A stretch of 32,985 nucleotides of DNA from a virus, in the IMG/VR virus record IMGVR_UViG_3300025889_000510, positions 1 to 32,985 of that record. One strand, 5' to 3'. This document shows, piece after piece, positions 1 through 32,985 of this stretch (position 1 is its first letter; each line of letters starts with the position of its first letter). Position numbers and translations under genes: made by a program. The notes beneath the pieces were generated by a model. The model was not told where the DNA came from. It made no database searches and saw only the letters and a list, made by a program, of their open reading frames with translations.

Positions 1-845
1 TCCCTGTTCTTGGATATTTGGATGAATCCAAAGAAAATAGAACAGGTGTATCTAAGGCTTCTGCTGGTTTAAATGCAGATGCTTTACAATCAAGCACCAA
101 AGCTGCGGTGGCAGCAACCATGTCTGGCGCACAAGGTCGTATTGAACTTATTTGTAGACACTTTGCTGAAGGCGGTCTTAAATTTTTATTCAAGATTGTT
201 AATAACTTGGTTATCAAACATCAAAACGCCCAAGATGTATTTAGATTGAATGGTAAATTTATTCCTGTTGATCCTAGATATTGGGACAGCGATAAAGACA
301 TGGTAGTTAATGTTGCCATCTCTAAATCTTCTGACGAAGAAAAGTTTGCCATCCTTGCACAGCTCACAAGTAAGCAAGAACAAATCATGCAATTACTTGG
401 CCCTAACAATCCATTGGTATCACTTCAGCAATACTCAAACACGCTTACTAAGATGATAGAGATGGCTGGATTTAAAGATCCACAAACCTTTATCAATACT
501 GAAGTGCCACCTATGCCACCAACTCCACCTGAACAACAAAAACCAGATCCTGCGGAAATGTTGGCTATGGCTGAAGCACAAAAAGCTCAAGTCCAAGCAC
601 AGAAAGCAGTCATTGATGCGGAAACAGATCGCATGAAGATTATTATGGATGATGATAGACAGCGTGATATTGAAGAAGCACAAATTAGACTAAAAGCAGC
701 AGAGCTAATGGCTAAGTATGGAGCACAAGTTAATATCGCAGAAATAAACGCAATAATGGAGAGAGATCGTGAAACCATCAGGCAAACTGCGAAAGCTCAG
801 TCCCAAGGATTATTTACAGGAAATGTCCCACCCCAAAATCTATAA
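1..845 (+). CDS. Portal protein, C-terminal part (5' end cut by window edge)
   Basis: The frame is open from base 1 (residues PVLGYLDES...) with no start of its own; a TTG at 18 is an internal codon. The portal is the dodecameric ring at the capsid vertex through which DNA is packaged and ejected. The visible part has the GVSKASAGLNADAL / STKAAVAATMSGAQGRIE region typical of P22-type portals, then a long charged helical tail rich in Ala, Gln, Glu and Asp (about residues 180-260), as expected for the C-terminal barrel/crown. The matching N-terminus is at 32562-32985, after TerL. Joining the two keeps the frame but gives only about 420 residues, well below the roughly 700 I recall for this family, so a central part is probably missing. 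Family call is from recognised sequence style. Confidence 0.85.
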   Translation, partial: PVLGYLDESKENRTGVSKASAGLNADALQSSTKAAVAATMSGAQGRIELICRHFAEGGLKFLFKIVNNLVIKHQNAQDVFRLNGKFIPVDPRYWDSDKDMVVNVAISKSSDEEKFAILAQLTSKQEQIMQLLGPNNPLVSLQQYSNTLTKMIEMAGFKDPQTFINTEVPPMPPTPPEQQKPDPAEMLAMAEAQKAQVQAQKAVIDAETDRMKIIMDDDRQRDIEEAQIRLKAAELMAKYGAQVNIAEINAIMERDRETIRQTAKAQSQGLFTGNVPPQNL

Positions 846-999
846 CATTGAAGTTTTAGAAGGGGACATGATCTTTACAGGCACAGAAATAACAGCCGAA
901 TCCGAAGAACAAGCACTTCGTATTTTTGAGATTATGACGGGTGGGCAAATCACTCCGTTTAGTGAGATAATAAAATTAGAAGTACACACAATTCAATAA
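823..999 (+). CDS. Small hypothetical protein overlapping portal end
   Basis: A 58-residue acidic protein (starts MSHPKIYNIEVLEGD, ends EVHTIQ). I chose the ATG at 823 rather than an upstream in-frame ATG at 769 because the upstream 18 codons lie wholly inside the portal gene and 823 has AAGG about 14 bases upstream. It overlaps the portal C-terminus by 23 bases in another frame and is followed after one base by the next gene, so it belongs to the portal transcript. The pattern of alternating strands and one helix (ESEEQALRIFEIM) resembles small phage proteins that reshape a field of view around 'E...A...F..'; I do not recognise a named family and assign no function. Confidence 0.6.
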   Translation: MSHPKIYNIEVLEGDMIFTGTEITAESEEQALRIFEIMTGGQITPFSEIIKLEVHTIQ

Positions 1000-1000
1000 C

Positions 1001-1252
1001 ATGGCAATAGAGTATAGAGGCGAAAGATTTGCAGGTTATAACAAACCTAAACGCACACCTGGTAAATCCAAGAAATTCGCTGTGCTTGCTAAAGACGGAG
1101 ATCAAGTCAGATTAATTAGATTTGGTGATCCAAACATGACTATCAAAAAAGATATCCCAGCTAGACGAAAATCTTTCCGTGCTAGACATAAATGCGACAC
1201 CAACCCCCCTAGCAAATTAACTGCTAGATATTGGTCTTGCAAGAAATGGTAG
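1001..1252 (+). CDS. Conserved small phage protein with FGDP...ARYWSCKxW motif
   Basis: An 83-residue basic protein. The C-terminal half has a pattern I recognise from many marine and other tailed phages: FGDPNMTIKKDIPARRKSFRARHKCDT, given here in parts as FGDP (about residue 42), RRKSFRARHKC (about 55-65) and ARYWSCKKW at the end. The conserved cysteines and aromatic end suggest a small compact fold, perhaps metal-binding. In other phages the module lies near portal, protease or capsid genes and is sometimes fused to them, so a virion or head-assembly role is plausible but not shown. It sits one base after the previous stop and overlaps the next gene by seven bases. Confidence 0.75.
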   Translation: MAIEYRGERFAGYNKPKRTPGKSKKFAVLAKDGDQVRLIRFGDPNMTIKKDIPARRKSFRARHKCDTNPPSKLTARYWSCKKW

Positions 1253-1563
1253 CCAAGGTTGACGAAAAAACATCGCTTAATATTTCATTAAGCTATCTAA
1301 TACAAATCGTAATCGCTATCTGTATAGCTGTTTATGCTTATGCAACATTAATTGAGCAAATCAGAGTTTTAGAAACTAAGGTTATGCAGTTACAAGATGA
1401 TGCTAAAGAACACAGCACTTGGATTCGTGACTGGGAAACTGGCGGTATGCTTCCGCTAGATGTTCAGCAGAACGAAAGAATAGAATTTTTACAAAAAGAA
1501 TTTAATGATTTAAAGCAAAGGGAATATCAGCGTTTAAAAGAGTGCGGTATTTCAATTAAATAA
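1246..1563 (+). CDS. Membrane-anchored coiled-coil protein
   Basis: A 105-residue protein. I chose the ATG at 1246 over a TTG at 1231, since it overlaps the previous stop compactly (seven bases). Residues about 10-35 are a single strong hydrophobic segment (SYLIQIVIAICIAVYAYATLI), preceded by a short polar N-terminus. The rest is charged and helical with heptad-like spacing (IEQIRVLETKVMQLQDDAKEH; RIEFLQKEFNDLKQREYQRLKE). The layout fits an inner-membrane protein with a long helical tail. Such proteins near phage holins are often lysis accessories, but the holin here lies about 1.3 kb downstream, so a lysis role is only a suggestion. No named family recognised. Confidence 0.7.
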   Translation: MVAKVDEKTSLNISLSYLIQIVIAICIAVYAYATLIEQIRVLETKVMQLQDDAKEHSTWIRDWETGGMLPLDVQQNERIEFLQKEFNDLKQREYQRLKECGISIK

Positions 1564-1565
1564 CA

Positions 1566-1709
1566 ATGGCTAAACCAAAACAATCAGTAACAAAAACTCA
1601 CGATTATCAAAGATCTAAAACCAAACGAACATCTATTGGTGCTTCACCAAATACTTATCCAAAAAATAAAAAAGCACAATTTAAAAAATATAGAGGACAA
1701 GGAAAATGA
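1566..1709 (+). CDS. Tiny lysine-rich protein
   Basis: A 47-residue protein (MAKPKQSVTKTHDYQRSKTK...) that is very basic, with about a quarter of residues Lys or Arg and no hydrophobic core. It starts three bases after the previous stop and its stop shares ATGA with the next start, which supports real translation. The series of four such basic mini-proteins (1566-2120) recurs in marine podovirus genomes near the portal. DNA binding or a virion-internal role would fit the charge, but neither is shown. Confidence 0.6.
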   Translation: MAKPKQSVTKTHDYQRSKTKRTSIGASPNTYPKNKKAQFKKYRGQGK

Positions 1710-1876
1710 AAAAACCAGTATGGGAAAAAGAATACAAAGGTAAAACAAAAGGAATAAAAGATAAAAAAGGTTATACTTATGCTAAAGCCAAAGCAGATGA
1801 AAAGTTTGGTAAGGGTGTTTCACTTGTTAAAAACATGTGGATATCTCAAGAAATGAAAAAGAAAAAAGGAAAATAA
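1706..1876 (+). CDS. Tiny lysine-rich protein
   Basis: A 56-residue protein (MKKPVWEKEYKGKTKGIKD...) joined to the previous gene by ATGA, with AGGACAAGGA upstream inside that gene as a possible ribosome site. It is strongly basic, ends in a Lys-rich tail (MKKKKGK), and has a short mixed segment about residues 22-46 (KGYTYAKAKADEKFGKG) that could form a helix. No named family recognised; it likely works with its neighbours as part of the portal-proximal small-protein cluster. Confidence 0.6.
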   Translation: MKKPVWEKEYKGKTKGIKDKKGYTYAKAKADEKFGKGVSLVKNMWISQEMKKKKGK

Positions 1877-1878
1877 TT

Positions 1879-1992
1879 ATGCCAATGGTAGGAAATAAAA
1901 AATACTCATACACAAAAGCTGGTATGAAAAAAGCTATGGAAGCAGCCAAGAAATCAGGTAAGAAAGTAGTTAAGAAAAAGAGTTACAAATAA
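1879..1992 (+). CDS. Tiny basic protein of the MPMVGxKKYxYTxAG type
   Basis: A 37-residue protein starting MPMVGNKKYSYTKAG and ending in a Lys-rich helix (about residues 16-37). This start pattern is one I recognise as recurring in small basic proteins of many tailed phages, usually near head genes; no function is established that I know of. It starts three bases after the previous stop and its stop shares TAATG with the next start, so expression is coupled. Confidence 0.6.
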   Translation: MPMVGNKKYSYTKAGMKKAMEAAKKSGKKVVKKKSYK

Positions 1993-2120
1993 TGCCTATT
2001 CAAAAAGTAAAAGGTGGCTACAAGTGGGGCAGCAAAGGCAAGGTTTATAAATCCAAATCTGGAGCTGTCAAGCAAGCACAAGCTGCTTATGCTTCTGGTT
2101 ATAAGAAAAAGAAAAAGTGA
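1992..2120 (+). CDS. Tiny basic protein of the MPIQKVKGGYKWGSKGKVY type
   Basis: A 42-residue protein. The start MPIQKVKGGYKWGSKGKVY and the end (A..QAAYASGYKKKKK) follow a pattern common to very small phage proteins, in which aromatic and glycine residues form a small hairpin followed by an A/Q-rich helix. It is joined by TAATG upstream and GTGA downstream to its neighbours. Function unknown; the conserved pattern rather than charge alone argues that it is a real gene. Confidence 0.65.
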   Translation: MPIQKVKGGYKWGSKGKVYKSKSGAVKQAQAAYASGYKKKKK

Positions 2121-2461
2121 AAACAGCATCTGCCAAGGCTAAAGGCAGAAAACTCCAGCAATGGGTGGTTGATAAGCTAGTAGAAATACTAGGCTTTGAC
2201 AAAGAAGATTTAGAATCACGCCCTATGGGATCATCTGGCGAAGATATCATTATGGGCGTTCAGTCCCGCAAACAATTCCCCTATTCAATAGAATGTAAAA
2301 ACCAACAAGCAGTTAATGTTTGGAAAGCATACGAACAAGCGTGTAGCAACTGTAAAGATTACGAACCTTTGGTTATAATAAAACGAAACAACACTAAGCC
2401 TTTGGCATTAGTAGATGCGGAATATTTTATTAAGTTACATGAACAACGAGATCAAGTTTAA
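2117..2461 (+). CDS. PD-(D/E)XK nuclease, Holliday-junction-resolvase-like
   Basis: A 114-residue protein with a GTG start that shares GTGA with the previous stop. The core of a small PD-(D/E)XK nuclease is visible: an N-terminal helix with KGRKLQQW (about 9-16), SRPMGSSGEDI with the acidic residue D43, then the strand SIECKNQ giving E59 and K61, and a later strand PLVIIKRN. Phage proteins of this kind are predicted to cut branched or Y-shaped DNA before or during packaging, acting on replication and recombination products. Placement between the portal and lysis genes fits a late role. Substrate specificity cannot be read from the sequence. Confidence 0.75.
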   Translation: MKTASAKAKGRKLQQWVVDKLVEILGFDKEDLESRPMGSSGEDIIMGVQSRKQFPYSIECKNQQAVNVWKAYEQACSNCKDYEPLVIIKRNNTKPLALVDAEYFIKLHEQRDQV

Positions 2462-2561
2462 AAGTTTTGAAGAATTTAAAAAATTTTTAGAAAAGAAAGA
2501 CTTAGAAATAAAAAGCAAAGCAGCTCAAGAGGAAAAGAAAAATGAAATTCGCAAAGATTAA
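2439..2561 (+). CDS. Tiny charged helical protein
   Basis: A 40-residue ORF (MNNEIKFKSFEEFKKFLEKK...) that overlaps the end of the nuclease gene and the start of the holin gene in another frame. It is almost entirely Lys, Glu and Phe in a helical pattern (FEEFKKFLEKKDLEI) and has no cysteines or membrane segment. It fills what would otherwise be an 80-base gap between genes in a region without gaps, which supports it. No ribosome site stands out upstream, so confidence is moderate. Function unknown. Confidence 0.45.
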   Translation: MNNEIKFKSFEEFKKFLEKKDLEIKSKAAQEEKKNEIRKD

Positions 2562-3021
2562 AAATCTAGTAGCATCATTAGCGCCAACCATAGGCACAGC
2601 ATTAGGTGGCCCAGTCGGTGGTATAGCAGCTAATGTAATTGCTGAAGCATTAGGCGTAGAGCCAACTCCTGCAAAGATTGAACAAGCTATTAATACTGCA
2701 ACTCCAGAACAATTAATGGAGCTTAAAAAAGCAGAAAAAGAATTTGAAATCCAAATGAAAGAATTAGATGTAGATGTCTATGCTTTGCAAACTAAAGACA
2801 TCCAAGATGCTAGAGGAAAATTTAATAAAGACTGGACTGCTAGGATCATGGGTATTGCTACACTTGGTGGCTTTCTTGGTTATATCTTTTTAGTAACTTT
2901 GCAACCACCAGAACAGAATTCTGAAGCTCTTATCAATCTTGTGCTTGGCTATTTAGGTGGATTGGCTAGTGCTGTAATATCTTTTTACTTTGGTGCATCT
3001 AATACGGGTAACGACAAATGA
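2542..3021 (+). CDS. Holin of the GTA_holin_3TM type
   Basis: A 159-residue protein with AGAGGAAAAG just upstream of the ATG. The N-terminus (about 10-32) is a Gly/Ala-rich hydrophobic stretch; a charged helical linker follows (about 58-100, KKAEKEFEIQMKELD), then DARGKFNKDWTARIMG, and two membrane segments at about 102-120 and 130-150 ending SFYFGASN. That order, especially the 'DAR..F..D.TARI' linker and the final 'SFYFG.S', matches the three-segment holin family first noted in gene transfer agents. Holins form inner-membrane lesions that time lysis. The endolysin follows at once (four-base overlap), supporting the role. Confidence 0.85.
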   Translation: MKFAKIKNLVASLAPTIGTALGGPVGGIAANVIAEALGVEPTPAKIEQAINTATPEQLMELKKAEKEFEIQMKELDVDVYALQTKDIQDARGKFNKDWTARIMGIATLGGFLGYIFLVTLQPPEQNSEALINLVLGYLGGLASAVISFYFGASNTGNDK

Positions 3022-3389
3022 GTTGGAAGAATTTTAAGTTAGAAGAATTTGCTTGCAAACATTGTGGTAAAAACGAGATAAATCATAAATTAATTGATAA
3101 ACTACAGTTATTGCGTGATGACTTAGGATTTCCCCTAGTTATATCATCTGGCTATAGATGTTCTGAACATCCAATAGAAGCAAAGAAAAGCAAGCCAGGC
3201 ACACACGCACTTGGTCTAGCAGTTGATATTGCTGTTAGTCACGAAAAAGCATTAGAGGTGTTATACAAAGGTATAGCGCATGGTTTTACAGGCATAGGAG
3301 TTAATCAAAAGGGTGAAGGCAGATTTATACACTTGGATATCGCTAAAGTGGAAGATTATAGCCCGCGCCCTCACCTCTGGAGCTACTGA
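3018..3389 (+). CDS. Endolysin, peptidase M15 (D-Ala-D-Ala carboxypeptidase type)
   Basis: A 123-residue protein sharing ATGA with the holin. The M15 zinc site is visible: GTHALGLAVDI gives H63 and D70, and FIHLDI gives H105; the motif SSGYRCSEH (about 43-51) is also typical. M15_3-type enzymes cut peptide crosslinks in peptidoglycan. A short C13-x2-C16 pair (CKHCG) lies near the N-terminus, as in many family members. There is no signal peptide, so release through the holin is expected. With the holin and the next membrane protein it forms a lysis cassette, oddly placed between portal and capsid genes. Confidence 0.9.
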   Translation: MSWKNFKLEEFACKHCGKNEINHKLIDKLQLLRDDLGFPLVISSGYRCSEHPIEAKKSKPGTHALGLAVDIAVSHEKALEVLYKGIAHGFTGIGVNQKGEGRFIHLDIAKVEDYSPRPHLWSY

Positions 3390-3400
3390 TTGGTATTGAT

Positions 3401-3637
3401 ATGGAAGATGCAGTTATATTTTGGAATGTAATAATCAGTTTAGTTTTTGCACCAATTTTCTTTATGTTAAAAGCGCATCATTCAGAGCAACAAAGACTTG
3501 GTATTTTAATTAATAAAACTAGAGAAGAAATAGCAAAAGAGTATGTAACCAAAAGCAGCTTCAATATAGAGTTTGAAAGAATATTTGATAAACTAGATAA
3601 ACTTGATGCTAAAATAGATAAATTGATAACAGATTAA
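3401..3637 (+). CDS. Membrane-anchored coiled-coil protein, possible lysis accessory
   Basis: A 78-residue protein. Residues about 5-24 (VIFWNVIISLVFAPIFFMLK) form one membrane segment, followed by a charged helix and a heptad-like C-terminus (FERIFDKLDKLDAKIDKL). It lies 11 bases after the endolysin stop and two bases before the next start, so it is part of the same transcript. Small proteins with one N-terminal membrane helix and a coiled coil next to holin and endolysin could be a second holin, an antiholin or an inner-membrane spanin part. No lipobox partner is visible, so a spanin is less likely. Role inferred from position only. Confidence 0.65.
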   Translation: MEDAVIFWNVIISLVFAPIFFMLKAHHSEQQRLGILINKTREEIAKEYVTKSSFNIEFERIFDKLDKLDAKIDKLITD

Positions 3638-3638
3638 T

Positions 3639-4958
3639 ATGGCAATACCAGCAGACGAACTACTACAAGAAGATTTTAGCTTTCCCGTGCAAGGTTACGA
3701 TATTGAACAAATAAGACAATCTATTGCTAATAGAATCCCATTATTAGGTTCACAAAGAGGTGTTTATGGTGGTGGCCCTATAGGTGGTGGTTTTAATTTA
3801 ACTAGTTACACCCCTCAATATTCTTCTATGGTTGGCCCAATAGCAACTGGTCAAGCATACGCACAGCAGATTGCTGGCGGTATGCCATTTTCACAAGTAG
3901 TAGCACCTGGCATGAGTTTTTCACCAGAAAGACCGCAGGGATACACGCAAGCAGAATTATTTTTACAAGATGGTGCGCCAATAATGCCACCACCACCAGG
4001 TAAAACTTTTGTACCATTTCAAGGCGATATGATGCCAGGAGAAACTGTTGAACCATTAACGCCGCCACCATCTGCACAAATCGGTGTACCACCGCCCATG
4101 CCAACTATATTTGGTTTTCAAGCTCCACAGTTTCCGCCAATAGATTTATCACAATTACCCGAAATAGATTTATCACAAATTGCTATTCCTGAATCTGTTA
4201 AATCTAGCCTTGGCGAATTACTTGGTATTCCTAAAATAGATGTATCTCAATTTGTAACTAGAGAAGAAATACCTTCTTTTATTCCGCCTGTACAAATGCC
4301 ACAGATTCCACAAATAGACACTTCACAATTTATTGGCAGAGAAGAATTGCCTTCTTTATTAAAAGACATACCTTTAAATATTCCTAAAATAGATACATCG
4401 CAATTTGTATCAAAAGAAGATATTAGTGGTTTAAGATCAGACATACTTGGATCATTGCCACAAGTGCAATTACCAGATGTATCTAAATTCGTAACACAAG
4501 CAGATATTAACAAAGCTATTGCTACTATTCCGCCAGCAGAACAACTAGATAGACAAGCACTTATTAGAGATATTGAATCTCAATTAAAAATACCAGAAAG
4601 ATTTGATCCAACAGCTTTACAACAACAGATAGGTGGATTACAACAACAGATAGCTGGTTTACCGCAACCACAACAAATAGATATTGGAGCATTAAGACAA
4701 GATATTCTATCTTCAGTTCCACAAACAAATTTAGCTGGTTATATAACAGAATCACAATTACAACAAGCATTGCAAGGAATATCGCAACCAACAATGCCTG
4801 ATGTTTCTCAATTTGTAACTCAAGCTGATATTAATAGAGCAATCTCTGGTATTCCACAAATAAGTCTTTCTGATATAGAGGCAAGACTAGCTGCATTAGA
4901 ATCAACCCCTAGTGTTGGAGTTCCTAAGTTACCAAGACCAACAGGATTATTTGCTTAA
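3639..4958 (+). CDS. Proline-rich repetitive protein, probable virion component
   Basis: A 439-residue protein of unknown family. Residues 1-65 are mixed, with a Gly-rich stretch (GVYGGGPIGGGF, 41-52). Residues about 85-165 are very Pro-rich. Residues about 168-406 carry a degenerate repeat centred on I-D-x-S-Q-F-V: clear copies at 200, 226, 251, 279 and 387, and shorter IDLSQ copies at 168 and 176. Between 326 and 340 is a Q-rich stretch (LQQQIGGLQQQIAGL). Copies at 200-285 are 25-28 residues apart. No signal peptide or enzyme motif is seen. The position just before the scaffold and capsid genes and the fibrous repeat suggest a structural or decoration protein; this is inference. Confidence 0.7.
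   Translation: MAIPADELLQEDFSFPVQGYDIEQIRQSIANRIPLLGSQRGVYGGGPIGGGFNLTSYTPQYSSMVGPIATGQAYAQQIAGGMPFSQVVAPGMSFSPERPQGYTQAELFLQDGAPIMPPPPGKTFVPFQGDMMPGETVEPLTPPPSAQIGVPPPMPTIFGFQAPQFPPIDLSQLPEIDLSQIAIPESVKSSLGELLGIPKIDVSQFVTREEIPSFIPPVQMPQIPQIDTSQFIGREELPSLLKDIPLNIPKIDTSQFVSKEDISGLRSDILGSLPQVQLPDVSKFVTQADINKAIATIPPAEQLDRQALIRDIESQLKIPERFDPTALQQQIGGLQQQIAGLPQPQQIDIGALRQDILSSVPQTNLAGYITESQLQQALQGISQPTMPDVSQFVTQADINRAISGIPQISLSDIEARLAALESTPSVGVPKLPRPTGLFA
4140..4860 (+). repeat. Coding repeat region, I-D-x-S-Q-F-V units
   Basis: In-frame degenerate repeats within the 439-residue protein. The core (I or P)-D-x-S-(Q/K)-F-(V/I) is followed by T-x-E-E-I or T-Q-A-D-I-N. Two short IDLSQ copies open the region, four long copies follow at 25-28 residue spacing, and one more comes about 108 residues later, directly after a Gln-rich segment. 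The DNA copies differ at many third positions, so the repeat is kept at protein level. Confidence 0.75.
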
Positions 4959-5224
4959 TGTCTATAACACACGAAGAAGCAGTCAAGGCTGAACAAGCTC
5001 AACAAATATTAAATTCAGAAATCTTTAAAGAAGTTTTAGAAAACCTAAAACAATCTTATATTGATGCTTGGTTAAAAGATCAAGATATAGATAATGTGAA
5101 TAGTAGAGAGCATTTACATAAGTCAGTCTTATTATTATCAGAGATAGAAAAACACCTAAGAATCGTAGCTGAAAAAGGAAAGCTCACCCAATCCTACATA
5201 AACAAAATCAGAAACATAGTCTGA
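4958..5224 (+). CDS. Small helical protein preceding the scaffold
   Basis: An 88-residue all-helical, charged protein (MSITHEEAVKAEQAQQILNS...), coupled to the upstream gene by TAATG. The pattern QQILN...IFKEVLENLKQSYIDAWL followed by H-rich 'EHLHKSVLLLSEIEKHL' recurs in short proteins placed before scaffold and capsid genes in many podoviruses and siphoviruses. I know of no tested function; a role in head assembly is suggested by position. A 61-base AT-rich gap follows, which may hold the capsid-gene promoter, but no clear hexamer pair stands out. Confidence 0.7.
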   Translation: MSITHEEAVKAEQAQQILNSEIFKEVLENLKQSYIDAWLKDQDIDNVNSREHLHKSVLLLSEIEKHLRIVAEKGKLTQSYINKIRNIV

Positions 5225-5285
5225 TATTTTCTTTTTATAAACAATTCGTATAAAATATTATAAAAATACAATATAGGAGTATTTT

Positions 5286-6284
5286 ATGGCAATAACGGAT
5301 AAACCGACTGCTTTACAAACTGATAATGAAAAAGCTACTTCAGCTTTTGAAAGTTTCTTAACTCCCCCTGAGGATACAGTTGAAGAAGTCGATATAAACG
5401 AAGTAGAGGTCATCGAAGAAGATGAGTTACCTGAAGATGCTGAACTAGATGAAGCAGATGAAGAATACGAGTTTGATGAAGATGACGAATTTGATGATGA
5501 AGAACAAAACGAGGTTGAGGACAGACTAAAGCAACCCACTTCTTATACAGTCAAGATTGACGGAGAAGAAGTTGAGGTCACGCTTGAAGAACTCCAAAGC
5601 GGATATTCTCGTCAGCAAGATTACACGCGCAAAACTCAAGAGTTAGCTCAACAAAGAAAATTGATTGAGCAACAGCAACAAGAGTTAGCGCAAAGAGATG
5701 CAATCTATGCTCAGTTGTTACCTAAACTAGAAGCACAATTAAGTGCTGATTTAGCTAACGAGCCTGATTGGAACAGGTTGTACGAAGATGATCCTGTTGG
5801 TTATGTTCGTGAAAAGCAACTTTGGGATGAAAGAAAAGAGAAGTTAAGAGCTACTCAAGCTGAAAACCAAAGGCTTCAACAAGAGGCCTATCAAAAACAG
5901 CAAGGGCAATTAGCACAGTTCGTACAATACGGACAACAAAAACTTCTTGAGATTATTCCAGAATGGAAGAATCCAGAAATCGCCCAACAAGAAAAGTTAG
6001 CTATTCGCGATTACGGAATCAACACTCTTGGCTATACAGCACAAGAAATGGATACGATCTACGACTATAGAGCTTTGCTTGGTTTGCGTAATGCTTGGTT
6101 GAATGATAAAACTGTTCAAGCAACTAAGAAAAAACCAACCGAAAAAGCACCAGCTCGTGTTGCAAGACCAGGCGCAGTTACTAAAATAAAATCGGTAGCA
6201 CCAGCAAAGAGAGCAAAACAAAGGTTGGCTAAAACTGGTAAAACATCAGATGCAGCCAAAGTTTTTGAACAAATGTTAAAGTAA
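5286..6284 (+). CDS. Capsid scaffolding protein
   Basis: A 332-residue protein with the ribosome site ATAGGAG ahead of the ATG. The N-terminal third (about 28-80) is extremely acidic (runs of Glu and Asp). A compact segment TSYTVKIDGEEVEVTLEELQSGYSRQQDYTRKTQEL, seen in parts at about 86-122, is typical of scaffold-like phage proteins. Gln/Glu-rich coiled coil follows (about 120-225), and the last 60 residues are strongly basic (KKKPTEKAPARV...), as expected for a capsid-binding end. It lies 22 bases before the major capsid gene. Scaffold proteins guide procapsid assembly and then leave. No protease gene is seen, so whether it is cleaved is unknown. Confidence 0.85.
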   Translation: MAITDKPTALQTDNEKATSAFESFLTPPEDTVEEVDINEVEVIEEDELPEDAELDEADEEYEFDEDDEFDDEEQNEVEDRLKQPTSYTVKIDGEEVEVTLEELQSGYSRQQDYTRKTQELAQQRKLIEQQQQELAQRDAIYAQLLPKLEAQLSADLANEPDWNRLYEDDPVGYVREKQLWDERKEKLRATQAENQRLQQEAYQKQQGQLAQFVQYGQQKLLEIIPEWKNPEIAQQEKLAIRDYGINTLGYTAQEMDTIYDYRALLGLRNAWLNDKTVQATKKKPTEKAPARVARPGAVTKIKSVAPAKRAKQRLAKTGKTSDAAKVFEQMLK

Positions 6285-6306
6285 TTTTTTATATAGGAGT
6301 AAACTC

Positions 6307-7242
6307 ATGGCAAAAGTAACTAACGCTTTTGATACTTACACCGCAACTGCTGACAGGGAAGATTTAAGTAATATCATTTACAACATCTCCCCAATGCAAA
6401 CTCCCTTTATGTCCTCAATCGGCAAAAGAAGTGTTAAAAATGTGGTGTTTGATTGGCAAACCGAATCTTTACCTGTACCTAGTGCAAGTGGCGAACTTGA
6501 AGGTTTTGAACTTTCAAGAGCAGCTGCTACAGCTACTGTAAGGCAAAGTAATGTATGTATGATCTCAAAAAGAGATGCAACAGTAACAGGCTCTCAAGAG
6601 AGTTCAGATCCAGCAGGTAAGAGATCAGAAATGGCTCACCAACTTGCTATTATGTCTAAAGCTCTTAAAAGAGATATGGAAGAAGCTCTTTCTCAGAACG
6701 GAGCTAAAACAACTGGTAACGCTTCAACTGCAAGGGTAACTGGCGGTTTCGAATCTTGGATCACTTCAAACGATTCAAGAGGAACTGGTGGTGCTTCTAC
6801 AGGTGGCGGTGCTGCTCCAACTGACGGAACTCAAAGAGCTCTAACTGAAGATCTACTTAAAGATGTTCTACAACTATGCTTCACTAATGGTGGCGAACCA
6901 TCATTAGCTATTTGTGGCCCACATAACAAACAAGTTATTTCTGGTTTCACAGGTAGAACACAAGCAAGACAATTTGTAGATGCTAATACAGTAGAGGCTT
7001 CAGTATCTATCTATTCATCTGACTTTGGTGAACTTAAAATCGTTCCATCAAACAGATCAAGAGAAAGATCATTGCTTCTTGTTGATCCTGAATTTGCTAA
7101 AGTGTCATACCTAAGAGATTTCAAAACTGTTGATATCGCAACTATAGGTGACGCTATGACAAAAATGATCGTAGTTGAGTATGGATTAGAAGTATCCAAC
7201 GAAGCTGCTCATGGTATTGTTGCAGACCTTAATGTATCTTAA
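6307..7242 (+). CDS. Major capsid protein, SU10-type (HK97 fold)
   Basis: A 311-residue protein with ATAGGAGTAAACTC before the ATG. The N-terminus (NAFDTYTATADREDLSNIIY) and the PMQTPFMSSIGKR segment are typical of the SU10_MCP (formerly DUF5309) family; VFDWQTESLP follows at about 47. The rest alternates strands and helices with a Gly/Thr-rich loop (about 145-178), which could be an insertion or E-loop region, and ends with VVEYGLEVSNEAAHGIVADLNV. It forms the icosahedral shell. It follows the scaffold and is closed by a strong hairpin terminator, consistent with a highly expressed gene whose transcript ends here. Confidence 0.93.
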   Translation: MAKVTNAFDTYTATADREDLSNIIYNISPMQTPFMSSIGKRSVKNVVFDWQTESLPVPSASGELEGFELSRAAATATVRQSNVCMISKRDATVTGSQESSDPAGKRSEMAHQLAIMSKALKRDMEEALSQNGAKTTGNASTARVTGGFESWITSNDSRGTGGASTGGGAAPTDGTQRALTEDLLKDVLQLCFTNGGEPSLAICGPHNKQVISGFTGRTQARQFVDANTVEASVSIYSSDFGELKIVPSNRSRERSLLLVDPEFAKVSYLRDFKTVDIATIGDAMTKMIVVEYGLEVSNEAAHGIVADLNVS

Positions 7243-7254
7243 TTGATCGGGATG

Positions 7255-7292
7255 AGGCGGGGTTAGATTAATTTCTACTCCGCCTTTTTTTT
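7255..7292 (+). terminator. Rho-independent terminator after the capsid gene
   Basis: AGGCGG at 7255-7260 pairs with CCGCCT at 7280-7285, with partial further pairing of the inner bases (GGTTAGA against TCTACT), and an eight-base T run follows directly (7285-7292). It lies 12 bases after the capsid stop. About 70 bases of AT-rich DNA separate it from the next gene and may carry a promoter for the adaptor and tail genes, but no hexamer pair is convincing. Confidence 0.88.
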
Positions 7293-7365
7293 ATTCTTAA
7301 AATTATTAGTCAAATAGCTAAAGTCAATGATAAAATTAAAGTTGTTGAACTTTTAGAAAAGCAAT

Positions 7366-7659
7366 ATGGCTAGAAAAACATTAATAGATCATAAAACTGG
7401 TTATACACACGAATTTGCCACAGAAGATGATAAACTTGTGTATCACACCACACAGGATGTTCAGCCAGTCATAGAGCATTGTAAAAACATTGCAGAATAT
7501 GTAAAACCAGGTAAAGACTTCCGTCATGTTGCAGAAGTCCCATTAGTAGTTTATCAAAGAGCTTGTCGCGAAGGATGGGCTAACGATATGAAAGCATGGA
7601 AGAAATGGCTAAACAATTCAGATAATAAAGTATTTAGAACATGGCAAGGTAAACTATGA
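7366..7659 (+). CDS. Conserved small phage protein after the capsid
   Basis: A 97-residue protein. The pattern 'QDVQPVIEHCKNIAEY', 'DFRHVAEVPLVVYQRACREGW' and the end 'LNNSDNKVFRTWQGKL' is one I recognise from many phages, always one or two genes after the capsid and before the adaptor. The function is not established to my knowledge; the fixed place argues for a structural or head-completion role. It shares ATGA with the adaptor gene. Confidence 0.75.
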   Translation: MARKTLIDHKTGYTHEFATEDDKLVYHTTQDVQPVIEHCKNIAEYVKPGKDFRHVAEVPLVVYQRACREGWANDMKAWKKWLNNSDNKVFRTWQGKL

Positions 7660-8306
7660 CATACAGCGAATTAAAAACAAACATAGCGAATTATCTAAAC
7701 AGATCAGATCTTACATCTGAAATAGATATATTTATTGACAATACCGAAGCCGAATTAAACAGAAGATTACGCGTTGCAGATCAAGTTAAAAGAGCAACCG
7801 CAACCGCAGATGCACAATATTTATCTCTACCATCCGATTGGTTAGAAGCTGTTAATGTAGAAATTACATCCAATAATTTTAGCCCATTAATGCAAATGTC
7901 TATTGAATCATTGGATATTTATAGAAAGGCAAACAACAATGTCACAGGTCAACCTATTTATTTTGCATTAGTAGACAATACAATGGAACTTGCCCCTACC
8001 CCTGATGCTGAATATACATTACAATTAACATACTTTAGTAAAATAAATGCTTTAAGTGATTCTAATACATCTAACTTTGTATTAGCCTCGCATCCAGATA
8101 TTTACTTATATGGATCATTGAAACATGCATCTGTCTTCCTTATGGAAGATGAGAGAGCACCACTTTTCAATGCTCAGTTTGAGAAGTCCTTAGAGGAACT
8201 CAGGATGCAGCAAGAAAGGGCAGAGTTTTCTAAAGGATCTTTGATACCAAGAAGAAGATCTTATGGAAAAGCTAGAAAAAATATTTACTATTGGAGTAAT
8301 AATTAG
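7656..8306 (+). CDS. Head-tail adaptor (SU10-type / P22 gp4-like)
   Basis: A 216-residue protein starting MTYSELKTNIANYLNRSDL, then FIDNTEAELNRRLRVADQVKR (about 26-46), a strand-rich middle (YLSLPSDWLEAVNVEI; TLQLTYFSKINAL) and a helical C-terminus ending in a basic patch (RRRSYGKARKN). This order matches the adaptor family that forms the ring under the portal in SU10-type and related podoviruses. It joins the head to the tail machine. Position right after the capsid and before tail genes supports the call. Confidence 0.85.
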   Translation: MTYSELKTNIANYLNRSDLTSEIDIFIDNTEAELNRRLRVADQVKRATATADAQYLSLPSDWLEAVNVEITSNNFSPLMQMSIESLDIYRKANNNVTGQPIYFALVDNTMELAPTPDAEYTLQLTYFSKINALSDSNTSNFVLASHPDIYLYGSLKHASVFLMEDERAPLFNAQFEKSLEELRMQQERAEFSKGSLIPRRRSYGKARKNIYYWSNN

Positions 8307-8315
8307 GAGTAATAA

Positions 8316-8714
8316 ATGGCTGGATTTAGCGATTATTTAGAAGATAAAGTATTGGATCATGTTTTTGGCGGAGTTTCTTACACTGCACCCGCAACTTTGT
8401 ATGTAGCTTTATATACTGTAGCACCAGATGATACTGGTGGCGGTACTGAAGTAACAACTGCAGGTACAGCGTATGCAAGACAAACTGCTACCTTTACTGT
8501 ATCTGGTACATCACCAACAACTGCAAGTAACTCAGCAGCTATTGAATACCCAACTGCAACTGCCAACTATGGAACTGTTGTAGCTGTAGGTGTTTTAGAT
8601 GCTTCAAGTGCTGGTAACTTACTTGCTTATGCAAACTTAGATACTTCAAAAGTAGTATCTTCAGGAGATGTATTTAGATTTGATGCTGGTGATTTAGACA
8701 TCACATTAGCTTAA
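8316..8714 (+). CDS. Tail-associated protein, 'phage tail fiber' small family
   Basis: A 132-residue protein with TAGGAG nine bases ahead of the ATG. The start MAGFSDYLEDKVLDHVFGG, the strand PATLYVALYTVAPDD and the later YGTVVAVGVLDASSAGNLLAYANLD / SSGDVFRFDAGDLDITL match a widespread phage family commonly labelled tail fibre protein. It is all beta after the first helix. It probably sits in the virion near the tail or fibre attachment; the exact role is unproven. Confidence 0.75.
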   Translation: MAGFSDYLEDKVLDHVFGGVSYTAPATLYVALYTVAPDDTGGGTEVTTAGTAYARQTATFTVSGTSPTTASNSAAIEYPTATANYGTVVAVGVLDASSAGNLLAYANLDTSKVVSSGDVFRFDAGDLDITLA

Positions 8715-8718
8715 TACA

Positions 8719-9561
8719 ATGGCCTCTGTAGGCTACGGGTTATATACATACGGGAAGTCCAACTATGGAACTCCCGTATATCATTTTGGCGTAGCTACAT
8801 CTGCTCAAACATCTGGCTTTACAGCCGAATCATCCGTTCAAAAGAACGCTACCGCTACATCAGCGCAAACATCAGGATTTACCTCTGTTGGTGTAGTTAT
8901 TAAATTAGGTGCAGCTACTTCTGCACAAACATCAGGATTCAATGCAGTAGGCCACAAGATTAATCTTGGTGCATCCACCATAGTAGCAACATCTGGTGCT
9001 TCAGCTATAGGAAGGCAAATAGATCGTGGATCAGCCACTATAGCTCAATCATCCGATATGTCTGCAATCGGCAGACAAATAGATCGCGGAACAGCAACCA
9101 TAGCGCAGACATCAAGCATGACTGCGGTAGGCACACAAATAGACTTAGGATCAGCTACTATCGCAGAAACTAGCGGAATGTCCGCAGTTGGCACACAGGT
9201 TGATCTAGGATCAGCCACTTGTGCAGAAACATCTGGCATGAGTGCAGTTGGTAAACAAATAGACAGAGGTACAGCAACATGCGCAGAAACTTCTGGAATG
9301 ACTGCGGTTGGTAGATTTACAGTAAGTGCTAGTGCTGCATGTGCTGCTGTATCTGGCTTTGATGCTATCGGCAGACAAATTGACAGAGGAAGTGCTACCA
9401 TATCGCAAAGTAGTAGTTTTTCTGCTATCGGTGGTTTAAAATGGAATGATATAATTGTTCCATCTGATACATGGACAGATCAAACCACAAGTACAACTTG
9501 GACAACATTAAGCAATCCAAGCACTCCATGGACAGAACTAGATGAACAAGACGCAGCTTAA
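8719..9561 (+). CDS. Tandem-repeat tail protein (20-residue repeats)
   Basis: A 280-residue protein. The first 25 residues carry a G-Y-G...Y-G-x-S-N-Y-G motif. Residues 26-225 are ten 20-residue repeats and residues 226-239 a partial eleventh, of the form A-T-x-A-x-T-S-G-M-x-A-V-G-x-Q-I-D-x-G-S. The last 35 residues are Trp/Thr-rich (DTWTDQTTSTTWTTLSNPS). There is no enzyme motif. Regular 20-residue repeats with small residues and Gly at fixed places suggest a beta-solenoid or a long thin fibre. It lies between two tail fibre-type genes, so a fibre or receptor-contact role is likely. Repeat number may vary between relatives. Confidence 0.75.
   Translation: MASVGYGLYTYGKSNYGTPVYHFGVATSAQTSGFTAESSVQKNATATSAQTSGFTSVGVVIKLGAATSAQTSGFNAVGHKINLGASTIVATSGASAIGRQIDRGSATIAQSSDMSAIGRQIDRGTATIAQTSSMTAVGTQIDLGSATIAETSGMSAVGTQVDLGSATCAETSGMSAVGKQIDRGTATCAETSGMTAVGRFTVSASAACAAVSGFDAIGRQIDRGSATISQSSSFSAIGGLKWNDIIVPSDTWTDQTTSTTWTTLSNPSTPWTELDEQDAA
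8794..9435 (+). repeat. Eleven in-frame 60-bp repeats
   Basis: Ten full 60-bp units run from 8794 to 9393, with a partial eleventh to about 9435. All encode the 20-residue A-T-x-A...G-S unit. The first three share ATSAQTSGF; later ones carry ATIAQ/ATIAE/ATCAE-S-S/G-M. Copies 4, 5 and 10 end in GRQIDRGS/T. Unit length is constant with no insertions. Confidence 0.9.
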
Positions 9562-9574
9562 AGGATAAAGATTT

Positions 9575-11182
9575 ATGGCAGATACATTTACCACTAACCT
9601 AAACCTAACCAAACCAGAGGTCGGTGCATCCACCGATACCTGGGGTACTAAACTAAACGATGATTTAGACGATCTTGATGCGCTGTTTAGCTCCACTGGT
9701 ACATCCGTAGCGATGAACCTAGACGGAGCTGTAATAGACAGCTCTATCATTGGTGGCACAACTCCAGCAGCAGGTACATTTACAACTTTAACTGCTAATA
9801 CCTCTATTACAGGTACATTGGCTACTGCTGCTCAACCTAATATTACAAGTCTTGGTACGCTTACAGGTTTAGATGTTGCAGGTACACCAACCTTTGATGG
9901 TTTGACTGTTGATGGTGATGCAGAAATTTCAGACACCACCCCATCTTTATTACTTATGGAAAGTGATACTACTGATGTTAATACAAGGTTATTAAATAAT
10001 GGTGGTGACTTTTTCTTATCAACGATTAATGATGCAAAAAGCTCAGTCACAAATAGACTTTCTTTAGACCACGCCACAGGCGACATCTCCTTCTACGATG
10101 ATACAGGAGTTAGCCAAGCTCTATTTTGGGATGCAAGTGCTGAATCGCTTGGTATTGGTACGACTAGTCCTGCTGCTAAGTTAGATGTTTATCAGGGAGA
10201 ATTAAAAGTTACAGGAACTTTAGCAAACTGGTCGGTAGATTATCAAGGTGTAATAATGGACTTTACTCGTGCTTCTACAAGTTATATAAGAGCATCAAAT
10301 GCAGCAGGTCAATTACAGTTTCAAACTGGTGGTTCTAATAATCGCATGATCATCGACTCATCAGGACGAGTTGGTATTGGTACAACCTCACCACAAACAT
10401 CTACTAAAGGACTTCATGTAGTTCATGATGCTACAGAAGGTACACCATCTTTTCCTGATGGCGAGGTAATAATTGCTCAAAGAAACTTCAACTCTTCACA
10501 GGGTTGTCATATAGGAATTATTGCAGGAAGTGCATCTGAAAGTGCAATTAATTTTGGTGATAAAGACGATTCGGATGTAGGTAATATTACTTACAATCAT
10601 TCTAGTAATTCTATGTCATTTTTTACTGGTGGCACAGAACGCATGAGGATTGATAGTGCAGGAGCCTTGTTGATAGGCACTTCAGTAGGCGGTTTAACAG
10701 CAACAGGCACTAGTATCAATTCTAATGGAACTGGTGCGATGGTTTGCAACTTTACATCAGCTAATGAAATCTTTAGTTATAATAATAATAATGCAACTGG
10801 TACAAGTTACGAAATAGATTTTAGGCAAAACAATACAGAGGTTGGGAGAATTGGAGTAGGAAGTTCCACAACAACGTATGCTACAAGCTCAGACTATCGT
10901 TTAAAAGAAAACATCCAACCACTTGCAAATGGTTTGGAAAGAGTAAAACAGCTCAACCCTGTTCAATTTGATTGGAAAAAAGATGGTGAATCTAGTGAAG
11001 GTTTTATAGCTCACGAAGTACAAGAAATATTTAATGATGCTGTCGTGGGTGAAAAAGATGGCGACAAAATGCAAGGCATGGATTACGGAAGAATTACACC
11101 ATTGCTAGTAAAAGCCATCCAAGAACAACAAGTCTTAATCGAACAGCTACAAGCCGAAGTAGCACTACTTAAAGGAGAATAA
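9575..11182 (+). CDS. Tail fibre/spike with C-terminal S74 autoproteolytic chaperone
   Basis: A 535-residue protein with AAAGGATAAAG ahead of the ATG. The N-terminus ([19 protein letters not shown]...WGTKLNDDL) is a typical virion-anchor segment. Residues about 60-430 are strand-rich with the GIGTTSP...L repeats (about 195 and 263) seen in trimeric fibres. The C-terminus from 439 is a peptidase S74 intramolecular chaperone: S439-D-Y-R-L-K444 gives the Ser-Lys pair five residues apart, followed by [16 protein letters not shown] and a final coiled coil ([19 protein letters not shown]). By analogy with other S74 fibres, the chaperone aids trimer folding and cuts itself off just before S439. Confidence 0.9.
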
Positions 11183-11184
11183 AA

Positions 11185-11529
11185 ATGGCAATAACTTATC
11201 AATGGAATGTAAACACAGTTGATGTGTACCCATCCGAAGAAGGTCACAGCAATGTGATTTATAACGTACACTGGCGTTTGAACGCTACCGATACTGAAGT
11301 CGATGCAGAAGGTAATCCTTATGTTGCTTCAGTCTATGGTACTCAAAGCCTTGATACTTCAGACCTATCTAACTTCACAAACTTTGACAGCGTGACAAGC
11401 TCACAAGTACAAGGTTGGGTTGAAGCTGCTATGGGTGCTGAAGCTGTACAAGGTTTGAAAGATGGATTGGATGCTAATATCGCAAACCAAAAGAATCCAA
11501 CTTCTGTTACCAAGCATCTCGTAGCTTAG
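11185..11529 (+). CDS. Conserved small protein after the tail fibre
   Basis: A 114-residue protein with AAAGGAGAATAAAA before the ATG. It starts MAITYQWNVNTVDVYPS, continues with NVIYNVHWRLNATD and ends with a helical segment (GWVEAAMGAEAVQGLKDGLDANIANQKNP). This pattern is common directly after fibre genes in marine phages, and I believe it matches a domain of unknown function (DUF7936), but I am not certain of the number. Probably a small virion or fibre-associated protein; no catalytic motif. Confidence 0.7.
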   Translation: MAITYQWNVNTVDVYPSEEGHSNVIYNVHWRLNATDTEVDAEGNPYVASVYGTQSLDTSDLSNFTNFDSVTSSQVQGWVEAAMGAEAVQGLKDGLDANIANQKNPTSVTKHLVA

Positions 11530-11532
11530 TGA

Positions 11533-13041
11533 ATGGCATTATTCCCAATCACCCCACCCGCAGGCATAGTCAAGAACGGAACTGATTATGCCAACAAAGG
11601 CCGTTGGGTTGACGGGGATTTAGTTCGTTTTGAAAATGGCTACCTAAAACCTATAGGTGGCTGGTCTAAGTTAAGAAATATTGCACTTGATGGTGAACCC
11701 ATTGGGATGTATGCGTATTCCGATAACTTAGGCGAACCTATCTTAGCGGTTGGTACTAGAGAAAAGGTTTACACACTTTACGATAACACCTGGACAGATA
11801 TTACTCCTGTTGGTTTTGTTAATGATGCAACCAACGATCCGCTTGGATTCGGTGCTTATATCTATGGTGAAGAAGATTACGGAGATGCTAGAAGTCAATC
11901 TGGACTACCACTCGATACAGGTCATTTCTCCTTTGATAACTGGGGCGAGATTTTAGTCTTTTGCTTTTCAGGCGATGGTAAGATTTACGAATGGTCGCCT
12001 AATTCTGGTGGCACACCCGATGCTATTGCAACCGCAGTAACCAATGCACCTACAGGCAACAAAGCAGTATTAGTAACCAACGAAAGACATTTGGTAGCTG
12101 TAGGATCAGCAGACGATCCTAGAAAGATTGCATGGTCAAACCGAGAAGATAGAGAAAACTGGACTTCTAAAGCTAACAATACTGCTGGTGATTTACAAAT
12201 ACCCACAGGCGGTAGAGCTTTATACGGAGTGAAGTTTGGCTCAGATGTTATTATGTTTAGCGATACTGGTATTAGCAGAATGTCGTATGTTGGCTCACCT
12301 TTTGTTTATGGTATCGGTGATGCTGGTACAAACTGTAAAGCAGTAGGTCGCAGAGTAATCGTACCTACTGGTAATTTCCTAGCATGGATGGGTGAAAACG
12401 CTTTCTTTGTTTATGATGGCACAGTTAGAGAGATACCATGCGAAGTGCATGATTATGTCTTTGATAATCTTAATGTGCCAGGCAGAGCAGCATCATGGGG
12501 TGGACACAACTCTAACTTCAACGAGATATGGTGGGGCTTTCCAAGCGGTACAAGTCAATACACCCCTAATAAATATGTGATATGGAACTATGCACAAAAT
12601 GTCTGGTCTATTGGTGAACTAGACAGAGGTTGTTGGATTGACCAAGGTGTATTTAACTATCCTATCGCTGGTGATTCTAATGGTTTTATTTACGAACACG
12701 AATCCACCACACTTAACAATTCACCAAACATAAATGGTAGATCACCATTCTGTCAGTCAGGGCCAATAGAAATAGGTAGTGGCGATAGATTGGTACAAGT
12801 TAATCAAATCATTCCAGATTCAGAAGCTAACACGCTACCAGGAGTAACCATTAGTTTCAAAGGTAAATTCACACCACTAGGTGCAGAAACCGATTTTGGC
12901 GACTTTACTTTTGAAAGTGATGGCTATACCGATGCAAGGTTTACAGCCAGACAAATACAAATGAAAGTAACAGGTTCAACCACCCAAGACTTTCAAGTTG
13001 GTAATATCAGAATAGATACCAAGGCTAGAGGTAAGAGATAA
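11533..13041 (+). CDS. P22 gp10-like DNA stabilisation / tail hub protein (putative)
   Basis: A 502-residue protein beginning MALFPITPPAGIVKNGTDYANKG then RWVDGDLVRFENGYLKPIGGWSKL. The rest is made of repeating strand blades with W, G and D turns (e.g. GRALYGVKFGSDVIMFSDTGISRM; NEIWWGFPSGTS), consistent with a beta-propeller. Similar marine podovirus proteins are annotated as structural or as P22 gp10-like tail stabilisation proteins that plug the head-tail channel. The place between fibre and ejection genes fits. The fold call is pattern-based and the exact role is inferred. Confidence 0.6.
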   Translation: MALFPITPPAGIVKNGTDYANKGRWVDGDLVRFENGYLKPIGGWSKLRNIALDGEPIGMYAYSDNLGEPILAVGTREKVYTLYDNTWTDITPVGFVNDATNDPLGFGAYIYGEEDYGDARSQSGLPLDTGHFSFDNWGEILVFCFSGDGKIYEWSPNSGGTPDAIATAVTNAPTGNKAVLVTNERHLVAVGSADDPRKIAWSNREDRENWTSKANNTAGDLQIPTGGRALYGVKFGSDVIMFSDTGISRMSYVGSPFVYGIGDAGTNCKAVGRRVIVPTGNFLAWMGENAFFVYDGTVREIPCEVHDYVFDNLNVPGRAASWGGHNSNFNEIWWGFPSGTSQYTPNKYVIWNYAQNVWSIGELDRGCWIDQGVFNYPIAGDSNGFIYEHESTTLNNSPNINGRSPFCQSGPIEIGSGDRLVQVNQIIPDSEANTLPGVTISFKGKFTPLGAETDFGDFTFESDGYTDARFTARQIQMKVTGSTTQDFQVGNIRIDTKARGKR

Positions 13042-13406
13042 TGGACTTTTCCTCACAAAGACAATATATTCAAAGAGCTGAAGATGTACATATTAATATA
13101 GATACAGCAAATACCCCTATTACTGTTTATACATCACCATCTGGTAATGACTTTAATTTCTCAGTTATTATTTCTTTTTTGGTTTGCGAACATCAAGGTC
13201 AACAAACTCAAATTAATGTTACCAACACGCATGGAGCAACGACTTACAATTTATTTAATGGTAAAGTGATTACTGCAACTAGCACCACAGATTTATTAGT
13301 AAATCCATTAATAATTCATCAAGGTGAAATTATAAAAGTGGAAGCAAGTCATGCGGGTAATTTAGATATCCACATGAGTATTATCGAATATGCAAAAGGC
13401 GACTAA
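13041..13406 (+). CDS. Small beta-rich virion-associated protein
   Basis: A 121-residue protein coupled to the upstream gene by TAATG. It alternates strands throughout (ITVYTSPSGNDFNFSVIISFLVCEH; TTYNLFNGKVITATSTTDLLVNPLIIHQGEIIKVEAS) with no helix or catalytic motif. The pattern of a jelly-roll or Ig-like sandwich, together with its place between a tail hub and ejection genes, suggests a small decoration or tail protein. Similar short proteins occur at this spot in other marine podoviruses. It overlaps the next gene by 17 bases. Confidence 0.65.
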   Translation: MDFSSQRQYIQRAEDVHINIDTANTPITVYTSPSGNDFNFSVIISFLVCEHQGQQTQINVTNTHGATTYNLFNGKVITATSTTDLLVNPLIIHQGEIIKVEASHAGNLDIHMSIIEYAKGD

Positions 13407-13800
13407 TAAAGTAGTAGAACTCAAACCCAAAGACGATAGAGAGCAATGGGAAGTAGAGTTTGAGCGTTGCCAACATTGGATTGAAAAGTCTTTGAAATAT
13501 CAAGATTTCTATACAATAGAAGATATAAAAGATAAAATAAAACATGGAATGTTTCATTTGTGGGCTGGTAAAAGATCAGCTCTAATAACTGAACTAGTAA
13601 TATTCCCCCAAGCACGAGCATTAAATTTGCTCTTTTGTGGTGGAGATTACACAGAGTTAGAAGAAATGATGCCAACGATAGAGATGTTTGCTAAGAAACT
13701 AAACTGCAAACGCTTATATGGTGGCGGTAGAAAAGGATGGTTAAGAAAGATTAAACATCTAGGATTCCAAGAAGAATACATGGTTAGAAAAGAATTATGA
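13390..13800 (+). CDS. GNAT-fold-like conserved phage protein
   Basis: A 136-residue protein. The middle strands (SALITELVIFPQARALNLLFCGGDYTELEEM) followed by a helix and the 'AKKLNCKRLYGGGRKGWLRKIKHLGF' segment resemble the acetyltransferase (GNAT) fold, where a GR-x-GW-x-R-like turn lies near the acetyl-CoA site. Many podoviruses carry such a protein just before the ejection genes. Whether it is an enzyme is unknown, and the canonical Q-x-x-G-x-G/A loop is not clear, so it may be a structural derivative. It shares ATGA with the next gene. Confidence 0.55.
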   Translation: MQKATNKVVELKPKDDREQWEVEFERCQHWIEKSLKYQDFYTIEDIKDKIKHGMFHLWAGKRSALITELVIFPQARALNLLFCGGDYTELEEMMPTIEMFAKKLNCKRLYGGGRKGWLRKIKHLGFQEEYMVRKEL

Positions 13801-15134
13801 GCAAAGGTAAAAGCACACAAACATCACAAATAACTTTACCAGCGTGGCAAGAGGCTCAACAAAAAGAGCTTTTTCAGGCTGCTAAAGGTTTAGCTGGTCA
13901 GCCATTTGTACCATATACAGGGCCAATGGTTGCTGGATTTAATCCAGATCAACTTAGACAATTTCAAGCTACTCGTGGTTTATTTGAAACAGGGATGCAA
14001 TACGATCCTTTAACTGGTTTACAGGAACTAGCTCAAGCTCCAACCCCAACCATTCAACCATTAACAGGTTTTCAAGCACCAACCATATCGCAGGTAACAA
14101 CACCCACAGCAGCACAAATTGGTGGCGTGCAAGCACCTCAATTCAAAGGTTTGTTGGGTGCAGATATTGCAGCCTATCAATCACCCTATCAACAACAAGT
14201 TATTGATGTTGCATTAGGCGATATTCAAAGACAAGCAGATATAGCACAACAACAAGCTCAAGAAAGATCGATTAGGGCAGGAGCTTTTGGTGGCTCAAGA
14301 TCTGCATTATTAGAAGCAGAAGCTGCAAGACCATACGCAGAGCAAGCAGCTAGAACAGTTGCTGGTTTAAGACAAGCAGGATTTGAGCAAGCGCAAAGAG
14401 CTGCTGAAGCAGATATCGCAAGACAACAACAGCTTGGTATATTTGGTGCAGAGCAAGCTCAACAGCGTGCTTTACAACAAGCTCAACTTCAGCAACAAGC
14501 TGGTCTATTAGGTGCTGAACAAGCGCAACAAAGAGCATTACAGCAAGCACAACTTCAACAGCAAGCAGGACTTGCAGGACAAGATATTCAAGCAAGAATG
14601 GCTCAATTCGCACCACAATTCCAACTTCAAGCACAAGCCCAAAGAGCTGGCTTGCTAGGTGCGCTGGGCGGTGAGCAAATGCAAAGACTTGGTTTACTTG
14701 GTCAGATTGGCGCACAACAGCAACAATTACAACAGGCTGCTTTACAGTTCCCATATCAAGAGTTCCAAAGAGCGTTGGCTTATGGCCCTCAACAACTTGG
14801 TTTATTACAAGCTGGCTTGGGTACGCCTTTGACAACTCAAACCACAACAGGACAACAAAAAACTGGTACAGGAGATATATTGGGTACTGCTGCTCAATTA
14901 GCAGGGATGTATTTTCTTGGATCAGACGAAAGAATGAAACAAGATATTAAGTTCCTAAGAGAAGAAAAAGGACACAATGTTTACTCTTGGAATTGGAATG
15001 ATAAAGCAAAATCTATTGGTTGGGACAAATATCCAACTATAGGAGTGCTTGCTCAAGAAGTTATGAAATATATGCCTGAAGCAGTTATTAAAAATGTGGA
15101 TGGTTACTACATGGTTAATTACGGAGCTTTATAA
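13797..15134 (+). CDS. Internal virion (ejection) protein with C-terminal S74-like domain
   Basis: A 445-residue protein that is very rich in Ala and Gln. It has a Pro-rich N-third (about 80-120), a conserved SIRAGAFGGSRSALLEAE (158-175), then a long A/Q helical region with two near-identical 22-residue repeats (217-238, 239-260), and a hydrophobic Gly stretch (LGTAAQLAGMYFLG, about 361-375). The last 70 residues form an S74-type domain: S376-D-E-R-M-K381 keeps the Ser-Lys spacing, followed by GVLAQEVMKYMPEAV and VNYGAL. Such proteins are packed in the capsid or tail and ejected with DNA. Self-cleavage is predicted, not shown. Confidence 0.75.
   Translation: MSKGKSTQTSQITLPAWQEAQQKELFQAAKGLAGQPFVPYTGPMVAGFNPDQLRQFQATRGLFETGMQYDPLTGLQELAQAPTPTIQPLTGFQAPTISQVTTPTAAQIGGVQAPQFKGLLGADIAAYQSPYQQQVIDVALGDIQRQADIAQQQAQERSIRAGAFGGSRSALLEAEAARPYAEQAARTVAGLRQAGFEQAQRAAEADIARQQQLGIFGAEQAQQRALQQAQLQQQAGLLGAEQAQQRALQQAQLQQQAGLAGQDIQARMAQFAPQFQLQAQAQRAGLLGALGGEQMQRLGLLGQIGAQQQQLQQAALQFPYQEFQRALAYGPQQLGLLQAGLGTPLTTQTTTGQQKTGTGDILGTAAQLAGMYFLGSDERMKQDIKFLREEKGHNVYSWNWNDKAKSIGWDKYPTIGVLAQEVMKYMPEAVIKNVDGYYMVNYGAL
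14445..14576 (+). repeat. Two 66-bp coding repeats
   Basis: Two adjacent 22-codon units (14445-14510 and 14511-14576) encode the same residues except the last one (Leu against Ala), yet differ at many third positions, including one Arg codon changed from CGT to AGA. The unit is G-A-E-Q-A-Q-Q-R-A-L-Q-Q-A-Q-L then QQQAGL. The copies are therefore old or diverged and held by protein-level selection. Confidence 0.85.
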
Positions 15135-15886
15135 TGGCAAACCAAAATATTTTAAATTTCTTAGGACAATTTGGTGGCGGTCAAAGTCAACCATTACAAT
15201 CCCCTGCTGGCTTTGTTCAACAACAACAAGAGGTAAAACTTCCACCATATATAACACCAACTACCCCAACACCAAAAGGCGGAAGCCCATTTGGTGATAT
15301 GTCAAAAAAATTAGACTCCAAAAGCCAAGGTTTAGCATTAATGCTATACGCACTTGGTGGCGCATTAAAGGGCGATAAAGACTTCGTACAAAACACTTTG
15401 GCATTACAACAAATGCAAGAAGGTAAGAAAAAGCAAGAAGCTCAGAAAGAAGCCTATCAAGATTTTCTTAAAAAATATGAAGGTCAAATAGATCAAAGAA
15501 TTACAGATTTTGCAAAAGTTTTAGGGCCAGAAAAGGGATCTGAATTATTAATGGGAACATTTAAAGGGCCAAGAAAGTTAACTGCTGCTGAACAAAACTT
15601 AGAAACATACAACGAAATTGCAAAGACAGGAACGCCAGAAGAAGTAGAATTAGCGCAAATAGCATTGCTTGGTGTTAGGCAGGGAAAATCAAAAGAACAA
15701 CTTAAAAACGAAGTAACAGCAAGCCTTCTTAAAGCAACAAACCCAATAACAGGTGAACCATATGAAATGGAAGAAATCCAAGAAAGATTAAGCATATTTG
15801 ATAAATTTTATCAAAATTCTAAACCATCAAATGCAACCCAAAGCGTTCCTTTACAGATTGAAGGTTATACTATCTTAGAGGGTTAA
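15134..15886 (+). CDS. Internal virion (ejection) protein, second of three
   Basis: A 250-residue protein coupled to the previous gene at its stop (ATAATGG). Residues about 10-60 are Pro/Gln/Gly-rich, followed by a compact helix (SQGLALMLYALGGALKGD) and long charged helices (KKKQEAQKEAYQDFLKKYEGQIDQ; LTAAEQNLETYNEIAK) with the DPITGEPY-like turn 'NPITGEPYEMEEIQERL' near the C-terminus. It resembles the small middle member of three-gene ejection sets in podoviruses. There is no enzyme motif. Assignment rests on position between two other internal protein genes and helical composition. Confidence 0.65.
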   Translation: MANQNILNFLGQFGGGQSQPLQSPAGFVQQQQEVKLPPYITPTTPTPKGGSPFGDMSKKLDSKSQGLALMLYALGGALKGDKDFVQNTLALQQMQEGKKKQEAQKEAYQDFLKKYEGQIDQRITDFAKVLGPEKGSELLMGTFKGPRKLTAAEQNLETYNEIAKTGTPEEVELAQIALLGVRQGKSKEQLKNEVTASLLKATNPITGEPYEMEEIQERLSIFDKFYQNSKPSNATQSVPLQIEGYTILEG

Positions 15887-15887
15887 A

Positions 15888-18800
15888 ATGCCCGTTTACA
15901 CAATAACAAACAATGAGGGTAAAACCTTAAAAATCTCTGGAGATCAGCCTCCAACAAAAGATCAATTAGATAAAATATTTGCAGAACATAACCAACTGCA
16001 AATAGAAGAAAAGCCAGTACAAGAAACCTTACCAAAGCAAATCAAATTAACGGAAGATGTTTTAAAAGAAGATCCCGATTGGATTAAAGCATCTAAATCT
16101 ATTTATAAATGGAACGAAGGAGAAGAAGCCCCAGATCTTGAATCTGATCTAGATTACGCAACTTATGGTTTAGATTATATGGGAAGATTTAATTACAATT
16201 TGCCACAAATGGCTGTTGAAGCAAATCAACTTAAGTCAGCAAGCGATCAACAGAAAAAAGATTTTATTACTCTAATGGATATGTATGATAAAAAATCTAT
16301 TAGCTGGTCTGGTGCTGGCAGAGCATTAAAGGGAGTTTTAACAGATCCAACCACTTTAATTGGAGCTACAACATTTGGTGTTAGTACTGCTGGCGCACAG
16401 GCGGTTAAACAAGCAATTAAAGAAGGTGTTAAGCAAGCAACCAAAGCAGGCTTAAAACAAGGCGCAAAAATTGGATCTATAGAAGGATCAATATATTCTG
16501 CTACGGATAATTATTTTAGACAGGCATCTAAAATAAATGCTGGAGTACAAGAAGAATTTGATTTAGAAGAATCTGCAAAAGCAGCAGCTTTTGGTGGTGT
16601 TGTCGGTGGTGGAATAGGTGGTGCTATTGGAGGCATAAGTGCAAATATAGCAGCAAGAAAATTAAACCAAATTGCAAATAGAGAAGCACCAACAATACAA
16701 AAAGAAAATCTTACTACAGAAGAAATACAAAAAGATGTAGAGTCAGTAATGAAAGAAGATCTTGTATTAACACCACAAGAAAAACAAGCATTGAATGGTT
16801 CATGGCCAATAATAAATTCAGATGTTTTGCAAAGAAAATTAAAAATTGATTCTGCATCCGCAGATAATATTTTAGATTCACTTGAAAGAAAAAGTTTTTT
16901 ATTTAGTAAGCCAGGAATCGATACTGATGGCAGCACAATAAAAGTTTATTCTCCAACTATAAGAGCAAATAATTATCCTGAGTTTGCAGAAAAAATTAAA
17001 TCTATTAAACAACAAGATCCAATATTACAACCAACGACAAAGCAAGAATTATCAATCACAGAAAAATTACAAGAAATAGCAAAACCAATAGAGGATGTGA
17101 ATTTATCATCAAGAGAAATAGCATCTGGTTTATTAGGTAAAAATTATCAAAAGATTGCAACCCAAGCTATAGATTCTATTAAAAAACCATTTGTTAAATA
17201 CAAACCCTTAAAGTCTTTACCAGATCAAGATAGATACTTGTCATTAAGAGGATTGGCTACAGGAAAATTAGAAAAAATAAGAAATGTAACTCGTGATGTT
17301 TATGATACATTTTCTAAATTAACACCTGAAGAAAATTCAAGTGTACGCAAATATCTCCTTAAAGATGCTGCTTTGGAAACAATAGAAAATCCTATAATAA
17401 GAAGCCAGGCAAAAGACCTAAGAGAAAGCATAGACTTTATCGGAGATTCTTTGGTCAACGCAAAAATATTATCCAAAGATGTTGTTGATAAAAACAAAGA
17501 ATCTTACCTTCCAAGAATGTATTTAAAATATTTAGATAAAAAAGGAAGAATGGATTATACAAAGTCTAGGAAAGAATTAGATGATGCTACCAAAGAATTC
17601 CTGGGCGAAGTTAAAGATGTGTCTTTACAAGGGCCAAAAGCAATAGAAGATCCAATGACTGATATTGTTAGATATAGTTTATTTGAAAAAATATCAGAAG
17701 ATCCTAAATGGACTGTGCAATCAGGATTAATTGAATTTCAAGGGAAAAAAGTAAGTCCTGTTTGGTTAAATGAAGAAAAAATTAGAATCAATGAAGAAAT
17801 AGTTAAGGGCTTAAGACCAAAAGAAGATAAAAAATTAGTAGACTCTTTAGATAATTTAATAGATCAAGCAAATATAAACATAAGAAAAGAAGATTTATCT
17901 TTATATAGAAAAGTTCCAGAAACAAAACAATATGGAGCATTAAAAGGATCGTATGTTAGAAAAGAAATATATGACGATTTAATGTCTGCTGGTGATTTTG
18001 TAAAACCAAAAGAAAATTGGGCTAAATCAATACTAGGCGATGAGGGAGCTGTAACGCAAGCGACTAAATTATGGAAGATGAGTAAAGTTGCTTTAAATCC
18101 GCCAACACAAGTTCGCAACCTTTTATCTAATGTAATTTTATTAAATTTATCTGGAATAAGTTGGAGAAAGTTACCAACAAGATTAATGCAGGCCTTAGAT
18201 GATATGAGAAAAAATGGGCCATATACAGAAATAGCAAACAAATATGGAATATTAAATTCTACTTTTACCAAACAAGAAATGATAGATATTAATAAAGCAT
18301 ACCTACGAGCTAAAGCAAAACAAACAGGAAACCCAATAGATAAGGTTAAATATATAGCTGGGGCAACAGCAGATATAGCTAGTAATGCCTATCAAAAAAT
18401 GGAAATTCTAGGTAAAACAGCAAAAATAATAGATGAGATGTCTAAAGGTGCAGATGAAGCTACAGCAGCTTTAAGGGCGCAAGAAACATTATTTGATTAT
18501 TCTTTAGTTCCACCATCTGTTAGATACTTAAGAAATGCACCTGTTGGTATTCCTTTTATAACTTATTATTATAAAGTTCTTCCAAACCTATTAGAAACCG
18601 CAATAAGATATCCAGAAAGATATTTGCCATATGTTGCATTACCTTATGGTATGCACGAAATATTAAAAAATTATCAAGGCATAACACAAGAAGATGTTGA
18701 AATTGTAAAAAACTCAATGCCTAAATGGATTAGAGATAATGGAAATGCAGTTATTTTGCCAGTTAAAGATGAGAATGATAAGTGGCAAGTATTTGATTTT

Positions 18801-19382
18801 AGCTATTTTTTACCATACTCAATGTTTACTGGAATTGTTAAAGATATCTCTCAAGGAAAGATAAGAGATGCTTTGTCTGCATCTGGCGTATTTGGTGGCC
18901 CTCTGCCTCAAATAGTCAGTGCTATTCAAACAAATATAGATCCATTTACACAAAGAGAAATTATTAATGAGTTTGATCCACCATCAAAACAAATAGCAGA
19001 TTTATTTTTCTATGGTTATAGAATGGCAGCCCCAACCTGGTTAACTGATATAGGCTTTGCTGGAAAATTACTTGAATCTATTAATAAAGATGTAAATAAA
19101 TATGGAGATCCCAAGATAACCAAAACTCAAGCCATAACAAGACTGTTTGGTGTAAATATATATCCAATAGATCCAGCAAAAAGCAGAGCAGATAATATTA
19201 AATTTATGAAAAATGAGATATCAAGAATTAAAGCTAGAAGAACGCAGGTTTTAAGAGATAAAAATTTAACACCAGAAGAAAGAAAAAAATTACAAGAAAA
19301 ATATATAAATATAATACAAGATAGACAAAAACAATTATCTGATTATGTTAAAGAAACAAGGCTATCTAAAGAACTTAAATAA
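15888..19382 (+). CDS. Large internal virion (ejection) protein
   Basis: A 1164-residue protein, the largest in the window. Residues 1-35 (MPVYTITNNEGKTLKISG...PTKDQLDKIF) form a small N-terminal motif shared by many phage internal proteins. Then come a helical region with a Gly/Ala-rich hydrophobic stretch (231-257, FGGVVGGGIGGAIGG) that could enter a membrane, long charged helices (about 330-730), and a more hydrophobic section (about 845-935, with SVRYLRNAPVGIPFITYYYKVLPNLL). No lytic transglycosylase or other peptidoglycan-cutting motif is visible. Large ejected proteins of this kind form the channel for DNA transfer through the envelope. Role inferred from size, place and composition. 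Confidence 0.7.
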   Translation: MPVYTITNNEGKTLKISGDQPPTKDQLDKIFAEHNQLQIEEKPVQETLPKQIKLTEDVLKEDPDWIKASKSIYKWNEGEEAPDLESDLDYATYGLDYMGRFNYNLPQMAVEANQLKSASDQQKKDFITLMDMYDKKSISWSGAGRALKGVLTDPTTLIGATTFGVSTAGAQAVKQAIKEGVKQATKAGLKQGAKIGSIEGSIYSATDNYFRQASKINAGVQEEFDLEESAKAAAFGGVVGGGIGGAIGGISANIAARKLNQIANREAPTIQKENLTTEEIQKDVESVMKEDLVLTPQEKQALNGSWPIINSDVLQRKLKIDSASADNILDSLERKSFLFSKPGIDTDGSTIKVYSPTIRANNYPEFAEKIKSIKQQDPILQPTTKQELSITEKLQEIAKPIEDVNLSSREIASGLLGKNYQKIATQAIDSIKKPFVKYKPLKSLPDQDRYLSLRGLATGKLEKIRNVTRDVYDTFSKLTPEENSSVRKYLLKDAALETIENPIIRSQAKDLRESIDFIGDSLVNAKILSKDVVDKNKESYLPRMYLKYLDKKGRMDYTKSRKELDDATKEFLGEVKDVSLQGPKAIEDPMTDIVRYSLFEKISEDPKWTVQSGLIEFQGKKVSPVWLNEEKIRINEEIVKGLRPKEDKKLVDSLDNLIDQANINIRKEDLSLYRKVPETKQYGALKGSYVRKEIYDDLMSAGDFVKPKENWAKSILGDEGAVTQATKLWKMSKVALNPPTQVRNLLSNVILLNLSGISWRKLPTRLMQALDDMRKNGPYTEIANKYGILNSTFTKQEMIDINKAYLRAKAKQTGNPIDKVKYIAGATADIASNAYQKMEILGKTAKIIDEMSKGADEATAALRAQETLFDYSLVPPSVRYLRNAPVGIPFITYYYKVLPNLLETAIRYPERYLPYVALPYGMHEILKNYQGITQEDVEIVKNSMPKWIRDNGNAVILPVKDENDKWQVFDFSYFLPYSMFTGIVKDISQGKIRDALSASGVFGGPLPQIVSAIQTNIDPFTQREIINEFDPPSKQIADLFFYGYRMAAPTWLTDIGFAGKLLESINKDVNKYGDPKITKTQAITRLFGVNIYPIDPAKSRADNIKFMKNEISRIKARRTQVLRDKNLTPEERKKLQEKYINIIQDRQKQLSDYVKETRLSKELK

Positions 19383-19385
19383 CCA

Positions 19386-19781
19386 ATGTCACATCCAACC
19401 CATAGAATTGGTCTATCGGGTGAATATCTGACAGCTTCTGTCCTCTCGCTTTTATCAGACAATGTACTACTCACACCAAACGCTGGTTTGGCTGATCTCA
19501 TATTTGAATACCAAGATATTTTTTATAGAGTACAAGTTAAAACCAAATCCAAACAAGAACTGCACAAAAAGAATTGGCGGTTTGATCTGCGCAGAGGATC
19601 GCATACTAAAGACAGAGAATATAAAAAAGGCCTAATAGATATCTTTGCTTTGGTTTCTTTAGAACACCGCAACATAGTCTTTATAAAACCACACACAGAA
19701 AATCAAATAACCATCATTGATGAACACATGAAGAATAATGATGCTGTTCGCAACTTGCTAGATATTTTGAAAAATATTTAG
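19386..19781 (+). CDS. PD-(D/E)XK nuclease-like protein (PDDEXK_5 type)
   Basis: A 131-residue protein starting MSHPTHRIGLSGEYLTASVLS. The PD-(D/E)XK pattern reads E13 in the first helix, D37 in LADLIF, and Q50-V-K52 in YRVQVKTKS, then a helix and strand with RNIVFIKPH. Proteins of this pattern belong to a family of small endonuclease-like proteins in phages and bacteria (some linked to introns). It lies at the end of the ejection genes, four bases after the large gene's stop, and ends 32 bases before the integrase. A role in DNA processing or defence against other DNA is possible. The Gln in place of Glu is tolerated in the family. Confidence 0.7.
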   Translation: MSHPTHRIGLSGEYLTASVLSLLSDNVLLTPNAGLADLIFEYQDIFYRVQVKTKSKQELHKKNWRFDLRRGSHTKDREYKKGLIDIFALVSLEHRNIVFIKPHTENQITIIDEHMKNNDAVRNLLDILKNI

Positions 19782-19813
19782 TAAACTACACAAACATACA
19801 CAAAGGGACTAAT

Positions 19814-20668
19814 ATGAAAACACTCAATGATTTGTTTGTGATCTATAAAAAAGATCTTGCTAGAAGGAAATGCAAGACCATTACTAAAATAGAACAAACC
19901 TATAACAACAATATTAAAGAAACGCTTGGCGATAAAGATATAAGCACCATCATTCGCGGTGATATTGCAACATTACATTTTGATATATCAGACCGCGCAC
20001 CCTACACCGCCAATAGTTGTTTAACTATGCTGAAGTCTATGTTTAACCTGGCTATCACGCTCTCCTATGTAGAAAGCAATCCAGCCACCCACATAGGTAA
20101 GAACAGAGAGAACAAGCGCAAACGCTATCTCACTAACGCAGAACTTTTACGCATCACCGAAGTCTTAGAAGAACTCAAAGACAAACCGCAATATAAAAAG
20201 TCCGTAGCTTTTATTTGGTTATTAATCTTAACAGGCGCGCGCAAAGGGGAAATCGGCAACGCCAAGTGGTCTGACTTGCATGGTAACGCTCTCATCATCA
20301 AAGATCACAAGACCGACAAGTTGGGCGAGGATCGTGTGATTTATCTTGCGCCCATGGCAATGGAGATCATCTCTGGGTGTGCGCGTGGGGAGGGCGAGAA
20401 TATCGTAGGAATAAAAACCCCTAGGCGCGCGTGGGAGAAGATTAAACAACTTGCTGGTTTAGAAGATGTTTGCTTACATGACATAAGACACTCATACGCA
20501 TCTTGGTCATTACAGAAAGTAAGTCTAGCTGAAGTGGGTGGATTGTTAGGACACAGAGATCAGGCGACTACCCAAAGGTATGCTCACATTCATCAAGACA
20601 AGGCTATCGAAAACGCAAACCTAGTCGGCAATCATATAGAAAGCATTATCAATTCAAGAACTTTATAA
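19814..20668 (+). CDS. int: Tyrosine recombinase integrase
   Basis: A 284-residue integrase with AAAGGGAC ahead of the ATG. The catalytic set is complete: R143 in TGARKGEI, K166 in DHKTDK, H222 and R225 in LHDIRHSYAS, H247 in LLGHRDQATTQRYAHI, and Y256. The N-terminal SAM-like core-binding domain spans about 1-100. It lacks an obvious N-terminal arm-binding domain, so it is of the short type. It should integrate the phage into a host site, probably a tRNA gene, but no tRNA-like stretch is visible nearby. It is convergent with two leftward genes and overlaps the first by six bases. Confidence 0.95.
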   Translation: MKTLNDLFVIYKKDLARRKCKTITKIEQTYNNNIKETLGDKDISTIIRGDIATLHFDISDRAPYTANSCLTMLKSMFNLAITLSYVESNPATHIGKNRENKRKRYLTNAELLRITEVLEELKDKPQYKKSVAFIWLLILTGARKGEIGNAKWSDLHGNALIIKDHKTDKLGEDRVIYLAPMAMEIISGCARGEGENIVGIKTPRRAWEKIKQLAGLEDVCLHDIRHSYASWSLQKVSLAEVGGLLGHRDQATTQRYAHIHQDKAIENANLVGNHIESIINSRTL

Positions 20669-20869
20669 GTTATCTATATCAATACAAATATTATCCTTTT
20701 GAGTTGCATGAATACCTAGTTTAAGTAGGTATTCAGCAACGCTATGAGGATCTTTGTTATGGTTTCTACAGAATACTAAAAAGTCTTTAACCAGATTCCT
20801 ATCCATATAGACAGGTTTTCTTCCATTCCTTTCTGAAAGAATAGGATCGTTAAAGTCAGCAAGATTCAT
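20663..20869 (-). CDS. Small ribbon-helix-helix-like protein, possible regulator
   Basis: A 68-residue protein on the minus strand. I chose the ATG at 20869 because AGGAG at 20881-20877 lies seven bases before it; the upstream ATG at 20875 is only one base from that site. The middle reads 'RKPVYMDRNLVKDFLVFCRNHNKDPHSVAEYLLKLGI': a short strand, a helix and a second helix, as in ribbon-helix-helix DNA-binding proteins. It follows the DUF3310 gene in one leftward unit whose promoter faces the AlpA-like gene. It could be an integration regulator or repressor, but that is inferred from fold and place. Confidence 0.6.
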   Translation of the reverse strand: MNLADFNDPILSERNGRKPVYMDRNLVKDFLVFCRNHNKDPHSVAEYLLKLGIHATQKDNICIDIDNL

Positions 20870-20879
20870 ATCCATGCTC

Positions 20880-21194
20880 CTAGACCTTAGTTTCTATGGT
20901 ATATGGCCCTATGTCATTTCCATCTGCATCTCTGCCATAAACCATTTGCAACTCTAGGTCTATGTAGTGCTTTGCTTTCAGAAGATCATTAACACGATCT
21001 TCCACCTGATCTGTCTTTCTTCTGGTTATGTATTTAATTACATTACCAAGATTCCAAGACAGGTTGTTCGCATAAACATATTCAGTTGGAGATATTTTTA
21101 AAGTCTTATAATGACTACCCCCAATCTGTTTTTTAGAAGCCAAATTTCTAATAGCTTCATCCCAATCTTTATCTGTTGCATTATCAATGCTCAT
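20880..21194 (-). CDS. DUF3310 protein, possible nucleotide kinase-like
   Basis: A 104-residue protein with AGGGAG seven bases before its ATG on the minus strand. It carries the DUF3310 pattern QIGGSHYKTLKISPTEYVYANNLSWNLGNVIKYITRR (about 23-60, written here from its key parts GGSHY, PxEYxxxNxLxWNxGNVIKYxxR), followed by a helix KAKHYIDLE. DUF3310 is common in phages. In T7 gp1.7 a related domain has nucleotide kinase activity, so a role in nucleotide metabolism is possible. Its stop overlaps the ribosome site of the downstream gene, indicating a two-gene leftward unit. Confidence 0.85.
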   Translation of the reverse strand: MSIDNATDKDWDEAIRNLASKKQIGGSHYKTLKISPTEYVYANNLSWNLGNVIKYITRRKTDQVEDRVNDLLKAKHYIDLELQMVYGRDADGNDIGPYTIETKV

Positions 21195-21227
21195 CTTTAA
21201 CTCCCTTTTTTAAAATTAGTTATTGCA

Positions 21228-21258
21228 ATTATAAGGGAAAAAGTGTAATTTACACAAT
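21228..21258 (-). promoter_or_regulatory. Leftward promoter for the DUF3310/RHH unit
   Basis: Reading the minus strand, TATAAT lies at 21233-21228 and TTGTGT at 21257-21252, 18 bases apart, a good sigma-70-like pair. The start codon is 34 bases downstream of the -10. The -35 overlaps a perfect palindrome (21243-21255), so a bound repressor would block polymerase. Confidence 0.6.
21243..21255. promoter_or_regulatory. Perfect operator-like palindrome
   Basis: GTGTAATTTACAC reads as two six-base arms (GTGTAA / TTACAC) around one T. It sits between the divergent DUF3310 and AlpA-like genes and overlaps the leftward -35. This is the kind of site bound by a small dimeric repressor; which protein binds it is unknown. 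Confidence 0.6.
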
Positions 21259-21286
21259 AAATAGATACAAAAGGGAGCTAAAAGAA

Positions 21287-21490
21287 ATGTCTGAAAGCAA
21301 TAAAGTATTTTTAAACACTTATGAGCTGGCGAAACGCTGGAACAAAAGTCCAAGAACATTAGAGAATTGGAGAGGTAAAAACCAAGGGCCTAACTATTAC
21401 AAGATAGGTGGTAAGGTTTTATACGAACTTTCTGAAATAGAAACTTTAGAAAAGGATTCATACATTTCTAATGGCGCACGCACTAGCTAG
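21287..21490 (+). CDS. AlpA/excisionase-like HTH protein
   Basis: A 67-residue protein. I chose the ATG at 21287 (AAGGGAG nine bases upstream) over an in-frame ATG at 21176, which would run through the divergent gene and its promoter. The sequence YELAKRWNKSPRTLENWRGKNQGPNYYKIGGKVLYELSEIETL is the winged helix of the HTH_17/MerR-like type, shown here by its parts AKRWNKSPRTLENWR and KIGGKVLY. Such small proteins serve as excisionases or transcription activators in integrated elements. It is the first gene of the rightward early operon and could couple excision to early expression. It overlaps the next gene by 20 bases. Confidence 0.75.
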   Translation: MSESNKVFLNTYELAKRWNKSPRTLENWRGKNQGPNYYKIGGKVLYELSEIETLEKDSYISNGARTS

Positions 21491-22196
21491 TCCATCATCA
21501 GCTGATCGCTGGTTTAATTGTCCAGGCTCTGTATTAGCTAATGCAGACATGCCATACGAAACCAATTTAGCTGCTGCAAACGGAACACTTATTCACCACA
21601 TGACAGAGATGTTATTAAAGGATCGTCTACGCGATATGACATTGCGCGATTATTGGTTGGATAGAAAAGAAGTCATAGAAGATTTTGAAATTGAAATAGA
21701 CGAAGAAATGATTAACTGCGCGGAAGTTTATGTTGACTATATATTAAAGAGAGAAGAAGAACTTGGTGCGCGGAAAGTAATAGAAGAAAAGGTTTACCTA
21801 AACGAGATATCAGATAAATGCTATGGAACTGCTGACTGTATCTTGTTAGCAGAAAATAGAATTTGTGTTATTGATTTAAAGTCTGGTAAATGGGCTGTAG
21901 ATCCTGTGAAAAATAAACAGTTAATGATTTATGGTTTAGGAGCATTAACCAGATACGGAGGTGGCAATCCTGATATCACTATGGAGCTGACTATTGTGCA
22001 ACCAAAAGTTAGCAGCCCTATAAAAACATTTGAGATTTCAGCACCCAATCTTGTGCATTGGGGCTTCAACGATTTGAAGCCAGCTATTGATGCTTGCTTT
22101 GAAGAAAACCCACAGTTTGTTGCAGGGGATCATTGTAGATTCTGTGCATTTAAACCCAACTGTGATGCTTATAAAAAATATTACGAGGAGAAATAA
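21471..22196 (+). CDS. DUF2800 / Cas4-AddB-like nuclease with four-cysteine site
   Basis: A 241-residue protein. It has the RecB-like nuclease core: GTAD at 119-122 (D122), then strand CVIDLKSGK with D135 and K137, and KNKQLMIYGLGAL (about 147-159). One cysteine near the N-terminus (C17, WFNCPGS) and three near the C-terminus (C222, C225, C231 in HCRFCAFKPNC) match the four-cysteine iron-sulphur site of Cas4 and AddB nucleases. The family is DUF2800. It should act as an exonuclease making single strands for recombination, with the Sak4-like ATPase and SSB-like protein downstream as partners. Confidence 0.85.
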   Translation: MAHALASPSSADRWFNCPGSVLANADMPYETNLAAANGTLIHHMTEMLLKDRLRDMTLRDYWLDRKEVIEDFEIEIDEEMINCAEVYVDYILKREEELGARKVIEEKVYLNEISDKCYGTADCILLAENRICVIDLKSGKWAVDPVKNKQLMIYGLGALTRYGGGNPDITMELTIVQPKVSSPIKTFEISAPNLVHWGFNDLKPAIDACFEENPQFVAGDHCRFCAFKPNCDAYKKYYEEK

Positions 22197-22478
22197 ATGT
22201 CCGAAGAAAATAAAAAGCAACCATTAACTTTTACTTTTGATGAAGATGGTCAAGAGTATTTGGTTGATGATTTAAGTGATGAAAATAAATTGCTTTATAA
22301 CCAAGTGGTGTTTAGCAATAACCAGCGAAATGATTTTTTAAATCAAAGAGCTAAAGTCAATTTTGAATTACAAGTAGAAATTGAAAAGTGTGAGCTTTAT
22401 TCACAACATAAAAGCAATCTATTAAAAGATGCTGTTGAAGGCGGTGATAAAGAAGAAACTGTTGAGGTTGTTCAATGA
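22197..22478 (+). CDS. Small acidic protein between nuclease and ATPase
   Basis: A 93-residue acidic protein. The pattern LTFTFDEDGQEYLVDDLSDENKLLYNQV, seen in parts at about 10-37, matches a short domain I recall as DUF6447, in which a small strand pair is followed by a helical region. The remainder is helical (RAKVNFELQVEIEKCELYSQ) with an acidic C-terminus. It starts right after the nuclease stop and overlaps the ATPase start by four bases (ATGA). It may be a small partner of the recombination proteins. Confidence 0.6.
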   Translation: MSEENKKQPLTFTFDEDGQEYLVDDLSDENKLLYNQVVFSNNQRNDFLNQRAKVNFELQVEIEKCELYSQHKSNLLKDAVEGGDKEETVEVVQ

Positions 22479-23206
22479 GTTTAGCTGCAATCAGAAAGAA
22501 AGCGAAACTTAAACCACCTATCATGGTTTTATATGGCCCAGGTGGTATTGGTAAAACAACTTTTGCTGCAAGCATGGGTAATACAATCATTGTGCAATCC
22601 GAAGATGGTATCGGAAAGATTGAGTGCGATCATTTTCCTGTTGCTAAAGATTGGAATACTTTTATAAACAATTTGAATGAATTACTTACAGAAGATCACA
22701 ATTACAAAGTGGTCTGTATTGATTCTTTAGATTGGTGTGAAACTCTATTGTGGGAACATGTATGTGAAGAAAATGGTTGGGCGCAGATAGATACACCTGC
22801 TTATGGTAAAGGTTATGTAGCTGCTCTCAATGGTTGGAAAGAATATGTGGAACTTCTTAATAAACTTAGAGATGAGAAAGGCATGTCTGTACTACAGATT
22901 GCTCATAACCAAATCAAAAGATATGAAGATCCATCACAAGAGCCACACGATAGACATGAAATTAAATTACATAGAAAAGCTGCTGACTTGATTGTTGAAC
23001 ATTCAGATGCAGTATTTTTCTGTAACTACAAACTTGGGACTGTACAGGTCAAAGGCAAAGGCGGAGGTATGACAACCAAAACCATTGCTGGTGACAGAAA
23101 GATCTTTACAGAACAAGCACCTGGTTATCTAGCGAAGAATCGTTATGGTTTACCAAGTGAAATGCCTATGGATTGGCAAGCAATCCGTGAGGAAATGATC
23201 AAGTGA
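22475..23206 (+). CDS. Sak4-like AAA ATPase (single-strand annealing / recombinase)
   Basis: A 243-residue ATPase of the AAA_24 type. Walker A is GPGGIGKT (21-28), Walker B ends with D83 in VVCIDSLDW. The size and the order IIVQSEDG, SLDW, SVLQIAHNQIKRYEDP and the late DAVFFCNY match phage Sak4-type RecA-like proteins, which promote annealing or strand exchange with an SSB. The gene lies between the Cas4-like nuclease and the SSB-like gene, making a full recombination set. It shares ATGA with the small gene before it and GTGA with the one after. Confidence 0.82.
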   Translation: MSLAAIRKKAKLKPPIMVLYGPGGIGKTTFAASMGNTIIVQSEDGIGKIECDHFPVAKDWNTFINNLNELLTEDHNYKVVCIDSLDWCETLLWEHVCEENGWAQIDTPAYGKGYVAALNGWKEYVELLNKLRDEKGMSVLQIAHNQIKRYEDPSQEPHDRHEIKLHRKAADLIVEHSDAVFFCNYKLGTVQVKGKGGGMTTKTIAGDRKIFTEQAPGYLAKNRYGLPSEMPMDWQAIREEMIK

Positions 23207-23403
23207 GCAAACTACCCGAAACCGAAAGACTGTTACTTTCATTAAGACGAGTTAATAAAGTTTTAAATAAACAATTAAAAAGGATTGATGAAGATAACAA
23301 CAACTTACCGCATGATGGGTTTAAGTGGCTCGCATTTATTAACGCAGATATCTCAGATTATATTGATCATCTCGAAAGATATGATTCGTATGATTTGGGA
23401 TAA
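23203..23403 (+). CDS. Small helical protein
   Basis: A 66-residue protein with a GTG start that overlaps the ATPase stop (GTGA). Two helices are evident (ERLLLSLRRVNKVLNKQLKRIDEDN; FKWLAFINADISDYIDHLERYD). It has no cysteines or membrane segment and no family I recognise. Position in the recombination operon suggests an accessory role. Confidence 0.6.
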   Translation: MSKLPETERLLLSLRRVNKVLNKQLKRIDEDNNNLPHDGFKWLAFINADISDYIDHLERYDSYDLG

Positions 23404-23420
23404 TTTTTAGGGAGTAATTT

Positions 23421-23882
23421 ATGGACTTAAAAAATAGATTTGAAGGTCTTGTGCCTATGGCGCATGAATCAGAAAAGGTAAAACCTGGTAGATACAATTT
23501 GCAAATTGTTGGCGATAGCGAAATGCAAAATGATAGAGGTTGGGCTGGATGTAAAATTCAATTCCAACTTTTGCCAAAAAAAATACCTATTGGACACTTA
23601 ATAACTATTGCGCATGAAAATCCAAAATATGTGCAATGGGGATTTGAGGAACTTGAAAAACTATCTATAGCTGCTGGCTTTGATTCCATTGTTGGTGATA
23701 CAAGCCAACTACATGGCAAAGTCGTGAGCTGTAGCATTAAGTTAAATGATGGTGATTATCCTGAACTTGATTCTAAATTTGGTAATTCTTTTAAACCTGC
23801 TATAGAGGAAGAAAAACCTGTAGCAGTTAAAAAGGAGAAACCAAGTGTTAGCACGGAAGAATCAGACGAAATACCATTTTAA
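23421..23882 (+). CDS. DUF669-like single-strand DNA-binding protein
   Basis: A 153-residue protein with TAGGGAG ahead of the ATG. The body is strand-rich (RYNLQIVGDSEMQND, GWAGCKIQFQLLPKK, GKVVSCSIKLNDGDYPEL), followed by a charged linker and the tip ESDEIPF. An acidic linker ending in D-x-I-P-F is the hallmark of SSB tails, which dock partner proteins. With the Sak4-like ATPase and the Cas4-like nuclease nearby, an SSB role is well supported. The body resembles DUF669 proteins of phages. An internal ribosome site (AGGAG at 23832) near its end serves the next gene, which starts inside it. Confidence 0.78.
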   Translation: MDLKNRFEGLVPMAHESEKVKPGRYNLQIVGDSEMQNDRGWAGCKIQFQLLPKKIPIGHLITIAHENPKYVQWGFEELEKLSIAAGFDSIVGDTSQLHGKVVSCSIKLNDGDYPELDSKFGNSFKPAIEEEKPVAVKKEKPSVSTEESDEIPF

Positions 23883-24249
23883 TCCGAAGAAGTTTAGGCC
23901 TGCGCTGTGTGGATATTGTTTCCTCCCAGCGCAAAGCCCTAGGCTTCTGATAAACAGCGATAGCATTTATGGATGCTGTTGCAAAGAACATTTAGAACTT
24001 ATACGCGAGGGTAAGAAATTGAAAAGAGTAGCAGTAGCTTGTGATGAAGGGATTGATTATACAATCAACGCAAGCAAACAATCTTATTTAGAAATATCTA
24101 AAAAGAATAAATCCTACATTCTCCACGAGTGGAGCAGAGAGGATCGTGAACTCTTTTACCTACGCATAGTTGATGCTTATTTGACTTGGGCTAATGAACA
24201 AGCAAGAACAGGCAAACTAGAGAAGGTAATAGAGGATGGATCTATCTAA
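23845..24249 (+). CDS. Zinc-binding-motif protein
   Basis: A 134-residue protein with a GTG start at 23845, eight bases after AGGAG (23832-23836), inside the SSB-like gene. The N-terminus carries C22-x2-C25 (CGYC) and a second cluster CCCKEH at about 44-49, a likely zinc site. A helical middle (CKEHLELIREGKKLKRVAV) and a C-terminal part with DRELFYLRIVDAYLTWANEQARTGK follow. The function is unknown; place suggests replication or recombination. It overlaps the primase-helicase start by 14 bases. Confidence 0.65.
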   Translation: MLARKNQTKYHFNPKKFRPALCGYCFLPAQSPRLLINSDSIYGCCCKEHLELIREGKKLKRVAVACDEGIDYTINASKQSYLEISKKNKSYILHEWSREDRELFYLRIVDAYLTWANEQARTGKLEKVIEDGSI

Positions 24250-26062
24250 GTATTTAGCAAACTATAAAGAGCAATCCAAAGTCAGGATGCCAGATCTCAA
24301 TGATTTGGTAGGGGAGTTAAGCAATCATGGTCTGCAAGTAGATCATCTGGACACAAGTGGAAACTTGGTGCGCGTGCGCGTGAGCGAGGGGCTAGGATCT
24401 AAAGCAGATAGATCCAATCAGAAATCAGGTTGGTATGTTGTTAATGAATTATCAGGTAATTACTTTGCTACCTTTGGTAATTGGAAAACAGGATTTGAAG
24501 GCAAATGGAGTTCTATAGATACCAGCACACTTAGCCCTGTAGATACCGCTAAATTAAAACAACAAATGGCGGAGGCTCAACAGAGGCTGGAAGAAATTAA
24601 GAAAAATAGGAACGAGGAAGTGGCAACAGAGGTAAACGAACTCTTTGCATCTTACAAAAATACGACTGAACATGAGTATCTCACAAATAAAAAAGTTAAA
24701 AGCTATGGTTTAAAAACAGATCCAAATGATAGTTTGGTTGTTCCTGTGCATAATATCACAGGGGACATTCGTTCACTACAGTACATTGATAAAAATGGCA
24801 ATAAAAAGTTTTATCCAGGCGGAGAGATCAAAGGCAATATGTTTTGTCTTGGTTTCAGCGTGGATGAATTACCACATATAAAAGAGCTTATCGTTGTCGA
24901 GGGTTACGCAACTGCTGCGACTGTATATGAAGCTACTAAGATACCAACCGCGTGTGTTTTTTCTGCAAACTTTGGGATGAGGGCAGTTAAAAACATCAGA
25001 GGAGTATCACAATGCAAAATATACATAGCCCTAGACAACGATATAAGCTCTGTGGGACAACGAAATACACAAGACATAGCAAATGCCTACCCTAATTGTT
25101 TCAAGCGCATACCGAGCATTACAGGCGATTACAATGATATGTATTTAGAACACGGATTAGAGCGTGTTGCTAAAGAAATCATAACCAGCAGTTTAGGTAT
25201 TACAAGATTCTCTATAAAACGCCTAACAGGCGAGCCACCCAAGCGTGAATTTCTTGTGGATAAGTTTTTAGAAAAAGGTAAGCCATCTATATTTGCAGGT
25301 ATTGGTGGCGTGGGTAAATCTATGTTGGCCTTAGATCTTGCATTAAAAGTTACTAGAGGTCATGGCACTTGGTTTGGTCATCCTATTATTAAATCTGGTA
25401 ATGTGGTTTATATAAGCGCAGAGGATGATCAACACGAATTGCATAGAAGGATTATGGCTTTAGATCCTGAACAAAAAAGGTATGACACTTTATATGATAC
25501 TTTTGCCTATACCATTCCTGATACCGAACAAACTATGACACTTCTTAGAGATAACAAAGATGGTTTACATATCACCGAACAAGCCAATGAATTAATAGAT
25601 GAGCTAGGCAAGATTAACGATCTGGCCTTAGTGATTCTTGATCCGATCCAAGCAATGAGTGCAGCTCCGTTGTCGTCAAGCAATGAAGCAGCACAATTAT
25701 ATGGTCAGCTGTGCGCCTCTATCTCCTCGCAATTAGGAGCAAGCGTTATGAGCATCCATCACATGAGTAAAGCTGCTCTTTCTCATACTGATGATCCTAT
25801 GCTTGCACGCTCCTATATTAGAGGCGCAACAGCCCTTGTGGATTCAGCACGCCAGGCATTTGGTCTGTGGCTTGCGAAAGAGGAGGAAGCAGAGCGCATC
25901 TGCATTGATGAGGGCGTAGAGTTTGATCCTTTGCGCGTGGTGCGCGGTGGGGTGGTGAAATCTAACTCTAGCGAGATAGACACTAAAGTAAAAACTCTCT
26001 TTAGGCGCGGTGCGGTGCTAGAGCCTTATGAGGAAAACAAATTTAACTTCGGAGAATTTTAA
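24236..26062 (+). CDS. Primase-helicase (Toprim plus RepA-like AAA_25 ATPase)
   Basis: A 608-residue two-domain protein. Residues about 160-310 form a Toprim-type module: VVEGYATAATVYEA (E222), CVFSANFGMRAVKNI, then IALDNDI with D267 and D269, the metal-binding triad of plasmid-type primases. Residues about 345-590 are a hexameric helicase-like ATPase: Walker A GIGGVGKS (355-362), VVYISAEDD, Walker B end at D469 in LVILDPIQ, and MSIHHMSK as a sensor. No N-terminal zinc finger is seen. It should start and unwind replication forks. A CG-rich patch near 25,900-26,020 stands out. It precedes the methyltransferase (TAATG overlap). Confidence 0.85.
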   Translation: MDLSKYLANYKEQSKVRMPDLNDLVGELSNHGLQVDHLDTSGNLVRVRVSEGLGSKADRSNQKSGWYVVNELSGNYFATFGNWKTGFEGKWSSIDTSTLSPVDTAKLKQQMAEAQQRLEEIKKNRNEEVATEVNELFASYKNTTEHEYLTNKKVKSYGLKTDPNDSLVVPVHNITGDIRSLQYIDKNGNKKFYPGGEIKGNMFCLGFSVDELPHIKELIVVEGYATAATVYEATKIPTACVFSANFGMRAVKNIRGVSQCKIYIALDNDISSVGQRNTQDIANAYPNCFKRIPSITGDYNDMYLEHGLERVAKEIITSSLGITRFSIKRLTGEPPKREFLVDKFLEKGKPSIFAGIGGVGKSMLALDLALKVTRGHGTWFGHPIIKSGNVVYISAEDDQHELHRRIMALDPEQKRYDTLYDTFAYTIPDTEQTMTLLRDNKDGLHITEQANELIDELGKINDLALVILDPIQAMSAAPLSSSNEAAQLYGQLCASISSQLGASVMSIHHMSKAALSHTDDPMLARSYIRGATALVDSARQAFGLWLAKEEEAERICIDEGVEFDPLRVVRGGVVKSNSSEIDTKVKTLFRRGAVLEPYEENKFNFGEF

Positions 26063-27240
26063 TGAAAGTATTAAGTTTATTTGATGGGATGAGCTGCGGA
26101 CAGATAGCTCTTAATCGTCTTGGCATTAAAGTGGACACTTACTATGCGAGCGAGATTGATAAATACGCTATGGAGATTACGCAAAAGAACTTTCCAAAAA
26201 CCATACAAATTGGGGATGTGTGCGCGGTGCGTGGGGAAGATTATCAAGATGTGGATTTAATATTAGCAGGCTCACCATGTCAGGGATTTAGTTTTGCAGG
26301 AAAGCAATTAGCATTTAATGATCCAAGATCTGCACTTTTCTTTGAATTTATTAGGCTGTTAAAAGAAATTAAGCCGAAATATTTTTTATTAGAAAATGTA
26401 AAAATGAAAAAAGAATACTTACAGATTATCAGCGAGCAAGTATCAGCCTGTTACCCAGAGATACCATTTGGTATTGAGCCTATCTTTATTAATAGTTCTT
26501 TGGTTAGCGCACAATCAAGACAAAGATATTATTGGACTAATATTCCAAACATCACCCAACCAGAGGAAAGAGGGATTGTGTTAAGGGATATATTGGAAGA
26601 AGATCCAAGCGAAAACCCTGTTAAAGATACTGCAAGAAACCAAAGGCATTATAAAAATATTGATGAAAAGTCATTGTGTATGACTGCCACTATGTATAAG
26701 GGTGCAGGTAACAATGGTATGACTTTAGTTCCAATAAGGGCAGGCGCCTGGAGAGGGAGATCATTAGATGAAAGCGGTAAAAATGTTAAATGGAAAGAAA
26801 CTACTCCAAAGCAAATGCTAGAAACTAGAAAAGATGAAAAGAGTAACGCTGTTAGTACCTTCACCAAAGATAATGTAGTTGTTACTTTTTCTGAAGATAG
26901 AATAAATAAATTTAAAGAAACATTAAAAGATGATCCAAAACCATCAGCAAATGGGATTATACAATTAAACAATCCAAGTCATTCAAGCAGTAGAGTTTAT
27001 TCTCCAGAGGGTAAATCTCCAACATTGATGGCTGGTAATAGTGGTGGTGGAAAAGAGCCAGTAAAAATTAATGATGGTGTTTACTGGCGAAAATTAACTC
27101 CTGTTGAGTGCGAACGATTACAAACAGTGCCAGATAATTACACCGAAGGCGTATCCAATACCCAACGCTATAAAATGCTTGGTAACGGATGGACTGTGGA
27201 AGTTATCTGCCACATTCTTAAAAATATGGAGAGCGTATGA
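26062..27240 (+). CDS. C5-cytosine DNA methyltransferase
   Basis: A 392-residue enzyme. Motif I is LFDGMSCG (6-13), motif IV GSPCQGFS with the catalytic C73, motif VI ENV (111-113), motif VIII QSRQRYYW (151-158), and the C-terminal motifs IX (RKLTPVECERLQ) and X (LGNGWTVEV). The target-recognition region (about 160-330) is long and unusual, with no match I recognise, so the target site cannot be read. No restriction enzyme gene is near, so it is an orphan enzyme, presumably protecting phage DNA from host restriction or marking it. It is TAATG-coupled to the helicase and ATGA-coupled to the next small gene. Confidence 0.92.
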   Translation: MKVLSLFDGMSCGQIALNRLGIKVDTYYASEIDKYAMEITQKNFPKTIQIGDVCAVRGEDYQDVDLILAGSPCQGFSFAGKQLAFNDPRSALFFEFIRLLKEIKPKYFLLENVKMKKEYLQIISEQVSACYPEIPFGIEPIFINSSLVSAQSRQRYYWTNIPNITQPEERGIVLRDILEEDPSENPVKDTARNQRHYKNIDEKSLCMTATMYKGAGNNGMTLVPIRAGAWRGRSLDESGKNVKWKETTPKQMLETRKDEKSNAVSTFTKDNVVVTFSEDRINKFKETLKDDPKPSANGIIQLNNPSHSSSRVYSPEGKSPTLMAGNSGGGKEPVKINDGVYWRKLTPVECERLQTVPDNYTEGVSNTQRYKMLGNGWTVEVICHILKNMESV

Positions 27241-27314
27241 GCGACTTAATGATAACTAACTTAACTGTATTCCTGGCTGTGTTAGCTATATGGATGATAT
27301 GGAGGCAAGAATGA
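27237..27314 (+). CDS. Tiny single-membrane-segment peptide
   Basis: A 25-residue ORF (MSDLMITNLTVFLAVLAIWMIWRQE) that starts in ATGA with the methyltransferase and ends in ATGA with the next gene. Almost all of residues 5-21 is hydrophobic, ending in charged RQE, so it would be a membrane peptide. Both junctions are of the coupled type used throughout the operon, which supports it despite its size. Function unknown. Confidence 0.45.
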   Translation: MSDLMITNLTVFLAVLAIWMIWRQE

Positions 27315-27400
27315 AAGACGAATGTCCTAACTGTAATGGCTGTGGCACATTACCAACCAATGAAGTTTGCGAGTATTGCAACGGAACAGGGAGAGAGTGA
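27311..27400 (+). CDS. Tiny zinc-finger-type peptide
   Basis: A 29-residue ORF with two C-x2-C pairs of the form CPNCNGCG and CEYCNGTG, one near each end, as in the zinc centres of DnaJ-like zinc fingers. It is coupled by ATGA upstream and TGATG downstream. If translated it should bind one zinc ion. Function unknown; interest lies in its compact, plausible motif. Confidence 0.55.
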   Translation: MKDECPNCNGCGTLPTNEVCEYCNGTGRE

Positions 27401-27522
27401 TGTCAGGTAAAGGCGATAAACCAAGACCAATGAAAGATAGAGAAAGATTTGAAAAAGAATTTGATCGTATCTTTAACCAAAGAAAGGAGAAAAAAGATGG
27501 CAATAAAACTAATACTAAGTAG
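27400..27522 (+). CDS. Small phage protein of the MSGKGDKPRP type
   Basis: A 40-residue basic protein starting MSGKGDKPRP. This start, followed by a charged helix with R.RFEKEFDRIF, recurs in tiny proteins of many tailed phages. It is TGATG-coupled to the zinc peptide and overlaps the next gene by 26 bases. Function unknown. Confidence 0.65.
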   Translation: MSGKGDKPRPMKDRERFEKEFDRIFNQRKEKKDGNKTNTK

Positions 27523-27670
27523 CGAAGATAAAAACATTCTCAACGAAGCGCTAAGACAATACGCGCTCCCAACCATGAATAAAAAGAAGCAAACGCTCGA
27601 AGAAAAACGATTTGTGGCCCAGATCGAGAGCCTCATAATGCAGATAAATTTCAGCAAGGAAATACACTAA
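27497..27670 (+). CDS. Small helical protein, last gene before the origin-like region
   Basis: A 57-residue protein (MAIKLILSSEDKNILNEALRQYALPT...). I chose the ATG at 27497 because AAAGGAG lies eight bases upstream; an upstream in-frame start at 27449 has none. It is helical and basic. The next 240 bases carry the repeat region, so this gene closes the early operon. Function unknown. Confidence 0.65.
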   Translation: MAIKLILSSEDKNILNEALRQYALPTMNKKKQTLEEKRFVAQIESLIMQINFSKEIH

Positions 27671-27681
27671 TGAATGTTACT

Positions 27682-27757
27682 AACATATCCAATAACCTAG
27701 GCGAACATGTCCAACACCCTAGGCGAACATATCCAACGAAGGTAACTAACATATCCA
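27682..27757. repeat. Four iteron-like repeats at exact 22-bp pitch
   Basis: The core AACATATCCA begins at 27682, 27704 (AACATGTCCA), 27726 and 27748: a spacing of exactly 22 bases each time, near two helical turns. The first two units also share CCTAGGCG. The 22-base period is not a multiple of three, so these are DNA-level repeats, not coding ones. They end at an AT-rich stretch and precede a winged-helix protein gene. Confidence 0.85.
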
Positions 27758-27789
27758 TATATCCAATATATAAGAATTATATATGTATG

Positions 27790-27824
27790 AGAGAGGTAAA
27801 ATGCTGTCGCATTTTCCCCTCTCT
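27790..27824. other. Long hairpin in the origin-like region
   Basis: AGAGAGG (27790-27796) pairs with CCTCTCT (27818-27824), and AAAATGC (27798-27804) with GCATTTT (27809-27815), with a TGTC loop and a small bulge (one base against two): 14 pairs in all. No T run follows, so it is not a standard terminator. It could be an initiator or single-strand structure. Confidence 0.7.
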
Positions 27825-27879
27825 AAGCGCACTCGCGAAGTCTAACGCTCACTCGCGCACAAAGGTGGAATTAGGCGCA

Positions 27880-27896
27880 CTTGCGCGAAGCGCAAG
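27880..27896. other. Compact GC hairpin with GAA loop
   Basis: CTTGCGC and GCGCAAG form a perfect seven-base-pair stem closed by the three-base loop GAA, a very stable type in single-stranded DNA. It lies 16 bases before the winged-helix gene, so it could affect its translation or serve as a recognised structure in the origin. Confidence 0.65.
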
Positions 27897-27911
27897 CGCA
27901 GGGGGTGCGAG

Positions 27912-28352
27912 GTGAGAAGGGAGCAAAATTATTGGTGGATGACACCGACAGAGATAGACGATCCCAAGCGAAGCGGTTTAATCCGACTTAGCGCGGTGCG
28001 CGAGCAGAAAGACTTTGCGCATGTGCGGAATATTGTTTGGCGTTGGTATAGGCGCGAGGTGGCAGGGAGAACAGATCTTACGCCTAGCGCGAAGCTGTGT
28101 GCCTGGTCGCTAACGGAACGCTGGCGCTGGGAAACTTATTCTTCACACGATGCCATAGCGTATTACGCCAAAATGGTTGGTTTACATAGAAAGACCTGTG
28201 GGAGAGCTATTACCGAGTTAATAGAAAAAGAGGTGGTGTGGTGCGTGCTTGAAGATGAAAAGCGCAGGTTAAGAAAATCCCAGGCAGGTGGTAAAAAGCA
28301 CTTTTTATTGGTGGGGTTAGGCTATCTACTAAAGGAGGGAGAGTTAAGATAG
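27912..28352 (+). CDS. Winged-helix (HTH_36-like) protein, candidate replication initiator
   Basis: A 146-residue basic protein with a GTG start (27912); an in-frame ATG at 27939 is an alternative. The middle reads LTPSAKLCAWSLTERW, then SSHDAIAYYAKMVGLHRKTCGRAITELIEKEVVW, the helix-turn-helix and wing pattern common in plasmid replication proteins and phage replisome organisers. It lies directly after the iteron-like repeats, so it may bind them, as Rep proteins bind iterons, with the primase-helicase as the likely recruit. A role as a repressor is also possible. Codon use is GC-rich compared with the structural genes. Confidence 0.65.
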   Translation: MRREQNYWWMTPTEIDDPKRSGLIRLSAVREQKDFAHVRNIVWRWYRREVAGRTDLTPSAKLCAWSLTERWRWETYSSHDAIAYYAKMVGLHRKTCGRAITELIEKEVVWCVLEDEKRRLRKSQAGGKKHFLLVGLGYLLKEGELR

Positions 28353-28375
28353 CCTATTAATACCCCATGAAAGGA

Positions 28376-28421
28376 GGGCGCGCGCTCTGTGTGTGGGTGG
28401 GGGGATGTCGAACACGCGCCC
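28376..28421. repeat. Inverted repeat between convergent genes
   Basis: GGGCGCG (28376-28382) and CGCGCCC (28415-28421) form seven pairs around a 32-base G/T-rich loop that includes a GGGTGGGGGG run. It separates the rightward winged-helix gene from the leftward small-gene operon and may act as a bidirectional terminator, but there is no T run on either side, so it could also be a structured or processing site. Confidence 0.5.
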
Positions 28422-28425
28422 AAAA

Positions 28426-28605
28426 CTAGATGATTCTTCCGTTCTTGGTTACTACTGCGAGTTTATCTCCGTATTGGTCTTTTAAGATCCAATCGCCCTC
28501 AGTAGTTTGTATTGATGTTTCTCTGCTAGCGTAGGGTAACTCTCCTATATAACCTCTATCGCGTAGACTGCAATGGTATTTGTGTTCCGCCATTTCGTAA
28601 GTCAT
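28426..28605 (-). CDS. Small protein, end of leftward operon
   Basis: A 59-residue protein (MTYEMAEHKYHCSLRDRGYIG...) with TGAGG ahead of its ATG. It has a C-terminal strand pattern (DWILKDQYGDKLAVVTKNGRII) like a small SH3-type barrel, and its start overlaps the upstream gene's stop. It is too small to carry an obvious active site. Function unknown. Confidence 0.6.
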   Translation of the reverse strand: MTYEMAEHKYHCSLRDRGYIGELPYASRETSIQTTEGDWILKDQYGDKLAVVTKNGRII

Positions 28606-28796
28606 GCTGAATACCTCAATGCTCTGGACATAGCATCATTTTCCGCGTCCCATTGTTCCGCGTAAGTTTTCCAAGTTTTGTATTCGCCTTTAGGGGTACA
28701 TTCTTTAATTGCATATCCGTTTTTTAATTGTTGGATAACAATTATAGGATTTCCATTTTCGCGTTTAGCGATACTTTCCCAAATAATATTTTTCAT
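28602..28796 (-). CDS. Small hypothetical protein, leftward operon
   Basis: A 64-residue protein. I chose the ATG at 28796 because GGAGG lies five bases upstream and it forms TAATG with the previous gene's stop; an earlier ATG at 28808 is part of that site itself. Residues 1-40 form strands (NPIIVIQQLKNGYAIKECTPKGEYKTWK), then a helix (AEQWDAENDAMSRALR). It overlaps the next gene by four bases. Function unknown. Confidence 0.65.
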   Translation of the reverse strand: MKNIIWESIAKRENGNPIIVIQQLKNGYAIKECTPKGEYKTWKTYAEQWDAENDAMSRALRYSA

Positions 28797-29044
28797 TATC
28801 TCCTCCATATTGTTTTTGGTTTTTCTGTTGGTTGTTCGTTAATGCTTTCTAGTAATGCCCTTTTAATGTTGGTTAAGCTGTGGCCCTTTGTGTCCAGAAT
28901 CTTAAAATCATTTAATCTTGGTTTATAGGTAGCATGTTTATAAGCGCGATATAGTGCGCTTTTGTCGTCATCCATAGAGCCTTTGTATGTCCACTCAATT
29001 TGATCTCCCTCATAGTTAAAATAAAATTTAGCGTTATTAATCAT
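28796..29044 (-). CDS. Small hypothetical protein, leftward operon
   Basis: An 82-residue protein. The ATG at 29044 is preceded by AAGGAGGGAAAAG, better than the in-frame ATG at 29065. It reads NAKFYFNYEGDQIEWTYKGSM..., mixed strand and helix with a basic tail (EKPKTIWRR). Its start lies within the end of the upstream membrane peptide gene. Function unknown. Confidence 0.65.
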   Translation of the reverse strand: MINNAKFYFNYEGDQIEWTYKGSMDDDKSALYRAYKHATYKPRLNDFKILDTKGHSLTNIKRALLESINEQPTEKPKTIWRR

Positions 29045-29150
29045 CTTTTCCCTCCTTGTAATCAATGTACGCGTTGCCTAGTAGCATAGTAAGAATGGCT
29101 AACAATCCTGTAGTGAATAAAATAATAAACCCTTTTAGGATCGTAGCCAT
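29037..29150 (-). CDS. Tiny single-membrane-segment protein
   Basis: A 37-residue protein (MATILKGFIILFTTGLLAILTM...). Residues about 4-26 form one strong membrane segment, followed by a charged tail (YIDYKEGKDD). Its end overlaps the start of the next gene by eight bases, and it begins six bases after the upstream stop. No strong ribosome site precedes it, so it may depend on coupling. Confidence 0.55.
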   Translation of the reverse strand: MATILKGFIILFTTGLLAILTMLLGNAYIDYKEGKDD

Positions 29151-29155
29151 GTCTA

Positions 29156-29392
29156 TCAGTCGTTCTCCTCTTGTACGAAATAATCCGCGTTATTAGTTCC
29201 AATGCTTTGGTATTTATCCTCTAGGGTTTCTTCCTTTCTGCGCTTATCGTCATAGACTTTGACAGTCTTACCGCTTGGATAATGTTTAAGCATGTAATCC
29301 CAATCCGCCCTAGTTTCTAGGGTTGGTAAGTCTGTTCTTTCTTTGAAGATCTGGAAACGCCTTTTTTCTACTTTATCTTTATGCTCAGTCAT
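29156..29392 (-). CDS. Small charged protein, leftward operon
   Basis: A 78-residue protein. The ATG at 29392 has AGGAGG six bases upstream, which decides against the in-frame ATG at 29434. It is highly charged (MTEHKDKVEKRRFQIFKERTD...), with a WDYMLKHYPSGKTVKVYDD middle that resembles a short strand-turn. Function unknown. Confidence 0.6.
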   Translation of the reverse strand: MTEHKDKVEKRRFQIFKERTDLPTLETRADWDYMLKHYPSGKTVKVYDDKRRKEETLEDKYQSIGTNNADYFVQEEND

Positions 29393-29394
29393 AA

Positions 29395-29523
29395 TTAACC
29401 TCCTAAGAAAAGAAATAATAAAAGCGGAATGCAAACGATAGCGATTGACAGCTCAGTTATTAACCGAGCTGTATCCGTCCAATGAATTGGTTGTTGTGGT
29501 TTGTGGTTGATGTAGTCTTTCAT
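29395..29523 (-). CDS. Tiny protein with C-terminal membrane segment
   Basis: A 42-residue protein (MKDYINHKPQQPIHWTD...). Residues about 22-42 (ITELSIAIVCIPLLLFLFLGG) form a C-terminal membrane anchor. It starts in TAATG with the upstream Zn-ribbon gene, and its last codons encode the AGGAGG used by the next gene. Inside it lies an inverted repeat (29448-29472). Function unknown. Confidence 0.6.
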   Translation of the reverse strand: MKDYINHKPQQPIHWTDTARLITELSIAIVCIPLLLFLFLGG

Positions 29524-29711
29524 TATGAGTTCTCCTCTTGTTGCCATTCTCCACAATGTCCGCAGCTCCAATCATTAACCGGATGCGGCGCAAAGGTCAT
29601 TTCTCCGGTTTGATTGCATTTAATGCATTTGTAATTACTACCATCATCTAAAGGGTTTCCGGTAATTAATACATCGTTTATGTCATATAAAGGTGATTTT
29701 TGAAAATTCAT
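29523..29711 (-). CDS. Small zinc-ribbon protein
   Basis: A 62-residue protein with two C-x2-C pairs, CIKC (29-32) and CGHC (50-53), separated by 17 residues, a typical zinc ribbon. AAGGAGG lies seven bases before the ATG. The start is coupled by TAATG. Similar small ribbons in phages often bind nucleic acid or other proteins. Function unknown. Confidence 0.7.
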   Translation of the reverse strand: MNFQKSPLYDINDVLITGNPLDDGSNYKCIKCNQTGEMTFAPHPVNDWSCGHCGEWQQEENS

Positions 29712-29926
29712 TACGCCACCTCCTTAGGATCGTATTCTCTTATATCCTCAGAGGGAAAGACTTGATCATTCATTTCCTCGTTTAGTCGCTCTCTCGCTAT
29801 CTTCTCAGCATCAAACCAGGAATCGGCTTTGATGTCATAGTATGCGACATACTCAACGCATATCCTCACATTGTAGGTGCTTTGTGTTATGTCTTTGTCG
29901 GTTGCTTGTTTAAATGTGATATTCAT
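29711..29926 (-). CDS. Small protein, leftward operon
   Basis: A 71-residue protein with GAGGAGG before the ATG. It has strands (YNVRICVEYVAYYDIKADSW) and a helix (FDAEKIARERLNEEMND), an arrangement resembling a small alpha-beta domain of the kind seen in many phage 'DpnD/PcfM-like' proteins. I am not certain of that family. It is TAATG-coupled on both sides and ends KEVA, the codons of which carry the next gene's ribosome site. Confidence 0.65.
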   Translation of the reverse strand: MNITFKQATDKDITQSTYNVRICVEYVAYYDIKADSWFDAEKIARERLNEEMNDQVFPSEDIREYDPKEVA

Positions 29927-30243
29927 TACGCTACCTCCTCAGATCTCATAATTTGATCACAAGTAATTTCTACAGCAAGCCATGCCATTTTATTTTTGAA
30001 TGTTATATCGCTGTCTACAAATCCATCTTCTGAATTTACAAAACTTAACACAGTCATATCAAGCTCTTCTGCAAATTGAGAAACGATCTCCCATATTTCC
30101 TCTTTGTGGTTATCGTAAAAATCCACAGTATCAGAATAATAGATTAGATCGTTACAGCATCCGTTTACACATCCATATTCTGCGATTGCTTGGATGTCGT
30201 CTTTGGTTTGGGTTTCTAATACCCATGATTTAATGTTTTTCAT
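29926..30243 (-). CDS. First protein of the leftward small-gene operon
   Basis: A 105-residue protein with AAGGAGAG before the ATG. It reads MKNIKSWVLETQTKDDIQAIAEYGCVNGCCNDLIYYSDTVDFYD, shown here by its parts IAEYGCVNGCCNDLIYY and EEIWEIVSQFAEELDMTV. The Cys-rich G-C-x3-G-C-C motif and the D/E-rich remainder match a small family in marine phages that I believe is DUF7222; I am unsure of the number. It is the first gene after the leftward promoter. Function unknown. Confidence 0.7.
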   Translation of the reverse strand: MKNIKSWVLETQTKDDIQAIAEYGCVNGCCNDLIYYSDTVDFYDNHKEEIWEIVSQFAEELDMTVLSFVNSEDGFVDSDITFKNKMAWLAVEITCDQIMRSEEVA

Positions 30244-30278
30244 TTTAACTCTCCTTAATAAATGATTAACAATGACTT

Positions 30279-30308
30279 ATTATAAACTCATATTTATACA
30301 CATTGCAA
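30279..30308 (-). promoter_or_regulatory. Leftward promoter for the small-gene operon
   Basis: On the minus strand TTGCAA (30308-30303) and TATAAT (30284-30279) lie 18 bases apart, 36 bases from the first start codon. TTGCAA is self-complementary, so the same six bases also serve the rightward promoter. The 149-base gap between the divergent genes (30244-30392) holds these signals and no gene. Confidence 0.65.
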
Positions 30309-30331
30309 CACTTTTTTACTCTCTTTATATA
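30303..30331 (+). promoter_or_regulatory. Rightward promoter for the terminase genes
   Basis: TTGCAA (30303-30308) and TATATA (30326-30331) are 17 bases apart, and the small terminase start lies about 60 bases on. The -35 is shared with the leftward promoter. Just downstream, AGGTT...AACCT (about 30334-30349) could be an operator. AAGGGAG follows before the ATG. Confidence 0.55.
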
Positions 30332-30392
30332 TAAGGTTATTAACAACCTGTTAAAAGCCTATAAAATAAATATATAAAAGGGAGTTAATTAC

Positions 30393-30866
30393 ATGCAAAA
30401 TGTAGCAATGAGCGAACAGAAAAAACCCAAAATTGGCAGAAAAAAGAGATTAAAAGATTTAACTGAGCAAGATTATCAGCAGATAAGTTTATGGGCTGGA
30501 GATGGTTTAAGTGAGCTACAAATAGCTACTTTACTAGGTTGTAGCATATCAACCATAACCAGAGAAAAGAAAAGGAATGAGCAATTTGAGCATGCTATAA
30601 AAAAGGGGAGATATAGAGCTGTACAACAAGTGGCCAATAAAGTCTTTCAAAATGCTATGGATGGAAAAGAAACTTCCGCGATTTTCTTTCTTAAAAACAG
30701 AGATCCAGATAATTGGGCAGATAGACAAGAAGTGCAGCACAATTTAAACCTGGCTAATGTGCTACAAGATGCCCAAGCACGGATAATCGAGGGAAAAAAG
30801 GTAGAAACGCTAGAGAAAAAGGAGCAGTTTCTTTTGAAGGACAATGACAGCTCACAAGATAACTAG
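30393..30866 (+). CDS. terS: Terminase small subunit (TerS)
   Basis: A 157-residue protein with AAAAGGGAG nine bases before the ATG. Residues about 27-62 (DYQQISLWAGDGLSELQIATLLGCSISTITREKKRN) form a helix-turn-helix, here by parts GLSELQIATLLGCSISTI. The core then has ...AIKKGRYRAVQQVANKVFQNAMDGKETSAIFFLKNRDPDNWADR, the pattern of small terminases that oligomerise and bind pac or cos DNA, shown by its parts RAVQQVANKVFQNAM and AIFFLKNRDPDNW. The C-terminus is charged. It lies ahead of a palindromic site and the large subunit, consistent with binding that site. Confidence 0.85.
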   Translation: MQNVAMSEQKKPKIGRKKRLKDLTEQDYQQISLWAGDGLSELQIATLLGCSISTITREKKRNEQFEHAIKKGRYRAVQQVANKVFQNAMDGKETSAIFFLKNRDPDNWADRQEVQHNLNLANVLQDAQARIIEGKKVETLEKKEQFLLKDNDSSQDN

Positions 30867-30870
30867 GCAA

Positions 30871-30979
30871 ATGCACGCGCGCGCAGATCTCATCTTCTCC
30901 CTTCTGTATGTAAGCGCGCGCGCGCATGTTCAAGGGTTGCCGATTTCTGATCCTTCCAGAAATTACCCCCCCTTGAACA
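30871..30979. other. Nested palindromes between terS and terL, candidate packaging site
   Basis: The 159-base gap between the terminase genes holds three stacked inverted repeats. First, ATGCACGCGCGCGC (30871-30884) against GCGCGCGCGCGCAT (30914-30927), 13 of 14 matched. Second, TGTTCAAGGG (30927-30936) against CCCTTGAACA (30970-30979), perfect. Inside it, TTTCTG (30944-30949) against CAGAAA (30957-30962), perfect, with exactly seven bases on each side. Phage cos and pac sites often lie in or next to terS. This could be the cut or TerS-binding site; a regulatory site for terL is the alternative. Confidence 0.55.
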
Positions 30980-31001
30980 CCCAGCGTAGTGCGTATATAT
31001 A
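30973..31001 (+). promoter_or_regulatory. Possible promoter for terL
   Basis: TTGAAC (30973-30978), in the right arm of the palindrome, and TATATA (30996-31001) are 17 bases apart. TerL starts 24 bases later after a T-rich stretch with no clear ribosome site, so translation may be weak. Because TTGAAC is part of the palindrome, the two functions could be linked. Confidence 0.4.
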
Positions 31002-31025
31002 TAAACTGTTGAGATAATTTTTTTT

Positions 31026-32558
31026 ATGAAATATAAGCCAGAGCAAGAAAAGGAATTGATGACCTCTATTTGGTCAATGAATGTTAAAGATGATCCACTA
31101 AACTTTGTTAGATTTGTGTTTCCATGGGGAGAAAAGGACACCCCCCTCGAACATTTCTCAGGGCCAAGGAAGTGGCAAGAAAAAATTTTGCGGGAAATTT
31201 CAACACATATACAAAGAAACCAAGTAGTTGATGTTCCTGAAATGTTTAGATTGGCGGTAGCATCGGGGCGTGGTATCGGTAAGTCTGCATTAGTATCTTG
31301 GTTAATACTATGGATGCTATCTACCAGGCTTGGCGCAACCATAATTGTTACCGCCAACACCGAACAACAGCTCAGATCAAGAACATGGGCTGAATTAGGT
31401 AAATGGCTAACGCTATCTATCCACTCCCATTGGTTTACCAAAACAGCCACAACCATAAAACCAGCACCATGGTTTGAAGAAGCTCTAATCCGCGACTTAA
31501 AAATTGACACTGGTTATTACTACGCGCAAGCGCAATTATGGAGTGAAGAAAACCCAGATGCTTTTGCTGGTATTCACTCATCCTACGGAGTATGCCTAAT
31601 TATGGATGAGGCATCAGGTATCCCCGCGCCCATATACTCAGTTTCCGAAGGGTTCTTCTCAGAACCCACCGCAAACCGCTTCTGGTTTACATTCTCCAAC
31701 CCGCGCAGAAACACAGGGCCATTCTACGATTCCTTCCACGCCAAGCGCGCCTATTGGAAAACCGAACAAATCGACTCGCGCACAGTCGAAGGCACAGACC
31801 AAGCCCTCTTTCAAAAGATGATCGAACAGTATGGCGAAGATTCCACAGTCGCGCGCGTGGAGGTCATGGGCGAGTTTCCTAGCGCAGACGATGACACAGT
31901 GATCTCTATGGAACTCATCCGCGCAGCGATGGGGCGCGATGTATCACTCACCGCCTCCGCGCCCATAGTTTGGGGCTTAGATGTCGCACGCTTTGGCGGA
32001 GATAACTCCGCGCTGTGCGTGCGCCAAGGGAACACAGTTATCGAGATGATTACATTCCCCAGCATGGATCTCATGCAGTTATGCGGTGCGGTCAAGAACA
32101 GATACGATGATGCGACTGCGATGGAAAAACCAACAGAAATTCTGATTGATGTTATTGGTTTGGGATCTGGAGTAGTAGATCGCCTCGCAGAGCAAAATCT
32201 CCCTGTGCGCGGTGTGAATGTGGCTGAATCACCAAGCACGAAAAAGAATTATTTGAACTTACGAGCTGAATTATGGTTTGAGGTAAAAGATTGGTTGGCG
32301 AAGCGTGATTGCCGACTTCCTATTGATGACGAGCTTGCCTCGGAACTCGCTTCGCCTTTGTACAAATATACCTCAAGCGGAAAGATAAAAATAGAATCGA
32401 AGGATGAAATGCGGAAAAGGGGTATAAAAAGTCCAGACAAAGCAGATGCGCTTGCATTGACCATGGCATCCTCGGCTGCAAGTTTTAGTGGAAGTGGTAA
32501 CTATTTCGGTTATAATTTCAAGAAACCTCTCAAATCGCGAATCATAAGAGTTGGATAA
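31026..32558 (+). CDS. terL: Terminase large subunit (TerL)
   Basis: A 510-residue packaging motor. The ATPase has Walker A GRGIGKS (81-87) and Walker B LIMDEA (D194, E195), with TFSNPRR (222-228) as coupling motif. The nuclease is RNase H-like: D319 in GLDVARFGGD, D375 in LIDVIGLG, and D471/D474 in SPDKADALAL. It cuts concatemers and pumps DNA through the portal. No ribosome site is evident before the ATG, which is preceded by eight Ts. The central third (about 31,640-32,230) is unusually CG-rich for this genome. Confidence 0.95.
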   Translation: MKYKPEQEKELMTSIWSMNVKDDPLNFVRFVFPWGEKDTPLEHFSGPRKWQEKILREISTHIQRNQVVDVPEMFRLAVASGRGIGKSALVSWLILWMLSTRLGATIIVTANTEQQLRSRTWAELGKWLTLSIHSHWFTKTATTIKPAPWFEEALIRDLKIDTGYYYAQAQLWSEENPDAFAGIHSSYGVCLIMDEASGIPAPIYSVSEGFFSEPTANRFWFTFSNPRRNTGPFYDSFHAKRAYWKTEQIDSRTVEGTDQALFQKMIEQYGEDSTVARVEVMGEFPSADDDTVISMELIRAAMGRDVSLTASAPIVWGLDVARFGGDNSALCVRQGNTVIEMITFPSMDLMQLCGAVKNRYDDATAMEKPTEILIDVIGLGSGVVDRLAEQNLPVRGVNVAESPSTKKNYLNLRAELWFEVKDWLAKRDCRLPIDDELASELASPLYKYTSSGKIKIESKDEMRKRGIKSPDKADALALTMASSAASFSGSGNYFGYNFKKPLKSRIIRVG

Positions 32559-32561
32559 TTT

Positions 32562-32985
32562 ATGGCAAAGAAAGACTACGAAGAAAAAATAGAAGAACTA
32601 CTTGAGGGCTCTGAAGAAGAATCCGAAGAAATGGAAGTAGAGAATGAGGAACAAGATCTTCAAGATTTAGTTGGCGTTATTAAATCCGAGATGGATGATG
32701 CTAAAGACTTCATTCATCAAGTTGGTCAAGAACGCGCAGAGTCTACCGAGTATTATCTTGGCAACGAGCCAGAATCTACTTCGTCTTTGCAGTCTGAATT
32801 TATTTCTACCGATGTTAGAGATACAGTTTTATTTATGCTTCCACAAATCATGCGTACCTTTTTTGGTACGAAAAAGATTGTGGAGTTTGTTCCTAAAGGG
32901 CCTGAAGATATTGCCATTGCCGAACAGCAAACCGATTACATTAATTATTTAATTCAAGAAAAGAATCCTGGCTTCCAAGTTTTAT
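32562..32985 (+). CDS. Portal protein, N-terminal part (3' end cut by window edge)
   Basis: The frame is open from the ATG at 32562 to the window end, 141 residues plus one base. After an acidic start (EEESEEMEVENEEQD) come DLVGVIKSEMDDAKDFIHQVGQERAESTEYYLGN and, from about 77, SEFISTDVRDTVLFMLPQIMRTFFG with VEFVPKGPEDIAIAEQQTDYINYLIQ, seen here by key parts STDVRDTVLFMLPQIMRTFF and AEQQTDYINYLIQ. This is the start of a P22-type portal. Its C-terminal part opens the window. It starts three bases after TerL, as usual for phage late operons. Confidence 0.88.
   Translation, partial: MAKKDYEEKIEELLEGSEEESEEMEVENEEQDLQDLVGVIKSEMDDAKDFIHQVGQERAESTEYYLGNEPESTSSLQSEFISTDVRDTVLFMLPQIMRTFFGTKKIVEFVPKGPEDIAIAEQQTDYINYLIQEKNPGFQVL

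Follow-up and report, generated by a model that had tools for sequence, protein, structure and literature searches.

Iteron plasmids carry two to seven tandem repeats in their origins, mostly of 17–22 bp, the 22-bp length being found in R6K and pPS10 (PMC4980987). In plasmid RSF1010 the iterons are bound by RepC, after which RepA unwinds the DNA and exposes the ssiA and ssiB stem-loops, 3' of which the primase starts (PMC4234260), a replication mechanism also treated in PMC4538821. The lambda origin combines four iterons and an AT-rich tract with the phage-encoded initiator O (PMC7466680), while the alpha protein of phage P4 unites a Toprim primase and a helicase in one protein and is accompanied by origin repeats (PMC4234260). 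In the PLE satellite of Vibrio cholerae, RepA and the origin form an exchangeable module of matched specificity (PMC8263062).

The sequence analysed here is the 32,985-base viral record IMGVR_UViG_3300025889_000510, the whole of which is referred to as the window. Comparison with related loci suggests that positions 27682–27824 are probably a phage iteron-type replication origin and that the 146-aa winged-helix protein encoded downstream (27912–28352, + strand) is its initiator. This is the best reading because of the position within a replication module, the conserved AT-rich element and the iteron layout. An origin at this place had already been proposed by a sequence-only reading, of which the 22-bp pitch and the predicted iteron reader held up, while the predicted GC-skew minimum and the inclusion of a GC hairpin did not.

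The locus resembles the oriV of RSF1010 (IncQ) in its tandem iterons, hairpins, separate initiator and RepA-type hexameric helicase, but differs in that its Toprim primase is fused to the helicase, RSF1010 having the separate archaeo-eukaryotic-type RepB', as well as in its pitch of 22 bp and the two hairpins that follow the phage anchor. A phage-encoded candidate initiator, four iterons, an AT-rich tract and weak matches to phage_O_Nterm are shared with lambda, whereas the lambda iterons are located inside the O gene and those described here upstream of the winged-helix gene, and whereas O recruits the host DnaB via P, the phage of the window encodes its own primase-helicase. Tandem repeats, a winged-helix initiator and an AT-rich opening element are also known from the iteron plasmids R6K, pPS10, F and RK2; however, RepE-type initiators have two winged-helix domains and the phage model has one, and the phage region lacks an exact DnaA box. 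The PLE is similar in having initiator and origin as an exchangeable matched module, but it is a satellite parasitising a phage, whose three semi-palindromic repeats are each about 30 bp long and whose initiator is of the RepA_N type. P4 likewise combines a single-protein Toprim primase-helicase with origin repeats, but there alpha itself binds the origin, whereas in the window a separate gene encodes the DNA-binding protein and the helicase resembles RepA.

The array consists of four AACATRTCCA cores on the + strand, starting at 27682, 27704, 27726 and 27748, exactly where the sequence-only reading had placed them at a 22-bp pitch, and no further mismatch-free copy of the core exists elsewhere in the window. 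Iterons 1 (27682–27703, AACATATCCAATAACCTAGGCG) and 2 (27704–27725, AACATGTCCAACACCCTAGGCG) are full 22-bp units, iteron 3 (27726–27747) retains the core AACATATCCA and the pitch but has a diverged tail, and iteron 4 (27748–27757) is a core alone that continues directly into the anchor (TATATCC). Tandem Repeats Finder (TRF) reports a period of 22 with 2.5 copies and an 88% match, and the score observed for the 116-base block was reached by none of 2000 dinucleotide shuffles for lags between 14 and 40, which places the repeats beyond chance. The array therefore contains at least two tandem direct repeats of about 17–22 bp, as is expected of an iteron origin. It is the top-scoring short-period block of the whole window, the runners-up having periods that are mostly multiples of three; the period across the open reading frame that runs through the repeats (27670–27915) is not a multiple of three, and this frame matches no Pfam or PHROG family. 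No exact DnaA box (TTWTNCACA) is present in 27600–28360, and the six found in the window compare with 5.4 expected by chance; such boxes are frequent in iteron plasmids, although not universal.

Relatives of the winged-helix protein are encoded at well over a hundred marine viral contig loci (some contigs being duplicated), the upstream DNA of which was cut out and reduced to 88 distinct regions. Their common layout comprises three to four repeats, an invariant TATCC, an AT-rich hairpin and then a second one, after which the winged-helix gene follows. Conservation of the pitch beside homologous genes had been named in advance as a way to check the origin proposal, and a period of 22 or 21 was indeed obtained for 87 of the 88 regions (best lag 22 in 69, 21 in 18 and 35 in one). 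Among the 17 iteron clusters, 14 had scores that no more than 1 of 2000 shuffles reached; the clusters of loci L011, L094 and L098, in which the units are degenerate or inverted, fail this direct-repeat test. In L094, L113, L121 and L122 the terminal iteron is inverted and abuts TATATCC (TTGTCGCATATATCC), the other units being mostly direct and the pitch kept, and in the clade of L006 the orientations TGTCCC and GGGACA are mixed. The only genome match is L116 (CAJQJC010000020.1), a Pelagibacter MAG contig of 39% GC carrying the cassette together with terminase and portal genes. It is probably a viral contig in a Pelagibacter bin, which makes the host assignment unsafe, and none of 297 other genomes of its group matched.

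In the window, the anchor ATATCC occupies 27759–27764 (+ strand). Its TATCC was found in 88 of 88 distinct homologous regions, a count that is partly the result of selection, since TATCC served as the alignment anchor and the AT-rich hairpin was sought after it, so that the shuffle control is the actual test of the hairpin. This hairpin (27766–27784), which was absent from the list of elements drawn up in the earlier reading, has an 8-bp stem with the arms ATATATAA and TTATATAT and a GAA loop, and is located in a stretch (27750–27795) with an A+T content of about 80%. Each of the 48 distinct 26-mers downstream of the anchor forms a perfect stem, whereas 4.2 would be expected from shuffles; across relatives the stem has 6–9 bp and the loop 3–6 nt. 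All four Watson-Crick pair types are exchanged, in a compensatory manner at most positions, and G-T pairs number zero, an absence partly built in by the stem finder, which penalised mismatches. The conserved AT palindrome thus provides the AT-rich element expected beside iterons and is a candidate duplex-opening element.

The 14-pair hairpin previously described at 27790–27824 folds as claimed, with an outer stem of 7 bp (27790–27796/27818–27824), a 1x2 internal loop, an inner stem of 7 bp (27798–27804/27809–27815) and the loop TGTC. Across relatives its mean z is −4.05, and G-T accounts for about 1% of 693 pairs (loop-closing pair excluded), these pairs, like those counted for the AT-rich hairpin, coming from related sequences and therefore not being independent. 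The scarcity of G-T mildly favours selection acting on DNA rather than on RNA. RNAalifold recovered no pairs from a MAFFT alignment because the variable loop lengths put the stems out of register; the evidence for the hairpins was therefore obtained from stems located in each individual sequence and from shuffles. No known RNA family was found in Rfam. An intrinsic terminator was considered and can be ruled out, as a T-run 3' of the second hairpin is found in none of the 88 regions, and the sole terminator-like site returned by the terminator scan is located away from it. Partial correlations of hairpin similarity with the primase-helicase (0.33) and with the winged-helix protein (0.26) are about equal. 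By analogy with ssiA and ssiB of RSF1010, our best guess is that this candidate replication structure serves as a primase start site.

A GC-rich spacer (27825–27911) separates the second hairpin from the winged-helix gene. The compact GC hairpin that had been counted among the elements of the origin does exist there (about 27880–27896), but the stretch is confined to the window's own clade and is outside the conserved cassette. The length of the spacer varies among relatives, and the words GCGC, GCAAGC and CACGC are abundant in it in the window's clade, in L011, L094 and others, possibly constituting a second degenerate repeat.

The cassette belongs to a replication and recombination module encoded on the + strand, which includes a PD-(D/E)XK exonuclease (DUF2800, 21471–22196), a Sak4-like ATPase (22475–23206), a probable single-strand DNA-binding protein (23421–23882, weak profile match) and a 608-aa Toprim primase fused to an RSF1010-RepA-like helicase (24236–26062). 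The latter had been described simply as a Toprim/AAA primase-helicase; its domains match Toprim_3 (E 6.3e-8) and AAA_25 (E 2.5e-35), and its helicase part is related to RSF1010 RepA (1g8y), by far the best PDB match of the AAA part (residues 331–579, E 4.7e-11). A C5 cytosine methyltransferase gene (26062–27240) separates the primase gene from the iterons as a cargo insertion, which only some relatives possess (e.g., L022, L077, L107 and L121). The order exonuclease, Sak4, SSB, primase-helicase, cargo where present, iterons, hairpins and winged helix was seen wherever the contig was long enough, with one exception in which the primase lies beyond the available stretch. Comparison establishes this synteny together with the repeats, their conserved pitch and the hairpins. 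A small open reading frame at 27312–27401 contains, as judged by eye, two CxxCxGxG-like motifs (CPNCNGCG and CEYCNGTG) resembling a DnaJ-type zinc finger. The window also encodes a tyrosine integrase. The cumulative GC-skew minimum predicted near 27.7 kb is absent, the skew instead being near its maximum at about 28.5 kb; as it tracks the coding direction, which changes at about 28.5 kb, it was discarded as an uninformative origin marker.

In four isolate phages, XX1924, CGphi29, 1N2-2 and RHph_Y3_1 (L161, L162, L163 and L164), the noncoding DNA that follows a RepA-like primase-helicase gene contains one short word at high density and in both orientations (GGTTCA, GGGGACA, GGTACA and GTTCCCA), at irregular spacing and with no winged-helix gene. 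These word-dense stretches are likely to be origins too.

The winged-helix gene begins about 155 b after the end of the iterons. Its product scores 15.5 bits against Pfam HTH_36, under the gathering cut-off of 25, which is passed by one relative (L058, 25.4), and some family members weakly match phage_O_Nterm (TIGR01610; 14 bits, under the curated cut-off of 45.5). Four PHROGs named replication initiation protein are matched, again weakly (best E 5e-4), by 14, 11, 9 and 6 of 15 family members. The AlphaFold2 model comprises one winged helix (pLDDT 82.6), for which a PDB fold search returned nothing more specific than generic winged helices (best Z 7.3) and a viral fold library returned phage HTH proteins, including a phage replication protein O. 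A sequence search for solved relatives gave no meaningful match, and the isolate-phage collection gave none at all, even with E values up to 1 allowed.

Evidence as to what this protein reads comes from the repeated words of its relatives; most of these words fit the pattern GNNACA, in one orientation or the other. Recognition helices of class NRK are paired with GGGACA (or TGGACA, CGGACA), those of class HRT..SR with GCTACA, of class SRR with GCGACA and of class T/ANRR with GGTACA, while the helix of the window, HRK, is paired with TGGATA/TGGACA; taken alone, this agreement could reflect descent, because each class is largely one lineage. Natural recombinants are more informative in this respect: the primase-helicases of L011 and L113 are 98.4% identical over the compared stretch, whereas their winged-helix proteins share 54% identity and the iteron words differ (GGGACA and GCGACA, respectively). 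In L122 and L123, the winged-helix proteins of which are about 92% identical, two substitutions in the recognition helix are accompanied by a change from TGCGACA to TGCGAA[GA] in every copy, the inverted terminal one included. A partial Mantel test on 32 dereplicated loci gave a correlation between iterons and winged helix of r 0.51 with the primase-helicase held constant (0 of 999 permutations), and of r 0.00 between iterons and primase-helicase when the winged helix was allowed for (448 of 999).

Since the iterons and the winged-helix gene adjoin, part of this co-inheritance is simple linkage, which can contribute to the L011/L113 and Mantel results but does not readily explain the switch between L122 and L123. 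The comparison thus establishes a linkage of word to recognition helix, and on these comparative grounds we conclude that the winged-helix protein is the predicted reader of the iterons, in support of the role originally suggested for it. A winged-helix protein encoded beside the iterons, as expected of an iteron origin, is indicated by both the fold model and the co-variation, and we propose that it acts as the initiator.

The most serious alternative is that the repeats are operators for the promoter of the winged-helix gene itself or for early genes, the hairpins being leader structures of mRNA, and that no origin exists here. Winged-helix folds belong mostly to transcription regulators, the best solved matches of the model in Foldseek are MarR-type regulators, and the array and hairpins are situated directly upstream of the gene. 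On the other hand, no sigma-70-like promoter was found in 27200–28500, the T-run is missing after the hairpin, the near absence of G-T wobble outside the loop-closing pair would be unusual for a conserved RNA stem, the position beside the primase-helicase module is constant and the PHROG profiles matched are those of replication initiators. We consider a purely regulatory array unlikely; the initiators of iteron plasmids also act as autorepressors, so that operator and origin roles can coexist.

It is considerably less probable that the primase-helicase itself binds the iterons, as P4 alpha does, with the winged-helix protein acting as an accessory regulator. Distant phages with an enzyme of the same type do carry dense words after its gene in the absence of this winged-helix gene, and their enzymes have a longer C-terminus, an extension which showed no profile similarity to the winged-helix protein. 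The window's enzyme, however, ends shortly past the AAA domain with no extra C-terminal domain seen, near-identical primase-helicases adjoin different iteron words, and iteron similarity is independent of this enzyme once the winged helix is taken into account. That the locus is instead a centromere-like partition site, belonging to a plasmid-like prophage and using the winged-helix protein as its adaptor, is hardly credible. Repeat arrays beside small DNA-binding proteins are typical of partition loci, and the lower ranks of the fold search do include a TubR fragment, but the surroundings of the cassette showed no recognisable partner of the ParA or TubZ type, the tyrosine integrase leads one to expect an integrated prophage and the cassette lies within the replication module.

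Under the preferred reading, that of an iteron-type origin, the binding, opening, helicase loading, origin activity and hairpin roles may be envisaged as follows. Several copies of the winged-helix protein would bind the iterons from the same side of the double helix, 22 bp being close to two helical turns, and would help to open the adjoining AT-rich element, allowing the phage Toprim/RepA-like primase-helicase to load. Following strand separation, the second hairpin could fold in the exposed single strand and serve as a signal there, its likeliest role being that of the primase start site, and the primers would be extended by a host polymerase, which is proposed because no phage DNA polymerase was recognised among the window proteins scanned (a subset of the open reading frames).

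In conclusion, iteron origins are already known and the marine-phage cassette would be a new version of them; the earlier reading was not aware of one described in this phage group, and we found none in the literature searched, which included few subscription journals. A wider generalisation is offered tentatively, as something possible rather than probable: a widely distributed group of uncultivated marine phages may carry a compact RSF1010-like replicon in which initiator and iterons together make up a specificity module that can be exchanged, the recognition helix reading GNNACA-type words and a few substitutions switching specificity with all iterons in step, the unit recombining against a near-constant primase-helicase and the two hairpins providing a primase start signal.

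For a group of marine phages whose initiator has no isolate representative in the collection searched, the analysis predicts an origin, an initiator and part of a recognition code. The near-identical pair L122/L123 makes this protein–DNA code testable by exchanging two residues and a small number of bases, and vectors might use the cassette as their replicon. If the origin reading is true, it gives a concrete reason why replication of two related phages in one cell is or is not possible, and the exchangeable specificity modules, if they are such, would set replication incompatibility among co-infecting phages.
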